A DNA stretch of 64,000 nt, taken from positions 1 to 64,000 of the forward strand of contig NZ_AUGL01000011.1 of assembly GCF_000422645.1 (NCBI RefSeq). Reading direction: 5' to 3'. Under the pieces are notes generated by a model. The model had not been told where the DNA came from and did no database searches. It saw nothing but the letters and a program-made list of their open reading frames with translations. Source of the DNA: Ferrimonas futtsuensis DSM 18154. Its GTDB lineage: Bacteria > Pseudomonadota > Gammaproteobacteria > Enterobacterales > Shewanellaceae. Position numbers and translations under genes: made by a program. Positions within the stretch are counted from its first letter, which is position 1. Each line of letters begins with the position of its first letter. Shown here one piece after another: positions 1-64,000 of this stretch.

Positions 1-28
1 CATGTGAGAGTAGGTCATCGTCAGGCAC
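1..28 (+). rRNA. 5S rRNA, 3' end only
   Basis: The first 28 bases read like the 3' end of a gammaproteobacterial 5S rRNA (CATGTGAGAGTAGGTCATCG followed by TCAGGC), and a strong intrinsic terminator follows 10 bases later. The window therefore opens at the tail of an rRNA operon. The rest of the gene is outside the window. Confidence 0.85.
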
Positions 29-38
29 CAAATACGAG

Positions 39-69
39 AAAGCCCGTAGCTAACGCTACGGGCTTTTTT
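39..69 (+). terminator. rRNA operon terminator
   Basis: A 10-bp perfect stem (AGCCCGTAGC / GCTACGGGCT) with a TAAC loop is followed by six T. It lies just after the 5S tail and ends the rRNA operon. Confidence 0.9.
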
Positions 70-214
70 CGTTTGTAGCCTGATGTTAGCGACCATCCCT
101 GGTGAAGCTGTCCTGTCGCTTTTGGCGGCACAGTCCCTGCTTTGCCAAAAGTCCGGCTACGGCATCCCTGCCTGCGCGATCAAGCCTGGGGCTTTCACCC
201 ATGGCTCCACCTTA

Positions 215-278
215 CTCGGCTGCGATGATGCGCATCGGTCCTCGCTCGCCCATGTGAGACTTGGTCATGGTCAGGCAC
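215..278 (+). pseudogene. Degenerate second 5S rRNA tail
   Basis: Bases 251-278 match the 5S tail at 1-28 at 25 of 28 positions. Similarity seems to continue upstream to about 218 but is much weaker (a GGC-GCGATG-like patch). It too is followed by its own terminator. I read it as the remnant of a duplicated 5S gene at the end of the rRNA operon. No tRNA is recognisable between the two copies, and the stretch 70-214 holds nothing else I can support. Confidence 0.5.
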
Positions 279-290
279 TGATTCAGAGAG

Positions 291-319
291 AAGCCCAACC
301 GCATGGTTGGGCTTGTTTC
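291..319 (+). terminator. Terminator after the 5S-like remnant
   Basis: The stem AAGCCCAACC / GGTTGGGCTT with a GCAT loop is followed by a short T-rich tract (TGTTT). It sits 12 bases after the 5S-like remnant, the same arrangement as the first 5S/terminator pair. Confidence 0.7.
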
Positions 320-455
320 GTTTCTGTTTCTCGTTGCTCCCAAAGGGCAGCAAAGTGTTCCCTCATCGTCGTACTGATGGCGATCATTCGGTGAGAACCG
401 CGACGGTTGGTTGCAGAGCATGACCACACTTCGATGTATAAACGTCATAAAAATA

Positions 456-483
456 AAGCCCATAGCTGGCGCTATGGGCTTCC
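456..483 (-). terminator. Terminator of the men operon
   Basis: The 10-bp stem AGCCCATAGC / GCTATGGGCT with a 4-base loop is followed on the minus strand by TTTATTTTTA. It lies 24 bases beyond the menE stop. The plus strand has a poorer T tract, so minus-strand use is favoured. Confidence 0.8.
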
Positions 484-506
484 TTCTTTGGTCATTTGTG
501 TTGACG

Positions 507-1898
507 CTAATCTGGCTTAAGCTGCTCTCTCAGAGCGGCTGACAGCCCTTCACGGCTGACTTTCAGTCCCTGCTGGGCGTAGTTCTCCGGCCAGGCAAGG
601 TAGCGCCGAGGTCGCTTGAATCTGGCCAGCCTGGGGGCGAGAAACTGATCCAGTTCCTGCTGGCCTGGCTGAGGGGTGCTGGCGCGAATCACGGCCACAG
701 GCAGCAGGCCGAAGGTGTCGTCGGACACCGGCAGTACCACGGCTTCATCGATCTGTGGGTGCTGCTTGAGGGCGGCCTCGATCTCTTCCGGCTGAACATT
801 TTCGCCGCCGCTGATGAACATGTTGTCGGCCCGACCCAGTACCTTGAGTTTCTCTCCGTGCCACTCCCCCCTGTCCTTGGTGTGGAACCAGCCCTGGTCG
901 TCGAAAGGCTGGTTCAGGCTGCCGTCTTGGTAATAGCCCATAAAGCGGGTTTCGCCGCGGACTTCGATGATCCCCTGATGAATCCTGAGCTCTCTCCCGG
1001 GGAGGAGGGTGCCGGAGAGCCCCTGGTCGTTGGCCGCTCCCGTGGTGATCTGTGAGGCCATCTCGGTCATGCCGTAGCTGGTCAGGGCCCGTATCGGGTA
1101 ATGGCTCAGTCGCGTCAGCAGGGCCTGGGGAATGGGACCGCCCCCCAGCAGCACCAGCTTCAGCGGGGCCATCAGTGCTTCACTGTCGCGGGCATCCAGC
1201 AGCCAGCCCAGCTGAGTGGCCACCAGAGAGAGGTGGCTGACCCGGGTCTCCCTGAGGTTGTGCAGCAGCTCTCTGTGCCTGGGCAGCACCAGGGTGGCGC
1301 CTGCATCCAGACAGCGGAACATCAGGGCCAGGCCACCGATGTGGTACATGGGCAGCGACGCCAGCCAACGATCTCCCGGCGCCAGGGGGATCTGCGCCAG
1401 GGAACCGGACGCCGAGGCAAGGTGGTTGCCCAGGCTGTGCATGGCCGCCTTGGGGTGACCCGAAGAGCCGGAGGTGAGGATCAAACTGACCGGCTGTGAC
1501 CGGGTCAGGGGCTTGCCATCACTGGGGGGCAACCCGTTTTCCAAGCTAAGGCTGGCAAGCCCGCCAAGGTTGACTCCCTGATGGTGCCACAGGAACCGGG
1601 CGTCGATCTGGTCAAGCAGTTGGATCAGTTGAGACTCGGGGAAGCGGGGTGAGAGTGGCGCGAAGACGGCGCCGAGCCGGATGCAGGCCAGTTGCAGCAA
1701 TACCAGCTCCAGGCTGGTGGGGCCGACAGCGGCCAGGTGACTGCCCGGCTCCACCCCTTGCCGGGCCAGGTGGGCAGTCAGTTCACCCACCAGGCTGTCC
1801 AGCTGTACATAGCTCAACGGGCCCTGAGGTCCCTCGATGGCGATGGCGTCGGCAAAGTTCTCAGCCCCCTGGCGGGCGAGGCAGACTAGCCTTGCCAT
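507..1898 (-). CDS. menE: o-Succinylbenzoate-CoA ligase
   Basis: Activates o-succinylbenzoate with ATP and joins it to CoA in cytoplasmic menaquinone synthesis. The 463-aa protein shows the ANL-superfamily signatures: P-loop LTSGSSGHPK (residues 141-150), YGMTEMASQ, and the hinge region with GRADNMFISGGENV. ATG at 1898 is chosen because GGAG lies 5 bases upstream; an in-frame GTG at 1904 is the alternative. The start overlaps the menC stop by 13 bases, so it is the last, translationally coupled gene of menFDHCE, and a terminator follows. Length is close to E. coli MenE. The assignment is secure from motifs plus operon position. Confidence 0.95.
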   Translation of the reverse strand: MARLVCLARQGAENFADAIAIEGPQGPLSYVQLDSLVGELTAHLARQGVEPGSHLAAVGPTSLELVLLQLACIRLGAVFAPLSPRFPESQLIQLLDQIDARFLWHHQGVNLGGLASLSLENGLPPSDGKPLTRSQPVSLILTSGSSGHPKAAMHSLGNHLASASGSLAQIPLAPGDRWLASLPMYHIGGLALMFRCLDAGATLVLPRHRELLHNLRETRVSHLSLVATQLGWLLDARDSEALMAPLKLVLLGGGPIPQALLTRLSHYPIRALTSYGMTEMASQITTGAANDQGLSGTLLPGRELRIHQGIIEVRGETRFMGYYQDGSLNQPFDDQGWFHTKDRGEWHGEKLKVLGRADNMFISGGENVQPEEIEAALKQHPQIDEAVVLPVSDDTFGLLPVAVIRASTPQPGQQELDQFLAPRLARFKRPRRYLAWPENYAQQGLKVSREGLSAALREQLKPD

Positions 1899-2842
1899 AA
1901 GCACTCCAGCTGATCTTCGCTATAGCAGGGCACGTCCTGGCGTACCGGCGTAATGAGATCGGCCTTGAAGGCATCCAGGGTATCCAGACCCGGGGATTGA
2001 TCCGGGGTCAGTTCTGCCGCCAGATCCGCCAATGTGCTCAGGCCCAGGTTGGATTCGAAGGCGCTGGAGAGTACCACCCTGACCCCATTGTGATCCGCCT
2101 GGTCCACCATCCTGGCCAGAGTATCCAGATCGCCAATCAGCTGGGGCTTAAGCACCAGGGCTTTGACGCCGGGCAGGGGCTGATAGCGGTAGCCATCGGC
2201 CTGGGTGGTTTCATCCAGGGCCAGGGGCAACCCCAGGGAGGCGGCCAGGGCCAGGTTGGTCTCCAGGCTCGCGGTGGGCTCTTCGATGTAGTCCACCTGC
2301 TTCAGGGGGATGGAGGCGGCAAACTCGGTGGCCTGTTGTTCATTCCAGCGCTGATTGGCGTCCAGACGGAAGCGGCGCTTGGCGTCCTGCTCCAACAGGC
2401 TGTAGATCAGGCGGATCTCCTCCTCTACCGACACCCTCCCCACCTTCAACTTTAAGCACTTGGCGTCGATATTGGCGGCTTTTTCGATGATCTGCTGTGA
2501 ACTGCCGGTAAGTAGCGGGACGGGATCAAGGTGGGGGAGCCTATGGGTTTTGTGCAGCTGCCACAGGGCGCTGGAGAGGGCAAAACGCACCGAGGGCAGG
2601 GTTGCCGCTTTGGGTAACAGGTCACGCTCCTTGAGGGTGGGCATCAGGGAGAGCAATTGTTCCTGAGCCTCTGCCAGGCTCTCCCGGGAGAATCCGGGCA
2701 GTGGCGCCGCCTCTCCCCAGGCGACAGCCCCGTCGCGCTCCAGCTTGACCAGCAACCCCTCCCGTTGGCTCAGCCTGTGACCATTGAAGTCGATGGCGCT
2801 GTGGAAGGGAACGGCATAGCGGTAGAGGGCAAGGGCGTTCAT
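1886..2842 (-). CDS. menC: o-Succinylbenzoate synthase
   Basis: Dehydrates SHCHC to o-succinylbenzoate, the step before MenE. It is a 318-aa enolase-superfamily protein with the expected metal and base residues in order: the KLKVG strand with two catalytic-type lysines, RLDANQRW (Asp ligand), YIEEP (Glu ligand), ALDETT (Asp ligand) and the late LVLKP lysine. It lies 7 bases after menH and overlaps menE by 13 bases, so it is part of one transcript. No unusual features were seen. Confidence 0.95.
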   Translation of the reverse strand: MNALALYRYAVPFHSAIDFNGHRLSQREGLLVKLERDGAVAWGEAAPLPGFSRESLAEAQEQLLSLMPTLKERDLLPKAATLPSVRFALSSALWQLHKTHRLPHLDPVPLLTGSSQQIIEKAANIDAKCLKLKVGRVSVEEEIRLIYSLLEQDAKRRFRLDANQRWNEQQATEFAASIPLKQVDYIEEPTASLETNLALAASLGLPLALDETTQADGYRYQPLPGVKALVLKPQLIGDLDTLARMVDQADHNGVRVVLSSAFESNLGLSTLADLAAELTPDQSPGLDTLDAFKADLITPVRQDVPCYSEDQLECLWQG

Positions 2843-2849
2843 TGGGGCC

Positions 2850-3599
2850 TCAGGGGATCAGGGTTTGAATCAGTGTATCAGCAAAAGCAGCCGGGCAGGC
2901 ACGGTGAACGTTGTGGCCGCACGGGAAGCTGTGCAGGCTGGTGAGCAGTCCCAGGGAGTCCATCTCCCGTCCCAGGGCGACAAACTTGCTGTCTTCGCGG
3001 CCACAGAGGTAATGCACAGGCACAGTCAGTTCGGCCACTGCGGGTCTCAGATCCTGTTGCCAACCGAGGCCGGTGTTGGTGTACAGGGACGACAGCGCTG
3101 ACGCGTCATTGCCGAGCCTCGCCTCAATCATCTTTTTTCTGGCCTGGTGGCTGAGGCTGGCAAACACCGGCTGGCGATACCAGCGCTCGAGAAAATCGCT
3201 GAGGGGGTGCTGCTGCAGCAGTTGCTGCCACTGGCCATCGGCCTGACGTCGCTGCGCCCTGTCCGACTCCTGGGTAAGCCCTGGGTGGGCGGATTCCAGG
3301 GTCAGGCTGAGCAGACGCTCCGGATGGCGCCGGGCCAGATGCAGGGCGATGCGGCCACCGAGGGAGTAACCCAACAGATGAAAGGGCGCTTGTGGCAATT
3401 GGGATTCCAGGTGAATGCACACCTCGTCGAAGCCCGGTCCCTGGGTCAGGGGACAACGGTTGTCACCATGACCGGGCAGATCCAGTGCCAGGCAGTGGAA
3501 GTGCTGCTCCAGCGCCGGCAGCACAGGCTGCCAATCCCCGGCGCTGCCCAGAAAGCCGTGGAGCAGTACCAGGGTGGGGCGATCAGCCGAGGGGGACAT
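2850..3599 (-). CDS. menH: SHCHC synthase (alpha/beta hydrolase)
   Basis: Eliminates pyruvate from SEPHCHC to give SHCHC in the menaquinone pathway. The 249-aa alpha/beta-hydrolase fold has the oxyanion region VLLHGFLGSAGDW, the nucleophile elbow GYSLGG (Ser79) and a late CGHNVH catalytic histidine. Its ATG at 3599 overlaps the end of menD by 17 bases, which implies translational coupling. Alone it could be any small hydrolase, but its place between menD and menC fixes the function. Confidence 0.93.
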   Translation of the reverse strand: MSPSADRPTLVLLHGFLGSAGDWQPVLPALEQHFHCLALDLPGHGDNRCPLTQGPGFDEVCIHLESQLPQAPFHLLGYSLGGRIALHLARRHPERLLSLTLESAHPGLTQESDRAQRRQADGQWQQLLQQHPLSDFLERWYRQPVFASLSHQARKKMIEARLGNDASALSSLYTNTGLGWQQDLRPAVAELTVPVHYLCGREDSKFVALGREMDSLGLLTSLHSFPCGHNVHRACPAAFADTLIQTLIP

Positions 3600-5301
3600 C
3601 TTTGACCGCTTTGGCCAGTGCCACCAGCAACTCGGAAGACTGCTTGGGTGGCAGGCTCAATTCTATGAGAGTGGCGCCATTGGTGGTCATAGCCTCATCC
3701 AGACTCTCCCTGAATTCATCCAGGCTCTGGGGATTGAGGTAGGGCAGCTGAAACTGCTCTGCGGCACCTTTGAACTGCAGGCCGTGCCCCAGTCGGTAGT
3801 AATCTTGACGCAGTGGTTCATTGGGGACCGGCAACAGGTTGAAGATGCTGCCGCCGTCGTTGTTGATGGCCACAATCACCATGGGGAAGTCGCAATCCCT
3901 GATCAGCGCCAGGGAATTGAGATCGTGCAGCAGCGACAGGTCGCCAATGGCCAATACTGTGGGGCGGCGATTGCCCCGCCCTACCCCGGTGGCGGTGGCC
4001 AGCAATCCATCGATGCCGGAGGCGCCCCGGTTGGTGTAGATGGCGGCCGGCGTTGTTGTCGGTGCGGCCAGGGTGTCGAACAGCCTGACCGGCAGGCTGT
4101 TGCCGATAAACAGCTGGGCAGAGTCCGGCAGGGCCTGACTCAGGTGGCGAATGGCGGAGAGCTCGGTGAGTTCGCCGTGGCCATGGAGGCGTTCAATCAG
4201 GCGATCCAGAGCCCGACTGGCCTGGTTCAGCTGGGGGGCCCAGGCGGGTGTGGCTGCCTGGGGCCAGGGCAGGGCCATCAGGTCCTGAAGGTCGCCGACG
4301 CACACCAGCTTGGGTTTGTGGTTGGGGTCCAGCCTCTGGGGATGCTGCAGCCACTGCCACTGCTGTTGCCACGGCTGGCCGTCGATGAAGCTCAGCACCC
4401 GTTTGGAGAGGGTGCGGGCGCCCACAACAAGCAGATGTTCCGCTTCTCCCAGGAGTGTCTGACAATCGTCCCGGTGCAGCAATTGATCGATGTGGTGTAC
4501 CACGCCGTCCACCTGGCGAAGCTGGGACTGACAGTCGACCAGCAGGGGCCACCCCAGGCGCTCGGCCAGCTCGACCAGTTGTTGCGGGTCCTGTTCCGGA
4601 GGCAGGGTGCCGGCAACGATCACTCCTTTGGCATCAGCGAAGGTTCGGCACTGCGCCTGTGTGGGCAGCGCCTTGCTGCTGAGGTCGGCCAGCGGGCTCC
4701 ATGGAGTATCGCCACTGAGCCATTCGCCCACAGGGGAGAGGTAGTCGCTGAAGTCGGTGCGGTCTGGCTTGGGGTAGAGGGGCTCACGGAACATGCAGTT
4801 GACGTGAATCGGACCTGTGCTGCTGCCCAGGGCATGGTCCAGCTGGGTCAGCAGGGCCTGAGGGGGAACATTCAGATCCGGTGTCGGCAGGTCCACCCTG
4901 GTGCAGTAGTCGGCGAAGATTCCCGGCTGAATGATCGCCTGGTTGGCGCCACAATCAATCAGTTCTGGCGGTCGATCTCCGGTGAGCAGGATCAGCGGCA
5001 CCCGGGTCAGGAACGCTTCGACGATGGCCGGGTAGAGGTTGGCCAGGGCGGTGCCTGAGGTGGTGATCAGGGCCACCGGGCAGCGGCTGGATTTGGCCAG
5101 CCCCAAGGCCATAAAAGCCAGTCCGCGCTCGTCAAAGTGGGTATGACGGGTCAGCCCCGGGTGCTCGGCTGCGGCCAGAGTCAGAGGGGTGGAGCGGGAG
5201 CCGGGGGCCAGGCAGATGTGTTTCACGCCCAGTCGCCACAGCTCCTCCAGCATCAGTTTCGACCACAGAAGGTTAAGATCGGCGATTGGTGTCGTGTTCA
5301 T
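3583..5301 (-). CDS. menD: SEPHCHC synthase (ThDP enzyme)
   Basis: Condenses isochorismate with 2-oxoglutarate, the first committed step of menaquinone synthesis. The 572-aa thiamine-diphosphate enzyme has the N-terminal CLAPGSRSTPL motif and the ThDP/Mg motif starting GDLSLLHDLNS and ending about 30 residues later in NND. The reading frame stays open far upstream, but the conserved start is the ATG at 5301, which overlaps the menF stop as ATGA. This 4-base overlap indicates coupled translation. Slightly longer than E. coli MenD (556 aa). Confidence 0.95.
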   Translation of the reverse strand: MNTTPIADLNLLWSKLMLEELWRLGVKHICLAPGSRSTPLTLAAAEHPGLTRHTHFDERGLAFMALGLAKSSRCPVALITTSGTALANLYPAIVEAFLTRVPLILLTGDRPPELIDCGANQAIIQPGIFADYCTRVDLPTPDLNVPPQALLTQLDHALGSSTGPIHVNCMFREPLYPKPDRTDFSDYLSPVGEWLSGDTPWSPLADLSSKALPTQAQCRTFADAKGVIVAGTLPPEQDPQQLVELAERLGWPLLVDCQSQLRQVDGVVHHIDQLLHRDDCQTLLGEAEHLLVVGARTLSKRVLSFIDGQPWQQQWQWLQHPQRLDPNHKPKLVCVGDLQDLMALPWPQAATPAWAPQLNQASRALDRLIERLHGHGELTELSAIRHLSQALPDSAQLFIGNSLPVRLFDTLAAPTTTPAAIYTNRGASGIDGLLATATGVGRGNRRPTVLAIGDLSLLHDLNSLALIRDCDFPMVIVAINNDGGSIFNLLPVPNEPLRQDYYRLGHGLQFKGAAEQFQLPYLNPQSLDEFRESLDEAMTTNGATLIELSLPPKQSSELLVALAKAVKDVPLG

Positions 5302-6650
5302 AGGCCGTTGAGAATTCCCATAATGGTGGCCAACTTGTTTTCCAGCTCCTGCCACTCTGCGTCGGGGTCGGAACCGGCGACAATGCCGGCTCCGGCGAAC
5401 AGGGTGATGGTGTCGCCGCTGAAGCGGGCGCTTCGCAGAGCCACGGAAAACTCGCTGCCCAGACAATTGAAATAGCCGCAGGCGCCGGCGTACCAGCCGC
5501 GACTGAACCCTTCCCGTTGACGGATGAAGGTCATGGCGCTTTCCCTTGGGAAGCCACCCACCGCCGGGGTGGGGTGCAGGGCCTGCAGCAATTGCAGGTC
5601 GTTGACGCCATGTTTCACCTCTGCCTTGATGGTACGGTGCAGGTGCTGGATGTGGTTCAGTTTCAGGATGGAGGGGCTCTCCTCGGTGCCGACGTAGTCG
5701 CACAGGGGCTGAAGCTTCTGTTCAATGAGGAGACGCACCAGCTGATTTTCGTGCTGGTTCTTGTCATCGTCCAGCAGCGCCTGGGCCAGGGCATCATCCT
5801 CTTCCCGGGTGAAGCCTCGGACTGTGGTGCCCGCCAGAGCCTCGGTACTGAGCTCCTGCTGACGTCGCTGGAACAGCCGCTCGGGAGAGCAGCTGATGAA
5901 ACTGTCGTCGGGATTCAGCTGGAAGCCATACTGATAGCTGTTGGGATTAAGCAGTTGCCAGGCGTGCAGCACGGTCCAGGGGTGGGGCTGATGGCTCAGC
6001 TGCAACTGACTCTGACGGGCCAGCACCACCTTGGGGGTGTCCTGATTAAACTCAGGTTTGGTGACCTGTTTGACCAGCTTGTGCCAGTGGGACTCCGATG
6101 GGGTGTCCTGACGGGAGAGGATGTGACCCGGGGCCAGCGGCGGCAGGGGCTTGATCCCCTGAACCAGCTCCAGAAACGCGGCTGCGGCGGTCAGCTCTTG
6201 CAGCCAGGTGTCCGGGTGGCCGTTCAGGTTGAGCAGCAGTTGTGCTTCCTTCTCTCCCTGACGTATCTCCAGCCTGGGCAAGATGAACTGGGCCTGTCCG
6301 AATGTCTCCCAGGCGGGTTGCTTGGTGTCGAAGGCGATGCCGCCATACCAGCGAAGGCCGGCGTGATTGAGACGACAGCACTCCTCATAGAATTCACTGA
6401 GTTGCAGGGCGGGTTGCTGGTCGATGCGGCGCACCTGGCAGGCTCCGACTGCGGCTACCTGTTCCCCCTGATTGCGCCCTCGCCAGTAGATCTGGGGCCA
6501 TTGCTGCTGGGCAGCCAGCCAGGGAAGCAGCAGGGTGGGCTGAATCGATTCGGAGAGTTGGACCTTGGAGTTTTCCGGTTGCCTGTGGGCTAACTGGGCA
6601 AGCCTCGACTGCATGCGACTGATGGCGGTCGAGATAGATGGCTTATCCAT
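5298..6650 (-). CDS. menF: Isochorismate synthase
   Basis: Converts chorismate to isochorismate at the branch point into menaquinone. The 450-aa protein ends in a chorismate-binding domain with ELSTEALAGTTVRG, followed by the HPTPAVGGFPR region and the GWYAGACGY and FAGAGIVAGSDP motifs. The N-terminal 150 residues are poorly conserved, as usual for MenF. It is the first gene of the operon, preceded by a good sigma-70 promoter. EntC-type enzymes are similar, but the operon decides for MenF. Confidence 0.94.
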   Translation of the reverse strand: MDKPSISTAISRMQSRLAQLAHRQPENSKVQLSESIQPTLLLPWLAAQQQWPQIYWRGRNQGEQVAAVGACQVRRIDQQPALQLSEFYEECCRLNHAGLRWYGGIAFDTKQPAWETFGQAQFILPRLEIRQGEKEAQLLLNLNGHPDTWLQELTAAAAFLELVQGIKPLPPLAPGHILSRQDTPSESHWHKLVKQVTKPEFNQDTPKVVLARQSQLQLSHQPHPWTVLHAWQLLNPNSYQYGFQLNPDDSFISCSPERLFQRRQQELSTEALAGTTVRGFTREEDDALAQALLDDDKNQHENQLVRLLIEQKLQPLCDYVGTEESPSILKLNHIQHLHRTIKAEVKHGVNDLQLLQALHPTPAVGGFPRESAMTFIRQREGFSRGWYAGACGYFNCLGSEFSVALRSARFSGDTITLFAGAGIVAGSDPDAEWQELENKLATIMGILNGL

Positions 6651-6683
6651 CGCATGACTCCGAAGGTGGTTTGGAAACGTTAA

Positions 6684-6720
6684 GCTGCTGAAAGTAAGAT
6701 TCGAAGCAGTTTGCTGTCAA
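6684..6720 (-). promoter_or_regulatory. Sigma-70-type promoter of menFDHCE
   Basis: On the minus strand a perfect -35 TTGACA (6720-6715) and a -10 TACTTT (6696-6691) are 18 bases apart. A transcription start near 6684 would leave a leader of about 34 bases before menF. The -35 match is exact; the -10 is moderate. Confidence 0.6.
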
Positions 6721-6788
6721 GTGCCGTTCAGCAATGCGTGATCCGGTTGGCGCCCTAGTATACTCATTCACCGCTGAGGGTACAGGGG

Positions 6789-7229
6789 TCAGTCCATCAG
6801 TATTGCAGCTCCGATGATCGATGCCAAGGTAGCAAGGAGTTCCTCGCTGCCTAACTTACCGATAAATAGGAAGTTCCAAACCGTCTTGCCCAGAGAGACC
6901 ACGGCAATCAACACCAGCCCTGAGCGGCACTGCTGCTGCCAGAACACCAGCAACAACACACCGATGAGGGTCGTCAGGCCCAGCGCCACCAGTGTCCGGC
7001 CCCAGGTGGGGAGGGAGATCATCGCCCTGCACTCTTCCTGAAGTACCTCTGGAAGGTCCCCCTGGTGATAGCGCCGAGGCTGATGCCAGACCAGGTAGCT
7101 GAGGAACGCCAGCAGGGAGGCCAGCATCCAGGGCAGCTGTTGCATGTAGGCACCGACACAGGCGAGGGTCAGCAGCAGGGGTCTTAGGGTCAGCCCCCTG
7201 CGGTGTGAGTGATGAGCGAGTGTGATCAT
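6789..7229 (-). CDS. Small membrane protein, unknown function
   Basis: A 146-aa protein with two hydrophobic segments at about residues 16-48 (split by charged or polar breaks), then about 80-100, 105-120 and 130-145, so four or so membrane spans. The central PRRYHQGDLPEVLQEECR segment is hydrophilic. I do not recognise a family. It lies upstream of menF on the same strand with about 140 bases between, which contain the men promoter, so it is probably not in the men operon. A short coding-like frame ends 8 bases before its start. Confidence 0.65.
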   Translation of the reverse strand: MITLAHHSHRRGLTLRPLLLTLACVGAYMQQLPWMLASLLAFLSYLVWHQPRRYHQGDLPEVLQEECRAMISLPTWGRTLVALGLTTLIGVLLLVFWQQQCRSGLVLIAVVSLGKTVWNFLFIGKLGSEELLATLASIIGAAILMD

Positions 7230-7237
7230 GTCCGCCG

Positions 7238-7354
7238 TTACAGGTCTTCAGTCTCCCCCTTTTTGTACTCCGGATTGGTGGCGAGATCCGCAATTGCCTC
7301 CGATTGGTCGGTAAAACTGTGCGCTAACCCGATGATGTAGCGCAGGTATTCCAA
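7238..7354 (-). CDS. Possible small protein (38 aa or slightly longer)
   Basis: A frame with good codon use ends 8 bases before the membrane-protein gene. From a TTG at 7354 it gives 38 residues (LEYLRYIIGLAHSFTDQ, then an acidic and basic tail ending KKGETEDL). The frame stays open about 13 codons further upstream but shows no ATG or GTG and no clear ribosome site. It may be a true microprotein, or the remnant of a longer gene whose start has been lost. No family is recognised. Confidence 0.3.
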   Translation of the reverse strand: MEYLRYIIGLAHSFTDQSEAIADLATNPEYKKGETEDL

Positions 7355-7408
7355 CGAGGTAATTTCAAGGTTGCAGAAAAAAGCAGCAATGGCACTGCCT
7401 CATTAACC

Positions 7409-8914
7409 TTATCCCTCACCCAGGGAGGACCAGTGGCGGCTGGCGGCCAGGGCCCGCTTCCAGCCTTTGATCAGAGTTTCCCGGGTTGGAGCGGTCATCT
7501 GTGGCTGGAATTGTTGTGGCTCGGTCACCTCTCTGGCCAGGGTGGTGAGATCGGGCCAGTACCCACAGGTCAGCCCCGCCAGGTAGGCGGCCCCAGCGGC
7601 GGTGGTTTCCACATTGGCGGGACGAACCACACGGGTATCCAGAATGTCGGACTGGAACTGCATCAGGAACTGATTGGCGGTGGCTCCGCCATCGACCCTG
7701 AGCTGGTTGAGGGGCTGGCCGGCGTCCTGCTCCATGGCTCTGAGAATGTCCATGGACTGGTAGGCGATGGACTCCAGAGTGGCCCGAATCAGGTGCTGGC
7801 GGTTGGTGCCTCGGGTCATCCCGACCAGGGTGCCTCGGGCAAAGGGATCCCAGTGGGGAGCGCCCAGCCCGGTAAAGGAGGGCACCAGGTAGGCGCCCTG
7901 GGTGTCCGGTACCGACTGGGCCAGGGCCTCGGTTTCCGAGGCGTGGCGAATCAGCCCCAGTTCATCCCGAAGCCATTGCACGCTGGCGCCTCCCATAAAC
8001 ACTGCTCCCTCCAGGGCATAGTTCACCTCTCCCGGCAGGTTGCAGGCCAGGGTGGTGAGCAGGCCATGATTGGAGGCCACCGGCTTTTGTCCGGTGTGCA
8101 TCAGCAGGAAGCAGCCGGTGCCATAGGTGTTTTTGGCCATCCCGGAGCTGTGGCACAACTGGCCAAACAGGGCAGCCTGCTGATCTCCGGCCACGCCACT
8201 GATGGGGACCTGAGCGTTGCCCAGTTGCGCCTGACCGTAGAGCTCGCCACTGGCTTTGACCTGGGGCAGCATGGACCCGGGGATCTGGAACGCGTTCAGC
8301 AGCTCCTGATCCCACTCCAGGGTGTGGATGTTGAACAGCATGGTGCGGCTGGCATTGGTGACGTCGGTGGCGTGTACCCTTCCCTCGGTCAGGTTCCAGA
8401 TAAGCCAGCTGTCGATGGTGCCAAACGCCAGTTTGCCCTGCTCTGCCCTTTCTCTGGCGCCGGGCACCTGGTCCAGAATCCAGCGGATCTTGGTGGCGGA
8501 GAAGTAGGGGTCCAGCACCAGGCCGGTTTTCTCCTTCACCTGCGCTTCGAGCCCCTGGCTTTTCAGTTCGCTGCAGATCTCGGACGTCCGGCGGCACTGC
8601 CAGACAATGGCGTTGTGGATGGGTTGGCCGGTTTCCCTGTCCCACACCACCGTGGTTTCCCGCTGATTGGTGATGCCGATGGCCGCCACCTGCTGATGAC
8701 CTACCCGGCATTTGGCCAGCAACTCGGTCAGGGTCGCCCTCTGGCTGGCCCAGATCTCTATGGGGTCATGTTCCACCCAGCCCGGATTGGGGTAGTGCTG
8801 GGTAAACTCTCGTTGAGCGGTGCCGATCACCTGGCCCTGACGGTCAAACAGCAGGGCACGGCTGGAGGTGGTGCCCTGGTCAAGGGCAACAATGAACTGA
8901 GTGGATTCAGACAT
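7409..8914 (-). CDS. glpK: Glycerol kinase
   Basis: Phosphorylates glycerol to sn-glycerol 3-phosphate in the cytoplasm. The 501-aa FGGY-family kinase opens with the phosphate-binding [15 protein letters not shown] and contains [15 protein letters not shown], the second ATP motif [14 protein letters not shown], and [12 protein letters not shown]. It is full length and very close in layout to E. coli GlpK. No glpF or glpD is adjacent, so it is a single-gene unit here. ATG 8914 is the natural start. Confidence 0.97.
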
Positions 8915-9064
8915 AACTCAATGGCTTGATAGGGTTTTATCTCATACTAGGGCATCTTGGCCTTTGCTGTACATCTTTGCGCAGGCACCCGGCAGAATTG
9001 AGCCTGACGGTGAAAGATTCCGCAGACAGAGTACCGCCCATTCATTAGAGGAAGCCCATGTTCA

Positions 9065-9244
9065 ATGGGGGGAGTCTGGAGGGGCTGTGATGGCTACCCC
9101 CTGTCTCTGCCGGACCCGGTTGTGACCCTGACCCTGTTTTTTCACAACAAACACCCGCTGGAAGATCCGAATGGTACCGCCCTGGAGCCGTTTCTGCTGG
9201 GTATCGATGCCGTGGCAGTCTCCTCCTCGCCCATGAAGCCCTGA
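9065..9244 (+). CDS. Possible small ORF, 59 aa
   Basis: In the otherwise gene-free 8915-9408 a frame with strongly genome-like codon use gives YPLSLPDPVVTLTLFFHN, then about 30 further residues ending MKP. The ATG at 9065 has no convincing ribosome site. A better one (AGAGGAAG) lies before an ATG at 9058 in another frame, which stops after 10 codons; a one-base shift would join the two. Either a small secreted or cytosolic protein, or a frameshifted remnant. No family recognised. Confidence 0.3.
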   Translation: MGGVWRGCDGYPLSLPDPVVTLTLFFHNKHPLEDPNGTALEPFLLGIDAVAVSSSPMKP

Positions 9245-9337
9245 CAGCACAGTGTCGAACGTTTTTCGTTCAACCTCTTACTCATTTTTCAGGTCAATGT
9301 GACCAAAAATTGAATCAATTTCATAACGAATAATTTA

Positions 9338-9379
9338 CTGATCTGCATCAAACAAATGCGTAAGTGAGGGGAGCATTAT
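9338..9379 (+). promoter_or_regulatory. Class II FNR-type promoter of the YdcH-like gene
   Basis: CTGATCTGCATCAA (9338-9351) matches the FNR consensus TTGAT-N4-ATCAA at 9 of 10 positions. A -10 CATTAT lies at 9374-9379. A start near 9386 puts the FNR site centre at -41.5, the classical activating position, and leaves a 23-base leader before the ATG at 9409. The sequence match is direct; anaerobic activation is inferred. Confidence 0.65.
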
Positions 9380-9408
9380 GGAATCAGACCCCCAAGGAGG
9401 AATGCGTG

Positions 9409-9657
9409 ATGATAATTCAAGACCACAGCTTGGTTAACGAGTTTCCCAACCAGGTGGAACTGATTCAGGAACTGAACCTCTCCGACGACACCTTCCATAA
9501 GATGTACAACGAATATCACGAGTTGGACCGCGAAGTCCGCCGCATTGAGGAGGGCCTAGAAAACACCACAGACGAGTACCTTGAGAGCTTGAAGCTTAAG
9601 CGCCTCACCCTGAAAGACGATCTCTACAGCCGGTTAAAACAGGCCCAAAGCGCCTGA
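9409..9657 (+). CDS. YdcH/DUF465-family small protein
   Basis: An 82-aa, highly charged, helical protein of the DUF465 (YdcH) type. The signature is the middle part FHKMYNEYHELDREVRRIE followed by LKLKRLTLKDDLYSRLK, typical of a short coiled coil. Molecular function in the family is unknown. ATG 9409 is chosen since AAGGAGG ends 8 bases upstream; a GTG at 9364 would place the start before that site. The promoter carries a well-placed FNR site, so anaerobic expression is likely. It appears to be a single-gene unit. Confidence 0.88.
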   Translation: MIIQDHSLVNEFPNQVELIQELNLSDDTFHKMYNEYHELDREVRRIEEGLENTTDEYLESLKLKRLTLKDDLYSRLKQAQSA

Positions 9658-9700
9658 GACTGCTGTGCCACGTCGCAGGCTGGGGTGGTCCCGGCCTGCT

Positions 9701-9910
9701 CTACTCTTCCAGGGTAAATCCAACCTTCAGTGTGACCTGCCAGTAGGCCACCTTGCCATTCTCTATCTGACCCCGTGTCTCCACCACTTCAAACCAGCGC
9801 AGATTGGCCACTGTCTGATGAGCCCGGTCGATGGCACTGCTGATGGCGTCTTCCATGCTGGTCCGCGAGGAGCCCACCAACTCCAGCTTCTTGTATGTGT
9901 GATTGCCCAT
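9701..9910 (-). CDS. Dodecin family flavin-storage protein
   Basis: Dodecins are small proteins that assemble into hollow dodecamers binding flavins (or CoA in some members), buffering free FMN/FAD. This 69-aa protein has the full family pattern: [12 protein letters not shown] at the start, [17 protein letters not shown] with the flavin-stacking tryptophan, and the end [19 protein letters not shown] 9910 has GAGG 9 bases upstream; a GTG two codons earlier is possible. It is convergent with the YdcH-like gene. The nearby FAD-enzyme genes are not linked to it in an operon. Confidence 0.92.
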
Positions 9911-10146
9911 AGTCACTTTCCTCTGAACAAAGTTTCAGTATAGGTGACGGATTTGTGTTGATTCTTTTTCGTCGCCTGGCCTGAATGGGGCACTCAGGTT
10001 GCTTGTGGGGTGCCATACATGGCGGTGGAAGTCATTAAGTTACTTAAATTTGTGCGTTGTCTCAGAGAAAGGTAATTCAAACGTGAATCATTTCTATTTG
10101 AGGTGAAAACGGGGAGCTAGGTCAAAGAATTTTCAAGGTCAGCCTG

Positions 10147-10176
10147 TATACTCAACTGAAAATGATATCAATTCTT
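10147..10176 (+). promoter_or_regulatory. feoAB promoter with Fur-like box
   Basis: A perfect -10 TATACT (10147-10152) is followed at 10158-10176 by a sequence (GAAAATGATATCAATTCTT) that matches the 19-bp Fur consensus at 13 of 19 positions and covers the expected start site. Fur-Fe(II) bound here would block transcription, as is usual for feo operons. The -35 is weak. No other gene lies in 9911-10196. Confidence 0.6.
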
Positions 10177-10196
10177 GTTTGTAGTTGGGTGCCGCA

Positions 10197-10427
10197 ATGG
10201 TTTTATCAGAGTTAGATCTTGGGCAAGTAGGCAGCGTCGTAAGCTTGGGCGACCAAACCATGTCGCTTGCTCTCAAGCGTCGCCTCATGGCGTTGGGTTT
10301 CACCAAAGGCAGTGAGGTTCGCATGGTTCGCTCCGCACCCCTGGGCGGTGCCGTTCAGTTGAACGTGCGGGGAGCAAGCCTTTGCCTGAACAACCGCCTT
10401 GCTGCACAGATTCACGTAGAGGTTTAA
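10197..10427 (+). CDS. feoA: Ferrous iron transport protein A
   Basis: FeoA is a small SH3-like cytoplasmic protein needed for FeoB-dependent Fe(II) uptake. The 76-aa product has the family core: LALKRRLMALGFTKGSEV, then MVRSAPLGGAVQLNVRG and the C-terminal LCLNNRLAAQI. ATG 10197 is chosen; an upstream in-frame TTG at 10185 is less likely. Only 3 bases separate its stop from feoB, so the two are co-translated. No feoC follows feoB. Confidence 0.95.
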   Translation: MVLSELDLGQVGSVVSLGDQTMSLALKRRLMALGFTKGSEVRMVRSAPLGGAVQLNVRGASLCLNNRLAAQIHVEV

Positions 10428-10430
10428 CAA

Positions 10431-12680
10431 GTGTCTAAAGTACTGCGTTGCGCAACCGTTGGTAATCCCAACTCTGGTAAATCCACCCTGTTTAACGCCC
10501 TGACCGGCAACAATGTGTCCGTGGGTAACTGGGCTGGCGTCACCGTCGATAAGAAGATGGGTAAGCTGAGCCTGGAAGGTAGGGCCACTGAGATTACCGA
10601 CCTGCCGGGTCTTTACGATCTGGAGGCGGCTGACGGTGATTCTTTCATCGATGAAAAGATCAGTCGTGAATTCCTGCTGGGCCAGGACATTGATCTGTTG
10701 GTGAACGTCGTGGACGTGTCCCAACTGGAGCGAAACCTCTACCTGACTACCCAACTGCGAGAACTGAATGTTCCCATGCTGTTGGTACTGAATAAGTGTG
10801 ATGTGACCGAGCGTCGCGGCATCCAGGTTGACACCGCGGCCCTGGAAAAGCGTCTGGGCTGCAAGGTGGTGCAGATCAGTGCCAAGACTGAATCCGGTCC
10901 CAAACTGGTGAAAGAGGCGATGTCGGCCATGGCTAAAGCCAAGACCGCCTGTGAACCTCTGGCCATCGATATGGGTGCCGCCGTTGAGCAGTCTCTGCAA
11001 GAGTTGGGCGGCGGCCGGGCCAGTGCCATTACCCGCCTTCTGTCTCAGGCTGATGACGCAGCCCAGCAGGCGTCCAACAGGCTGGTGGCACAGGATATCT
11101 CCCCTGCCGAGCATATCGCCGACTGCCGTTACCAGTTCATCGGTGAGCTGATTCAGTCTGTGCTGTCCAAGCCTTCTGTGATCAAGTCTATGACAGAGAA
11201 GCTGGATCATTATGCCCTGAGCCCAATGACCGGGGTGCCCATCTTCCTGGGTATGATGTACCTGACCTTTATGTTTGCCATTAACATCGGCGCCTCCTTT
11301 ATCGACTTCTTCGATATTGTTGCCGGAGCCCTGTTTGTGGACGGTTCTGCCCTGCTGCTGGAGAGTGCAGGCTTGCCCGGCTGGGTTGGCGCCATCGTCT
11401 CTGACGGCGTAGGGGCAGGTATCCAGACCGTGGCGACCTTTATTCCTGTAGTGGCCTTCCTTTACATCGCGTTGAGCATTCTGGAGGTTTCCGGTTATCT
11501 GGCTCGTGCGGGCTTCGTTATCGAAGGTGTGATGCAGAAGATCGGCCTACCTGGCAAAGCCTTCGTTCCCCTGATTGTGGGCTTTGGCTGTAACGTGCCA
11601 GCCGTGACCGCTACCCGGTCACTGGATACCAAGCGGGAGCGTATCGTCACCGCTATGATGGCCCCCTTTATGTCCTGCGGTGCACGCCTGCCGGTATACG
11701 CTCTGTTTGTGGCGGCCTTCTTCCCAGAGAACGGCCAGAACCTGGTGTTCGCCCTGTACCTGATTGGCATTGTGGCGGCCATCCTCACCGGCTTGCTGCT
11801 GCGCCACACCCTGCTGCCTGGTGAAGCCAGCCAAGGCTTCATGGAACTGCCCGATTACGAGATGCCGACTCTGGCCGCCATCGGTCGCCGCACCTGGCAG
11901 CGCACCAAGCAGTTTGTGCTGGGTGCCGGCAAGACCATCGTTATCGTGGTCACCATTCTGAGCTTCTTTAACTCCATGGGTACAGACGGCAGCTTTGGTA
12001 ACCAGGATTCTGAAAACTCCGTTCTGTCTGCCGCTGCGCAGGTGGTGACTCCGGTGTTTGACCCCATGGGCGTCAAAGAGGAAAACTGGCCAGCCACCGT
12101 TGGTGTGATCACCGGTATCTTCGCCAAGGAAGCGGTTGTGGGCACCCTGAACAGCCTCTACAGCCAGGGTGCTGAAGAGGAAGCGGGGGAGTTCAGCCTG
12201 TTTGGTGCCGTCAACGAAGGCCTGGCGACCATTCCCGAGAATATGTTTGGCATCGCCTGGGAAGATCCTCTTGGGATGAACATTGGCGACGTTCAGGACA
12301 CCGACGCCATGGGTGAAGAGTTTGGTTTCGAAGCGGTGACCCTGAAGAACCTGGAAGCTCAGTTTGAAACCGGCGCGGCGGCCTTTGCTTACCTGCTGTT
12401 CATCCTGATGTACACTCCCTGTGCCGCGGTGCTGGGTGCCATGGCCGGTGAGTTCGGAAGCCGTTGGACCGCCTTCAGTGCCGTTTACACCTTCGCCATC
12501 GCCTATGCCTCGGCGACCCTGTTCTACCAGGCTTCCCGTCTGGCGGTGGAGCCAGCTCATGCCTTGTTCCACATCGGTATCATAGTGGTACTGTTGGTGG
12601 CGGGCATTGCCTACCTGCGCAGAGTGGGTAAGCGCAGCCAGATGGGGGTCGGTGACATTCCGGTGGCCATCCAAGAGTAA
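10431..12680 (+). CDS. feoB: Ferrous iron transporter FeoB
   Basis: The inner-membrane Fe(II) permease, 749 aa. The N-terminal G domain shows G1 GNPNSGKST, G3 DLPGLYDL and G4 NKCD, followed by the helical insertion domain. The membrane half has two Gate domains (VPLIVGFGCNVPAVTATRS and ITGIFAKEAVVGTLNSLY) with conserved cysteine and glutamate. Translation starts with GTG at 10431, three bases after feoA. A terminator follows. Slightly shorter than E. coli FeoB (773 aa); apparently complete. Confidence 0.97.
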   Translation: MSKVLRCATVGNPNSGKSTLFNALTGNNVSVGNWAGVTVDKKMGKLSLEGRATEITDLPGLYDLEAADGDSFIDEKISREFLLGQDIDLLVNVVDVSQLERNLYLTTQLRELNVPMLLVLNKCDVTERRGIQVDTAALEKRLGCKVVQISAKTESGPKLVKEAMSAMAKAKTACEPLAIDMGAAVEQSLQELGGGRASAITRLLSQADDAAQQASNRLVAQDISPAEHIADCRYQFIGELIQSVLSKPSVIKSMTEKLDHYALSPMTGVPIFLGMMYLTFMFAINIGASFIDFFDIVAGALFVDGSALLLESAGLPGWVGAIVSDGVGAGIQTVATFIPVVAFLYIALSILEVSGYLARAGFVIEGVMQKIGLPGKAFVPLIVGFGCNVPAVTATRSLDTKRERIVTAMMAPFMSCGARLPVYALFVAAFFPENGQNLVFALYLIGIVAAILTGLLLRHTLLPGEASQGFMELPDYEMPTLAAIGRRTWQRTKQFVLGAGKTIVIVVTILSFFNSMGTDGSFGNQDSENSVLSAAAQVVTPVFDPMGVKEENWPATVGVITGIFAKEAVVGTLNSLYSQGAEEEAGEFSLFGAVNEGLATIPENMFGIAWEDPLGMNIGDVQDTDAMGEEFGFEAVTLKNLEAQFETGAAAFAYLLFILMYTPCAAVLGAMAGEFGSRWTAFSAVYTFAIAYASATLFYQASRLAVEPAHALFHIGIIVVLLVAGIAYLRRVGKRSQMGVGDIPVAIQE

Positions 12681-12696
12681 AATCTCACATCGATTG

Positions 12697-12724
12697 AAGG
12701 CAGCCTCAGGGCTGCTTTTTCTTT
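12697..12724 (+). terminator. feoAB terminator
   Basis: Stem GCAGCC / GGCTGC with a TCAG loop, followed by TTTTTCTTTTT, 20 bases after the feoB stop. Confidence 0.8.
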
Positions 12725-12770
12725 TTGTATCGGATTCGGTGTATAAGGGGTCTTCGATTCGGGAGAGATT

Positions 12771-13106
12771 ATGATCAAATGGGTATCTGCCACCGCGATG
12801 GTGTTGGCGTTGTTGGGGTACGCCCTGTTTCAGTTAGGTGCCGGCGGTCGGCTGGCGGCACAGCTGAATCATTACCACAACAGTGATGTGGTGCTCTACA
12901 GTGCCTCCTGGTGCAGTGCCTGTGCGGCCACCCGCCAGTTTCTGACCGACAACCGCATCCCTTTCGTGGAACTGGACATGGAGCAGGATCCTCAGGGGTC
13001 CCGGGAGTTTGCCCAGTTCGGTGGTCATGGCATCCCTCTGGTGCTGGTCAAGGGGCGGGCCATTCGTGGTCACCAGCCCCGGCTGCTGGTTCAGGCCCTT
13101 AACTAG
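12771..13106 (+). CDS. Membrane-anchored glutaredoxin-like protein
   Basis: A 111-aa protein with one N-terminal membrane segment or uncleaved signal (residues 4-24) and a glutaredoxin-fold domain. VVLYSASWCSACAATRQFL carries a CxxC active site (Cys48, Cys51), and HGIPLVLVKG supplies the cis-proline. By topology the thiol domain could face the periplasm, which would be unusual for a glutaredoxin. The order feoAB then a thiol protein may be incidental, since a terminator separates them. Its end overlaps the convergent regulator gene by 8 bases. Confidence 0.85.
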   Translation: MIKWVSATAMVLALLGYALFQLGAGGRLAAQLNHYHNSDVVLYSASWCSACAATRQFLTDNRIPFVELDMEQDPQGSREFAQFGGHGIPLVLVKGRAIRGHQPRLLVQALN

Positions 13107-14718
13107 CGCCGTCCCAGCCATACTCTTTCAGTTTTCGGTAGAGGGTGGCTTTACCAATACTGAGAATTTTCATCGCCTGGGCCTTGTTGCCTTTGCAGGC
13201 CCTCACCACCGACAGAATGTATTCCCGCTCCATCTCCTCCAGGCTCAGCGCGTGGGCGGCGATCCTCTGGGGCAGGCCCATGGGGGCGTTCAGGGAGGGT
13301 GGCAGGTCCTCGGTGGTGATCTCCCTGCCGTGGCACAGGGCGGTACAGTACTCCACCACATTCTGCATCTCACGGATATTGCCTGGCCATGAGTGGTTCT
13401 CCAGGATACGGGTCACCTTCTTGGAGAAGCCCCGTATGCTTCGCCCCATCTGTCGATTCTTGTTTTCCAAGATGGAGCGCGCCAGGGGCAGGATGTCCTC
13501 GTGGCGTTCCCTCAGGCTGGGGATCTTGAGCTCTACGACACAGAGGCGGTAGTAGAGGTCGGCACGAAAACGTCCTTCGGCCACCTCCTGCTCCAGATTC
13601 CTGTTGGTGGCGGCGATGATGCGCACATCCACTTTGCGGCTGTGATTTTCGCCGACCCGGCGTACCTCCTGCTCCTGCAGGGTGCGCAGCAGCTTGAGCT
13701 GCATGGCCGGGGAGATCTCACCAATTTCGTCGAGAAACAGGGTACCCAGGTGCGCCTCTTCGAACAGGCCGGCCCGGTCCCGATCGGCACCGGTGAAGGC
13801 ACCGCGCTTGTGGCCAAACAGCTCGCTTTCCAACAGGGTTTCGGTGAGGGCGCCACAGTTGATGGCGACAAAGGGCTTGGCGGAGCGGTTGGAGCGCTCG
13901 TGGATAAAGCGGGAGAGGCGCTCTTTGCCGACGCCGCTTTCACCGGAGACCACCACCGAAGAGTCCACCTTGGCCACCCGGGCGGCCAGCTGGATCAACC
14001 GGGTCATCTCCCGGTTCTGGGTAATGAAGCCCTCGACGGTCTGCGGCTGGTCATTCGGCTCCGTTTGCCTGGCCCTGAGGGCCCGTTGAGTCAGTTCCAG
14101 CCTCTTGGTGAGCTCCTTGAGCAGGGAGTCAGAGGAGGCCATGGAAAAGAAGGGTTTGTGCGGTTCCAACTCCTCGCCCCAATCCTCCTTGAATTTGCCG
14201 ATGACTCGGCAGTAAGGATCACCTTTGCCGGTGCACATATCCTCGATGAAGTAGACCTCACGGTTGTGTTTCCAGGATTCAAACCCGCTGGCAAAGCCGG
14301 TCAGGGTCCAGCATACGGGGTCGTCGGACTCGCCGATGCTCAGCTGGTGTTGCTCCGCTTCATAGGAGTTGTGCCAATGCACCTCCAACAAGGCGTTGTC
14401 CCCGCCACTTCGGGGTTTGAAGGCAAAGGTTTTGGTGATGCCAAACAGCATGTGCAGATTCGAACCGCTTTGAGGGTCCATGTAGGCTTCAGGAAACTCA
14501 TTGCTGAGAATTTGCCCCGTACGCCAACCGTGGGCGTAGCCAAAGCGGGTCAGGATGCAGCGGGCAACAAAGGTGCCAAATTGATCGATCAGTTCTTTTC
14601 TTAACAAGCCCAGGGCGACGGCATCAAATAACACCATTCTCTGGTCTTTAAATTTAATTAACCCTTCATCTGGAAGAAAATCTAGGAACTCTCTTGGGTT
14701 AATTTCACTACTTAGCAT
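13099..14718 (-). CDS. Sigma-54 activator with aromatic-sensing XylR_N/V4R domain
   Basis: A 539-aa bacterial enhancer-binding protein of the XylR/DmpR/MopR class. Domains: XylR_N (about 10-105), V4R (about 110-175), linker, AAA+ sigma-54 domain (about 232-460; Walker A GESGVGKE 259-266, GAFTGA loop 306-311) and a Fis-type HTH at the end. The zinc ligands of the MopR/PoxR sensor appear conserved with exact spacing: Cys136, Glu159, Cys162, Cys170; Trp115 and His89 may match phenol-contacting residues (recalled, not aligned). Start ATG 14718 has AGAAGGGG upstream. Divergent from the flavoprotein operon, which has a sigma-54 promoter, so that is its likely target. Confidence 0.93.
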   Translation of the reverse strand: MLSSEINPREFLDFLPDEGLIKFKDQRMVLFDAVALGLLRKELIDQFGTFVARCILTRFGYAHGWRTGQILSNEFPEAYMDPQSGSNLHMLFGITKTFAFKPRSGGDNALLEVHWHNSYEAEQHQLSIGESDDPVCWTLTGFASGFESWKHNREVYFIEDMCTGKGDPYCRVIGKFKEDWGEELEPHKPFFSMASSDSLLKELTKRLELTQRALRARQTEPNDQPQTVEGFITQNREMTRLIQLAARVAKVDSSVVVSGESGVGKERLSRFIHERSNRSAKPFVAINCGALTETLLESELFGHKRGAFTGADRDRAGLFEEAHLGTLFLDEIGEISPAMQLKLLRTLQEQEVRRVGENHSRKVDVRIIAATNRNLEQEVAEGRFRADLYYRLCVVELKIPSLRERHEDILPLARSILENKNRQMGRSIRGFSKKVTRILENHSWPGNIREMQNVVEYCTALCHGREITTEDLPPSLNAPMGLPQRIAAHALSLEEMEREYILSVVRACKGNKAQAMKILSIGKATLYRKLKEYGWDGAS

Positions 14719-14746
14719 AAGTACGCCCCTTCTTATTCCTGACAAA

Positions 14747-14765
14747 GGGTTTCAATTTGAAACCC
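14747..14765. promoter_or_regulatory. Perfect inverted repeat, probable activator enhancer (UAS)
   Basis: GGGTTTCAATTTGAAACCC is two perfect 8-bp arms around ATT. It lies about 109 bases upstream of the predicted sigma-54 start at about 14865, the normal distance for an enhancer-binding protein site, and just 29 bases from the activator's own start. Binding by the adjacent V4R activator is inferred. Confidence 0.7.
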
Positions 14766-14813
14766 TGGTTTCTTCCTGGAACCAACCTGGATCACATTGA
14801 ATCTGTTCGCGCT

Positions 14814-14836
14814 CATGTAAATCAGTGGCTTACATG
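14814..14836. repeat. Inverted repeat beside the sigma-54 promoter
   Basis: CATGTAA and TTACATG, 7-bp arms 9 bases apart, end two bases before the -24 element. It could be a second regulator site. The arm sequence differs from the GGGTTTCA repeat, so a different protein is implied. Confidence 0.45.
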
Positions 14837-14838
14837 TT

Positions 14839-14854
14839 TGGCACAAAGGCTGCA
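14839..14854 (+). promoter_or_regulatory. Sigma-54 promoter of the flavoprotein operon
   Basis: TGGCACAAAGGCTGCA has the invariant GG and GC pairs exactly 10 bases apart and a full TGGCAC -24 element. The start would be near 14865, leaving a leader of about 160 bases before the GTG at 15024. The region 14719-15023 contains no gene. Confidence 0.8.
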
Positions 14855-14872
14855 ATCGTATTGTTGATGTTG

Positions 14873-14886
14873 GAAAGTGCACTTTC
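14873..14886. repeat. 14-bp perfect palindrome in the leader
   Basis: GAAAGTGCACTTTC is a perfect palindrome just downstream of the predicted start site. Its position would suit a repressor operator or an early RNA hairpin. No binding protein is known. Confidence 0.45.
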
Positions 14887-15023
14887 TGACCCACAGTTCT
14901 TTTTTGCGTCGGTCATAAGCTGATATTGGTCAGAGATATATGAATACCGTCAAAAAAGGATAACAAAAATAAAACTCTTCGGTGTGATGAGCATCGTTAT
15001 GCCGAGATGATGAGGATTACATT

Positions 15024-16562
15024 GTGAAAAATATGAAGAAACTCTCAGTTCTGGTGGCTGCGTCTCTTTTAAGCGCCGGCAGCTGGGCGGCAGACATTGT
15101 GAAAAACGTCGATGTCGTGGTGGTGGGGTCCGGTGCCAGTGGTCTGGCGGCCGCCGTGGAGGCCCAGGAGGCGGGCCTGAAGACCGTGTTGCTGGAAAAG
15201 ATGCCCAGCATCGGCGGTTCTGCCCTGTATATCGAGGGGACTTTCGCGGTGGAAACCGACCATCAGAAATCCATGTATGTGGGTCTGGACAGAGACTGGG
15301 CTTATAAGAACCACATGGAGTTCAACCATGGTTTCATCAATGGTCCGCTGATCCGTCGTTGGATCAACAACTCCGCCAACAGCATCGAGTGGATGGAAGA
15401 TCACGGCGTGACCTTCCACGATGTGCGTACCCTGTTTACCGATGGCTACCGCACCTGGCACATCTTCAAAGATGGTAAGGGCGTTGAGTTCGTCAATCAG
15501 ATGGCCAAGTCCTTCAAGGACGCGGGCGGCACCATCCTGACGGAAACTCCCGGAACCGAGATCATCTACAAAGGCGGCAAGGTTACCGGCATCATGGCCG
15601 AGGACGGTGAGGGCGAGACCTACCAGTTCAATACCAAGGGGGGCGTGGTGGTTGCCTCAGGTGGCTTCATCAACAACTCTGAAATGCTTGAGAAATATGG
15701 TATCCGCGCCGATTACGCCATCGTGGGGCCCAAGTCCGGTCGCGACGGCGACAGCCTGAAATGGTTTGACGAAGTGGGGGCTCGTTACGAGGGAATGAGC
15801 ACCCACCTGGCCATTGGTGCCTGGCTCTCCGGTAAAGATCCAAACACCCAGCTGAGCATGCCGGAACACACCACGGTCTACTCTCAGCTGGCCTCGCTGC
15901 TGCGCCAGCCCTATATGTGGGTGGCCAGCGATGGCAAGCGCTTCATCGACGAGTCCCAGGCGCCCCTGTGGTACAACACCGGCCCGGCGGTTGAGCGTGT
16001 CGGCGGCTCCTACTTTGCGGTGTTCGATGACAACCTCAAGGACTACATGATGAATGAGGGGATCGACATCTCCCACTCCGATTGGGTTCGTGTAGGCCAC
16101 AAGCTGGATCTGCTGGAGGAGGGGATCGAAGTCGGTCAGAAGGAGGGCTACCTCTATGTCTCCAACACCATCGAAGGTCTGGCCAAGAAGATGGGTGTAG
16201 ACCCCGTTGCCTTCAAGAAGACCGTCGAGGATAACAACCGTTATGCCCAGAATGGTCTGGATGAGGAGTTCCCCAAGGATCGCAAGTATGTACGTCCCAT
16301 CAGCAAGCCTCCCTACTTTGCGGTTAAGGGCGATAACGCCACCCTGATTACCCTGGGCGGCCCAACCACCAACACCGAGATGCAGGTGTTGCGTCAGAAA
16401 GACATGAAGCCTGTTGAAGGCCTCTACGTGGTGGGCTGTGAGGTGGGAGGTGTCTACGGTGACTCCTACAACCTGACCCTGGAAGGGATGGCATCCTCCT
16501 TCGCCATCAACTCTGGCCGTTTCGCTTCTCAGCACATCGCTCAGAAGCTCGGCAAGAAGTAA
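15024..16562 (+). CDS. Secreted FAD_binding_2 reductase subunit, non-fumarate type
   Basis: A 512-aa flavocytochrome-c-type flavoprotein for the periplasm: signal peptide to about residue 22 (GSWA/ADIV), FAD motif GSGASG (35-40), reductase body, and C-terminal FAD part (GLYVVGCEVGG). It has no heme domain of its own. Aligning by eye with Shewanella Fcc3, the proton-donor arginine (NE-TTRD) falls at Pro314 in IDESQAPLW, HHTMGG is LITLGG (441-446), HGANRLGG is YGDSYNLTLEG, and the HPT motif is missing. So fumarate, urocanate and methacrylate chemistry is not predicted; the acceptor is unknown. GTG 15024 has GAGGA 7 bases upstream; ATG 15033 is the alternative. Confidence 0.9.
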   Translation: MKNMKKLSVLVAASLLSAGSWAADIVKNVDVVVVGSGASGLAAAVEAQEAGLKTVLLEKMPSIGGSALYIEGTFAVETDHQKSMYVGLDRDWAYKNHMEFNHGFINGPLIRRWINNSANSIEWMEDHGVTFHDVRTLFTDGYRTWHIFKDGKGVEFVNQMAKSFKDAGGTILTETPGTEIIYKGGKVTGIMAEDGEGETYQFNTKGGVVVASGGFINNSEMLEKYGIRADYAIVGPKSGRDGDSLKWFDEVGARYEGMSTHLAIGAWLSGKDPNTQLSMPEHTTVYSQLASLLRQPYMWVASDGKRFIDESQAPLWYNTGPAVERVGGSYFAVFDDNLKDYMMNEGIDISHSDWVRVGHKLDLLEEGIEVGQKEGYLYVSNTIEGLAKKMGVDPVAFKKTVEDNNRYAQNGLDEEFPKDRKYVRPISKPPYFAVKGDNATLITLGGPTTNTEMQVLRQKDMKPVEGLYVVGCEVGGVYGDSYNLTLEGMASSFAINSGRFASQHIAQKLGKK

Positions 16563-16571
16563 TTCCGCTTC

Positions 16572-16594
16572 GGGCCCGGCCGCTGGCCGGGCCC
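16572..16594 (+). other. Strong intercistronic hairpin
   Basis: GGGCCCGGCC / GGCCGGGCCC, a perfect 10-bp GC stem with a 3-base loop, sits between the flavoprotein and the cytochrome. There is no proper T run (ATCTTTCC follows). It may stabilise the upstream message or lower read-through to set the subunit ratio. Confidence 0.6.
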
Positions 16595-16620
16595 ATCTTT
16601 CCTGGTTCAGGGGTTAAATA

Positions 16621-16959
16621 ATGAAAAAAATTGCACTGACTGTGCTGGCGGTGGCCGGACTGGTCTTCTCTCTCAATGGGGTGGCCAAGGAGCATCTGGG
16701 GGATCGCCATGGGGGCCTGGGCATCGAATGTGCCGACTGCCACCAGACCGACAAACCCACCAAGCGTGCCAAGAGCAAGACCTGTAAGGCTTGCCATGGC
16801 GACAAGGTGGCGTTGCCCATCTTCCAGGCAGAGGAGCGCAGCGTCGACTTCCACGAGTCTCCCCATGGCAAAGTACGTTGCACCAAGTGTCACCTGGCTC
16901 ACCAGGAGCCGGTGATGTACTGCAACGAGTGCCATGCATTCGACAAACAGCTTCCCTAG
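16621..16959 (+). CDS. Secreted tetraheme cytochrome c subunit
   Basis: A 112-aa periplasmic cytochrome with a cleavable signal (residues 1 to about 22) and four CxxCH heme sites: CADCH 37-41, CKACH 55-59, CTKCH 87-91, CNECH 101-105, plus spare histidines for bis-His ligation. The size and heme count match the N-terminal domain of Shewanella flavocytochrome c, here as a separate polypeptide. It likely passes electrons from the quinol-oxidising CymA/NrfH type of protein (not in this window) to the flavoprotein encoded 58 bases upstream. Confidence 0.93.
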   Translation: MKKIALTVLAVAGLVFSLNGVAKEHLGDRHGGLGIECADCHQTDKPTKRAKSKTCKACHGDKVALPIFQAEERSVDFHESPHGKVRCTKCHLAHQEPVMYCNECHAFDKQLP

Positions 16960-17045
16960 GAACACCTGCCCGGGTTGCGCTTTGACGGTCTCGGCAACGC
17001 CTCTGGAGGGTCACACGCAGCCCTTTGGGCTGGCGGAGTAAAGTC

Positions 17046-18266
17046 ATGGCGGGGCGCAACCTGTTTTCCACTCTCGTTGGCATCAACTTCCTGACCACTC
17101 TGGGTCTGGGCGTCACCGATGCCTTCTTTTCACTCTATCTCACCGACCTTGGGGCCAGGGGCGGGTTTCTGGCCCTGGCGCTGACCCTCTATGCCGGCTC
17201 CAAATGTCTGTTCAGCCCTATGGCGAGCTGGTGTCTGTCGCGTCTGGGGACCAGGCGCAGCCTGCTGCTCTGCCTGTGGGGACAGCTGCTGATCGCCCTG
17301 GGCTTCCTGGCTCTGGATCACCTCTACGCCATCGCATTGCTGCGTATCCTTCAGGGGGGATTGTCGGCCCTGTTCAGGCCATTGATGCTGGCCCTGGTCA
17401 GCGATCTCGCTGAGCCTCGTCGCCGGGGGCAAACGGTGGCACGCATTGACCTGGCGTTCTACTCTGCCCTGGCGTTGGGCCCTCTGCTGGGAGGGGCTTT
17501 GGGGGACCACTTTGGTTGCGCCGGAGTCTATTGCCTGCTGGCGTTGTCGGCGTCTTTTTCCCTGGGTCTGGCGATGACGCTGTCCGGCGAGGCCAGGCGG
17601 CCCGAGACGCCGAGGCCCTCTCAATGGCGCCTGTTGGGGATGGTGCGGCTGTGTCGCGACCCAGCCTTGCAGAGTCTGTTGATCTACATCTTCACCCGCA
17701 CTCTGGGCATTGCCCAGGTCGGCCTGTTCTGGCCCATGATGCTCAGGGATGAGATTGGACTCAGCCTCAGCCAAACCGGCATCGTGCTGGCGGCCAACAG
17801 CCTGATGACCTTGGTGCTGCTGCAAACGGGCGGGTGGCTCAGTGACCGATGCTGCCGTTACCTGATGATGGTGGGGTGCACTGCCGGTACGGCACTGGGG
17901 CTGCTGCTGATGGCCGTGGTGCAGGAGTATGCTCAGGCGCTGTTGCTGGGTGCCTGGCTGGGCGGGCTGACGGCTCTGGCCCAACCGGCGTGCACCTCGT
18001 TGCTGCTGCAACAGGGGGAGCGCTTCGAGCGGGGCGCGGCCTTAAGTGTGTTTCATCTGGTGCTCAACCTGGGGTTTATCTTTGGTCCCCTGCTTGGGGG
18101 GAGCGTGCTGGCAAGCTGTGGGCTCAGCGCTGTCTTCGTTGCGACCGGACTGCTTACCCTCACCGCCTCCCTGTTCCTGCTGGTTCGTTTTTCCTCTGCG
18201 TCGCCATCTGGGCGGGGAGAACACTGGGCCGCCGGGGCTGAACACCGGCGTCAACCTGGCCGGTGA
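17046..18266 (+). CDS. MFS transporter
   Basis: A 406-aa major facilitator with about 12 membrane spans and a loop of the DxxxRR type (SRLGTRRS) between helices 2 and 3. ATG 17046 is preferred (GGAG upstream) over a TTG at 17025. It follows the cytochrome by 86 bases with only a weak CAGCCC/GGGCTG hairpin between, so it may belong to the same sigma-54 transcript. An attractive but unproven role is moving the reductase substrate or product across the inner membrane. The last 25 residues are polar and look non-conserved. Substrate unknown. Confidence 0.85.
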   Translation: MAGRNLFSTLVGINFLTTLGLGVTDAFFSLYLTDLGARGGFLALALTLYAGSKCLFSPMASWCLSRLGTRRSLLLCLWGQLLIALGFLALDHLYAIALLRILQGGLSALFRPLMLALVSDLAEPRRRGQTVARIDLAFYSALALGPLLGGALGDHFGCAGVYCLLALSASFSLGLAMTLSGEARRPETPRPSQWRLLGMVRLCRDPALQSLLIYIFTRTLGIAQVGLFWPMMLRDEIGLSLSQTGIVLAANSLMTLVLLQTGGWLSDRCCRYLMMVGCTAGTALGLLLMAVVQEYAQALLLGAWLGGLTALAQPACTSLLLQQGERFERGAALSVFHLVLNLGFIFGPLLGGSVLASCGLSAVFVATGLLTLTASLFLLVRFSSASPSGRGEHWAAGAEHRRQPGR

Positions 18267-18377
18267 CTCTGGCTCTGTGGGTTGTATCTTGGGGCCGGTT
18301 GCCCCTGAGCAGGCGGTGGCAATCAGCACCGTGTTGCCTTGGGCATCGGTGAGCAGCATCTGAGACCAGGTTTTCAC
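18210..18377 (-). CDS. Possible small ORF overlapping the MFS gene end
   Basis: A GTG at 18377 has an excellent ribosome site (AAGGAG, 8 bases upstream) and starts MKTWSQMLLTDAQGNTVLI. The frame stays open to 18042, but beyond about residue 55 it lies opposite the transporter and becomes low-complexity and charged, so the true end is unclear and the end given is approximate. It follows the porin-like gene by 65 bases and could be co-transcribed with it. No family is recognised. Confidence 0.3.
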
Positions 18378-18442
18378 GGCAGGACTCCTTGAGTCGATGA
18401 CTGGAGGGGTGGTTGGGAGCCTGAGCTCCCAACCAGGTTGGG

Positions 18443-19360
18443 TCAGAAGGATTTGGTGAAGGTCAGTACCAGAGACTCCCCTTCGGCGGTGTTATTGCTG
18501 TCGAACTCGCTGTGGAAGCGCAAGTTGGCCTGCAGCAGCCAGGGCAGGTACATCACATTCAGCTCAGCACCCAGGCCAAAGGAGCGTTTGCGCTGGTCCG
18601 CAATGGAGCCCGCGCCATCCTTGCTGTCGTCGCTGATCTGCCAGCCTGCGGAGTAGCTGACGCCAGGGCGGATCAGCCAGTGATCATCCAACAGGATGTT
18701 TTTGCCCACGCCCCCCTCCAGGCAGAACTCCATCCCGGGTCTGATGCCGGTGTCATCCTGGTGTCCATGCCACAGGGTGCGGGACAGGGTGCTGAAGCTC
18801 CAACTGCGGTCATCGTCGAAGAAGTAGGTGCCACCGGCGGTGATCATTCCCGACCAGTAGCCATAACCCACGGATTCCGGTTTGTCGGCGCTGTAGTCGC
18901 CGGTGGGCGCAATGGCGGCGATGGCCAGAATGGCGTCGAAGCGCGGGTTGAACCAGAATAGCGCCAGCGGCTCGATGACGATGTCGCCCACTTCCAAGCC
19001 GGAGGCAGCATCGAAGGCACCGCCGATGGCGATCTCCTTGTCGATGACCGGCACGATCAGGTTATAGGCCCAATTGGCGCCGAAAATCTTGGTGTCGGTG
19101 ACGTTGACGAACCGGTGGGCCTGGGCAAACACCTCCAGGCTGAAGTCCATCTGCTGGGCGTCGCCGTTATCATCGGTGAGGGTGTCGGCGTCATACCAGG
19201 TGTTGTAGAGCCGGTAGTGCATCCCTGGTGGCGGTGGGGTTCCCGCTTCGACCCCTTCCCCCCCTGGGGAGTAGTGGGATCCTGAGGTGGCGGCCAGTGC
19301 GCTGCCAATCATCGCCATGGGCAATGCCAGGACAGCGGTACGGTGTAGGCATTTCATCAT
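18443..19360 (-). CDS. Outer-membrane protein, Phenol_MetA_deg type
   Basis: A 305-aa secreted beta-barrel: signal peptide ending GSALA, PPPPGMHYRLYNTWYDAD, APTGDYS near the middle, and a C-terminal phenylalanine (TFTKSF). This layout fits the Phenol_MetA_deg (transporter-like) family, often found beside aromatic degradation genes. ATG 19360 has GGAGAG upstream; an open frame runs 21 codons further but lacks a site. A -24/-12-like element lies about 130 bases upstream, so it may share the sigma-54 activator. It points toward the MFS gene. Function in uptake of an aromatic compound is inferred. Confidence 0.82.
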   Translation of the reverse strand: MMKCLHRTAVLALPMAMIGSALAATSGSHYSPGGEGVEAGTPPPPGMHYRLYNTWYDADTLTDDNGDAQQMDFSLEVFAQAHRFVNVTDTKIFGANWAYNLIVPVIDKEIAIGGAFDAASGLEVGDIVIEPLALFWFNPRFDAILAIAAIAPTGDYSADKPESVGYGYWSGMITAGGTYFFDDDRSWSFSTLSRTLWHGHQDDTGIRPGMEFCLEGGVGKNILLDDHWLIRPGVSYSAGWQISDDSKDGAGSIADQRKRSFGLGAELNVMYLPWLLQANLRFHSEFDSNNTAEGESLVLTFTKSF

Positions 19361-19487
19361 TTTTCTCTCCAGAGCTGTCTCGGGGACAGCCAACCCAATG
19401 TGTAAGGAATCGGGCCCTCTCATCGACTCGGCAATTCAGGGATACCCCCAAGAGGGGCTCGATGGCTGGGGGCCCGACACCGGAGAG

Positions 19488-19503
19488 TGCATGGTTTATG
19501 CCA
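19488..19503 (-). promoter_or_regulatory. Sigma-54-like promoter of the outer-membrane gene
   Basis: On the minus strand TGGCATAAACCATGCA keeps the invariant GG and GC 10 bases apart (consensus TGGCAC-N5-TTGCA; two mismatches). A start near 19478 leaves a leader of about 118 bases. A half-site like the upstream enhancer (GGGTCTCA at 19529-19536) lies behind it, but no full palindrome. The stretch 19361-19724 holds no gene I can support. Confidence 0.5.
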
Positions 19504-19724
19504 CTGATTTGACGGCTAAAAGCATCCTCAAGGGTCTCACAATGGGCGTTTTTTTGATGTCCGGATTCTCAGGATGAAACTTGAGTCTTGATTTGATTAC
19601 TGGGTGTTTATTCAGTGTACGCTTGCTGTCGTGGTGGTCGGCGCAACCCTGATATCCGCAGCTTGGGACACTTTCTGAGGCTCAGGTTCGTTTACATTGG
19701 TGGCATATTGAGTTGGGGGAATCT

Positions 19725-19922
19725 ATGAGCAGCGAATTCTTGTTTTCCTATGGTCTCGGCATCCTGCTGACGCTGTGGGTGGTTTGGGATCTGGTGAGCG
19801 GCAGTGCCTATCTGTGGCATCGCCATAAGCGGTCCGAAGAGCCCGGCCTCTACTGGCTGGCCATGCTGCTCTGGAGTGCCCTGGCACTGACCTGTTTTAC
19901 CTACCCCTACTGGAACCTTTAA
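19725..19922 (+). CDS. Small two-span membrane protein
   Basis: A 65-aa protein with two hydrophobic helices (about residues 5-27 and 43-60) joined by a basic loop (HRHKRSEEPG). GGGGGA precedes the ATG. No family is recognised. It is a single-gene unit closed by a strong terminator and lies between the porin-like gene (divergent) and the radical SAM gene. Confidence 0.65.
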   Translation: MSSEFLFSYGLGILLTLWVVWDLVSGSAYLWHRHKRSEEPGLYWLAMLLWSALALTCFTYPYWNL

Positions 19923-19928
19923 GGTGTC

Positions 19929-19977
19929 GCCCACCGCCTGAGTCTTGTCAGACAGAGGGCGGGTGGGCACTTTTTTT
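19929..19977 (+). terminator. Terminator after small membrane protein
   Basis: GCCCACC-GCC pairs with GGGC-GGGTGGGC (one bulge) and is followed by seven T. Confidence 0.8.
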
Positions 19978-20015
19978 GGGGCTCTATGGTCCTGGTTGTT
20001 TTTCATGGAGTGTTT

Positions 20016-21260
20016 ATGCGGATAGCGGCGATCAAAGTGTGTCAGGAGTCGGGATTCAAATCCTACAAGGCGTATCAGGCCTCTCCGCCTCAGGGGATCT
20101 TCTCCCTGGCAGCGGCCACTCCAAAGCCTCATCAGGTGACCATTCTGGATGAAACCATAGGGGACGCCTTGCCGGAGGAGCACCAGTTCGACCTGTTGGT
20201 GCTGTTCGCCAGTACCCCGGACATCAGCCGAGCTTATTCATTGGCGGACAGCCAGCGAGCTCTCGGAGTGCCTGTGGTGTTGGCCGGTTTGCATGTGTCC
20301 GCCCTGCCGGAGGAGGCGCAGTTGCACGCCGATGCGGTGATGGTCGGGGAGGCGGAACAGGCGTGGCCGCAGCTGCTGGCGGACCTGGCTCAGGGGGCCC
20401 TCAAGCCCAGAAATCAGGGGCAGGGTTCGCTGGATCTGGCTACCCTGAATCCCTGGCCTATGGATGCCCGGCTCAGCAAGCGCTACGGCTGTTGGGGCGT
20501 CCTGGTGGGCCGTGGCTGCCGACACAGCTGCAGCTACTGCACGGTGCGGCCCTTCTTTAAACGGGAAGCGTTTCGTCCTGTGGATCAGGTCGTGGCAGAG
20601 ATACGGGCCAGCGGCTGTCAGTCACTGGAGCTGCACTGCGACAACCTTTGTGCCGATCGGGATTACGCCCTGTCGCTGTTTCGTGCCCTGACGCCGCTGA
20701 ATATTCACTGGGTAGGCGAAGCCACCCTGGACTTCGTCGAAGATGAGGAGTTGCTGGCGGCGGCGGTGGCATCCGGGCTGTGGTATCTGCTGATTGGCCT
20801 GGAGACGGTTTCCCAGGAGGCCCTGAAGGGGGCTGGCAAGAATTTCATCAAGGTGGACAGGGCTAAAGCGCTGATCGAAAGGCTGCACAGCTACAACGTC
20901 ATTGTCGACAGCTGTCTGCTGTTCGGCTTCGATCAGCACGACGGCGGCATCTTCGAGCGCACGCTGGCCTTTGTGGACGAGATTAAGCTGGACGTTCCCC
21001 AGCCCAATATTCTGACCCCTTTTCCCGGCACCAAGCTCTACAACCAGCTCGACAGGCAGGGCCGTCTTTTGACCCGGGACTGGCAAAGATACGACTGCTC
21101 CCAGGGGGTGTTTCAGCCAGCCCAGATGAGCGTTCAGGAGCTGGAGCAGGGGGTGGCCTGGTTGAACGACGAGCTGTGGAGTGCCAAAAGGACGCTGGGC
21201 CGATTCGGCCGGGTGGTGTCCATGCAGGGGTTCTCTGTGGCCACCTCTCTGTTCCTCTGA
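20016..21260 (+). CDS. B12-binding-type radical SAM protein
   Basis: A 414-aa protein with an N-terminal cobalamin-binding-like Rossmann domain (residues 1-130) and a radical SAM domain holding the cluster motif GRGCRHSCSYC (Cys168, Cys172, Cys175). A GLETVSQEALKGAGK strand follows, typical of the B12-rSAM class. The canonical DxHxxG cobalamin histidine is not visible, so cobalamin may not be bound tightly. ATG 20016 has GGAG 5 bases upstream; an open frame from 19986 is less likely. The reaction is unknown. The ABC membrane gene starts 8 bases after its stop, so the two probably work together. Confidence 0.85.
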   Translation: MRIAAIKVCQESGFKSYKAYQASPPQGIFSLAAATPKPHQVTILDETIGDALPEEHQFDLLVLFASTPDISRAYSLADSQRALGVPVVLAGLHVSALPEEAQLHADAVMVGEAEQAWPQLLADLAQGALKPRNQGQGSLDLATLNPWPMDARLSKRYGCWGVLVGRGCRHSCSYCTVRPFFKREAFRPVDQVVAEIRASGCQSLELHCDNLCADRDYALSLFRALTPLNIHWVGEATLDFVEDEELLAAAVASGLWYLLIGLETVSQEALKGAGKNFIKVDRAKALIERLHSYNVIVDSCLLFGFDQHDGGIFERTLAFVDEIKLDVPQPNILTPFPGTKLYNQLDRQGRLLTRDWQRYDCSQGVFQPAQMSVQELEQGVAWLNDELWSAKRTLGRFGRVVSMQGFSVATSLFL

Positions 21261-21268
21261 ACCAAAAC

Positions 21269-22159
21269 ATGAGCCCTTTATCCTCACCCTGGCCGCAGCG
21301 GCTGAGTCTGATGGCCCTGTGGCAACGTTTTCCGGGAAAAATTGTCCTGACCGTCCTGTTGGTGATGGTGGAAAATGCCCTGCTGGTGATGATTCCCCTG
21401 GCCCTGGGTTGGGGCATTGATGGGGTGATGGCGGGCAGTGCCTCGGGGATCTGGCCTTTGGCCATCCTGCTGGTCAGCGTGACCCTGGCGGTGATGGTGC
21501 GACGGCTGTATGACACTCGAGCCTATGGTGCCATCCGGGTAGAGCTGGGCAGTGAAGTGGGCAGGCGACTGGCAAGCCAGCCCCTGTCGGTACGCAGCGC
21601 CCGGCTGGATATGAGCCGGGAGCTGGTGGACTTTCTGGAGAACGAGCTGCCGCCGCTGCTGACGGCCATCATTCAGTTGCTGGCTGCCCTGATTATCCTG
21701 TCGGGTTTTGCCTGGGCTCTTGGCGCGGCGGCCCTGCTCACGGCCTTGGTGATGCTGGGGGCCTACAGCCTGTTTCATCCGCGGTATCGGCGTCTGAACC
21801 ACCTGATTAACCGCCAGCAGGAGCGCCAGGTCAGGGTGTTGCAACAGTCATCCGGGGAGAGCCTGTTGCTTCATCTGGTCCGGTTGCGCCATCGAGAGAT
21901 TCAACTGTCCGATACCGATGCCCTGATGTATGGCCTGCTTTACCTGATGCAGTTTGCCTTCATCCTGGCAAACCTGATGCTGGCGGCAATCTGGGTGGTT
22001 CAACCCAGCGCCGGCACCCTCTTCGCCATCGTCACCTACAGCTGGGAGTTTGTGGAGGCGGCAGTGATGTTGCCGGTGGCGCTGCAGGGTGTCTCACGGC
22101 TGCAGTCCATCAGCGCCAGGCTGATGGCTGTGGGGTCTGGCGCTGAGAGCGCACACTGA
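21269..22159 (+). CDS. ABC exporter membrane domain without ATPase
   Basis: A 296-aa protein matching the six-helix membrane half of type-IV ABC exporters: first pair at about 20-70, a long cytoplasmic helix region with ARLDMSRELVDFLENELPP, and further spans to about 280. No Walker A, signature or Walker B motif follows and the gene simply ends, as in the stand-alone ABC six-transmembrane-domain proteins. The partner ATPase, if any, is elsewhere. ATG 21269 is 8 bases after the radical SAM stop. Confidence 0.82.
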   Translation: MSPLSSPWPQRLSLMALWQRFPGKIVLTVLLVMVENALLVMIPLALGWGIDGVMAGSASGIWPLAILLVSVTLAVMVRRLYDTRAYGAIRVELGSEVGRRLASQPLSVRSARLDMSRELVDFLENELPPLLTAIIQLLAALIILSGFAWALGAAALLTALVMLGAYSLFHPRYRRLNHLINRQQERQVRVLQQSSGESLLLHLVRLRHREIQLSDTDALMYGLLYLMQFAFILANLMLAAIWVVQPSAGTLFAIVTYSWEFVEAAVMLPVALQGVSRLQSISARLMAVGSGAESAH

Positions 22160-22222
22160 GATGGCCTTTTTCTCCGAGGCGGGTCATCATCACTGCATCT
22201 TCCAAGCTGAGAGAGTCTTAGG

Positions 22223-23164
22223 GTGTCACAGAAACCCTCGCTGCCGGCCCCGCACAATCTGGTGCCGGAACTGCAACTGGTGGAGCCATTGCCGCCGCAC
22301 TGGCGCAAGCGCTTCGAGAAAGCCATTGGCTTTATGATGGCCAATCTGGATGAGGTGCCCCCCCCAAGCTGGGATGAAGTGGCAGCCCATTGCGCCATCT
22401 CCCCTCACCATTTTCACCGCATCTTTCATTCGGTGTTCCACCAGACCCCGGGTCAGTACCTGAGCCGGATGCGGTTGCAGACCGCGGTGCACCTGCTGCT
22501 GGCCTCGGCAAAGCGCAGCGTCACCGAGATCGCTCACGCCACCGGCTACTCCTCCTCTCAGGCCCTGGCCAAGGCGCTCAAAAGAGAGCTGGGCACCAGT
22601 GCCAGGGCGATTCGGGCGCTGGGCAAGGACTCGGAGCTGCATGAGCTGGGTCAGTTGCTGGAGCAGCTGGGGCATCCCAAGCCAGAGGCCGGCAGTCTGG
22701 AGAGCCAGCTGGTGGCCGGGGTCGAGTGTGAGTTGCTGTCGCAGCCCCGGCGAACCCTCAAGGGACGACGGCTGACGGCGCCCAGCCTGGAGCAGCTGTG
22801 TGACCTTGGGGCGTCGGTGGGGGCGCAGCCACTGCTGATGGTGTCTGACGTGACCGCCCAGCTCACCGCCAACCTGTTCGATTATAAAATGGATGTCGGA
22901 GTGCGGGTGGACGAAGCGTCTACGCAGGGCGGAAGTGGGGTTATTCGGACTCTGCCCGCGGGTGATTATCTCTGTTGTCGGGTGGCCCTGGCGTCGGAGA
23001 CCGCCTACTTTGCGGTGTGGGACAAGTTGCTCCATGAAGTGGTGCGCCAGGGGCTGGATTTGCCGGAAGAGGGGATGGCGGTGGAGATTGTCGAGAACCC
23101 CGCTGAGATGACCCGGGATGTGTGGGTGATGACCCTGCAGCTGCAGGTAGACAGGGTGGAATAG
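22223..23164 (+). CDS. AraC-family regulator with GyrI-like sensor domain
   Basis: A 313-aa transcription factor with two AraC helix-turn-helix motifs at about residues 35-135 (WDEVAAHCAISPHHFHRIF; VTEIAHATGYSSSQALAKALK) and a GyrI-like/effector-binding domain from about 165 to the end (LPAGDYLCCRV). Unlike classical AraC, the DNA-binding domain is N-terminal, as in Rob and SoxS-GyrI fusions that bind small hydrophobic ligands. GTG start at 22223. It lies 63 bases after the ABC gene in the same direction and may control the radical SAM/ABC pair. Confidence 0.9.
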   Translation: MSQKPSLPAPHNLVPELQLVEPLPPHWRKRFEKAIGFMMANLDEVPPPSWDEVAAHCAISPHHFHRIFHSVFHQTPGQYLSRMRLQTAVHLLLASAKRSVTEIAHATGYSSSQALAKALKRELGTSARAIRALGKDSELHELGQLLEQLGHPKPEAGSLESQLVAGVECELLSQPRRTLKGRRLTAPSLEQLCDLGASVGAQPLLMVSDVTAQLTANLFDYKMDVGVRVDEASTQGGSGVIRTLPAGDYLCCRVALASETAYFAVWDKLLHEVVRQGLDLPEEGMAVEIVENPAEMTRDVWVMTLQLQVDRVE

Positions 23165-23180
23165 CCCGGGTGAATAACAC

Positions 23181-23209
23181 AAAAAAGCCGCTCCCATGAG
23201 CGGCTTTTT
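23181..23209. terminator. Bidirectional terminator between AraC gene and gor
   Basis: GCCGCTC / GAGCGGC stem with a CCAT loop, flanked by A6 on one side and T5 on the other, between two convergent genes. Confidence 0.85.
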
Positions 23210-23226
23210 GCATTCTGTGCCTGCGC

Positions 23227-24582
23227 TTAGCGCATGGTGACAAACTCTTCGGCGCTGGTGGGGTGCAGGGCCACGGTGTTGTCGAAGTCCGCCTTGGTGG
23301 CGCCCATCTTGATGGCCACGGCGAAGCCCTGGAGGATCTCATCCATGCCGAAGCCGATGCCGTGCAGGCCGACGATCTTCTCCTCGGGACCGGCGCACAC
23401 CAGTTTCATTTGGGTCTGCTGGCGGTGGGCGGTGACCGCGGTGTACATGGCGGCAAAGCCTGAGGTGTACACCTTGACGTTTTCCTCGCCATACTGCTCC
23501 ACCGCCTGAGGCTCGGTGAGGCCAATGGTGCCAATGGCCGGGTGGCTGAACACCACGGTGGGCACCAGTGAGTAATCCATCTTGGCATTGGGCTGGTTGC
23601 CGAACAGGCGCTCAGACAGTTGACGACCCGCCTTGACCGCCACCGGCGTCAGTTCGATGCCGCCCTCCATGATGTCGCCCACGGTGTAGATGCCGGGCAC
23701 ATTGGTGTTCTGGTACTCATCCACCGGGATGAAGCCGCGCTCGTTGGTCTTGACCCCGGATGCCTCGATGTTGATCACGTCGGTGGCCGGTTCACGGCCG
23801 ATGGCCCAGATCAGGCTGTCCACATTGAGGCTGTTGCCGTTCTCCAGCTTCAGGGTCAGGCTGCCGTCGGACTCTTTCACCACCTCGCTGGGGATGGAGT
23901 GGGTGTGCAGGGTCGGCCCCTCCTTCTCCATCAGCTCCACCAGGGTCTGGGTGATCAGCGGATCGAAGTTGCGCAGTGGTGCGTGCTTGCGCACCAGCAG
24001 GTGGGTTTCGCTGCCCAGGGAGTGCAGTACCCCGGCCAGTTCTACGGCGATGTAACCGGCGCCCACCACCGCCACCCGCTTGGGCTGCTCGGTGAGGGCG
24101 AAGAAGCCGTTTGAGTCGATGCCGTGTTCGGCGCCGGGGATGTTGGGGATGGTGGGGCGACCGCCGGTGGCGATCAGGATGTTCGGGGCGGTGTAGTGTT
24201 CGCCGTTCACCTCGAGGGTGCGCTCATCGACAAACTTGCCGAAGCCGTTGACCAGGGTGACGCCGTTGGCGTCCAAGCCACGGTTGTAGCCGCCGTGAAT
24301 GCGCTCGATGTAGGCTTCGCGGCTTGCCACCAGCTTGCCCCAGTCGAATTTGTTGAGGGTGAGATCGAAGCCGTAATCCGGGCCGTAGAGGTTGACCGCC
24401 TCCGCCACCTGGGCGCCGAACCACATCACCTTCTTGGGCACGCAACCGACGTTCACGCAGGTTCCGCCCAGGTGCTTGGCCTCGATAAGCAGCACCTTGG
24501 CGCCGCGCATGGCGGCCCGGTTGGCGGAAGCGATGCCGCCGCTGCCGGCACCGAGAACGATATAGTCAAATTGCTGAGCCAT
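23227..24582 (-). CDS. gor: Glutathione reductase
   Basis: Reduces GSSG with NADPH in the cytoplasm. The 451-aa flavoprotein has the FAD motif [14 protein letters not shown], the redox disulfide [16 protein letters not shown], the NADP-binding [15 protein letters not shown] and the dimer-interface [11 protein letters not shown] with the catalytic histidine-glutamate. It matches E. coli Gor in length (450). It is the third minus-strand gene of a thiol cluster (sigma factor, GST, gor) with 140 bases before it, so a separate promoter is possible. Confidence 0.96.
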
Positions 24583-24722
24583 GGAAAAAATCCTTTGATG
24601 GTGAGCTGTGAATTGGCAGAACTAGCCTAAGTTAACTCTGATCTGGGGCCGGCCTCAAACGAAAACAAGGGATTGGTCTAATCGGATTAGGCGGAGGGAA
24701 GCTCCGCCTGGGTGGGTGAGAA

Positions 24723-25505
24723 TCAGCCACAGCAGCCGCTGTCGCCACACTGGCTGGCGGTGGTGTCGCAGGCCTGGAGTTGAGTGCAGCACTTCAGTTC
24801 GGTGCATTGCTGCTCCAGGGTGTGAGCATCGCAATCGCACTTGGGGCAGTGCTGGCGCAGGCGTCCCAGCAGGGTGCGCTCAGACAGGTAGTACTCTTCG
24901 AAGCGCTCCATAAAGGCAGTGGAGACACTGGGGGCGGTCAGGCCGCTGTCCAGAATGGCGCTCTGCCAGGCTTGCACCTTAGGGAAACCGGCCAGGAAGT
25001 CGTAACCGGTTTTCTCCTTGATGATCCAGGCCCGGTGCAGCACCGGCAGCCAGGCGATGTCCACCATGGAGGGGCTATTACTGTTGAAGTAGCGGTGAGT
25101 GCCTAGCGCCTTTTCCACCTTGGTGAAGGCACCGGCCAGTTTGGCGCTGCGCTCCACCAGGGTCTCGATGTCGGCGCTGCTCTGAGCGGAACATTGGACC
25201 AGGTATTGCTTGCTGCCCAGGGTGCTCCAGGCCCGATTGAGTGCCTTCTGCTCCGGGGTGAGCTCCGGCTGCAGCGGGCCGAAGCTGTCCTCCAGGTACT
25301 CGGCAATGGCGTCGGACTCGAACAGGGCGCTGCCCTGTTCGGTCAGCAGCAGCGGCACCTGGCCGTTGGGGGAGATCTCCAGGAACCAGTCCGGCTTGTT
25401 GGCCAGCTCGATGTACTCCACTTGGTAAGGCAGCCCCTTGGCCTCCAGCAGGGCGGTGATGCGCTGGACGAAGGGGCAGATGGTAAAACTGATCACTTTC
25501 AGCAT
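24723..25505 (-). CDS. GST-like protein with a cysteine-rich tail
   Basis: A 260-aa protein. Residues 1-80 form a thioredoxin-fold GST N-domain (SFTICPFVQR, with ISPNGQVPLLL supplying the cis-proline) and 90-215 the helical C-domain. The last 41 residues (from CPKCDC to GCCG) contain ten cysteines in pairs and CxC/CxxC steps, like a metallothionein; this is not part of normal GSTs. AGGAG precedes the ATG. It lies 75 bases downstream of the sigma factor gene. Metal binding or redox buffering by the tail is inferred. Confidence 0.85.
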   Translation of the reverse strand: MLKVISFTICPFVQRITALLEAKGLPYQVEYIELANKPDWFLEISPNGQVPLLLTEQGSALFESDAIAEYLEDSFGPLQPELTPEQKALNRAWSTLGSKQYLVQCSAQSSADIETLVERSAKLAGAFTKVEKALGTHRYFNSNSPSMVDIAWLPVLHRAWIIKEKTGYDFLAGFPKVQAWQSAILDSGLTAPSVSTAFMERFEEYYLSERTLLGRLRQHCPKCDCDAHTLEQQCTELKCCTQLQACDTTASQCGDSGCCG

Positions 25506-25580
25506 GGTGGTCTCCTAAGACATTTTCTGTGATGCCTTACCAGACGCAGGCGCCGATGAAAGGACGCAAAATATTGTTGC

Positions 25581-26119
25581 TCAGCAGCCGCAGTTGCCTT
25601 TTGGGGCATAGGCTTGCACCCCGTCCGGACCGGTTTCCAGGGCGCAGCAGGCCAGGATCTTCTGCCTCAGCTTTTCCCGTCCCCGCTGGACGCGGCTCTT
25701 GGCGCCGGAGAGGCTCAATCCCAGCTGCTCGGCCACCTGTTGCTGACTCTTTCCCTCCAGATCCGCCAGGGTCAGGGGCAGGCCGTATTTCTCCGGCAGC
25801 TCGTTGATCAGTGGCCGCAGACATTGGGCCAGTTCCTGGTGGGCGATCTCAGCCTGGTCCGCTTCCGGCGCCGGGGGCTCCTGGTCCAGGGGGGCCCAGT
25901 CGGGGTGACGACGGTAATGATCCATGATGGCGTTGTGGGCGATGCGGTAGAGCCAGGCTCCCAGGCTCTGCTGCTCCCTGAGTTGATGCTGTTTGCTGTG
26001 GGCCTTGAGGAAGATCTCCTGCAGGGTGTCGTCGACGGCGTCCGGATCCGGCAGCCGGGCGGCCGGGCGGCCAGATAGGCGCGAAGTTTGCTCTTGTGGG
26101 CCTGCCAGTGATCCAGCAT
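25581..26119 (-). pseudogene. sigZ: SigZ-type ECF sigma factor, frameshifted
   Basis: An RNA polymerase sigma factor of the ECF/SigZ type, broken by an insertion. From ATG 26119 the protein starts MLDHWQAHKSKLRAYLAAR, then shifts out of frame. Removing one copy of an 8-bp repeat at 26055-26070 restores LPDPDAVDDTLQEIFLKAHS (sigma region 2), region 4 (LADLEGKSQQQVAEQLGLS) and a 176-aa protein of normal SigZ length, ending in two cysteine pairs (ACC and NCGC). An in-frame ATG at 25925 could still give a region-4 fragment. Frameshift mutation, slippage switch and assembly error are all possible. Confidence 0.85.
26055..26070. repeat. 8-bp tandem duplication inside sigZ
   Basis: CCGGGCGG occurs twice in tandem and is followed by CC. 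One copy too many shifts the sigma factor frame by 8 bases; with one copy the frame is intact. Confidence 0.9.
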
Positions 26120-26188
26120 GGGCGTCTCTCCTTGGGGGTTAGTGTCACTGTAAGAGAGGTAAGACGCACGGGGAAAGAAAAAGACGCA

Positions 26189-26214
26189 AAAAAAGGAGCC
26201 GATTGGCTCCCTTT
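26189..26214 (-). terminator. Terminator of the outer-membrane gene
   Basis: GGAGCC / GGCTCC with a 4-base loop, followed on the minus strand by seven T, 16 bases after the stop. Confidence 0.8.
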
Positions 26215-26229
26215 CTGGAAAAGTGGGGA

Positions 26230-26922
26230 TCAGAAGCCGGCGGTGAAATGCAGGCCGACCCAGGTGTGACCATCGTCGTTGCCCACATCCAGCTCGACAT
26301 CTTTGTCACCTTTCTGGTGTTCGATGATCGCATTGACCGCCCAAGTGTCGTTCAACTGGTATCCCAGAGAAGCTCCAAAAGTGTGGTGGTTGGCTCCATC
26401 GTGGTCTGGACTGGCGTAGCCGTAGTCGAACGCGGCAATCACGTAAGGAGTGAAGGTGATCGCCTCGTTGATGGCGAACTCCCGTTGGATGCCAATCTCC
26501 AGGAAGCCACCTTCGGCTTCGGTGCTGTAGACATAGTCTACGAAGGGTTCGAACCACTCCAGGCCACCGTAGGCAATACCGGCACCCAGCTCGTTGTCGG
26601 ACTCACTGTCTTCGAAGAACTCGAGGCGGGTATAACTGCCGTAGAAGCTGAAATCCCCCACTTCAAAGCCGTACTCGATGCCCAGGTTCAGCTCATCGTA
26701 GTCGACACTGGAGTCGGCGGCGTAGCCATAGGCGGCGGACAGGGTGATGCCGTTTTCAAAACCTGCGGCGCCATTCAGCCAGTAGATGCCGCCCTTATCG
26801 AGGTTGTCACGTCCTTCGGAGATGTACTTGGAGTCGTAGCCAAAGTCCACTTCATAATCTGCTGCAGCTGCTGAGAAGCTGGCCAGCGCCAACATTATGC
26901 TGGTGGTCAGGATGGATTTCAT
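26230..26922 (-). CDS. Outer-membrane beta-barrel protein
   Basis: A 230-aa secreted protein: signal peptide to about residue 21 (FSAAAA/DYEV), then alternating amphipathic strands rich in aromatic and acidic residues (VDFGYDSKYISEGRDNLDKG and GIEYGFEVGDFSFYGSYTR are typical) and a terminal phenylalanine (LHFTAGF) for BAM recognition. It is very acidic (many Asp/Glu). Probably a small porin of about 10 strands. AGGTAA lies before the ATG. No cargo can be named. Single gene with its own terminator. Confidence 0.8.
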   Translation of the reverse strand: MKSILTTSIMLALASFSAAAADYEVDFGYDSKYISEGRDNLDKGGIYWLNGAAGFENGITLSAAYGYAADSSVDYDELNLGIEYGFEVGDFSFYGSYTRLEFFEDSESDNELGAGIAYGGLEWFEPFVDYVYSTEAEGGFLEIGIQREFAINEAITFTPYVIAAFDYGYASPDHDGANHHTFGASLGYQLNDTWAVNAIIEHQKGDKDVELDVGNDDGHTWVGLHFTAGF

Positions 26923-27236
26923 TGTAATTACCTATTCGCTGGTACATTGTGATTGCGAGTGAGAATGGATTTTATTCTTATTGGTTATTGCGTTCTGTGA
27001 GAGGTCTCCCGAAAACCTTGCCAGGAGCAGGGAATAATCCACTCTGTGTCACAAACGTGGTTTCTACCGGGGTAAAAATGCAGGATTTTGCTCGGTAACG
27101 CCCTGTAAAAGCCCGTTTATGTTTCACCGTCACCCAAGTAATAACAATTTAAAAATCTTCATACAAATTGAGGTTGATAGAGTGTGAACTCAATCGGCAG
27201 GTCATCCCCTGTCTCAGGCAAAGTTTCAGGTAACAC

Positions 27237-27266
27237 CTTGTTTTTGTCCTGGCTGCGCCCCATGTT
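27237..27266 (+). promoter_or_regulatory. Sigma-32 (heat-shock)-type promoter of prlC
   Basis: -35 CTTGTTT (27237-27243) and -10 CCCCATGTT (27258-27266) are 14 bases apart; the sigma-32 consensus is CTTGAAA-N11-16-CCCCATNT. The start near 27273 leaves about 47 bases to the ATG. Enterobacterial prlC/opdA is known to be heat-shock induced. The remaining part of 26923-27236 shows no gene. Confidence 0.7.
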
Positions 27267-27319
27267 GTGTGGAGACACTACCCTTAAATGCGGTTAGCAC
27301 AGACCAACAAGGAGCCCCC

Positions 27320-29359
27320 ATGACCAACCCCTTGATGAACACGGATCAACTTCCCCTGTTCTCAGCCATTCGACCGGAACATGTTCAGGAAGCGGTGGAA
27401 CAGGCCCTGACGGCCTGTCGCGACAAGGTGGAGCAGGTGGTGGCCGCCGGTGCCCCCTTTACCTGGGACGGCCTGGTGGAGCCGTTGGAGGAGGCGGACG
27501 ATCATCTGGGCAAAATCTGGTCACCGGTCAGTCACATGAACTCCGTGGTCAGCAACGATGAGTTGCGGGAAGCCCACGATGCCTGCCTGCCGGCCCTGTC
27601 TGAGTACGGCACCTGGGTGGGTCAGCATAAGGGGTTGTATCAGGCCTACAAATCTCTGAGGGAGTCCGGACACTATGAGACTCTGACCCTGGCGCAGAAG
27701 AAGGTGATCGACAACGCCCTGCGAGACTTTGAGCTGTCCGGCATTGGCCTGGATGAGGCGAAACAGAAACGCTTTGGCGAGATTCGCATGCGTCTGTCCG
27801 AACTCTCCAGCCAGTACGCCAACCGGGTGTTGGATGCCACCAATGCCTGGACCAAACAGATCTCGGACGTGGCTCAACTGGCTGGCCTGCCGGAGAGCGC
27901 CATCGCCGCCGCGCGTCAGACCGCCGAACAGCGCGGCCACGAGGGTTACCTGCTGACCCTGGAGTTTCCCTCCTACATCGCGGTGATGACCTACGCCGAT
28001 GATGCCGAGCTGCGCCGGGAGGTGTACACCGCCTACTGCACCCGCGCCTCGGATCAGGGCCCCAACGCCGGCGAGTTTGATAACTCCCCCCTGATGGCGG
28101 AGATGCTCTCCCTCAAGCATGAGCTGGCGGGGCTGCTGGGATTCGACAGCTACGCCGATATGTCCCTGGCCACCAAGATGGCGGAGGAGCCGGCCCAGGT
28201 GATCTCCTTCCTCAATGAACTGGCCCTGCGCTCCCGTCCTCAGGCCCAGCAGGAGCTGAAACAGCTGACGGCCTATGCCAGAGAGCACCATGGTGCCGGG
28301 GAGCTGAACGCCTGGGACATCGCTTATTTCTCCGAGAAGCAGAAGCAGCACCTGTACAGCATCTCCGATGAACAGCTGCGCCCCTACTTCCCTCAGGAGC
28401 AGGTGCTCAGCGGCCTGTTCTCCACCGTCGAGAAGCTGTTCGGTGTGACCGTCTCCGAAGTGCAGGGAGTGGATGTCTGGCATGAGGATGTGCGCTATTT
28501 CGACATCCATGATGCCCAAGGAGAGTTGCGCGGCAGCTTCTACCTGGATCTGTTTGCCCGTCAGAACAAGCGTGGCGGCGCCTGGATGGACGACTGCCGC
28601 GGCCGCCGTCTGCGCATTGCCGGTTTGCAGAGCCCGGTGGCCTACCTGACCTGCAACTTCAACGGCCCGGTGGGAGACAAGCCCGCCCTGTTCACCCACG
28701 ATGAGGTGGTGACCCTGTTCCACGAGTTTGGCCACGGCATCCACCATATGCTGACCAAGGTGGAGGCCAGCAGTGTCGCCGGCATCAATGGGGTACCCTG
28801 GGATGCGGTGGAGCTGCCCAGCCAGTTCCTGGAGAACTGGTGCTGGCAGGAGGAGGCGCTGGCCTTCATCTCCGGCCACTATGAGAGTGGCGAGCCTCTG
28901 CCCCATCAGATGTTGGAGAAGATGATGGCGGCCAAGAACTACCAGAGCGCCATGATGATGGTGCGCCAGCTGGAGTTTTCCCTGTTCGACTTCCGTCTTC
29001 ACCTGGAATACCAGCCTGAGCTCGGTGACCGGATTCAACAGACCCTGAACCAGGTACGCGACCAGGTCTCGGTGATCAAGGCGCCTGAGTTTAACCGCTT
29101 CCAGCACGGTTTCAGCCACATCTTCGCCGGGGGCTATGCGGCTGGCTACTACAGCTACAAGTGGGCCGAGGTGCTGTCCGCCGATGCCTTCAGCCGTTTC
29201 GAGGAGGAGGGGATCTTCAGCCCGCAGGTGGGCGCCGATTTCCTGGATTGCATCCTGGAGCGTGGTGGCAGCGAGGAGCCCATGGAGCTGTTCAAGCGAT
29301 TCCGTGGCCGCGAGCCGGAGATTGACGCCCTGCTGCGTCACAGCGGCATCGCCGCCTAA
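27320..29359 (+). CDS. prlC: Oligopeptidase A
   Basis: A cytoplasmic M3-family zinc metallopeptidase that degrades signal-peptide fragments and other short peptides. The 679-aa protein carries the zinc motif HEFGH (residues 468-472) in a TLFHEFGHGIHHML context, with the third ligand in the following SQFLENW helix. ATG 27320 has AAGGAG upstream; an in-frame GTG at 27269 is upstream of that site and would start inside the promoter. The length equals E. coli PrlC (680). In E. coli rsmJ follows directly; here two genes intervene. A terminator follows. Confidence 0.97.
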   Translation: MTNPLMNTDQLPLFSAIRPEHVQEAVEQALTACRDKVEQVVAAGAPFTWDGLVEPLEEADDHLGKIWSPVSHMNSVVSNDELREAHDACLPALSEYGTWVGQHKGLYQAYKSLRESGHYETLTLAQKKVIDNALRDFELSGIGLDEAKQKRFGEIRMRLSELSSQYANRVLDATNAWTKQISDVAQLAGLPESAIAAARQTAEQRGHEGYLLTLEFPSYIAVMTYADDAELRREVYTAYCTRASDQGPNAGEFDNSPLMAEMLSLKHELAGLLGFDSYADMSLATKMAEEPAQVISFLNELALRSRPQAQQELKQLTAYAREHHGAGELNAWDIAYFSEKQKQHLYSISDEQLRPYFPQEQVLSGLFSTVEKLFGVTVSEVQGVDVWHEDVRYFDIHDAQGELRGSFYLDLFARQNKRGGAWMDDCRGRRLRIAGLQSPVAYLTCNFNGPVGDKPALFTHDEVVTLFHEFGHGIHHMLTKVEASSVAGINGVPWDAVELPSQFLENWCWQEEALAFISGHYESGEPLPHQMLEKMMAAKNYQSAMMMVRQLEFSLFDFRLHLEYQPELGDRIQQTLNQVRDQVSVIKAPEFNRFQHGFSHIFAGGYAAGYYSYKWAEVLSADAFSRFEEEGIFSPQVGADFLDCILERGGSEEPMELFKRFRGREPEIDALLRHSGIAA

Positions 29360-29365
29360 ACAGAA

Positions 29366-29392
29366 ACGAGGCCCATTCGGGCCTCTTTTTTT
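29366..29392 (+). terminator. prlC terminator
   Basis: GAGGCCC / GGGCCTC with an ATTC loop, followed by seven T. Confidence 0.85.
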
Positions 29393-29402
29393 GGGAGAAT
29401 GC

Positions 29403-30017
29403 CTAGAAGTAGAAGCGGGTTTCCAGCAACAGGCTATTGGCGACCTCGTTGTGCTCGGCCCTCAGATTGAGGGCGATTTGAGGCGTGGGGTAGAACACCA
29501 GGCCGACGCTGGAGTGGTTCCACTGTTTATCGAACTCCTTGGCCACCTGGTGGCGAATCTCCAGGTCCAGCTGGCTGGTGAGTTTGCCCCGAATCTGGAA
29601 GGCCACCACCGGAGAGATGGAGTACTCCTTCAGATCCCCCTGGCTCCAACTGGCCAGGCTGGTGCCCACCCCAACCAGGAAATCCCAGTGTTCGTCCCCG
29701 GCAATCCGGTAGTCGAGCCGGGCCTGGAATCGGTTGAGGGCGGCGCTCTGATACTGTTGCCCCTCCTCCTGCCAGTTCATCTCCGCATTGATGTCGAGCA
29801 ACCAACGCTGATTCAACTGGGCCAGTGCACCGGCAGAGAGTTGCATGCCGCTGTCGTCGGTGGCGTGGATCTTCGCCAGTGCCGCATGGGCGTAGTTGTA
29901 GTCCACCGGGGTGAGGTAGTCGTCAAACCAGTTATCCAGCCACTGACACAGGTCGCCGCACATGGCGAAGCCAGGTGCAGGAAGCAGTGCAATTAAGAGC
30001 GGGGTGGCACGGATCAC
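29403..30017 (-). CDS. Secreted outer-membrane-type protein, unknown
   Basis: A 204-aa protein with a signal peptide (about residues 1-18, PAPGFA/MCGD), an early CGDLCQW cysteine pair, and later amphipathic beta strands ending in LLLETRFYF, typical of an outer-membrane barrel. It starts with GTG at 30017 behind AGGAG; the longer open frame from 30116 lacks a signal and a site. I do not recognise a family. It is convergent with prlC. Confidence 0.72.
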   Translation of the reverse strand: MIRATPLLIALLPAPGFAMCGDLCQWLDNWFDDYLTPVDYNYAHAALAKIHATDDSGMQLSAGALAQLNQRWLLDINAEMNWQEEGQQYQSAALNRFQARLDYRIAGDEHWDFLVGVGTSLASWSQGDLKEYSISPVVAFQIRGKLTSQLDLEIRHQVAKEFDKQWNHSSVGLVFYPTPQIALNLRAEHNEVANSLLLETRFYF

Positions 30018-30173
30018 AGTGGACTCCTCTGATTGTGTGACCCATTGAGTACCTGATCCTGACCGAAGATAAAAGGACAGTTTGATGCCGGGTGAATAAT
30101 CTTCGATCCTGGTCAAACTTTTGCCACCCCAATTTAAGTTATCTCCGGTTAACGTCGATGTAACCCTTATGGC

Positions 30174-30196
30174 ACAAGCTGTCTCGCTTGTTTTTT
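30174..30196 (+). terminator. Orphan intrinsic terminator
   Basis: ACAAGC / GCTTGT stem with a TGTCTC loop and six T, on the plus strand, with no plus-strand gene between it and prlC. It may end a small RNA that starts in 30020-30170, or attenuate a long leader of the TetR gene. The rest of 30018-30407 shows no gene. Confidence 0.45.
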
Positions 30197-30407
30197 GCTT
30201 CTTCTGCTGGCAGGGCGAAAGGTGCAGTTCGAATGATATTTTGACCTGTGTCAGTTTTTCCCGAGAAAGTTTCGCAACCCTTTGTTTCTAATGGGAATGC
30301 TTCTGTAAGTGCGATCTATATCTCGGAAGGGGTATCTGGAATCTGGTTATATATCCGCATTGTGCCGGTAGCGTGCCGCGCCCTTGGCAAACAGGAGTAA
30401 AAGGACG

Positions 30408-31124
30408 ATGAGTAAATCAGATTTATACAAGGTTAGGGAAACCCGCATTCTGTTGGCTGCCCTGAATACCGCGAGCAGCAAAGGTGCTCTCGACTTTCGT
30501 ATGGCCGATGTTGCTCGCGCCGCCGAGTGCTCTGTCGGAACCCTCTACGGTCACTTCATCAGCAAAGAAGATATGATGGCCGCATTGGTGCAGGTGGGTT
30601 TGACTCGCCGTACCGAATTCGCCAAGCGTCTGTCCTCGCTGGAACTGAGCGGTATGGAACGATTCGTCAGCCTGCTGGTGCTGGAGCAACAGCGTCTGGC
30701 CCATGACGATATCCTGGCCCAACTGGAACTGCTGGTCTGCTACAGCGATCTGTGGCGTCGTGCCGCCGACAAGCGTGTGGCTGCCCTGAGAGATGCCTCC
30801 GAAGAGTTTGACCGCCAGCTGGATGAGGCATTGGTGGTCGCTGAGAAAGAGGGGTATCGCCTCAACGAAGAGCAGCGTGCCCGCCTGACCGCCCGTGGCC
30901 GTGCTGCGGTGCTGGGCAGTCAACTGCAAACCTCTCGCCAGACCCTGATGCCCTGCGGTGTCATGGCCGGTGAAGGTGAGTTCTTCAATGTGCTGGCGGA
31001 CATCGTTCGCTGCGGTAATGGTCCTGTTCTGGATGGCAATGAGTGGCTGGGTAAGTGCCAGAGCGCCCTGGAACTGGGTCGTGAAATGATTGCACAACCT
31101 GTGCTGGGTCAGGTCGCTGCCTGA
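30408..31124 (+). CDS. TetR-family transcription regulator
   Basis: A 238-aa regulator with an N-terminal TetR helix-turn-helix ([33 protein letters not shown] split around residues 30-62) and a helical ligand-binding C-domain. ATG 30408 has AAGGA just upstream. The ligand and targets are unknown; the genes on both sides (a barrel protein and rsmJ) give no firm hint. It interrupts the prlC-rsmJ pairing seen in enterobacteria. A strong terminator follows. Confidence 0.88.
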
Positions 31125-31142
31125 ACCCCGGCATAGTCGTCA

Positions 31143-31170
31143 AAGCGCGCCCAGATGGCGCGCTTTTTTT
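31143..31170 (+). terminator. Terminator after tetR-type gene
   Basis: AGCGCGCC / GGCGCGCT stem with a CAGAT loop and seven T. Confidence 0.88.
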
Positions 31171-31197
31171 GTGCCTGTGTCTGGCCATGGGTATACT
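31169..31197 (+). promoter_or_regulatory. Likely rsmJ promoter
   Basis: A perfect -10 TATACT (31192-31197) with TTGTGC 17 bases upstream. It makes the upstream in-frame ATGs unlikely starts and supports the ATG at 31226. Confidence 0.5.
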
Positions 31198-31225
31198 TCC
31201 GCCATCGATACTCCCCGGACTGATC

Positions 31226-31981
31226 ATGTACTCCCTTTATCTGGACTCACAGGGCGATGACGCCCAGCGATTGCCCGACATCGCCCGACGTTGGCAGCTG
31301 GAGCATAGCGAGACTTCCCCGTTTTCACTGGGCTTTGAGCAGGGGCAGCTCAGCCTGAGACTCAGGGATGAGCCCAAAACAGGCGCCATCAGTGTGGATC
31401 TGGCGTCCGGTGCGGCCGCACACAGGCGCAAGTTTGGTGGTGGCCGCGGGCAGGCGATCGCCAAGGCGGTGGGCCTCAAGGGGGGCGTCACTCCCCTGGT
31501 GGTGGATGGCACGGCCGGTTTGGGGCGGGACAGCTTCGTGCTGGCCAGTCTCGGCTGCCGGGTGATCATGGTGGAGCGTCACCCTGTGGTGGCGGCCCTG
31601 TTGGAAGATGGTCTGCGCCGAGCCTGTGAGGACAGCGAGATCGGCCGCTGGGTCACTGAACGGCTCAGCCTGGCCCCGGGGAACAGCATCGACTCCCTGG
31701 GGGCGATTGAGCAGGAGGTGGAGGTGGTCTATCTGGATCCCATGTACCCTCACAGAGCCAAGTCCGCCCTGGTGAAGAAGGAGATGCGGGTGTTTCAGCA
31801 GCTGGTGGGCAGCGATGAGGATGCCGATGCCCTGCTGGTGCCAGCGCTCAAGCTGGCCCAGAGACGGGTGGTAGTGAAACGGCCCGATTACGCCGAGCAC
31901 CTGGATGGCCGCGAGCCCACCATGGCCATCGAAACCAAGAAAAACCGCTTCGACGTTTACGTCAAAGCGGCCTTGTCGTAA
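31226..31981 (+). CDS. rsmJ: 16S rRNA m2G1516 methyltransferase
   Basis: Methylates N2 of G1516 in 16S rRNA using S-adenosylmethionine. The 251-aa protein shows the highly conserved RsmJ blocks: [37 protein letters not shown] (the SAM motif), [20 protein letters not shown] and [15 protein letters not shown] 31226 agrees with family length; longer frames would begin inside the promoter. It is a housekeeping gene and is normally beside prlC. Confidence 0.96.
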
Positions 31982-31989
31982 CACTGGGG

Positions 31990-32139
31990 CTAGCGAGGAC
32001 TGGTGGGCAGCCGGTCGTACTTTCGGCGTCCGAATATCTGACGGCGGTCGCTGCTCTCTTCGCCGTCCCTGGGCTGAGTGCGGCGATCCTGACTTTGGCG
32101 CCGGTCCTCCCGGCGCCGGTCAAACGGATAGCTGTTCAT
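31990..32139 (-). CDS. DRR-repeat microprotein (49 aa)
   Basis: A very basic 49-residue protein, too short for usual ORF limits but with an excellent site (GGAGGAGCC then ATG). It starts MNSYPFDRRREDRRQSQDRR and continues with DRRQ and a GRRKYDR end, so a DRR/GRR triplet recurs four or five times. Such peptides usually bind nucleic acid or acidic partners, but I know no function. Codon use is like the neighbours. It is convergent with rsmJ, only 8 bases apart, and divergent from the GNAT gene. Confidence 0.7.
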   Translation of the reverse strand: MNSYPFDRRREDRRQSQDRRTQPRDGEESSDRRQIFGRRKYDRLPTSPR

Positions 32140-32220
32140 GGCTCCTCCACGACCCGAGCCTGAGTACCCTATCTATAGATATAGACGCTTTTACCTGGCA
32201 TACAACCCGGAGAGACCCTA

Positions 32221-32634
32221 TTGGCGGCATTGAGTATCGAAGCCTTGCCGGTACAGGCACTGCCCCTGGCGGACCGCTTCTATCGCGATCAGGGTGAGAA
32301 GGATCGCTGCCGGCGTCATGACAGGGTGTGGTTTGGTCGGCTGGCGGGGCGTCCTGTGGCGGCAGCCCGCCTCAGTCCCCAAGGCGGAGCGCTGCAGCTG
32401 AGAGGGGTGTGGGTGGCGCCCCAACATCGCCGATCCGGCATTGGGGCTGCCCTGGTACGCCAGGTGGTGGCTGCGGCTGGCGAGCCTGTGTGGTGCTTCG
32501 CCCAGCCTGAGCTGGTGGCCTGGTACCTGTCCCTGGGTTTTCAATTGGCTGCGGCCCTTCCAGAGAATCAGGCCGCCATGCTGGCGGCTTATCGACGCAG
32601 CCACCCTTCACTTCAGGCCTTGTGCCACCCCTGA
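32221..32634 (+). CDS. GNAT-family N-acetyltransferase
   Basis: A 137-aa acetyltransferase. The acetyl-CoA motif A is LQLRGVWVAPQHRRSGIGAA (residues about 59-78), followed by VVWCFAQPEL-like and WYLSLGFQ strands. It starts with TTG at 32221 behind CGGAGAGA; no better ATG is in frame. Substrate unknown; similar small GNATs modify amino acids or proteins. The upstream 32140-32220 contains a short TATCTATAGATA palindrome that may mark the shared divergent promoter. Confidence 0.85.
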   Translation: MAALSIEALPVQALPLADRFYRDQGEKDRCRRHDRVWFGRLAGRPVAAARLSPQGGALQLRGVWVAPQHRRSGIGAALVRQVVAAAGEPVWCFAQPELVAWYLSLGFQLAAALPENQAAMLAAYRRSHPSLQALCHP

Positions 32635-32806
32635 TCCTCGAGGGGTTGCCGCTGAATCTTTGTTTTTATTGATGATTTGTCCTGTGGATGGGCCAATGTT
32701 GTTTACCCTGGTCCAATGGCCACGGTGTTACATCGGCACTCTTCGGAAAACTCTCTATACTTACAATAAGTTGGCCATGGATGGTCGCGACCCACATGGA
32801 TGAGTC

Positions 32807-34441
32807 ATGCTCAAATCCCCTATTCGTCTCTGGCAGCCCCTGGTGCTGATGGTGGTGCTCCTAAGCCTGCTGATGGTGTTCCTTACCCTGGTTTTCGAGT
32901 CTCAGATTCGGCAGATGCACCAGGCGAGGCTGCAGCAACTGGCTCAGCTTGGGGCCGGTCTGGTGCTTCATGCTGAATCCTCTGAAACCGGCCTCCGGTC
33001 TGGTGCGCTGGCCCAGTTGCTGGAAGGAAGCCAGGCCCGGCTGCAGATTCTGGACGAGACAGGCCGTATTCTGGTGGACTCCCGGGGCGAGAGAGGAGGG
33101 CGGGTTGCGGCCTCTTCTCCTGAGCTGAGGCAGGCCATGGCCAGTGGCATCGGCGCAGCTTTGCGCCACGAAGCCTCCCTGGGTGAGGTGTATTTCCTGG
33201 CGCTGTCCCTGAGCCAGGGCGATCAGATCCGCCTGGTGCGCGTCTCTGAACCCAACGCCGTTCTTACCGGGGCCCTGATGACCCTCAGATTCTGGGTGCT
33301 ACTGACCTGGATGCTGGGGTTGTTCGTGGTGCTGACCTTTTGGCGTTGGTTGCGGCTGACCCTGGAGAACGGCCGCCGGGATGCGGCCGCCAGTCAGGAG
33401 GTGCAGGTGGTGGCACGAACCCGGGATCTGGCGATGTTGCAGCGCCTCGGCAGCCTGATGTCCGCCTGTACCACTGTGGATGCCGCCTGCAGGGTGATGG
33501 AACCCATCGCCGAGCAGTTGCTTCCGGGGGCGCGCGGCAGCATCGCCCTGATCCGGTCGGCTCGTGGACTGAAGATGGTAACCCATTGGGGAGGAGGGTG
33601 GCCCGGGCCCCGTGAGTTTGGCTCTGAGGAGTGTTGGGCGCTGCTTAAGGGCAACACCCACCTGAGCTGTGATGAGGGGATAGAGATCCTTTGCGAACAT
33701 CAGACTCAGCCGGGCAGTCAGCTCTGCATCCCGCTGCTGGCTCAGGGGGAGGCCCTCGGGGTGCTTAGCCTGATGTTTACCGATGAAGTTCAGATGCTGG
33801 CGGGCAGGGCGGTGGCGGAATCGATGGCTGAACAGGTGGGTTTGGCTCTGGCTAACATTCGCCTGAGAGACAACCTCAAGGACCAGGCCATTCGAGATCC
33901 TCTCTCCGGCCTGTTCAACCGGCGGCATATGATGGAGTTTCTTGAGACGCAACTGGCTCTCAGCGAGCGGCGTCAGGAGCCGTTGTCGATGCTGATGCTG
34001 GACATAGACCACTTCAAGAAGTTTAACGATACCTTTGGCCATGACTCCGGTGACTTTGTGATACAGCGGGTGGCCAAGGAGTTGACTGAGCAGGTGCGCA
34101 AGTCGGATCTGGTGTGTCGCTATGGCGGTGAGGAGCTGGCGGTGATCTGCCCAGACACCGATGCCACCGGGGCCCTGGATCTGGCCAACAAACTGATCAC
34201 GGCGATCGCGGCGTTGGAGTTGAATCACAATGGTCAGGCGCTGGGTCGGGTCACCCTGTCCGCCGGCGTCAGTTGCACCTCGGGCAACCCGGTTACCCTG
34301 GAGCTGTTGATGAAGATGGCGGATGAGGCGCTCTACAGCGCCAAGCAGAAGGGACGCAATCGGGTGGAGGTGGCGGAGGGGGTGTTGCCCCAAGTGCTGG
34401 CTTCCCTGAATTTCCCGGCTCAAACCACTGAACCCGGTTGA
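32807..34441 (+). CDS. Membrane GAF-GGDEF diguanylate cyclase
   Basis: Makes cyclic di-GMP from GTP. The 544-aa protein has a membrane segment at 11-31, a periplasmic sensor loop of about 125 residues, a second segment at 160-180, a GAF-like domain (about 205-350) and a GGDEF domain (about 355-525). The active site is GGEEL (440-444), an active variant, with an inhibitory-site RxxD (RKSD 431-434), so product inhibition is expected. The signal is unknown. A TATACT (32756-32761) could be its -10. Confidence 0.93.
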   Translation: MLKSPIRLWQPLVLMVVLLSLLMVFLTLVFESQIRQMHQARLQQLAQLGAGLVLHAESSETGLRSGALAQLLEGSQARLQILDETGRILVDSRGERGGRVAASSPELRQAMASGIGAALRHEASLGEVYFLALSLSQGDQIRLVRVSEPNAVLTGALMTLRFWVLLTWMLGLFVVLTFWRWLRLTLENGRRDAAASQEVQVVARTRDLAMLQRLGSLMSACTTVDAACRVMEPIAEQLLPGARGSIALIRSARGLKMVTHWGGGWPGPREFGSEECWALLKGNTHLSCDEGIEILCEHQTQPGSQLCIPLLAQGEALGVLSLMFTDEVQMLAGRAVAESMAEQVGLALANIRLRDNLKDQAIRDPLSGLFNRRHMMEFLETQLALSERRQEPLSMLMLDIDHFKKFNDTFGHDSGDFVIQRVAKELTEQVRKSDLVCRYGGEELAVICPDTDATGALDLANKLITAIAALELNHNGQALGRVTLSAGVSCTSGNPVTLELLMKMADEALYSAKQKGRNRVEVAEGVLPQVLASLNFPAQTTEPG

Positions 34442-34502
34442 TATTTGATGCGTAACTAAGAACAATGTCACCAGTTGTAGTTGAAACCGGAGAGTCCCAC
34501 CC

Positions 34503-35036
34503 ATGCTATCGAAGACCATGATCGACAAGCTCAATGAGCAGATTAACCTGGAGTTTTTCTCCTCCAACCTCTACCTGCAGATGAGTGCCTGGTGTGAGGA
34601 CAAGGGTTTTGAGGGAGCCGCTGAGTTCCTGAGGGATCACGCCGACGAGGAGATGCAGCACATGCGTCGCCTGTTCACCTACGTCAGCGAGGCTGGCGGC
34701 CTGCCCCTGATCGGTCAAATTGAAGCGCCAGACCACAACTTCGAGTCTCTGGCAGACATCTTTGCCAAAACCTACGAGCATGAGCAGCTGGTGACCCGCA
34801 GCATCAATGATCTGGCCCACACCGCCTTCTCCACGCAGGATTACTCCACCTTCAATTTCCTGCAGTGGTATGTGGCCGAGCAGCATGAAGAGGAGAAGCT
34901 GTTCAAGTCCGTTCTGGATAAGCTGACCCTGGTGGGTGACAGCGGCCAGGGCCTGTACATGATCGACAAGGAGCTGGCACAGCTGGCCCAACAAGAGGGC
35001 GCCAGCATCATGCACGACGCCGAAGGCGGTGCCTAA
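34503..35036 (+). CDS. ftnA: Bacterial non-heme ferritin
   Basis: Iron-storage protein forming a 24-mer in the cytoplasm. The 177-aa sequence has the ferroxidase-centre residues in context: [19 protein letters not shown] (Glu17/Tyr24 type), HADEEMQHM (Glu, His), and EQHEEEKLF on the fourth helix. No heme-binding methionine pattern is evident, so FtnA rather than Bfr. GGAG precedes the ATG. With feoAB at 10 kb and fieF at 52 kb, this window carries iron uptake, storage and efflux genes, but not as one cluster. Confidence 0.95.
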
Positions 35037-35103
35037 GCCTAATTCACAGACATTTCCTCCAGACTGTGGTGCAATGCCCTGAGTTCACTCTCATGGAGCC
35101 ACC

Positions 35104-36417
35104 ATGCCACAGTCTCTTCCCGCCCGGACCCTGATTCTGTTCGGGCTGGTTAACCTCCCTCTCTCCATGCTGATGTCGCCTACGGCGGCGATCTTGCCGA
35201 ACTTCTATATCGACCACACCGCGGTGACCCTGGGCATGATGGCCACGGTAACCCTGGTGTCGCGGTTGTTTGATGGCGTCACCGATCCGGTGATCGGACT
35301 GTTGTCTGACCGGCTGGGCTCCCGCAAGCCGCTGATGCTAGTTGGGGCCCTGGTGTGTGCCCTGGCTGTCTGGCAGCTGTTCAGGCCGGCTCCGGAGGCG
35401 GGCCTGAGCTACCTGCTGGGCTGGTATCTGTTGCTGGCTCTGGGCTGGACCCTGGTGGAGATCCCGCATTCGGCCATGGCGGCGGAACTGAGCCGTGACT
35501 ATCAGCAGCGTAATCGCATCTCCATGTGGCGGCAGATCCTTGGCTTCGCCGGCGGCGTGCTGTTTATGGCGTCTCCCATGCTGTTGGGTCAGGGCAAGTC
35601 TTTCACGCCAGAGGTGATGGCGGCACTGGCCGCCTTCGTAGCCATGGCACTGCCGGTTACCCTGGTGTGGATGTGCTGGCGGGTGCCTGAGCCCAGGGTG
35701 CATGGTCAGCACAGAATCCGTCCCGGTGACATGCTGCAGGTGTTCAGAACTCTGCCCTGGCTGCGCCACTTCCTGCTGACCCAGGTGCTGTTTGGCCTGG
35801 CCACCGGCGCCGTCTCCGCGCTGTTTGTCATCTACGCCAGTCAGTACCTGGAGCTGGGGGATTCCATCTCCCGTATTGCGGTGCCCTTTTCCCTGACCAT
35901 GGCCCTCTCCATGCCGCTGTGGCTGCAACTGCTCAGGCGGATGGACAAGCACAGGCTGTGGGCGTTGTCGGCGCCGGGGATGATGGTGCTGCTGCTGGTG
36001 ATCGTCAACATTGAGCCCGGTCCTCAAGCCTTGATGCCCATGACCCTGGCGATGATCCTGTTCGGTTCAATGTTGGGTCTGGCGTCTCTGGTATTGCCCT
36101 CGATGTTGGGGGATCTGGTGGACGCGGATCTGGCGCTCAATGGCCGGGACAGGGCGGGAATCCTCTTCGCCTTTCAGGCCCTGGTGTTCAAGCTCAATCA
36201 GGGGGTGGGGGGCGCCATCGGCCTGAGCATTCCCGCCTGGTTTGGCTTCAGTGCTCAGGGCGCATTGAGTGATTCTGCGGTTACCGGGCTTAAGCTGGCC
36301 TTCGCCGGTTGGCCCTGCCTGCTGCTGGCTCCCATGGCAGTGCTGGCCTGGCGTTATCCGCTGGATCGCAAGACCCACTCGGCGTTGGGCGCTACAATGA
36401 CGGCACAAAATAGTTAG
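35104..36417 (+). CDS. MFS transporter, GPH (MelB-like) type
   Basis: A 437-aa transporter with 12 predicted helices and the glycoside-pentoside-hexuronide cation-symporter pattern: SRLFDGVTDPVIGLLSDR (the Asp-containing helix 2 motif) and IPHSAMAAELSRDYQQRNR. Substrates in the family include sugars and other small solutes; none can be assigned. The downstream Sel1-repeat gene starts 8 bases after its stop and is probably co-translated. Confidence 0.9.
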   Translation: MPQSLPARTLILFGLVNLPLSMLMSPTAAILPNFYIDHTAVTLGMMATVTLVSRLFDGVTDPVIGLLSDRLGSRKPLMLVGALVCALAVWQLFRPAPEAGLSYLLGWYLLLALGWTLVEIPHSAMAAELSRDYQQRNRISMWRQILGFAGGVLFMASPMLLGQGKSFTPEVMAALAAFVAMALPVTLVWMCWRVPEPRVHGQHRIRPGDMLQVFRTLPWLRHFLLTQVLFGLATGAVSALFVIYASQYLELGDSISRIAVPFSLTMALSMPLWLQLLRRMDKHRLWALSAPGMMVLLLVIVNIEPGPQALMPMTLAMILFGSMLGLASLVLPSMLGDLVDADLALNGRDRAGILFAFQALVFKLNQGVGGAIGLSIPAWFGFSAQGALSDSAVTGLKLAFAGWPCLLLAPMAVLAWRYPLDRKTHSALGATMTAQNS

Positions 36418-36425
36418 GAGACAAC

Positions 36426-37859
36426 GTGGCCATAAACGATCTGGAGCTGGTTCGCCGAGTGGATCCCGCCCTGCTGGAGGATTATCGGCTGGCGCGAAAT
36501 TACTGCCTGGATGTGCCGACCCACGCCCTGGTGCACCTGCGCTCAGTGGCCTACAAACTGGTGGAGATTCTGGCCAGCTGTGTGGAGATCAAATTCAAGA
36601 GCAAGAATCTCTACGACCGGGTTGAGGTGCTCAACCGTGCCCGGGCCATCGATGTGCGCCTGGCGCGCAAGCTGCACAAGCTGCGAGAGGGGGGCAACAA
36701 GGGCGCCCACCCTGAGAAGTACCGCCTGTCCCAGGAACAGTTGGTGGATCTGGCGAAACGGTCGGTGGAGCTGACGGCCGCGGTACTGGCCGAGTCCTAC
36801 CATACCCTCAAGGCGGCCCCCTGCCCTGACTGGGCGTTTGAACCCCTGGACCAGGTGGCGGGGCGCGAACTCTGTTACCGGGCGGTGATGGAGGAGGACC
36901 CCGAGGCTCAGTACCTGGTGGGGATCTCCCTCAAGGCCAAGGGGCTGATGCAGCGGGAGCGGGAGCTCTCCTTCGCCATGGCCAATGACAGTGCCGACAT
37001 CAACACCGAGGCCTCCCAGCGCCGCCTGTCTCAGGCGGGAGACTGGTTTGAGCGTGCCAGCGACAATCATGCCGGGGCACGCTTCGAGTATGGGGTCGCC
37101 CTGATCCACGGCTATGGCGGCCAAGACGATCCCGCCCTTGGGGAAACCCTGGTGCAACAGGCCGCGGAATCTGGCTTGGCGGAGGCTCAGGCGCTGCTGG
37201 GTTACTTCTACCTCTCCTCCAGTACCGCCTTCGATCGCGACCTGTCCAAGGCGCAGCATTACCTTCTGCTGGCGGCGGAACAGGACCAGGCGGAAGCGAT
37301 GGCCAACCTTGGGGTGCTCTATCACCACCACCTGCGCGATGCGGACAAGGCGCTCAGTTATACCCGGCAGGCGGCACAGGCGGGTTATCCGGTGGCCCAG
37401 TACCACCTGGCACTGATGCTGGAGCAGCACAAGGAGCCAGACGCTGCCATGGAGTGGCTGCAGCAGGCGGCGGAGCAGAATTATCCCGATGCCATGGCGG
37501 CCCTGGCCAGGCACCTGCTCGATGGTGAGAGGCTGACCCCGGACCCCGCTCGCGCCAGCGCCCTGTACCGCAAGGCGATCCGGTATGCCGGTCTGCCCGA
37601 AGCGATGTTTGAATTCAGCCTGGCGATCTTCGATAACGAGGTGCCCGATGCCGATCCTGTGGAGGGGGCGGCCCTGCTGCAGGCGGCCTATCACTATGCC
37701 GGGAGCCGGGAGCTCCGGGAGGCGATAGAGCAGCTTAGCCCTACCCTGGTGGCCGCCCTGGAATCGGGAGCCGGCAGTGCTGACCGGCAGGAGAGGCTGC
37801 AGTTGGCCCGGCGCCGTTTCGATGAACATGGGCTGCCTCTGCCCTTTGAAAGCCGTTAA
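36426..37859 (+). CDS. DUF4145-like plus Sel1-repeat protein
   Basis: A 477-aa soluble protein with no signal peptide. Residues about 15-125 resemble the DUF4145-type helical domain (ALVHLRSVAYKLVEILA, LHKLREGGNKGAHPEKY), a module also found at the N-terminus of some type I restriction subunits. From about 145 to 430 run Sel1-like helical repeats (YLVGISLKAKG, ARFEYGVALIHGYGG, AMANLGVLYHHHL, AQYHLALMLEQH). Starts with GTG behind TTAGGAG, 8 bases after the MFS gene. A scaffold role is inferred; the pairing with a transporter is unusual. Confidence 0.85.
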   Translation: MAINDLELVRRVDPALLEDYRLARNYCLDVPTHALVHLRSVAYKLVEILASCVEIKFKSKNLYDRVEVLNRARAIDVRLARKLHKLREGGNKGAHPEKYRLSQEQLVDLAKRSVELTAAVLAESYHTLKAAPCPDWAFEPLDQVAGRELCYRAVMEEDPEAQYLVGISLKAKGLMQRERELSFAMANDSADINTEASQRRLSQAGDWFERASDNHAGARFEYGVALIHGYGGQDDPALGETLVQQAAESGLAEAQALLGYFYLSSSTAFDRDLSKAQHYLLLAAEQDQAEAMANLGVLYHHHLRDADKALSYTRQAAQAGYPVAQYHLALMLEQHKEPDAAMEWLQQAAEQNYPDAMAALARHLLDGERLTPDPARASALYRKAIRYAGLPEAMFEFSLAIFDNEVPDADPVEGAALLQAAYHYAGSRELREAIEQLSPTLVAALESGAGSADRQERLQLARRRFDEHGLPLPFESR

Positions 37860-38092
37860 CAAAGCGTAACTTATCCAGCCTTGTCCCCACGCAGGTCATC
37901 CAGTAGCGTGGTGGCTGGGTTGGTCTGCCGGCGAACTTTTGTGGCCTGCAGCCCCCTAACCAAAGAGACATACCTGAACACTTCTCGGGTGTGCCCTATC
38001 TAAGATGTTGTGAATCCGTTAATTTTTTTGCTCTGTTGGCCAGTGGCTGGCATGATGCATCACTACTTTTTTCTGTCACAAGGAGCGGTTCG

Positions 38093-39421
38093 GTGAAACA
38101 GTTACTCACGCCGGCTTTGGCGCTCTCCCTGGCGGTGGCCCCTGTGGTAACACAGGCGGCGGATCCGTCCGAGGTGAAGAGCTTTACCCTGGATAACGGC
38201 ATGAAGGTGTTGGTGTTGGAAGACGACGCCATTCCCAATGCCAACATGTACCTGTTCTGGAAAGTGGGGTCCCGCAATGAGGTGCCCGGTATCACCGGCC
38301 TGTCCCACTTCTTCGAGCACATGATGTTCAACGGCTCCAAGAACTACGGCCCCAAGATGTTTGACCGCACCATGGAGGCTGCCGGTGGCGCCAATAACGC
38401 CTACACCACCGAGAACGTCACCGTGTACACAGACTGGTTCCCGGCGGAAGCCCTGGAGACCATCTTCAAGCTGGAATCGGATCGCATCGCCCATCTGAAC
38501 ATCGATGCCAATATGGTGGAAAGTGAGCGCAACGTGGTGGCCTCCGAGCGCACTACCGGCCTGGAGAACTCTAATTGGCGCGCTTTGCAGGAGGAGGTGA
38601 AAGCCACCGCCTTCCGTGCCCACCCCTACAGCTGGAGCGTCATCGGTCATGAGTCCGACATCTATGCCTGGACCCTGGATGACCTGAAGCAGTATCACAA
38701 GACCTACTACGCCCCCAACAATGCGGTGGTGGTGATCGCCGGTGCGGTGGATTACGACCAGGTGAAACAGATGTCCGAGCATTACTTCGGAGCCATCCCA
38801 GCCCAGACGCCCCCTGCCGAAGTGCGTACTGTAGAGCCGGAGCAGAAGGGTGAACGCCGGGTCTATGTACGCAAGGAGTCCGTTACCAGCCCCAACCTGA
38901 TGTTTGCCTACCACGTGCCTCAGACCTCTCATCAGGACAGCTACGCCCTGGATGTGCTGATGTCTCTGTTGATCGATGGCAACAGTTCCCGCCTGAACAA
39001 GGCGCTGGTGGATGAGCAGCAGATCGCCCTGGGCGTGGACGGTTACGTGCCCCAGAGCTTTGATCCCAACCTGCTCTACCTGTTTGCCGTAGCCAAGCCC
39101 GGTGTCGCCGCTGCCACCCTGGAGCAGTCGCTGATCGCCGAGATCAGCAAGGTGGCCCAGGAGGGGGTGACCCAGGAGGAGCTGGATAAGGTGAAGAACA
39201 GCAAGCTGATGGGCTTCTACGACACCCTGGAGACCATCAACGGCCGTGCCAACACCCTGGGGACCTACGAGCTGTTCCAGGGAGATTGGAAGAAGATGTA
39301 CACCGCCCCCGAGGCCTACGCCAAGATCACCCGCGAAGATGTGCAGCGGGTGGCCCAGACCTACCTGAAGAAGTCCAACCGCACCGTGGGCGTGCTGGCG
39401 GCCGAGGAGGATAAAGACTGA
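38093..39421 (+). CDS. M16 zinc peptidase, active subunit
   Basis: A 442-aa secreted or periplasmic peptidase of the M16B (processing-peptidase/PqqL-like) family. It has a signal peptide ending VTQAA, the inverted zinc motif HFFEH (residues 72-76) and the distal ESERNVVASE glutamate ligand. GTG 38093 has AAGGAG upstream; the longer open frame from 37991 is not used. Its TGA overlaps the ATG of the second M16 gene (TGATG), so the two are made together, as expected for a heterodimer. Confidence 0.94.
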   Translation: MKQLLTPALALSLAVAPVVTQAADPSEVKSFTLDNGMKVLVLEDDAIPNANMYLFWKVGSRNEVPGITGLSHFFEHMMFNGSKNYGPKMFDRTMEAAGGANNAYTTENVTVYTDWFPAEALETIFKLESDRIAHLNIDANMVESERNVVASERTTGLENSNWRALQEEVKATAFRAHPYSWSVIGHESDIYAWTLDDLKQYHKTYYAPNNAVVVIAGAVDYDQVKQMSEHYFGAIPAQTPPAEVRTVEPEQKGERRVYVRKESVTSPNLMFAYHVPQTSHQDSYALDVLMSLLIDGNSSRLNKALVDEQQIALGVDGYVPQSFDPNLLYLFAVAKPGVAAATLEQSLIAEISKVAQEGVTQEELDKVKNSKLMGFYDTLETINGRANTLGTYELFQGDWKKMYTAPEAYAKITREDVQRVAQTYLKKSNRTVGVLAAEEDKD

Positions 39422-40884
39422 TGAAAACCCTGACTCAATCCCTGCTCGCCGTGTCCCTGGCCGCCCTGATGGCCACCGGTTGCAGCCAGACCACCCCCAA
39501 GGCGGAAGTCAAACCCGTGGAAACCGTGAACGCGCCCAGCTTCAAGATGGCCGAGACCAAGCCCTTCACCCTGCCCGCCTATGAGACGGTCACCCTGAAG
39601 AACGGCCTGACTCTGCAGCTGATGGAGAAGCGCAGTGTCCCGCTGATCACCGCCGACGTCACCGTCCGTGCCGGGGCAGTGAACGACAGTGTGCCCGGCC
39701 TGGCCACCATGACCGCCGACGGCCTGCTGCTGGGTACCGAGCGTCGTACCAAGCAGCAACTGGAAGCCCTGGTGGACAGCCTGGGTGCCGAGCTGGGCGC
39801 CTATGCCGGCAAAGAGGGGACGTCGGTCTCCATGCGCTTCATGAGCAAGGACGCCGAAGTGATGCTGCCTCTGCTGGCTGAACTGCTGCGCAAGCCCAGC
39901 TTCCCTGCACAAGAGGTGGATAAGGCCAAAGCCCGTTACGCCGCTCAGTTGAAGCAGCGCAAAGAGAGCCCCCGCCAGGTGGTGGGCGCCTACTTTGACA
40001 GCCTGCTCTATGGTGAGCATCCCTACTCCAATGCCGCCGCCGGTGAAGCCGCGGCCATCGAGGGGATGGACAACTATGACCTGAAGATTTTCCACGGCAG
40101 CTGGTATCAGCCCCAGAACATGGCGATCACCCTGGTGGGGGATTTCGACGCCGCTCAGATGAAGCAGCGCCTGGAAGGCCTGTTTGATGACTGGCGCGGT
40201 GCCGATACCCCGACCATGCCGGCGCTGACCAAGGCGCTGCCTGAGCCGTCCAAGGCGCAGGTGCTGCTGGTGGACAAGCCGGACGCCATCGAGACCACCT
40301 TCATCATCGGTGGCCCAGGCATCTCCCGTGACGATCCTGACTACGTGTCCCTGCAGGTGATCAACACCATCCTTGGTGGTCGCTTTACCTCCTGGCTCAA
40401 CGATGAACTGCGGGTCAATGCCGGCCTGACCTACGGTGCCCGCTCACGTTTTACCACCTACTCAGAAAGCGGCAGCTTTGTCATCAGTACTTTTACCGCC
40501 ACCAAGAACACCCAGGCGGCGGTGGATCTGGCGCTGAAGACCTATGCCCGCCTGTGGGAGCAGGGGCTGGACCAGGCGACCCTGGACTCCGCCAAGGCCT
40601 ATGTGAAGGGGCAGTTCCCACCCAAGTACGAGACCTCGGGTCAGTTGGCGTCCCTGTTGGGTCAGATATATCTCTATGGCTTCGGCCCTGAGTTCATCGA
40701 CGGCTTCCAGCAGCAGGTGGACAGCCTGACTCTGGAGAAGGCTCAGACCCTGGTGGCCAAGGCCTTCCCCAAGGAGAACCTGCAATTCGTGATGATTGGC
40801 AAGGCGGAGGATATCCGTGGTGTGGCCGGTCAGTATGGTCAGGTGACCGAGGTGAGCATTCAGGGCGAAGGTTTCCGTTTCTAA
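39421..40884 (+). CDS. M16 peptidase-like lipoprotein, inactive subunit
   Basis: A 487-aa M16-fold protein without an HxxEH motif; the matching place reads LATMTADGLLLG. It keeps the C-terminal-type R/Y region (INTILGGRFTSWLNDELR then LTYGARS) that completes the active site of the partner. The N-terminus is a lipoprotein signal with lipobox LMATGC (Cys21). So the active subunit is probably tethered to a membrane by this one. Overlaps the upstream gene by one base. A terminator follows. Confidence 0.93.
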   Translation: MKTLTQSLLAVSLAALMATGCSQTTPKAEVKPVETVNAPSFKMAETKPFTLPAYETVTLKNGLTLQLMEKRSVPLITADVTVRAGAVNDSVPGLATMTADGLLLGTERRTKQQLEALVDSLGAELGAYAGKEGTSVSMRFMSKDAEVMLPLLAELLRKPSFPAQEVDKAKARYAAQLKQRKESPRQVVGAYFDSLLYGEHPYSNAAAGEAAAIEGMDNYDLKIFHGSWYQPQNMAITLVGDFDAAQMKQRLEGLFDDWRGADTPTMPALTKALPEPSKAQVLLVDKPDAIETTFIIGGPGISRDDPDYVSLQVINTILGGRFTSWLNDELRVNAGLTYGARSRFTTYSESGSFVISTFTATKNTQAAVDLALKTYARLWEQGLDQATLDSAKAYVKGQFPPKYETSGQLASLLGQIYLYGFGPEFIDGFQQQVDSLTLEKAQTLVAKAFPKENLQFVMIGKAEDIRGVAGQYGQVTEVSIQGEGFRF

Positions 40885-40902
40885 CTCTGACTCCCTAGCA
40901 AA

Positions 40903-40930
40903 GAAAGGGCCTTTAGTGGGCCCTTTTTTT
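40903..40930 (+). terminator. Terminator of the M16 operon
   Basis: AAGGGCC / GGCCCTT stem with a 7-base loop, then seven T. Confidence 0.85.
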
Positions 40931-41021
40931 GATCTTTTTTCGCCTGTTTAGCCGGACTGAATCAAAACAATCTCTGGTGTTTTTTTGTACATTGTAGCGT
41001 CGCCTAATGTAGCAGGGATGA

Positions 41022-42020
41022 ATGAACATGAATCCGAGATACTTTTTAGTGCTGCCACTGCTTTATGGCTGCGGTGGCAGTGACTCCTCACCGGCACCAC
41101 AAGATCCCGGGTTGCCCCAGGCCAGCTTGAGTGTGGCGGTGTCTGATGCCCCTCTGGATGGCGCCGAGTCCGTAGTGATGGCGTTTCATCGCATGGTGCT
41201 GACTCCGGTCAATGGTGGGCAGGTGCACAGCATCGATCTGTCCCAGCACAGAGTGAACATGCTCGACTACCAGCAGGACAGGGCGCACTGGCTGTTTGAG
41301 GACCATCCTGTGCCAGCGGGACGCTACCACCTGAGGTTGGAGATGCTGCCGGGCAGTGGCGATCAGGGATCCTACGTGGATGACCACCAGGGGCGCCATG
41401 CCCTGCACATGGAGCAGGGTCACATCGACCTGGGGGAGATGGAGCTGGGCTCTGGCCAGCATCACGGCTTTACCCTGGAGATGGATCTGCGTCAGGGGCT
41501 CTATCATGATCCGGATCAGGGCTATGGCTATGGTCATCATGGTTGGCGCTGGGTGGACAACCAGACCATGGGGCACCTGATGGGCAGCGTGGACGAGGCC
41601 TGGATAGAGGCCTGTGAAGCGGACAACGCCGCGAAGGCCGCCGACGGAGGGGTGTTCTATCACACCGCCTATCTCTACCCGGCTGACACCGGCTTTGAGG
41701 CGATGGATGATATGGCTCTGGAGGCGGAGTCAGGCAAAGTGCTGCCCATCGCCACAGCCTATGTTCATCAACTGCCGGACGGCAGCTGGGGATTTGGTAT
41801 GGGCTTCCTGCCCGAGGGGGAGTACCGGGTAGGTTACAGCTGTCTGGGTCACCTGGACCAGCCTGAGACCAACGAGGACGCCGAGTCCGGTTTCTCCTTC
41901 TATGGCGATGGCGGGACTGTGACCATCGAAGCGGGCGATAACGGTGGATACCGCAATGAACACCGTTGTGGCGGTGAGGGGGGCGGTGGCCCGGGCCATG
42001 GGCATGGCGGCCGCGGTTAG
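41022..42020 (+). CDS. DUF4382-type lipoprotein, His/Gly-rich end
   Basis: A 332-aa secreted protein. The N-terminus has a short signal with lipobox LLYGC (Cys17) followed by GGSDSSPAP, so it is probably a lipoprotein. Residues about 32-150 fit DUF4382 (ASLSVAVSDAPLDGAESVVM, a phrase typical of that family). The C-terminus is unusually rich in Gly and His (GGGGPGHGHGGRG) and a central stretch holds YGYGHHGW, which hints at metal binding. No function is known. A single-gene unit. Confidence 0.82.
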   Translation: MNMNPRYFLVLPLLYGCGGSDSSPAPQDPGLPQASLSVAVSDAPLDGAESVVMAFHRMVLTPVNGGQVHSIDLSQHRVNMLDYQQDRAHWLFEDHPVPAGRYHLRLEMLPGSGDQGSYVDDHQGRHALHMEQGHIDLGEMELGSGQHHGFTLEMDLRQGLYHDPDQGYGYGHHGWRWVDNQTMGHLMGSVDEAWIEACEADNAAKAADGGVFYHTAYLYPADTGFEAMDDMALEAESGKVLPIATAYVHQLPDGSWGFGMGFLPEGEYRVGYSCLGHLDQPETNEDAESGFSFYGDGGTVTIEAGDNGGYRNEHRCGGEGGGGPGHGHGGRG

Positions 42021-42061
42021 AGCCTGGTGATCGCTTTCGGCATTGAATTGCCGTAACAGAG

Positions 42062-42090
42062 AAACGGAGCCCTCAGGCTCCGTTTTTTTT
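42062..42090 (+). terminator. Terminator after the DUF4382 gene
   Basis: AACGGAGCC / GGCTCCGTT with a CTCA loop and eight T. Confidence 0.88.
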
Positions 42091-42097
42091 GGGGGGG

Positions 42098-43129
42098 CTA
42101 CTGGCTGGGAAGCAGGTCTCGACTGGCGGGCAGGCCTCCGGCGGCGGTGGCGGCTTTGACTGCCCGGTGGATCGCCTCTTCGACCACTTCGGCGGCAATC
42201 ACCCCGACGGCATTGATGTCCTGGACCTGAATCTCTCCGGTGCCGGCGGCGAACAGGGTGTCGCCATCGTACATGGAGTGCACCGGACGAATCGCTCTGG
42301 CGTAACCGTCATGGCCCATTTGTGCCAGTTTCAGGGCCTGGGACTTGCTGAGCCTGGCGTTGGTGACGATGGCGCCAATGGTGGTGTTGCGTCCGGCAAA
42401 CCCTTGGGCGTTGGCGCCGGCGAGGATCAGTTCTGTGCCGGAGACAAAGGCATCGCCGGCCTGGTTTCGGGTGGCGGCCAGCAGTTGATTGCCCTCCAGT
42501 ACGTCCCCCCAGGCGTTCACCGCCACCACGGCACCGACGATCAGCCCGTTGTCCAGGGTGATGCTGTAGCTGCCGATGCCGCTTTTGGTGGCCCGGGGCA
42601 TGCCGGCAATCTTACCGACACTGGCTCCGGTGCCGGCGCCGACGCTGCCCTCCTCGAACCCTTTGCGGTGGGCGGCCTTGGCCGCCTGGTAGCCCATCTC
42701 GGCATTGGGACGGGCCTTGGCGTCCCCCAGGGCCAGATCAAACAGCACCGCGCCGGTGACGATGGGCACATGGGCCACACCGGTGTCGAAGCCGACCTGC
42801 TGCTCTTCCAGGTAGCGCGCCACCCCGCTCATGCTGTCCAGGCCGAAGGCACTGCCGCCGGAAAGGACGATGGCGTGCACCTTATCCACCAGGTTTTCGG
42901 GACGAAGCAGGTCGGTTTCCCGGGTCCCGGGTGCGGCGCCGCGGACATCCACCCCGGCGGTGGCGCCCTGGTCAAAGCGCAGGACGGTCACCCCAGTCAG
43001 TCCCTTGCTGTCCGATGCCTGGCCTATGGCCAGTTGCTTGATGCCGAAGATGGCGTCGGTCTGGTATTCGCCTGCCATGGCGGTGCCTCCCAGCAGCGCC
43101 CACAGCGCCGCAATTGCCCAGTGTTTCAT
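42098..43129 (-). CDS. P1-family (S58/DmpA-like) aminopeptidase
   Basis: A 343-aa N-terminal-nucleophile hydrolase of the DmpA/BapA class, which self-cleaves into two chains and trims N-terminal or beta-amino residues from peptides. Seen: LSGGSAFGLDSMSGVARYLEE, the glycine-rich VGAGTGASVGK, and RNTTIGAIVTNA, where the nucleophile Thr/Ser and scissile bond should lie. It has a clear signal peptide (residues 1-19, GGTAMA), so it is exported. ATG 43129; the open frame extends 10 codons upstream without need. Confidence 0.9.
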   Translation of the reverse strand: MKHWAIAALWALLGGTAMAGEYQTDAIFGIKQLAIGQASDSKGLTGVTVLRFDQGATAGVDVRGAAPGTRETDLLRPENLVDKVHAIVLSGGSAFGLDSMSGVARYLEEQQVGFDTGVAHVPIVTGAVLFDLALGDAKARPNAEMGYQAAKAAHRKGFEEGSVGAGTGASVGKIAGMPRATKSGIGSYSITLDNGLIVGAVVAVNAWGDVLEGNQLLAATRNQAGDAFVSGTELILAGANAQGFAGRNTTIGAIVTNARLSKSQALKLAQMGHDGYARAIRPVHSMYDGDTLFAAGTGEIQVQDINAVGVIAAEVVEEAIHRAVKAATAAGGLPASRDLLPSQ

Positions 43130-43227
43130 GATGGTCTCTCTGTGGAAGTGTCCCGGCACAACGTCTTAGAGATCAGCCGGGTAGCTTGTGGAATCTCTGA
43201 GTGCAGCTTAGCAGAGGCGGCCGGGCA

Positions 43228-43253
43228 AAAGAAAAGGCGCCCGCAGGCGCCTT
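43228..43253 (-). terminator. Terminator of the EF-G-like gene
   Basis: AAGGCGCC / GGCGCCTT stem with a 4-base loop, followed on the minus strand by TTTTCTTTT, 18 bases after the stop. Confidence 0.75.
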
Positions 43254-43270
43254 AGGGGGTGTGAGCGGGA

Positions 43271-45295
43271 TCAAGGTGTCAGCGACTGCTGCACATTGGG
43301 CGGGGCGATCTCATAGCGGCTGAAGGTCATGGAGTATTGGCCTTCGCCTCCGGTCATCGCTTTGAGCCGGGTGGCGTAATCATCCAGCGCCGCCAGGGGC
43401 GCCTCTACGTTGATGTCCACCTGGGCGTTGTCCAGGGCTTCGGTGCCGCACACCATGGCCCTCAGGGCGCTGAGGTCCCCGGTGATGTCACCCATTTTTT
43501 CCTGGGGAACCTGTACATGCATGTCCACCAGGGGTTCGAGGATCACCGGCCCCGCCTTGGAGACCGCTTCGAGGAAGGCCTTCTTGCCGGCGGCGATAAA
43601 GGCGATCTCCTTGGAGTCCACCGAGTGGTGTTTGCCGTCCAGCACGACCACCTTGATGTCCTGCATGGGGTAACCCGCCAGGAAGCCCTGACTCATCGCC
43701 TCACGCACTCCCTTCTCTACGGCCGGGATGAACTGGCCCGGAATGGCGCCGCCCACCACCTGGCTTTCGAAGTGGAAGCCGGCACCACGCTCCATGGGCT
43801 CGACGCGCAGGGACACCTCACCGAACTGGCCGGCACCACCGGTCTGTTTCTTGTGTCTGTGCATCCCCTCTGCATCTGTGGTGATGGTTTCCCGGTAGGC
43901 CACAGAGGGCTTGGCGGTATCCATATCCACATTGAACACCTCATTGGCCTTCTCCAGGGCGATCTGTACGTGGAGATCGCCCAGGCCCTGCAGGACCGTC
44001 TCGTTCTGGTTCTCCTGATGATCGATGTGCAGGCTGGGGTCTTCCGCCACCAGCTTGTGCAGCACTTCGGCGAGCTTCTGCTCATCCCCGCGCTTCTTGG
44101 GTTTCACTGCCAGTCCAAAGATGGGCTGAGGCAGATCCAGCTTGGGCATGTGGTAGAGGTCTTCGTCGTGGCTGTCGTGGAGAATGGCGTCCACCTCCAG
44201 GCCGTCCACCTTGGCCAGGGCCAGGATGTCGCCGGGGACCGCTTCCTCCACTTCGAGTTGCTTGGCACCCTGCAGTTTAAACAGATGGTTTACCTTGAAC
44301 GGTTTGCGACCATCGCCGATGAGCAGGCGCATACCGGGCTTCAGGGTGCCCTGATGCAGGCGCAGAACGCCCATGCGGCCGACGAAGGGGTCGATGCCTA
44401 CCCGGAACACATGGGCCAACACATGATCCTTGGCATCCTGGGTGATGGTGACCGGTTGCTCCTCGTCGCCCCAGCCCTTGAGGAAGGCCGGTGGTGTGGC
44501 TTCCTTAGGGTTGGGCATCACTTCACACAGCACCTTGAGCAGGGCGGACAGGCCGATGTCCTTCTCCGCACTGGTGAAGCAGATGGGCACCAGGTGACCT
44601 TGCCGAAGGGCGGTTTCCAGTGGTTCGTGGAGCTGATCGGGGTTGACCGATTCCCCCTGCTCCAGATAGAGCTCCATCAGGGCCTCGTCCTCCTCCAGCA
44701 CCGTGTCCACCAGTTCGTCGTGGACTGATGCGGCGTCGTTGAACAGAGTTGGGGTGTCCTGAGGATCGAAATAGCAATCCACCACGCCGTTGCCGTCGGC
44801 GTTGGGGAGGTTGATGGGCAGGCAGCCATGACCAAAACGGGTCTGGATCTGGTCTACCAGGGATTCAAGCTTGTCCAGATGATCATCGATGTGGTTGATC
44901 ACTATGATGATCGCCTTGCCCTGATGGCGGGCGGCTTCGAAGGCGCGTTGGGTAACCGCTTCGATGCCACGCTCGGCGTGAACCACCAGCATCACCGACT
45001 CTACCGCGGGCAGCGGCAGCAGGGCACGGCCAAAGAAGTCGGCCAGTCCGGGGGTGTCGATAAGGTGGATGTGGTGTTTCTGATAGTCCAGGGAGAGGAA
45101 GGAGGGTTCCAGGCTGTGGTGATGGGCTTGTTCTTGGGCAGTGAAATCGGCGTGATTTGTGCCCTTGTCGACCCTGCCACGATCATCGATGGCATGAGCT
45201 CGGAACAATAGGGCCTCAATCAACGAGGATTTACCACTTCCGGTATGGCCCATCAGGGCCAGGTTCCTTATCTGCGCGGTGCGATACTCAGGCAT
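43271..45295 (-). CDS. EF-G-like translational GTPase (FusA2 type)
   Basis: A 674-aa paralogue of elongation factor G. G1 is GHTGSGKS (16-23), G3 DTPG (80-83), and G4 reads NHID (134-137) instead of NKxD. Domain II and the EF-G domain IV/V layout follow, with KKQTGGAGQFGEV near residue 475. It lacks the exact tuf/fus operon context, so it is the accessory EF-G2 form, whose role is unclear (ribosome recycling or stress). ATG 45295 has AAGGAGG upstream. An open frame runs 119 codons further but is low-complexity and has no conserved features. Confidence 0.9.
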   Translation of the reverse strand: MPEYRTAQIRNLALMGHTGSGKSSLIEALLFRAHAIDDRGRVDKGTNHADFTAQEQAHHHSLEPSFLSLDYQKHHIHLIDTPGLADFFGRALLPLPAVESVMLVVHAERGIEAVTQRAFEAARHQGKAIIIVINHIDDHLDKLESLVDQIQTRFGHGCLPINLPNADGNGVVDCYFDPQDTPTLFNDAASVHDELVDTVLEEDEALMELYLEQGESVNPDQLHEPLETALRQGHLVPICFTSAEKDIGLSALLKVLCEVMPNPKEATPPAFLKGWGDEEQPVTITQDAKDHVLAHVFRVGIDPFVGRMGVLRLHQGTLKPGMRLLIGDGRKPFKVNHLFKLQGAKQLEVEEAVPGDILALAKVDGLEVDAILHDSHDEDLYHMPKLDLPQPIFGLAVKPKKRGDEQKLAEVLHKLVAEDPSLHIDHQENQNETVLQGLGDLHVQIALEKANEVFNVDMDTAKPSVAYRETITTDAEGMHRHKKQTGGAGQFGEVSLRVEPMERGAGFHFESQVVGGAIPGQFIPAVEKGVREAMSQGFLAGYPMQDIKVVVLDGKHHSVDSKEIAFIAAGKKAFLEAVSKAGPVILEPLVDMHVQVPQEKMGDITGDLSALRAMVCGTEALDNAQVDINVEAPLAALDDYATRLKAMTGGEGQYSMTFSRYEIAPPNVQQSLTP

Positions 45296-45739
45296 AGTCG
45301 CCTCCTTTATCTTTGTTGAATCCGGCAGTCCCTTCCGAGTATAGGTAGCAAATAGGTGGTAATTATTGACCAAGGTCACGGTTTTTGCGGTCGACAATTG
45401 TTCGGAATAACCCGTCTGAGTTTTGCAATCACCAAGGATTAACCTGTTGCGATTCTGTAACCACGAGGAGGATCCTTCTGGGATTTCGGGTTGAAACGCC
45501 CGCTCTCCAGCAGGCGTCTCCCCACCCGGTGACTCCTGCGGAAGCGGCAAAAATGAAGTGGGTTCTCCCAACATCCAGGGGGCTGGGTCTAAGCCCTGTG
45601 TCGTGGCGGGGAGCCGCCAAGAGTTGTTGGTCTCTGTGCCTGTCCGTTCCATACCGGAGCTTCTGTTTTGTCATCGGCGCTACTATCGTCAGGCTGGCTT
45701 GTGTAGAGTGGCCATCATCAGCCATAGCGGAGCACCGAA
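45296..45739. other. 444-base intergenic region with short hairpins
   Basis: Between two divergent genes. It is GC-rich with several short inverted repeats, for example CGGG-N8-CCCG near 45488, GGGCT-N7-AGCCC near 45588 and GGCGG-N4-CCGCC near 45618. Frames are open on both strands but give compositionally odd peptides without recognisable domains. It may hold an untranslated RNA or a repeat family; I see no gene I can support. Confidence 0.4.
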
Positions 45740-46414
45740 TTGAACTACGACTGGATCCTGTTTGACGCCGACGACACCCTGTTCCATTTCGACGACTTTG
45801 CCGGGTTGTCCCGCCTGTTTGCCGAGCGAGGCCAGCCCTTCGCGAAGGAGGAGTATCTGGCCTATCAGCAGCGCAACCGTCCCCTGTGGGTGGCCTATCA
45901 GAATGGGGAGATTGGCGCCCGGGAAGTGCAGCAGGTCCGCTTCGAACCCTGGCAGGCACGGCTGGCCATGAGCGCCGCCGAGATCAATGCCGCCTTCCTT
46001 GGGGCCATGGCGGAGGTGTGTCGCCCCCTGCCTGGCGCGAGAGAACTGCTGATGGCCCTGGAGAGCCGCGCCAAGCTGGGAATCATCACCAATGGCTTTA
46101 CTGATCTTCAGCAGGTGAGGCTGGAAAGAAATGGCCTGGAGGGGCTGTTTTCCCTGGTGGTGATCTCCGAGGAGGTGGGAGCCGCCAAGCCGGATCCGAG
46201 AATCTTCGATCATGCCAAAGCCCGGATGGCCCACCCGGATGCCGATCGGGTGCTGATGGTGGGGGATAACCCTCACTCCGACATCCTCGGTGGCAACCGC
46301 GCCGGTTTCCATACCTGCTGGCTCAATCATCACGACGATGCCTGTCCTGAGGGGATCACCCCCCACTACCAGGTGCGCCACCTGAGAGAGCTGCAGGCAC
46401 TGCTGCTGGCCTGA
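45740..46414 (+). CDS. yjjG: House-cleaning nucleotidase YjjG
   Basis: A HAD-superfamily nucleoside 5'-monophosphatase that removes non-canonical nucleotides. The 224-aa protein has motif I DADDTLFHF (Asp9/Asp11), motif II ITNG, and motifs III/IV AAKPDPRIF and MVGDNPHSDI. Starts with TTG at 45740 after GGAG; no nearby in-frame ATG exists. The length fits E. coli YjjG (225). It is convergent with the large lipoprotein gene. Confidence 0.93.
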   Translation: MNYDWILFDADDTLFHFDDFAGLSRLFAERGQPFAKEEYLAYQQRNRPLWVAYQNGEIGAREVQQVRFEPWQARLAMSAAEINAAFLGAMAEVCRPLPGARELLMALESRAKLGIITNGFTDLQQVRLERNGLEGLFSLVVISEEVGAAKPDPRIFDHAKARMAHPDADRVLMVGDNPHSDILGGNRAGFHTCWLNHHDDACPEGITPHYQVRHLRELQALLLA

Positions 46415-46421
46415 AAATAGT

Positions 46422-46443
46422 AACGCCCGCAGAGGCGGGCGTT
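46422..46443. terminator. Hairpin between convergent genes
   Basis: AACGCCCGC / GCGGGCGTT perfect 9-bp stem with an AGAG loop. T tracts are short on both sides (TATTTTC on the minus strand), so it is a moderate terminator. Confidence 0.6.
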
Positions 46444-46460
46444 GAAACGTGCAGTTGTGG

Positions 46461-48599
46461 TTAGTTCAGGCCGTCCAGTGTGCCCTGCTGCATGGATCGC
46501 TTGTAGGCTTCCTCGAATTGAGACAGGTCCAAAGGTGCCAGGACCGCCATGCGGGGGGGAATACTCAGGTAAGAGATGTCTTGGTTCGCCTCGTAAGAGT
46601 AGTCGCGATAGACCATGGCCTGTTCAATCACCACCTGGCGCCCATCCTCGAGTTTGCGAATCGAGGTCCACTGCCCTTGAAGCAGCTGGGTTCCCCAGCT
46701 CTGGTTGGTGGATTGACCAAAACCATAACTGTGCTCACCGAGCGCTTCCAGCTTTTGCCAACCCTCTGACCAGTTGGAAGCAGAGAAGTACCATTCTCTG
46801 GTGCGGTCATGGTTGTCATCCAGGTCTTTGGATTTGATGGTATGGGTACGACCGCCGGCTTCCAGCAAGTAGCCGCTGATCGACTCTATGTGAGCCTGGG
46901 TGTGTCCACCCCAGTATTGAGACCAATCGCGCGAGAAGGAGCCCACAACCATGGGCAGCGTCTGAATAAGGCTCTTTTCCAACTCTGCTTGCTCGGGAGT
47001 GAACTGAGCCATCCAGCTCAGGTTACTCTGACGATGGCCCGCCTTAGACGCGATGTGCATGACGCTGTAGAGGCCAGAGTTCTCTGCCACCGGCGTGTAG
47101 GTCATCTCCCAGCCGGAGTCCAGGTTAAGCTTCAATGATCCGTTCTCGAACTCCCACTGGCCGATGCTCTTCCCCTGGCTGTCCAGGAGTTGGCTGTTGG
47201 CTGAAAGAGCCACAACGCGAGTGACCACCTGCTCCACCAACCCACTGGGGTCGGAGGTGAGCATGGGAACGTCGTCCGGTATGGACAGGGCCCAGGCGCC
47301 GCTGGGGGATGAGGTCCATAGGCTGGGCTGTTCAGGCAGGGTCTGCCAGATCATAAAGCTCTGCTCGCTGTCGACGTAGCTGGGCAGTTCGCCCTCCCAG
47401 GGGACACTTTCAGTGTCCAGCTCCAGGGTGACTTTACGGCCTCGAAGGACCGCCACTTCATCACTGCCTGTCAGCCTGGAGATCCTCAGCGGCTCCTGGG
47501 TGATTTTGGTGGTCAGTGAATAGCTCGCCTGTCCTTCGGGCAGGGCGTCGGCGACGGCTTGGCCCCAACGTTCAACCACCTGTTCGTAGTTGAGGCGGGA
47601 AAAGAGTGTCTCAGGCTCTTGGGCCACTGCGATCTCCAGCGTGCCTTTTTCATCAAGTCGCCATGTACCACTGACATCTTCTTCGATAAAACGAGGAGTG
47701 CCACCGTTGTAGTTGAGCATTGCCTTGCCATCTTCAGACAGCTGGGCGACATAGCCCATATTGGCTACCCAGCCTTCGGCCGGCGTAAAGGAGAACAGGG
47801 AGGTGCCCACCAGAGAATCGTTGGTAAAACTTGCTTGAATGCCATCGTCATCCAGCAGGGTCCAGCGTGCGGTTTCCCGGGCTTTTTTGAACTCCGGGTC
47901 GATATTGCCCGCGTTGCCCATCCAGCCCAGGTTCACCAGGCTTCGTTCTATCTGCGAGTTGAGTGATTGGGGTGCGGCGCTGAACAGGGACAGGGTGGTG
48001 CCCTCTGCCGGCGTAAAGTCCGGGTTTTCCGCCAGGGTTCTGATGGTGGCCGCCAGGTCCCAGACTCGTTGACTGGACAGGTGTGCTTCCGCGCGAGTCA
48101 GTGCTGCATCACTGTCCAAGTCCGTTGCGCTGTTCTTGGCCCACAAAAGGGTGGCGGTGCCCAGGTGGCTCAGTTGACTGCGATGGGATTCATCGGTGCT
48201 GAGCACCAGATCCTCGCCAGCCTGATTCTTGATGGTACCGAATGAGCCCAAAATGGCGGCCAACTCAATGTGAGACTGACTGCCCTGGCCTTTGGCGGTG
48301 AGCTGGACCATGTCGCTGTCCGCCAGGGTTCCGGCGTCATATTCCATGGCCAGGCTGAAGTGGCCGCTATCATCGGTGTTGGCGGTAAAGCTGTCATCGC
48401 CTAAGGTGGCGGTCACCAGGGCGTTGGCCAGGGGAGTGCCCAGGGTTTCGCCCTCGATGGTGAAGTGCTCTTTGACTGTGGCAGGTGGTTCGGGCGTGGG
48501 GGGCGTCGGAGGTGTGGGCTCACTGCCGCCCCCGCCGCCACCACATGCGATGAGACCAAATAGAGAGAAGGCGACCAGGCTGGATGTCTTGAAGCGCAT
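46461..48599 (-). CDS. Large lipoprotein, unknown
   Basis: A 712-aa protein with a lipoprotein signal (MRFKTSSLVAFSLFGLIAC, Cys19), a GGGGGG linker and a Pro/Thr stretch (PTPPTPPTPEPP), then a carboxypeptidase-regulatory-like beta domain (GTPLANALVTATLGDDSF, residues about 57-110). The remaining 600 residues are not recognised; they are Ser/Trp-rich with repeated WxL-type strands. ATG 48599 gives the signal peptide; the frame is open 32 codons further. Likely outer-membrane or surface exposed. No partner gene nearby. Confidence 0.78.
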   Translation of the reverse strand: MRFKTSSLVAFSLFGLIACGGGGGGSEPTPPTPPTPEPPATVKEHFTIEGETLGTPLANALVTATLGDDSFTANTDDSGHFSLAMEYDAGTLADSDMVQLTAKGQGSQSHIELAAILGSFGTIKNQAGEDLVLSTDESHRSQLSHLGTATLLWAKNSATDLDSDAALTRAEAHLSSQRVWDLAATIRTLAENPDFTPAEGTTLSLFSAAPQSLNSQIERSLVNLGWMGNAGNIDPEFKKARETARWTLLDDDGIQASFTNDSLVGTSLFSFTPAEGWVANMGYVAQLSEDGKAMLNYNGGTPRFIEEDVSGTWRLDEKGTLEIAVAQEPETLFSRLNYEQVVERWGQAVADALPEGQASYSLTTKITQEPLRISRLTGSDEVAVLRGRKVTLELDTESVPWEGELPSYVDSEQSFMIWQTLPEQPSLWTSSPSGAWALSIPDDVPMLTSDPSGLVEQVVTRVVALSANSQLLDSQGKSIGQWEFENGSLKLNLDSGWEMTYTPVAENSGLYSVMHIASKAGHRQSNLSWMAQFTPEQAELEKSLIQTLPMVVGSFSRDWSQYWGGHTQAHIESISGYLLEAGGRTHTIKSKDLDDNHDRTREWYFSASNWSEGWQKLEALGEHSYGFGQSTNQSWGTQLLQGQWTSIRKLEDGRQVVIEQAMVYRDYSYEANQDISYLSIPPRMAVLAPLDLSQFEEAYKRSMQQGTLDGLN

Positions 48600-48798
48600 C
48601 CTTTTGCTCCTTGCTGAAGATTGTCCGTAATCTTCCGGTGTGTTTGAGGCTGACCTTAACCTTCCGACATTGCTCTGAGTCAGTGCCGGATACAACGGGG
48701 CGACAGACGATGGGTCAGATTCTGGTTGGTCAAATTATCAGCAAGCCCATATACCGTCAACGATACAACGTTGAAATTACGAAAGAATGCTCTTCAGA

Positions 48799-49263
48799 TC
48801 ACAGGGCGCCTGCAAACCCCTGCTGGCGCCAGGCTTCGTAGCTGACGACGGCCACGGCGTTGGAGAGATTCAGGCTGCGGCTGGTGCCCTGCATGGGGAT
48901 GCGGATCCGCTGGGACTCGGGGATGGCATTGCGCACCGCTTCCGGCAGACCGCGGGTTTCCGGGCCAAACAGCAGCACGTCACCGGGCTGGTACTGGGGC
49001 TCGATGTGGGGGCGGCTGCCCTTGGTGGTCAGGGCGAAGATGCGCCTGCCGGTCATCGCCTTCAGGAAGCTGGGGTAGTCTGCGTGACGGGTGACCCGGG
49101 TGAGATCCCCATAATCCAGGCCAGCCCGGCGCAGCTTCTTCTCCTCCAGATCGAACCCCAGGGGTTCAATCAGGTGCAGGTGGCAGCCATTGTTGGCACA
49201 GAGGCGGATGATGTTGCCGGTATTGGGGGCGATCTCCGGTTCATACAGGGCGATCTCAAACAT
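48799..49263 (-). CDS. trmL: tRNA (cytidine/uridine-34-2'-O)-methyltransferase
   Basis: Methylates the wobble ribose of tRNA-Leu isoacceptors. The 154-aa SPOUT-fold protein starts [20 protein letters not shown] and has the trefoil-knot motifs [10 protein letters not shown] and [18 protein letters not shown]. The matching E. coli protein has 157 residues. ATG 49263 is chosen; a longer frame from 49323 lies in the gap to cpxA. It lies downstream of cpxRA on the same strand, 63 bases away, as in related genomes. Confidence 0.95.
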
Positions 49264-49326
49264 GGTTTTCACAGGCTGATGGTCAGGGCGGGCCAGTATG
49301 ACAGCGGTCCCAGGGGCCCGCAAGTC

Positions 49327-50751
49327 TCACTCTGTGGGCAGGGTCAGGGTGACACAGAGGCCACCGAGTGGACCAATCTCTGCCTTGATCAGGCCCTGGT
49401 GGGCGGTAACCGCCCCCTGAACGATGGCCAGGCCCAGCCCCCAGCCGCCGCTCTGGCGATCCCTGGCCTTGGAGACCCGGTGGAAGGGCTTGAAGATGTC
49501 ATCCAGTTGGTCGTCGGGCACGCCGGGGCCATCATCTTCGACCCGCAGGCAGACATTCTCTCCCCAGCGCCAGGCGCTCAGCCTGACCCGTTCATTGCCG
49601 TAGCGGATGGCATTGCGCAGCAGATTCTCTACCGCGCGCTGCAGCAGGGTGTCACTGCCGTTGAGCGTCAGCCCCTCAGGCAGGTCCACCTCGAGGCATT
49701 TGCCTGCCTGCTCCGCTTCGAAGGCGGCGCCATCCACCACCCGTTCCAGGGTCTTTTCCAGGTTCAGCCATTTCTTGGTGTCGGTGACCTGGCTGTTGAG
49801 CCGGGAGAGTTGCAGCAACTCCTGGATCATCCCCTCCATCTGCGACGCCTGCTGCTCCAGTCGGGTCAGCTCATTACTCTCTTGACCCTTGCGCTTGGCC
49901 AGCGCCAACGCCAACTGGATCCGGGTCAGCGGGGTGCGCAGTTCATGGGAGATGTCGGAGATCAGTCGCTGTTGCTCGCGCACCAGGGTACTCACCGAGT
50001 GCGCCATGGTGTCGAAGCTGCGGGCCAACTGGCCAACTTCATCTCGTCGGGAGAGGATCTTAGGCTCCACCCGGGCGTCCAGATCGCCCTGTCCCAGCTG
50101 CAGTGCGGTCAGCCGCAAGGCGTTGAGTGGTCTGCCGAAGTGCCAGGCCACCAAGCCAAAGATCACCCCGGACACCAGAGCCACCATCAGTACGAACACG
50201 AAGGGGTTCTCCTGCAGGTAGATGATCCAGCTGCGCGGATGGGAGGCTTTCATCTCCACCAGCAGCAGGGTGGGTTGCCCGGCCAGGGTCAGCGGCTCCG
50301 GGCCAAAGATCACCGAGCGAACACTGTAGAACGCCATGGGGGAGAGGGTGTCGTTTTCCAGCAGGAAACGCCGTGCCGCCCTCGGCAGGCGCTTGGCTTC
50401 GTGGCCCAATGGGCGGCCATCCAGGGTCAGCAGGTGGAAGCGGAAGCGTTCGTCGCGCAGGGGACCAGCCCCGGGCCCGGGTGGCCGACGCTCTCGCCCC
50501 TCCTTGGGGTGGATGCGGTGGCGCATCATGTCGGCAAAGCGGTTCAGGTCTCTAATGGGCAGGGCTTCAATGCGGCGGGCCGACTTGAGTAGAAACTCCT
50601 GCTGCCAGGTTTTTAGGGGCTGCAGCTCCTGGGGTTGCAGAATTTTGGGCAGCAGGATCACCGATCCAACGATCAGGCTGGTGGTGATCCAGAATGCCAG
50701 TAGCAGCTTAAGGAAGAGTCGGTTGGGAAGGGCGACCTCTACTCGAGCCAT
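49327..50751 (-). CDS. cpxA: Envelope-stress sensor kinase CpxA
   Basis: Inner-membrane histidine kinase for envelope stress. The 474-aa protein has a first membrane segment at 12-34, a periplasmic loop of about 140 residues, a second segment at about 178-200, a HAMP domain, the phospho-acceptor SHELRTPLTR and the ATPase motifs NLLRNAIRY, DDGPGVP and GGWGLGLAI. Its start overlaps the end of cpxR by 13 bases. Identification rests on the kinase layout together with adjoining cpxR, the CpxR box, cpxP and fieF. Confidence 0.93.
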   Translation of the reverse strand: MARVEVALPNRLFLKLLLAFWITTSLIVGSVILLPKILQPQELQPLKTWQQEFLLKSARRIEALPIRDLNRFADMMRHRIHPKEGRERRPPGPGAGPLRDERFRFHLLTLDGRPLGHEAKRLPRAARRFLLENDTLSPMAFYSVRSVIFGPEPLTLAGQPTLLLVEMKASHPRSWIIYLQENPFVFVLMVALVSGVIFGLVAWHFGRPLNALRLTALQLGQGDLDARVEPKILSRRDEVGQLARSFDTMAHSVSTLVREQQRLISDISHELRTPLTRIQLALALAKRKGQESNELTRLEQQASQMEGMIQELLQLSRLNSQVTDTKKWLNLEKTLERVVDGAAFEAEQAGKCLEVDLPEGLTLNGSDTLLQRAVENLLRNAIRYGNERVRLSAWRWGENVCLRVEDDGPGVPDDQLDDIFKPFHRVSKARDRQSGGWGLGLAIVQGAVTAHQGLIKAEIGPLGGLCVTLTLPTE

Positions 50752-51413
50752 ATATAGCCTTTGCCCCTGACGGTCTTGATGCGGGGACGGCCATCCTGGC
50801 GCTCGGGCAGCTTACGCCTCAAATTGGACAGGTGCATGTCCAGGCTGCGGTCGAAGGGCATCAGTTTCTTGCCCAGCACGCTGACACTGAGATCCTCCTT
50901 GGCCACCACTTCGCCGGTATGGTTGAGCAGGGCCTGAAGCAGGGAGAACTCGGTGGAGGTCAGGGGAAGCAGCTCTTCACGGTACCACACCTCCTGACGG
51001 CCGGGGCTGACCACCAGATCGTTGTCGGTAATGTGGTCGGAAGGATCCCACTCCTGGGTGCGGCGCAGGATGGCACGGATGCGGGCCACCAGCTCCCGAT
51101 CATTAAAGGGCTTGGGCAGGTAGTCGTCGGCGCCGATCTCCAGCCCCACAACCCGATCGATGTCGTCACCGCGGGCGGTCAGCATCAGCACCGGCATGCG
51201 GCTGTGTTTCCTCAGCTCCTTCAGGATTTCGAAGCCATTCATCTCTGGCAGCATGACGTCCAGCAACAGCAGATCAAAATTGCCGCTCATTGCCAGTTCC
51301 AGTCCCTCCCGGCCGTTTTGGCAGCAGGTGGGTTGATACCCCTCCATCTGCAGCAATTCGGTCAGCAGTTCACACAGATCCAGATCGTCTTCTACAAGAA
51401 GAATCTTGCCCAT
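50739..51413 (-). CDS. cpxR: Response regulator CpxR
   Basis: OmpR-type regulator activated by CpxA. The 224-aa protein has a receiver domain (acidic pair ED at 8-9, phospho-site LLLLDVMLP with Asp52-type residue, switch Thr in MLTARG, Lys in YLPKPF) and a winged-helix DNA-binding domain ending KTVRGKGYIWLE. GGAGGG precedes the ATG. It is divergent from cpxP with a perfect CpxR box between, so the operon is probably autoregulated. Confidence 0.95.
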   Translation of the reverse strand: MGKILLVEDDLDLCELLTELLQMEGYQPTCCQNGREGLELAMSGNFDLLLLDVMLPEMNGFEILKELRKHSRMPVLMLTARGDDIDRVVGLEIGADDYLPKPFNDRELVARIRAILRRTQEWDPSDHITDNDLVVSPGRQEVWYREELLPLTSTEFSLLQALLNHTGEVVAKEDLSVSVLGKKLMPFDRSLDMHLSNLRRKLPERQDGRPRIKTVRGKGYIWLE

Positions 51414-51479
51414 TTTTGCCCTCCAAAAAACCCTTGAAGCCGTAAGCCTAACGCGGCCTGAGAGTCCGTTTGACTCTAC

Positions 51480-51494
51480 TTTACACAGTTTTAC
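51480..51494. promoter_or_regulatory. CpxR box
   Basis: Read on the minus strand, GTAAAACTGTGTAAA matches the CpxR consensus GTAAA-N5-GTAAA exactly. It lies 66 bases before cpxR and 88 before cpxP and can serve both promoters. Confidence 0.9.
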
Positions 51495-51582
51495 TCACGA
51501 CTGCAGTTGCCTGACCTCCGGAGGAATAGACTGAAAGCGTACCAAGACGACCAGACACCCAGATGAACAGAAGGACAGACTC

Positions 51583-52068
51583 ATGAAATTGACTAAGACA
51601 TTGACCCTGGCCGCCGTAGCGGGTCTGGTGCTCTCCATGACCGCTATCTCTTCTGCCTCAGCCAAGAACCATGGCCAGGGCTACCATCAGGAGCAGGGGG
51701 GAGAATTCCACCATGGTCGAGCTGGCGGCAAGCACATGAAGCGGATGCTGCGTGGCCTGGACCTGACCGATGAACAGAAGCAGCAGGTGAAGGATATCCT
51801 GGACAAAGCCAAGGCAGACCGCCCAGAGCGCGACCCCGACACCATCAAGGCGCAGATGGAACGTCACCATCAGCTGATGCTGGCGGCGGAGTTTGACGAG
51901 CAGGCCGCCAGGGAGATGATCGCCGTTCGCCAGGCTAAGATGGCAGAGGTGCAGCTTAAACAGATGAAGGTGAAACATCAGATCATGCAGCTGCTCACCG
52001 CCGAGCAGAAGCAGAAACTGGAGGAGCGTCGCGCCGAGCGCATGAAGCGCTTCGAAGACCGTTTTTAG
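51583..52068 (+). CDS. cpxP: CpxP/Spy-family periplasmic chaperone
   Basis: A periplasmic adaptor that inhibits CpxA and delivers misfolded proteins to proteolysis. The 161-aa protein has a signal peptide (to about residue 27, SSASA), then a helical region with the two family LTxxQ-type motifs: LDLTDEQKQQVKDIL and LLTAEQKQKLEERR. The mature part is rich in His, Lys and Glu. It is divergent from cpxR across the CpxR box and is followed by a strong terminator, which isolates it from fieF. Confidence 0.93.
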   Translation: MKLTKTLTLAAVAGLVLSMTAISSASAKNHGQGYHQEQGGEFHHGRAGGKHMKRMLRGLDLTDEQKQQVKDILDKAKADRPERDPDTIKAQMERHHQLMLAAEFDEQAAREMIAVRQAKMAEVQLKQMKVKHQIMQLLTAEQKQKLEERRAERMKRFEDRF

Positions 52069-52086
52069 TTTTCATTGTTAATCAAC

Positions 52087-52115
52087 AAAAAGGGTGGCAA
52101 TTGCCACCCTTTTTT
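52087..52115 (+). terminator. cpxP terminator
   Basis: AAAGGGTGGCA / TGCCACCCTTT, a long perfect stem with A and T tracts, 18 bases after the stop. Confidence 0.85.
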
Positions 52116-52179
52116 CATTGGGGTCTCCGCGGCAACTGGTACACTTGCCACAGTTCACCCCTCGTTTTATGGACAGACC

Positions 52180-53097
52180 ATGCCACAACCTGTCAGTGAC
52201 AATTACAAGTTTTGGGTCACCTGGGCCAGCCGTGCCTCGGTGGCGACCGCCTCGGTGCTTATTCTGGCCAAGCTGATCGCCTGGTTCTACTCCGGTTCTG
52301 CCAGCATGCTGGCCTCTCTGACCGACTCCCTGATGGATGCGGCGGCCTCGCTGATCAACCTGATGGCGCTGAGGTTGGCGATTCAGCCCGCCGATGACAA
52401 GCACAGGTTTGGTCATGGTAAGGCGGAGCCCCTGGCGACTCTGGCCCAGGCTGGCTTCATTCTGGGATCCAGCTTCCTGCTGGTGTTCCATGGGGTGGAT
52501 CGCATCCTGAAGCCGGCGGCCCTCACCCATGGCAATGTGGGCATCGGGGTGTCGGTATTTGCCATTGTCCTGACCCTGGCCCTGCTGGCGGTGCAGCGTC
52601 ATGCGGTGAAGGTGACCGGTTCCACCGCCATTGCCGCCGATGCCCTGCATTACCGCTCGGACCTGCTGCTCAACCTGGCAGTACTGGTGGCCCTGATGCT
52701 TGCCGGTCAGGGGATGTTGTGGGCGGACGGGGTGTTCTCCGTGCTGATCGCCCTGTATATCGGCTATGGCGCGGTGACCCTGGGGTACGAAGCGGTCCAG
52801 CTGTTGCTGGACAGTGAAGCGGAGCCAGAGGTGCGTCAGAAGGTTGAGGAGCTGGCCCGCGAGGATGAGCGGGTGCTGGGGCTGCATGACATGCGTACCC
52901 GTCGCTCCGGCCATATGCTGTTTGTCCAGCTGCACATCGAACTGAACAGCGACCTCTCCCTGAGGGAGGCCCATGACATCGCCGAGTCGGTGGAGGATCG
53001 CATTCGCGATCACTTCCCCGACAGCGATGTCATCGTCCACCAGGATCCCCAGGAGGTGGTGCCCGGGTTTCAGCCCGGGTCGGGACTAGAGTCCTAA
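52180..53097 (+). CDS. fieF: Cation diffusion facilitator, Fe/Zn efflux
   Basis: A 305-aa inner-membrane antiporter that exports Fe(II), Zn and similar ions. Six helices carry the zinc/iron site motifs SLTDSLMDAAASL (helix 2) and AADALHYRSDLLLN (helix 5), with a cytoplasmic domain ending in SDVIVHQDPQE. ATG 52180 fits the family (E. coli 300 aa); the frame is open 35 codons upstream, through the cpxP terminator. The cpxP-fieF order is the same as in enterobacteria. Its end overlaps the convergent glnG by 12 bases. Confidence 0.95.
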   Translation: MPQPVSDNYKFWVTWASRASVATASVLILAKLIAWFYSGSASMLASLTDSLMDAAASLINLMALRLAIQPADDKHRFGHGKAEPLATLAQAGFILGSSFLLVFHGVDRILKPAALTHGNVGIGVSVFAIVLTLALLAVQRHAVKVTGSTAIAADALHYRSDLLLNLAVLVALMLAGQGMLWADGVFSVLIALYIGYGAVTLGYEAVQLLLDSEAEPEVRQKVEELAREDERVLGLHDMRTRRSGHMLFVQLHIELNSDLSLREAHDIAESVEDRIRDHFPDSDVIVHQDPQEVVPGFQPGSGLES

Positions 53098-54480
53098 CTC
53101 CTTCAGCTTGCGGGTGAGGGTGTTGCGCCCCCACCCCAGCAGCTTGGCCGCCTCCTGCTTGTGGCCGCCGCTGTGCGCCAGGGCGGTTTCCAGCATCACC
53201 TTCTCAAACTGAGGCAAGGCGGTGGTCAGCAGCTCCCGCTGGCCCGACGCCAGGGCGTCTCGGGCCCAGTTGGCCAAGCCACTCTGCCAGTCTGCCCCCA
53301 CAGGCATGGGGGCCGCCTCGCCGCCGGGATGGAGTTCCGGCGGCAGGTCTGCCGGCAACACTTCCTGACCCGACGCCATCACCGTCAGCCAGCGGCAGCT
53401 GTTCTCCAGCTGACGCACGTTGCCGGGCCAGGGCAGCGCCACCATTCTTTCGACGGTATCCGGGTGCAGACGCTTGGGCTCCACCCCCAGCTCGGATGCC
53501 GCCCGGGCGAGGAAGTGACGACACAGGGCCGGAATGTCTTCGCGTCGGTCTCTGAGGGCTGGCAGATGGACCCGGATGACGTTGAGCCGGTGAAACAGAT
53601 CCTCCCGAAACTCGCCGGCGGTGACCCGGCTCTCCAGATCCTGGTGGGTGGCGGCGATGATGCGCACATCCACCTTCACGGGCTGGTGACCGCCGACCCG
53701 ATAGAACTGACCGTCTGCCAGCACCCGCAACAGCCGGGTCTGCACATCCAGCGGCATGTCGCCGATCTCATCCAGGAACAGGGTGCCGCCGTCCGCCTGC
53801 TCGAACCGTCCCTGACGGACCCCGGCGGCGCCGGTGAAGGCCCCTTTCTCATGGCCGAACAGCTCAGACTCGATGAGATCCTTGGGGATGGCGGCCATAT
53901 TCAGGGCGATGAAGGGACGGCTGGCCCGGGGGCTGTGTTTGTGCAGGGCATGGGCCACCAGCTCCTTACCGGTACCGGACTGGCCGTTGATCAGTACGCT
54001 GATGGTGGAGCGGGACAAACGACCGATGGCGCGAAACACCTCCTGCATCGCCGGCGCTTCGCCAATAATCTCAGGAACGGGCACCGTCTCTTCGGCCACC
54101 GTGGGTTTGTGGCTTGCGGCCTGCTCCAGGGCACGCTGTACCAGGGTGACCGCCTCGTCGATGTCGAACGGTTTGGGCAGGTATTCGAAGGCACCGGCCT
54201 GATAGGCGCCGACGGCACTGTCCAGATCCGAGTGGGCGGTCATGATGATCACCGGCAGATCCGGGTATTGCCGCTGAACCTTTTCCAGCAGAGTCAGACC
54301 GTCGGTGCCCGGCATACGAATATCGCTGATGATGGCGCTGGGCTGAGACTCGCCCAACGCCTCCCACAGGGAGTCGGCACTGGCGAAGCTGGCACAGCTG
54401 ATCCCTTCGGCCATCATCGCCTGTTCGACCACCCAGCGGATGGAGCTGTCGTCGTCCAGAATCCACAGTTGCTCGGTCAT
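53086..54480 (-). CDS. glnG: Nitrogen regulator NtrC
   Basis: Response regulator and sigma-54 activator for nitrogen limitation. The 464-aa protein has a receiver domain ([23 protein letters not shown] with Asp54, YLPKPF), an AAA+ domain ([24 protein letters not shown]) and a C-terminal Fis-type HTH ending [17 protein letters not shown]. The start overlaps glnL by four bases (ATGA), so both are co-translated. Targets here: glnA and its own promoter, both with matching sites. Confidence 0.97.
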
Positions 54481-55532
54481 TTCTCCTCCTTGGCAGTAAT
54501 CAGCGGCAGGACCAGGGTAAAGGCGGTGTGACCTGGCCAGCTATCAAGATCAATTCGTCCCTGGTGCTGGGCCACGGCATTTTGGGCAATGGAGAGTCCC
54601 AGCCCCGAGCCCTCTGTGCGCCCGGTGACCATGGGGTAGAACAGGGTGTCTTTCAGTTTTTCGTCGATACCCGGGCCGTCGTCGATGATGCTCACCGCGA
54701 CCGCCATGCGGTGGCGCTTGCCAGCGATGGTGATCTGACTGCAGGTGCGGGTCTTCAGGGTGATGGTGCCTCGACCCTCCAGGGCCTGGGCGGCGTTGCG
54801 GACGATGTTGAATACCGCCTGCTGCAGCAGGTCCCTGTCCATGTCGAAATCCGGGATTGAGGGATCGTAATCCCGGACAAACTTCAGCTGGTCGGAAAAC
54901 TCCAGGGCACAGAGGCGGGCCACCTGCTCCAGTATTCGATGGATGTTGCCCTGCTCTCTCTGACCGGGCTTCTGCGGGCCCAACAATTTGTCCACCAGGC
55001 CGCGCAGCCGGTCCGCCTGTTCGATGATGATGCCGGTGAACTCCTTGAGCCTGGCCTCCTCGAGCTGCCGTTCCAGTAGCTGGGCGGCGCCCCGCAGGCC
55101 CCCGAGGGGGTTCTTGATTTCATGGGCCAGTCCCCGAACCAGCAACTGGGCGGCGTGGTGCTGGGCGTACTGGTGCAGCTCCTGGCTGATGCGTTGCTGC
55201 TGGTCGATCACCCGGATCTCCAGCAACCCTTTGCCGGGTGAGAGGGGCGTCAGAAACAGGTCCACCGTATGGTGGTGCCCCTCCAGGGTCGCCAGGCTCA
55301 TGGCGTAGAAGGCGGCAGCCTGATTGTCGGCCAGGTTCTCTTTGAGCTGAGCGGCTTTCACCCCCAGGTGGGACACGCATTCACCCAGGGTCAGTTCGCC
55401 GAGGCGTCGCTGGCTGAGGCCGAACAGCTGCTCGCTGGCCTGGTTGGCGTACTCCACGCCCAGGGTGCGGTTCACCACCAGCAGGGCGGTGTTAAGGTGA
55501 TTGAGCAGGTTTGCTTCCTGAATATCGGCCAT
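54477..55532 (-). CDS. glnL: Nitrogen sensor kinase NtrB
   Basis: Soluble histidine kinase/phosphatase that controls NtrC in response to PII protein. The 351-aa protein has an N-terminal PAS domain (residues about 10-115), the H box GLAHEIKNPLGGLRGAAQLL and ATPase motifs FNIVRNAAQAL, DDGPGID and GSGLGLSIAQ. An NtrC box lies 43-59 bases upstream of the start, so NtrC regulates it, as at the glnL promoter in E. coli. Confidence 0.96.
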   Translation of the reverse strand: MADIQEANLLNHLNTALLVVNRTLGVEYANQASEQLFGLSQRRLGELTLGECVSHLGVKAAQLKENLADNQAAAFYAMSLATLEGHHHTVDLFLTPLSPGKGLLEIRVIDQQQRISQELHQYAQHHAAQLLVRGLAHEIKNPLGGLRGAAQLLERQLEEARLKEFTGIIIEQADRLRGLVDKLLGPQKPGQREQGNIHRILEQVARLCALEFSDQLKFVRDYDPSIPDFDMDRDLLQQAVFNIVRNAAQALEGRGTITLKTRTCSQITIAGKRHRMAVAVSIIDDGPGIDEKLKDTLFYPMVTGRTEGSGLGLSIAQNAVAQHQGRIDLDSWPGHTAFTLVLPLITAKEEK

Positions 55533-55574
55533 TTTCGGTGAAACTCCTTGGGCATCCTTAGGCTAAGATACCAT

Positions 55575-55591
55575 TGCACCAATCTGGTGCA
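55575..55591. promoter_or_regulatory. NtrC box at the glnL promoter
   Basis: TGCACCAATCTGGTGCA is a perfect palindrome with arms TGCACCA/TGGTGCA, matching the NtrC consensus. It probably overlaps the glnLG promoter and represses or limits it when NtrC is phosphorylated. Another palindrome, CCCCAAATTGGGG, lies at 55611-55623. Confidence 0.85.
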
Positions 55592-55782
55592 AACCCTGGG
55601 GTGGTGTCTGCCCCAAATTGGGGAACCTGCCTGTTCAGGGCCCCGGGTGGCGTGGCTTTGCACTGATGGTCAGAGGTGTTGCAAGAGCCCTGCCAATTAT
55701 CCATTCAGTCCAGGGCACCGGGCAGATTAACAAACATCAACAGCGAGAAGCGGAGGGGGCCCTAAATCGAGACAATTTCGCT

Positions 55783-56310
55783 CTAGGGCAGCGGCTGTTG
55801 ATGGCGAGGTTTGCCAAAGAGTTTGGACTGGCGGTGCAGGTGGATGGTGACCGGTGGGCTTTGAGCCAACATTGCCCCCCGGTGATCCACCACCACCGCC
55901 TGCAATTGGTGGGTGCCCCTGTCCAGGTTGTTCAGGGTGAGGCTCTGGCCCTGGACCGGGTGCGCCTGGCCGTCGACCAGCAGGTGCAGGTTGTGGTCCG
56001 GTGCGGGTTTGGGGTCGGCGGCCACCCTGATGGTCAGCTTGCCCACGTTGCTGCGTACCGTGGCGTCTTGCTGCGGGCTGAGAATGGCCAGGCTGTAGCT
56101 TGGGGCTGCCGCCTCGGCAGAGCGTTGTCCTTGGTCCGGGATGGAGGAGGCGCGCAGAGGGACGCGGCTGCCAGGGGGGATCGGGACTGGGCGGGCCTGA
56201 TCATTGGGGGGGAGGTCGCTGTAGTGGGCCACCCCATTGGCGTCCACCCACCGGTAGACGGCAGCCTGGGCAGAGGCGCCCAACAGCAGTAACAGCAAGA
56301 GGGTTCGCAT
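55783..56310 (-). CDS. Secreted DUF4124-domain protein
   Basis: A 175-aa exported protein: signal peptide (residues 1-16, GASAQA), then the DUF4124 signature AVYRWVDANGVAHYSDLPP (residues 17-35), a low-complexity linker and a beta-rich C-terminal domain (LTIRVAADPKPAPDHNLHLLVDG). Function unknown. It lies between glnA and glnL in the same direction, as in related gammaproteobacteria. A terminator follows glnA, so it has its own promoter. Confidence 0.88.
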   Translation of the reverse strand: MRTLLLLLLLGASAQAAVYRWVDANGVAHYSDLPPNDQARPVPIPPGSRVPLRASSIPDQGQRSAEAAAPSYSLAILSPQQDATVRSNVGKLTIRVAADPKPAPDHNLHLLVDGQAHPVQGQSLTLNNLDRGTHQLQAVVVDHRGAMLAQSPPVTIHLHRQSKLFGKPRHQQPLP

Positions 56311-56353
56311 CCTTTCTCCTCCTCGAGAGCCTGCTTCTCAGTGTAGCAGCCAC

Positions 56354-56384
56354 AAAAAAGCCCACCTGAACAGGTGGGCTTTCT
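56354..56384 (-). terminator. glnA terminator
   Basis: AAGCCCACCTG / CAGGTGGGCTT, a perfect 11-bp stem; the minus strand continues with six T. Confidence 0.9.
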
Positions 56385-56397
56385 CAGACCGCTGGGT

Positions 56398-57807
56398 TTA
56401 GCAGCTGTAGTACATTTCGAACTCAACAGGGTGAGTGGTCATGTCCAGGCGCTCGACTTCGGCGCGCTTCAGCTCCAGGTAGGAGTCGATGTAGTCATCG
56501 GAGAATACGCCACCGGCAGTCAGGAATTCGCGGTCTGCGTCCAGGCACTCCAGGGCCTGGGCGAAGGAGGCGGCAACGGTTGGGATCTCCGCGGCTTCCT
56601 CGGCAGGCAGGTCGTACAGATCCTTGTCCATGGCTTCGCCGGGGTGGATCTTGTTCTTGATGCCGTCCAGGCCAGCCATCAGCATGGCCGCAAAGGCCAG
56701 GTAGGGGTTGGCGGTAGGATCGGGGAAGCGCACCTCGATACGACGGCCTTTCGGGCTGGGTACCACAGGGATGCGGATGGACGCGGAGCGGTTACGGGCG
56801 GAGTAGGCCAGCATGACCGGGGCTTCGAAGCCGGGAACCAGACGCTTGTAGGAGTTGGTGGACGCGTTGGCAAAGGCGTTGATGGCACGGGCGTGCTTGA
56901 TGATGCCGCCGATGTAGTACAGGGCGGTCTCAGACAGGCCGCCGTACTTGTCGCCAGCGAACAGGTTGACGCCATCTTTCAGCAGAGACTGGTGGCAGTG
57001 CATGCCGGAACCGTTGTCGCCAACCACAGGCTTGGGCATGAAGGTAGCGGATTTGCCGTAGGCGTGGGCCACGTTGTGCACTACATACTTGTAGATCTGA
57101 ATTTCGTCAGCCTTTTCAACGATGGTGTTGAACTTGGTGGCGATCTCGTTCTGGCCGGCGGTGGCCACTTCGTGGTGGTGAGCCTCGACCGTCAGGCCCA
57201 TCTCTTCCATGACCAGACACATGGCGGAGCGCAGGTCCTGAGAGGAGTCTACGGGGGCCACTGGGAAGTAGCCGCCCTTAACGCCGGGACGGTGACCCAT
57301 GTTGCCGCCTTCGTAATCTTTGGCGGAGTTCCAGCTGGCCTCTTCGGCGTCGATGCGGTACATGGAGCCGGCCATGTCGGTGTGGAACTTCACGTCGTCA
57401 AACAGGAAGAACTCGGGCTCGGGACCGAAGAACACCTCGTCGGCGAAACCGGCGCTGCGCATGTAGCCTTCGGCACGCTTGGCGATGGAGCGGGGGTCGC
57501 GGTCGTAGCCCTGCATGGTGGTGGGCTCGATGATGTCGCAGCGGATGTTCAGGGTCGCTTCTTCGGTGAAGGGGTCCAGAATCGCGGTGGCCGGGTCGGG
57601 CATCAGGACCATGTCGGACTCGTTGATCCCTTTCCAACCGGCGATGGAGGAGCCGTCGAACATTTTACCCTCTTCGAAGAAATCTTCGTCCACCTGATGG
57701 GTGGGCAGGGAGACGTGTTGCTCTTTACCCTTGGTATCGGTGAAGCGCAGATCGACAAACTTCACATCATTTTCTTTAATCAGTTCTAATACGTGTTCGA
57801 CAGACAT
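56398..57807 (-). CDS. glnA: Glutamine synthetase, type I
   Basis: Makes glutamine from glutamate and ammonia with ATP. The 469-aa protein begins [19 protein letters not shown] and has the metal site [16 protein letters not shown], the [11 protein letters not shown] motif, [10 protein letters not shown], and the adenylylation-site region [11 protein letters not shown] with Tyr near residue 398. The ATG at 57807 has GGAGG 8 bases upstream; a start five codons earlier is disfavoured. The length is exactly that of E. coli GlnA. Driven by a sigma-54 promoter and two NtrC sites. Divergent from typA. Confidence 0.98.
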
Positions 57808-57858
57808 CCGATTTACCTCCAAATGGCGATTGCGCCCCTAAGTTTCTGTCACCTCTTA

Positions 57859-57875
57859 TGCCAGAGGTGTGCCAA
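57859..57875 (-). promoter_or_regulatory. Sigma-54 promoter of glnA
   Basis: On the minus strand, TTGGCACACCTCTGGCA has GG and GC 10 bases apart, matching glnAp2. The start would be near 57848, with a leader of about 41 bases. Confidence 0.85.
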
Positions 57876-57937
57876 AAAAATAAGTGGCTGATTATGAAGA
57901 GTTTGTTACAGGAGAGGGGGATGGAGGGACGCGTTAT

Positions 57938-57983
57938 TGCACTGAATTGGTGCATATCATGGTCATTTTTGGTGCATTGCACC
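57938..57983. promoter_or_regulatory. Two NtrC sites upstream of glnA
   Basis: Site 1 TGCACTGAATTGGTGCA (57938-57954) has perfect TGCAC/GTGCA arms. Site 2 GGTGCATTGCACC (57971-57983) is a tighter palindrome of the same half-site. Their centres lie at about -98 and -129 from the predicted start and 31 bases apart (three helical turns), close to the E. coli arrangement. The rest of 57808-58107 is the typA leader region. Confidence 0.8.
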
Positions 57984-58107
57984 CGAGATAAGGCAGCGGC
58001 GTCCATGGCTTGCGTCCGTTGGTGAAAAAAAGCACTGTCCTGATGCGTGATGACAGAGTAGAATGGCCGCCTTTTTGATGCAACCTAATATGGAGCCAGG
58101 CAGAACA

Positions 58108-59928
58108 GTGCTGGATAAATTAAGAAATATTGCGATCATTGCGCACGTTGACCACGGTAAGACCACCCTGGTGGACAAGCTGCTGCAGCAGTCCGGAACC
58201 CTGGAGAGCCGCACCGAGCTGGATGAGCGGGTGATGGACTCCAACGATCTGGAAAAAGAACGCGGTATCACCATTCTGGCTAAGAACACTGCCATCAAGT
58301 GGAACGACTACCGCATCAACATCGTGGACACTCCCGGACACGCCGATTTCGGTGGTGAGGTAGAGCGGGTAATGTCCATGGTGGACAGCGTACTGCTGCT
58401 GGTGGACGCCCAAGAGGGCCCTATGCCCCAGACCCGCTTCGTAACTCAGAAAGCCTTCGCCCAGGGCCTGAAGCCCATCGTGGTGATCAACAAGATCGAC
58501 AAGCCCGGTGCCCGCCCCGATTGGGTGATGGACCAGGTCTTCGACCTGTTTGACAACCTGGGAGCCACCGACGAACAGCTGGACTTCCAGGTGGTGTACG
58601 CCTCCGCCCTGAACGGCTGGGCGTCCAACGATGCCGACGAGACCGGTACCGACATGACTCCCCTGTTTGAGACTATTGTCGAGCAGGTGGAAGCGCCCCA
58701 GGGCGACGTCGACGGTCCTTTCCAGATGCAGATTTCCCAGCTGGACTACAGCTCCTACGTGGGCGTAATCGGCGTGGGCCGTGTGAGCCGCGGTAAGGTG
58801 AAAGTGGGTCAGCAGGTGACCATCAACTGCGCCAACGGCACCATCCGTAACGGCAAAGTGGGCCAGGTGCTGGGTTACCTGGGCCTGGAGCGTCACGAAG
58901 TTGAAGAAGCTCAGGCGGGCGACATCATCGCCATCTCCGGCCTGGGTGAACTGAAGATCTCCGACACCGTGTGTTGCCCCTCCGAGGTTGAGGCGCTGCC
59001 TGCTCTGTCCGTGGATGAGCCCACCGTGACCATGACCTTCCAGGTAAACACCTCTCCATTCTCCGGTCAGGAAGGCAAGTTTGTGACCTCCCGGAATATT
59101 CTGGAGCGTTTGCAGAAAGAGCTGGTGCACAACGTGGCCCTGCGCGTGGAAGAGACCGATGATCCGGACAAGTTCCGCGTGTCCGGCCGTGGTGAACTGC
59201 ACCTGGGCGTTCTGATTGAGAACATGCGCCGTGAAGGTTACGAGCTGGCGGTATCCCGCCCCGAGGTGATCCTGCGTACCGTTGACGGTGTGCTGGAAGA
59301 ACCCTACGAGACCGTAACCGTGGACGTAGAAGAGGAGCACCAGGGCAGCATCATGGAGAAGCTGGGTCTGCGTAAGGCTGAGCTGACCGACATGGCCCCG
59401 GATGGCAAGGGTCGCATCCGCATGGACTTCATCATGCCCTCCCGCGGCCTCATCGGTTTCCAGACCGAGTTTATGACTCTGACCTCTGGTACCGGCCTGA
59501 TCTACCACACCTTCTTCAAGTACGGCCCTCACAAGGGCGGCGAGATCGGTCAGCGCATCAACGGCGTACTGATCGCCAACGCCACCGGTAAGGCCCTGAC
59601 CAACGCCCTGTTCAACCTGCAGGAGCGCGGCCGTCTGATGATCGGTCACGGTGTTGAGGTGTATGAAGGCATGGTGGTGGGCATCCACAGCCGTGACAAT
59701 GATCTGACCGTAAACGTGCTCAAGGGCAAGCAGCTGACCAACGTTCGTGCCTCCGGTACCGACGATGCTCAGGTTCTGACTCCGCCCATCAAGATGACCC
59801 TGGAGCAGGCTCTGGAGTTCATCGATAATGATGAGCTGGTGGAAGTGACCCCAGAGAGCATCCGCATCCGCAAGAAGCTGCTGACCGAGTCTGATCGTAA
59901 GCGCGCTTCCCGGGAAGCGAAGAAGTAA
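58108..59928 (+). CDS. typA: Ribosome-associated GTPase TypA/BipA
   Basis: Stress-related translational GTPase of the 50S subunit. The 606-aa protein has G1 [10 protein letters not shown]2 (ERGITI), G3 [11 protein letters not shown] and G4 NKID, domain II, and the BipA C-terminal regions ([29 protein letters not shown]). It starts with GTG at 58108 ([17 protein letters not shown]), matching E. coli BipA (607 aa); an upstream ATG at 58063 would add 15 unlikely residues. Divergence from glnA is the classical arrangement. Confidence 0.97.
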
Positions 59929-59946
59929 TTCCGCTTAAGGAATCAG

Positions 59947-59974
59947 AAAGGGCCGCAGAAGCGGCCCTTTTTTA
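59947..59974. terminator. typA terminator, probably bidirectional
   Basis: AAGGGCCGC / GCGGCCCTT with an AGAA loop and T6, between convergent genes. Confidence 0.88.
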
Positions 59975-59995
59975 TTGGTCGGTATTTGCCCGAGA

Positions 59996-61231
59996 TTACT
60001 CCGCCTGAGGCAGCAGGGTCAGGGTCTCCAGCTGGGGCAGAATGGACTGGCGGATCTGCTCCGGTGTGCTGCTCTGCCAGTAGCCGCTGAGGTAGCTGAG
60101 CAGTGGCACCACGGCGACAAACATCAGCAGCATGAACAGGATCACCGAGGGTTTCAGTGGCAGGTAGCGACCAGGCAGTGACAGGGTCAGGGCGCCCTTC
60201 TGTGGGCAGGCCTGGGCACAGCGGTGGCAGGCGTGGCACTCATCCACATTCACGGTGTCCAGTCGGTGCACCGGGATCTGGGAGGGGCAGGCCTGGTGAC
60301 ACTTACTGCAATCCTTACCCTCACTCTCCCTCAGACAGGTGGCGCGGTCCCGACGAATCTTGAAGGGACTCAGCAGGGACAGGGAGCCCATCAGGGCGCC
60401 ATAGGGGCAGAAGTAACGACAGAAGGCGTTACGCTTCACCATGGACAGCAGCAGCAACATGGTCAGCAGCACCATCATCACCACATTGGGGTGGGTGAAC
60501 TGCTTCCACATGGAAAGGTCGGCCATCAGGTGCTTGTCGCTGTCCAGGTAGGAGGCCAGTTCGACTGAGGGGATCTCCAGGACCAGAGTCAGCAGCCAGA
60601 TGAGCACGCCGTATTTGGTCATTCTCAGGCCGCTGTCGAGCCAGTTGGGTACCCGAATGCTGGGCTTGACCGCTTTGTGACCGCGGCGATAGATCAGCTC
60701 GGAGATAAAACCGACGGCGCAGATCCAGCTGCAGAAAGCGCGCTTGGTCACCAGTGCCGAGGCCATCAGTGCCAGGAACATCACCAGGGCTGCGGGGTGC
60801 TGGTGGTCCAGTACGCCTTGTTCAATCCAGGCTCGTAATGAGATGCCAGCGGTGACCGGCAGGTAGATGTCCACCACACTGGGGCGGGTCAGCCAGACGC
60901 TGCCTGCCTCCATCTGCATGGCGTACAGTCCGTATTGGACGGCGATCACCACCATGGCCACGGCAAAGGCATTCTGGGTCAATTGCCGCAAACGGTCGAA
61001 ATGATCCAGGGTTCGGGAGGGCCGCCGGTTGGGCATCAGCTGGCGGCCGGCGCCCAGGGTCATCAGGAAGCACAGCGCTGCCAGCAGCAGCAGAGCATCC
61101 CTGGCCATCAGCAGTCCCAGTCCCGCGGTCAGCACAGTGGTGACCGCCCCGAGTGTGCGACTCAGGGTAATGAGTATGCCCAGGGCCACGGTGCAGCCTG
61201 TGAGCAAAAGAAGGGACTCGAGAAAGGACAT
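59996..61231 (-). CDS. NapH-like iron-sulfur membrane protein
   Basis: A 411-aa inner-membrane protein with about eight hydrophobic segments. Two Fer4_5-type loops with FCSWICAVGF and FCRYFCPYGALMG (CxxxCP motif) are on the membrane part; a cytoplasmic 4Fe-4S pair follows: CSKCHQACPSQIP and CHACHRCAQACPQKG (residues about 310-365), then a last helix. This resembles NapH, NosR and CcoG-type proteins that pass electrons from quinol. No nap or nos genes lie nearby, so the partner is unknown. Orphan status is notable. Confidence 0.88.
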   Translation of the reverse strand: MSFLESLLLLTGCTVALGILITLSRTLGAVTTVLTAGLGLLMARDALLLLAALCFLMTLGAGRQLMPNRRPSRTLDHFDRLRQLTQNAFAVAMVVIAVQYGLYAMQMEAGSVWLTRPSVVDIYLPVTAGISLRAWIEQGVLDHQHPAALVMFLALMASALVTKRAFCSWICAVGFISELIYRRGHKAVKPSIRVPNWLDSGLRMTKYGVLIWLLTLVLEIPSVELASYLDSDKHLMADLSMWKQFTHPNVVMMVLLTMLLLLSMVKRNAFCRYFCPYGALMGSLSLLSPFKIRRDRATCLRESEGKDCSKCHQACPSQIPVHRLDTVNVDECHACHRCAQACPQKGALTLSLPGRYLPLKPSVILFMLLMFVAVVPLLSYLSGYWQSSTPEQIRQSILPQLETLTLLPQAE

Positions 61232-61345
61232 GGGCCATCCATATGGATTCAGATGGCCATAAGTATCTCAGCCCTTGCCCGCTAAAGCAGGGGCTGATTT
61301 GTGGATTTTAGACCCATTTAACAGTTTGGCGTGGAAACCAAATCT

Positions 61346-61978
61346 TTATTGTCCCAGGGTCTGAATGAACTGATCAGATTCCGCAATGGCACGATTCATC
61401 TCGGTTATAAGGGACTGAATCTCCTGCTTGAGGTCGCCGAACTCATTGCCGATGGCGATGACGGCCCGGGCGTTCAGGTTGTGCTTCAGATAGAGTTCGT
61501 TGTCCTTCAGCCTGGCCAGCACCGGTTCCATCTTGGTTTCGGCACGGCGCATGCTGCTGAGCATCTTGTCGTACTGGCGCTGGGTGGAGCGCAGTTGCTT
61601 CTCGCTGTTACGGCGCAGGGAGGATGACTGGTACTGCTCCAGCTCATCCTGCCATTCGTCGAACATGGCGCCGGCCACATGATCAATGGCGTCGATGCGT
61701 TCAGACACCTCGTTGGCGGCTTTCTCCGAGGCCTCGTATTCGCCACGCACCTGGTCGTACACGGCTTCCAGGTCGCCTCCCTCGAAGTCCACCAGGGTCT
61801 TCAGCTGTTCCAGGGCCGAACTGAACTGCTCCTGGGCCTCTTTCTGGCTCTCCTGAGCGCTCTCTACCCGATCGGTGAGGATTTCACGCTTGTGGTAACC
61901 CACCTGCTCCGCGGCGGCGTAATAGGCGGATTGGCAGCCACTGAGCATCAGGGCCAGGGCAAGGATAAGAAAACGCAT
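61346..61978 (-). CDS. DUF2959 lipoprotein
   Basis: A 210-aa lipoprotein: signal and lipobox LMLSGC (Cys15), then almost continuous alpha-helix with heptad patterns (EILTDRVESAQESQKEAQEQF; LRSTQRQYDKMLSSMRRAETK). This pattern is that of DUF2959, common in marine gammaproteobacteria, function unknown. It follows the small TM2-like gene by 9 bases and is probably co-transcribed. Confidence 0.88.
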   Translation of the reverse strand: MRFLILALALMLSGCQSAYYAAAEQVGYHKREILTDRVESAQESQKEAQEQFSSALEQLKTLVDFEGGDLEAVYDQVRGEYEASEKAANEVSERIDAIDHVAGAMFDEWQDELEQYQSSSLRRNSEKQLRSTQRQYDKMLSSMRRAETKMEPVLARLKDNELYLKHNLNARAVIAIGNEFGDLKQEIQSLITEMNRAIAESDQFIQTLGQ

Positions 61979-61987
61979 GGAAGCTCC

Positions 61988-62206
61988 TTAACTGCGGTAG
62001 CGGGCGGCGTCGATGATGCACCACAGGTGCAGCACGGCGGCAATCACCGCGGGCACGATCAAAAAGTAGAAGAAGTAGCCTGAGCTGATAAAGACGAAAA
62101 ACAGCAGCGCCGGCAGTATCCGTCCCTGCACCAGCTGACCCAGGCCGGGAATGAAGAAACTGCAGATGGCGGCGATGACATTGCCGGCGGAACCCTGTCG
62201 GGACAT
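61988..62206 (-). CDS. Small TM2-like membrane protein
   Basis: A 72-aa protein with two hydrophobic helices (about residues 8-25 and 30-62) and a GLGQLVQGR turn, the type of TM2 and Pmp3-like small membrane proteins. It begins 10 bases upstream of the DUF2959 gene, on the same strand. AAGGAGG lies 8 bases before the ATG. Function unknown. Confidence 0.78.
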   Translation of the reverse strand: MSRQGSAGNVIAAICSFFIPGLGQLVQGRILPALLFFVFISSGYFFYFLIVPAVIAAVLHLWCIIDAARYRS

Positions 62207-62303
62207 ACAAACCTCCTTGCTTCCCTCGTCCTGAGGGTGCTGATAACTCAGTAATTTAGACAGTTATGTTAACACCGAAGCAACCTGGAGCAAGGCGAGA
62301 GTG

Positions 62304-63179
62304 TTAGCGAGTGCGTCCCAGGAGATTGAACAGGGCGCCGCCGAGGATCAATCCTCCCCCGATCAGGGTCCATTGGGTGGGAATTTCTGCGAAGACCAGC
62401 CAGCCCAGGGCGATGGAGAACAGGATCTGCACATAGGAGTAAGCCACCACCCGGTTGGCCACTTCACCCTGCAGCGCCTTGGTCAGCCCCACCTGGCCCA
62501 CCTGGGTAAAGACGCCGACCAACAGCAACAGCCCCAGGGTCTGCCAGTCCGGGAGCACCAGATTGTCACCCAGCAACACCAGCGACAGGGGCAGGGCCAG
62601 CATCGGGAAGTAGAGGATGATCACCGAACTGTCCTCGGTCTTGCTCAGTTTTTTCACCAGAATGTAGGCAATGGCACTGCCGCAGGCGCCCATCAATCCG
62701 GCGGCGATGCTCAGCAGGGGCAGAGGGCTGCCGGTGGTGGACCACACCGGCACCATCATGGCGCTGAGGCCGGCCAGAGAGAGGGCGATGCAGACCAGGG
62801 TAAAGCGATGGATCCGCTCCCCGAGGAAGTGGAAAGCCAGCAGGGCGGTGAAGACCGGATGCAGGTATTGCAGCAGGGTGGCTTCCGCCAGAGGCAGGGT
62901 GGTGACGGCGTAGTAGACACAGATCAGCGCCAGGGTACCGGTGGCGCCACGGGCCAGCAGCAAGGGCTTGTTGTTGCCCAGAGGTGCCAGCCCCTTACGA
63001 CGGATATCCAGGTAGCTCAGCAGCACCGAGACCAGGGCCCGGGCGGCCACGATCTCCAGCACGGGAATGCCCCGGGCGCTGGACAGCTTGACGCAGGCGG
63101 ACATCAGGGCGAAACCCAGGGCCGACATCAGGGCGTAGTAGACGCTGAGGTTCTCATGGGGTGCGCTGGGGTTGGGCAT
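62304..63179 (-). CDS. EamA-family (DMT) transporter
   Basis: A 291-aa inner-membrane protein with about ten helices made of two EamA repeats (residues about 12-140 and 155-285). LARGATGTLALICVYYAV and LPLAEATLLQYLHPVFTALLAF are typical of drug/metabolite exporters such as RhaT/YdcZ relatives. Substrate unknown. Single gene. Confidence 0.88.
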   Translation of the reverse strand: MPNPSAPHENLSVYYALMSALGFALMSACVKLSSARGIPVLEIVAARALVSVLLSYLDIRRKGLAPLGNNKPLLLARGATGTLALICVYYAVTTLPLAEATLLQYLHPVFTALLAFHFLGERIHRFTLVCIALSLAGLSAMMVPVWSTTGSPLPLLSIAAGLMGACGSAIAYILVKKLSKTEDSSVIILYFPMLALPLSLVLLGDNLVLPDWQTLGLLLLVGVFTQVGQVGLTKALQGEVANRVVAYSYVQILFSIALGWLVFAEIPTQWTLIGGGLILGGALFNLLGRTR

Positions 63180-63287
63180 GGGCCTGACGGTCTCCGGGTG
63201 TAAGAGTGGCGCACTATAGGGTGGGGATTCTGCCGGGTCAACTGACGCAACCCTGTACAGGTTTGCTCCCGGTGTTATGATCCATTT

Positions 63288-63416
63288 ATGGAGATAATAC
63301 TAAGTGCATTAATTATTTGCTCCATTCAGAACGTCTCACTGCCACTGAATGTAGGCGTCACCGCGAAGGAATCGGGGCCTCGTTCGAGTGGTGGTACAAA
63401 AACAGGATTACTATGA
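63288..63416 (+). CDS. Possible leader ORF overlapping yihY
   Basis: A 42-codon frame (MEIILSALIICSIQNVSLPL, then a Gly/Ser/Thr tail) ends in a TGA that overlaps the yihY ATG (ATGA). It has no clear ribosome site, though the overlap would allow coupled translation. A TATGAT at 63276-63281 would be the -10 for both. Confidence 0.3.
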   Translation: MEIILSALIICSIQNVSLPLNVGVTAKESGPRSSGGTKTGLL

Positions 63417-64000
63417 ACATCATCACCCGGGCGCGGTTGCAGTGGCAAAGCTTCCCCTGGCGGCGGATCCCCGCCTATTTCCACTTTCTGTTTCGGCGCA
63501 GCATGGAGAATCGCCTGCAGGTGACATCCGGCTACCTGGCCTACATGACTCTGCTCTCTCTGGTGCCCATGATGGCGGTGGTGCTGTCCATTTTTTCGGC
63601 GTTTCCCGGCTTTGTCGGGGTGAAGGAGCAGGTGGAGCAGTTTGTCTACACCAACTTCGTTCCCACGGCCAGTGGTGTGGTGCAACAGTACCTGACCGAG
63701 TTTGTTGCCAATGCCTCCAAGATGACCGCCGTGGGGGTGGTGTTCCTGGCGGTGGTGGCCCTGGCTCTGATCTCCGCCATCGATAAGGCACTGAACCAGA
63801 TCTGGCGAATTCAGCAGCGGCGTCGCTGGGTTTACTCCTTCTCCATGTACTGGATGATCCTGACTCTGGGGCCGATCCTGATGGGGGCCAGTATCGCCAT
63901 GACCTCCTACCTGGTTTCCCTGAAACTGCTCTCCGATGTCGGGTTGTCCGGGATGGTGCCCTTTTTTATGGCCAAGTTGCCCTTCCTGCTGTCGGTGCTG
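63413..64000 (+). CDS. yihY: YihY/BrkB-family membrane protein, 5' part
   Basis: The first 196 codons of a UPF0761 (YihY, formerly RNase BN) membrane protein; the gene runs past the window end. The N-terminus has an SMENRLQVTSGYLAYMTLLS motif and ALISAIDKALNQIWRI, hallmarks of the family. Its cellular role is unclear; a nuclease function was withdrawn. ATG 63413 overlaps a small open frame. Confidence 0.9.
   Translation, partial: MNIITRARLQWQSFPWRRIPAYFHFLFRRSMENRLQVTSGYLAYMTLLSLVPMMAVVLSIFSAFPGFVGVKEQVEQFVYTNFVPTASGVVQQYLTEFVANASKMTAVGVVFLAVVALALISAIDKALNQIWRIQQRRRWVYSFSMYWMILTLGPILMGASIAMTSYLVSLKLLSDVGLSGMVPFFMAKLPFLLSVL

What the first reader, a model, noticed from the sequence alone, without database searches (positions are those of the whole stretch)
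13099..19503. Candidate aromatic-induced periplasmic respiratory system
A MopR/DmpR-type sigma-54 activator, a secreted flavoprotein, a secreted tetraheme cytochrome, an MFS transporter and a Phenol_MetA_deg-type outer-membrane protein lie side by side. The divergent promoter has a sigma-54 element and an enhancer-like palindrome. Known flavocytochrome systems (fumarate, urocanate, methacrylate reductases) have different active sites, and to my knowledge none is driven by a phenol-type sensor. I infer an anaerobic respiration that uses, or is triggered by, an aromatic compound.
Basis: partly seen in the sequence, partly recalled or inferred. Interest (0 to 1): 0.85.

Follow-up and report, generated by a model that had tools for sequence, protein, structure and literature searches.

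The report
Phenol-sensor-linked periplasmic respiratory flavoprotein operon
A marine bacterium carries a gene set that looks built to sense a phenol-like chemical and pass respiratory electrons to it or to a related compound; related bacteria that keep the set also carry dehalogenase genes, and its exact substrate is still unknown.

Summary
Window 13099-19357 carries a XylR_N/V4R sigma-54 activator (REG), divergent from a secreted FAD_binding_2 flavoprotein (FLAV), a tetraheme cytochrome (CYT), an MFS transporter and, on the other strand, a PF13557 outer-membrane protein (OMP). All five are kept in 4 Shewanella loci; REG-FLAV-CYT alone in two Ferrimonas. A sigma-54 site and two tandem palindromes are conserved in all seven promoters. 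REG keeps the phenol-hydroxyl His/Trp pair and zinc site of MopR, with an altered pocket. FLAV lacks 6 of 7 fumarate-reductase residues and forms its own clade in a vinylphenol-reductase-like (VprA) group. New here: all 5 XylR_N regulators found in 14 Ferrimonas genomes adjoin a flavoprotein plus tetraheme cytochrome, and reductive dehalogenases occur in 7 of 7 sampled carriers of FLAV but 2 of 31 non-carriers. One Ferrimonas locus joins a REG homologue, flavoprotein, cytochrome, OMP homologue and a dehalogenase. Best reading: a phenolic-gated, quinol-fed periplasmic reductase for an unsaturated or quinoid phenolic, possibly halogenated. Inducer, substrate and electron direction are inferred. 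A new variant of known flavocytochrome reductases.

The parts
13099..14718 (-). REG: XylR_N + V4R + sigma-54 AAA+ + Fis HTH activator, 539 aa; MopR H106/W134 equivalents are H89/W115; zinc-ligand equivalents C136, E159, C162, C170; GAFTGA loop intact
14748..14764 (.). UAS1, palindrome GGTTTCAATTTGAAACC
14767..14783 (.). UAS2, imperfect palindrome GGTTTCTTCCTGGAACC, 19 bp from UAS1 in register; same spacing in seven of seven loci
14838..14854 (+). sigma-54 -24/-12 element TTGGCACAAAGGCTGCA, reading towards FLAV
15024..16562 (+). FLAV: FAD_binding_2 flavoprotein, 512 aa, signal peptide by eye; Y482 at the position of Fcc3 R544
16572..16594 (+). G+C hairpin between FLAV and CYT (10 pairs), weak T tail; role unknown
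16621..16959 (+). CYT: secreted tetraheme cytochrome c (4 CXXCH, Cytochrom_c3_2), 112 aa
17046..18266 (+). MFS transporter, subfamily unknown; 34-36% identical counterpart in the same slot in four Shewanella loci; not at the locus in two Ferrimonas
18443..19357 (-). OMP: PF13557 outer-membrane protein; 59-61% identical counterpart in line with the operon in four Shewanella loci

Best explanation
A ligand-gated anaerobic respiratory reductase. A small phenolic compound enters the cytoplasm and binds REG through its hydroxyl group (His89/Trp115). REG, bound at two tandem enhancer sites, then activates the sigma-54 promoter of FLAV-CYT(-MFS). FLAV and CYT are exported and form a two-subunit flavocytochrome. 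Quinol electrons pass through a CymA-like NapC/NirT protein to the four hemes of CYT, then to the FAD of FLAV, which reduces the C=C (or quinoid) bond of a phenolic compound without the carboxylate-binding residues of fumarate reductase. OMP lets the hydrophobic compound through the outer membrane and MFS may move substrate or product. Shown here: gene content, conservation, promoter layout, conserved sensor residues, loss of fumarate-reductase residues, presence of NapC/NirT genes, co-occurrence with reductive dehalogenases. Inferred: inducer, substrate, electron direction, the FLAV-CYT complex, the roles of OMP and MFS.
For: Five-gene set kept in 4 of 4 Shewanella loci found (identity to window: FLAV 78-79%, REG 61-62%, OMP 59-61%, CYT 44-47%, MFS 34-36%), REG-FLAV-CYT in 2 of 2 other Ferrimonas loci found. 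Tandem UAS and sigma-54 site in 7 of 7 promoters. REG sensor aligns to MopR, PoxR and DmpR/CapR chains at E 1e-22 to 1e-24; His/Trp dyad and four zinc ligands kept in 7 of 7, pocket lining changed in 7 of 7 (V112T, V114T, F132V, Y161F, S166E in MopR numbering). The dyad anchors the phenol hydroxyl and the far face sets the para-substituent choice (PMC10715001, passages); XylR has Tyr for the His (PMC7264223, passages). The dyad is not automatic in the genus: the G030 regulator has His/Met, the G301 one Cys/Phe. FLAV: 6 of 7 Fcc3 residues replaced, R544 by Tyr482; best NCBIfam model VprA 307 bits over nearly full length, flavo_cyto_c next at 190; Fcc3/Ifc/UrdA-like proteins split off at 100/100. 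Three NapC/NirT genes over the cut-off in the genome. A paralogue in the same genome (contig C14, 33% identity) also sits with a CYT homologue and a PF13557-type OMP homologue, as does one in G253.
Against: No functional data. FLAV is far below the VprA cut-off (307 of 600) and on a long branch of its own; relations inside the VprA-like group are unresolved in both trees and no true VprA was in them, so vinylphenol is a lead, not an assignment. The model's active-site loops have pLDDT under 50, so residue roles rest on sequence alignment, gappy near H365 and T377. OMP and MFS are missing at the locus in two Ferrimonas, and OMP is on the other strand in the window. FLAV occurs in 3 of 14 genomes of the genus.
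Confidence: 0.5

Rival explanations
1. The operon is an arm of organohalide respiration: its inducer is a halogenated phenol (for example a marine bromophenol), and FLAV-CYT acts on a halophenol-derived compound (quinone, quinone methide or unsaturated side chain), working with reductive dehalogenases encoded elsewhere.
For: RdhA (TIGR02486 over cut-off) in 7 of 7 sampled genomes with FLAV and 2 of 31 without: Ferrimonas 3 of 3 against 2 of 11, p=0.027; Shewanella 4 of 4 against 0 of 20, p=9e-5. In G030 one divergent locus holds a REG homologue (50% identity), a Tat flavoprotein, a tetraheme cytochrome, an OMP homologue (59%), RdhA and genes in the RdhB and RdhC places; by eye its promoter has TTCC/GGAA repeats 21 bp apart and TTGGCATGCGGTTTGCG. 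7 of 7 other Ferrimonas OMP homologues at 57% identity or more lie within about 2 kb of an RdhA.
Against: The window operon has no rdhA; the genome's one RdhA over the cut-off is on another contig beside a LysR-like and a FadL-like gene. My pattern scans did not pick up the G030 promoter; its likeness was judged by eye. The G030 flavoprotein is 25% identical to FLAV and branches outside the VprA-like group, on a very long branch. The co-occurrence counts are not corrected for shared ancestry.
Confidence: 0.2
2. FLAV works as a dehydrogenase: it oxidises a ring or side chain and hands electrons to CYT, as 3-ketosteroid and cyclohexanone dehydrogenases of the same fold oxidise theirs; the phenol sensed is its aromatised product or co-substrate.
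For: Same fold family (Foldseek hits 4c3x, 7p18, 8am3); Tyr stands in place of R544, which I recall as a feature of ketosteroid dehydrogenases.
Against: Partner is a Cytochrom_c3_2 tetraheme protein, the heme type I recall from Fcc3; VprA outscores the dehydrogenase models listed; no ring-cleavage or CoA-ligase gene was recognised by eye in the neighbouring ORFs (not searched with a tool).
Confidence: 0.12
3. The phenolic is only a cue (for example for plant or algal debris), and FLAV reduces an unrelated compound or removes toxic quinones without energy gain.
For: MFS matches efflux models best, though far under their cut-offs; sensors of this class can be induced by non-substrates (recalled).
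Against: Heme partner and NapC/NirT proteins point to quinol-fed respiration; a dedicated divergent regulator in all seven loci suggests matched ligand and substrate.
Confidence: 0.13
4. An ordinary fumarate, urocanate or methacrylate-type flavocytochrome with an unusual regulator.
For: Same overall fold, top structural match UrdA 6t86; tetraheme partner.
Against: H365, T377, E378, R402, H504 and R544 replaced in 7 of 7 members; the genome has a separate Fcc3-like gene and one that I take for UrdA-like by its motif. Methacrylate and acrylate reductases were not compared.
Confidence: 0.03

Closest known systems
Vinylphenol reductase VprA (NCBIfam NF053717; Lactiplantibacillus plantarum)
   Same: Best curated model of FLAV, nearly full-length match
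   Different: 307 bits against a 600 cut-off; FLAV has a signal peptide, a tetraheme partner and a sigma-54 activator; VprA is under LysR-type VprR (PMC10295242, passages)
Flavocytochrome c3 fumarate reductase (Fcc3) and urocanate reductase (UrdA)
   Same: FAD_binding_2 fold and tetraheme electron input
   Different: Heme protein is a separate gene; 6 of 7 Fcc3 residues replaced
Cgr1/Cgr2 cardiac glycoside reductase of Eggerthella lenta
   Same: Separate cytochrome-type and flavoprotein genes; Cgr2 also lacks most fumarate, urocanate and ketosteroid-dehydrogenase residues (PMC5953540, passages); CYT matches the Cgr1 model weakly
   Different: Regulator in its cluster is LuxR-type; Cgr2 was not compared with FLAV by sequence here
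MopR/DmpR/PoxR and EtpR/PheR phenol sensors
   Same: XylR_N-V4R-AAA+-HTH build, His/Trp dyad, zinc site
   Different: Those named control catabolic pathways (PMC10715001, passages); REG faces a respiratory-type flavocytochrome and has an altered pocket
Acrylate reductase ArdAB of Shewanella woodyi and methacrylate reductase systems
   Same: Two-gene periplasmic flavocytochromes (recalled, no call)
   Different: Not compared by sequence: no reference sequences at hand; literature searches returned nothing
Reductive dehalogenase RdhABC gene clusters
   Same: Often share the OMP family and, in one Ferrimonas, a REG homologue
   Different: The window operon has no such genes

Membership tests
VprA vinylphenol reductase (equivalog) | NF053717 score at or over 600 bits | tested here: not met
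   307.3 bits
VprA vinylphenol reductase (equivalog) | vinylphenol reduced to ethylphenol | not testable with these tools
   needs an enzyme assay
VprA-like broad group (this report's own term) | branches apart from Fcc3/Ifc/UrdA-like proteins, with Tyr at the Fcc3 R544 column | tested here: met
   Tyr in 13 of 13 rows of A2 and in L044-L048. The longer Y-x-D-x-Y motif holds in the 13 rows of A2 but not in L044, L045, L047 and L048
Fcc3 fumarate reductase | H365, T377, E378, R381, R402, H504, R544 (numbering and roles recalled) | tested here: not met
   only R381 kept
flavo_cyto_c subfamily TIGR01813 | score at or over 285.45 bits | tested here: not met
   190.3 bits
Aromatic-responsive XylR_N/V4R sigma-54 activators | XylR_N, V4R, Sigma54_activat and HTH_8 in order, GAFTGA loop | tested here: met
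   V4R 30.0 bits, 1 below its cut-off
Phenol-responsive subset (MopR/DmpR/PoxR) | His/Trp hydroxyl-anchoring dyad and Cys3Glu zinc site | tested here: met
   7 of 7
Phenol-responsive subset (MopR/DmpR/PoxR) | binds and responds to a phenol | not testable with these tools
   needs binding and reporter assays
Organohalide respiration operon | rdhA in the operon | tested here: not met
   none of the five proteins is one; the genome's one RdhA over the cut-off is on contig C27

The most novel reading that the evidence does not exclude
Marine Ferrimonas and Shewanella run a paired respiration of halogenated phenolics. A phenol-type sigma-54 sensor turns on a periplasmic flavocytochrome that reduces the unsaturated side chain or quinoid form, while reductive dehalogenases strip the halogens, both feeding from one quinol pool and sharing one outer-membrane channel family. 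The G030 locus would be the fused form; the window would be the split form.
Probability: 0.17. Interest if true: 0.85.

Novelty: new variant of a known kind. Interest (0 to 1): 0.62.

Why it matters
It gives a concrete, testable case of a phenol-type sensor facing a respiratory-type rather than a catabolic enzyme, with a ligand clue (phenolic hydroxyl, altered distal pocket) for a flavoprotein clade whose substrate cannot be read from its active site. The link to reductive dehalogenases says where to look: halogenated phenolics in marine sediment. Ferrimonas has been named in print as a candidate for new organohalide respirers (PMC5928378, passages).

Tried and rejected
Fumarate or urocanate reductase: disfavoured by active-site residues; acrylate and methacrylate reductases were not compared. 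Internal vinylphenol supply: phenolic acid decarboxylase PF05870 in 0 of 5 genomes, with 2 of 14 control genomes positive, so vinylphenol would have to come from outside. True VprA sequences for the tree: 249 genomes of the phylum of the Clostridium hit gave none over the cut-off, best 507 bits. Plasmid relatives: two at E<=1e-30, 28-29% identity. Class-wide sample: 1 of 369 genomes at E<=1e-60, the window's own. Order-wide sample: 6 of 295 at E<=1e-30, the window's own included; the other hits are at most 38% identical. The genome's RdhA under REG control: the stretch around it on C27 shows no match to my UAS pattern; single, not tandem, matches lie in two other dehalogenase loci, L094 and L096. 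Structural reading of the active site: model good overall (pLDDT 79.6) but under 50 at 474-476 and 479-485, so not used. Literature: searches returned no paper; two, one, eight, one; one search listed 25 of 196, seen as listing and abstract starts only.

Rows left out: the tree used 21 of the 26 flavoproteins gathered (left out: L007, L008, L013, L014, and L039, the same gene as L034); it warned of long branches (L046, L047, L021, L006). One search used 17 of the 26 plus two new rows. L032 was in no tree. In the co-occurrence count, carriers were G000, G299, G302 and the four Shewanella genomes of L030-L033; non-carriers were the other 11 Ferrimonas genomes and the 20 genomes of genus g2 (unnamed; I take g2 to be Shewanella). 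FLAV absence in those 20 rests, where 5 candidates per genome were scored; G253, one of them, has VprA-like flavoproteins but none of this clade. One search used E<=1e-40 and rang nowhere, controls included; the same model found all over-cut-off matches at E<=6e-45 or better except none weaker, so I read it as absence, but holds no positive control of its own. One search looked at 20 of the 39 over-cut-off dehalogenase matches.


Full report
What is there. REG is a XylR_N/V4R/AAA+/Fis-HTH activator; FLAV is a 512-residue FAD_binding_2 protein with a signal peptide (by eye); CYT is a 112-residue protein with four CXXCH motifs; then an MFS transporter on the same strand and a PF13557 outer-membrane protein on the other strand.

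Conservation. A genome-collection scan with FLAV found seven loci: F. kyonanensis and F. sediminum (90-91% identity), four Shewanella (78-79%) and a Clostridium MAG at 37% that is not of this clade. The four Shewanella loci hold REG divergent from FLAV-CYT-MFS-OMP in line (in one search I listed ORFs for three of the four). The two Ferrimonas hold REG, FLAV and CYT, followed directly by a glutathione-reductase-like gene that in the window lies several genes further on; MFS and OMP are not at the locus. In the genus, 3 of 14 genomes have FLAV. So REG-FLAV-CYT is the core; MFS and OMP are common partners.

Promoter. In the alignment of seven intergenic regions the most conserved 19-nt stretch starts at 14838, on the sigma-54 element (12 of 19 gap-free columns invariant, against 79 of 287 in the whole spacer). 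Two palindromes 19 bp apart in register stand about 70 bp upstream in all seven (9 of 18 columns invariant in each). A bare one-mismatch -24/-12 match is not rare in the window (6 found, 3.74 expected), so the weight rests on conservation and layout.

Sensor. The N-terminal domain matches solved MopR, PoxR and DmpR/CapR chains at E 1e-22 to 1e-24. In all seven orthologues the His and Trp that hold the phenol hydroxyl and the four zinc ligands are kept, while residues lining the pocket change (MopR V112, V114, F132, Y161, S166 become T, T, V, F, E). Published work ties the dyad to hydroxyl anchoring and the far face to the para substituent (PMC10715001, passages), and notes Tyr for the His in toluene/xylene-sensing XylR (PMC7264223, passages). 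Two other XylR_N regulators of the genus have lost part or all of the dyad (G030 His/Met, G301 Cys/Phe). My inference: REG senses a phenolic other than plain phenol.

Flavoprotein. Against the genome's own Fcc3-like protein, six of seven Fcc3 substrate-binding or proton-path residues are replaced in all seven orthologues; only R381 is kept, and R544 is Tyr482 (Fcc3 numbering and roles are recalled; the alignment is gappy near H365 and T377). The best curated model is VprA, 307 bits against a 600 cut-off; flavo_cyto_c gives 190 against 285. In the tree the Fcc3/Ifc/UrdA-like proteins split off with 100/100 support, and the window clade sits on a long branch of its own among VprA-like proteins, whose inner order is unresolved, with other rows, agrees. 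No true VprA could be put in. The predicted fold matches UrdA best, with poor confidence at the active-site loops.

The wider pattern. XylR_N regulators occur in 5 of 14 Ferrimonas genomes, one each, and all five adjoin a FAD_binding_2 flavoprotein and a tetraheme cytochrome. Three of the five are orthologues of REG; the other two are 44-50% identical to it and sit beside different flavoproteins. OMP homologues (29-31% identity) and CYT homologues also accompany VprA-like flavoproteins next to a PAS-kinase/response-regulator pair in the window's own genome (contig C14) and in G253, a genome of the same family (kinase and regulator read by eye).

Dehalogenase link. OMP homologues at 57% identity or more elsewhere in the genus number seven, and all seven lie within about 2 kb of a reductive dehalogenase over the TIGR02486 cut-off. 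Of 20 short dehalogenase loci examined, out of 39 over-cut-off matches, 7 showed the OMP in the flank held, two of them from Shewanella genomes. In G030 one locus holds a REG homologue divergent from a Tat flavoprotein, a tetraheme cytochrome, an OMP homologue, RdhA (257.6 bits, cut-off 160.35), a small membrane protein in the RdhB place (by eye) and an FMN_bind/Fer4_5 protein in the RdhC place. By eye its promoter has TTCC/GGAA repeats 21 bp apart and TTGGCATGCGGTTTGCG; my two pattern scans missed both. Across genomes, RdhA over the cut-off is found in 7 of 7 carriers of FLAV and 2 of 31 non-carriers (Fisher p 2.9e-6 overall, 0.027 in Ferrimonas, 9e-5 in Shewanella). These p values treat genomes as independent, which they are not, and (0 of 20) had no positive control of its own. 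Against a direct tie: the window genome's RdhA lies on another contig beside LysR-like and FadL-like genes, and the G030 flavoprotein is not of the FLAV clade. That Ferrimonas carries dehalogenase-cluster genes is in print (PMC5928378, passages).

Mechanism. The best-supported reading is a phenolic-gated, quinol-fed two-subunit periplasmic reductase; three NapC/NirT proteins that could feed it are in the genome. The acceptor is most simply the inducer or a close relative: an alkenyl or quinoid phenolic, possibly halogenated. No phenolic acid decarboxylase was found in 5 genomes. Electron direction and substrate remain inference.

Novelty. I saw no paper that joins these parts; searches were keyword searches in an open-access library and do not prove absence. 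I rate it a new variant of a known kind: known building blocks in a conserved arrangement, with a sensor-enzyme pairing that I have not met before and a separate clade of flavoprotein.

Noticed in passing
window 16572-16594: Ten-pair all-G+C hairpin between FLAV and CYT with a weak T tail; may set the flavoprotein to cytochrome ratio.
   Followed up: no
window 17046-23164: MFS, OMP, a radical-SAM-like gene, an ABC-like and an AraC-like gene (last three named by eye) lie between CYT and the glutathione-reductase-like gene; in F. sediminum and F. kyonanensis CYT is followed directly by the latter, so this stretch may have been gained or lost as a block.
   Followed up: partly
G305:C1:60622-60747: A fragment 88% identical to the first 42 residues of the window OMP in a Ferrimonas without FLAV; looks like a remnant.
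   Followed up: no
L058 3791-8906 (G301): Another XylR_N regulator beside a flavocytochrome-type protein (470.5 bits, over the TIGR01813 cut-off), a DcaP-like porin and a tetraheme cytochrome; its sensor has lost the His/Trp dyad.
   Followed up: partly
L018 5318-10279 (window genome, contig C14): Response regulator and PAS-kinase-like genes, a cytochrome, a VprA-like flavoprotein and an OMP homologue in a row: a second such system in the same genome.
   Followed up: partly
L057 4319-12694 (G030): Locus that joins a Tat flavoprotein, tetraheme cytochrome, OMP homologue, RdhA and RdhB/RdhC-place genes beside a divergent XylR_N regulator.
   Followed up: partly
L095 7556-13587 (window genome, contig C27): Reductive dehalogenase cluster with LysR-like and (by eye) FadL-like neighbours; RdhA plus a LysR-like gene also in six of the seven other stretches fetched with it (L096-L101; not L102).
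   Followed up: partly
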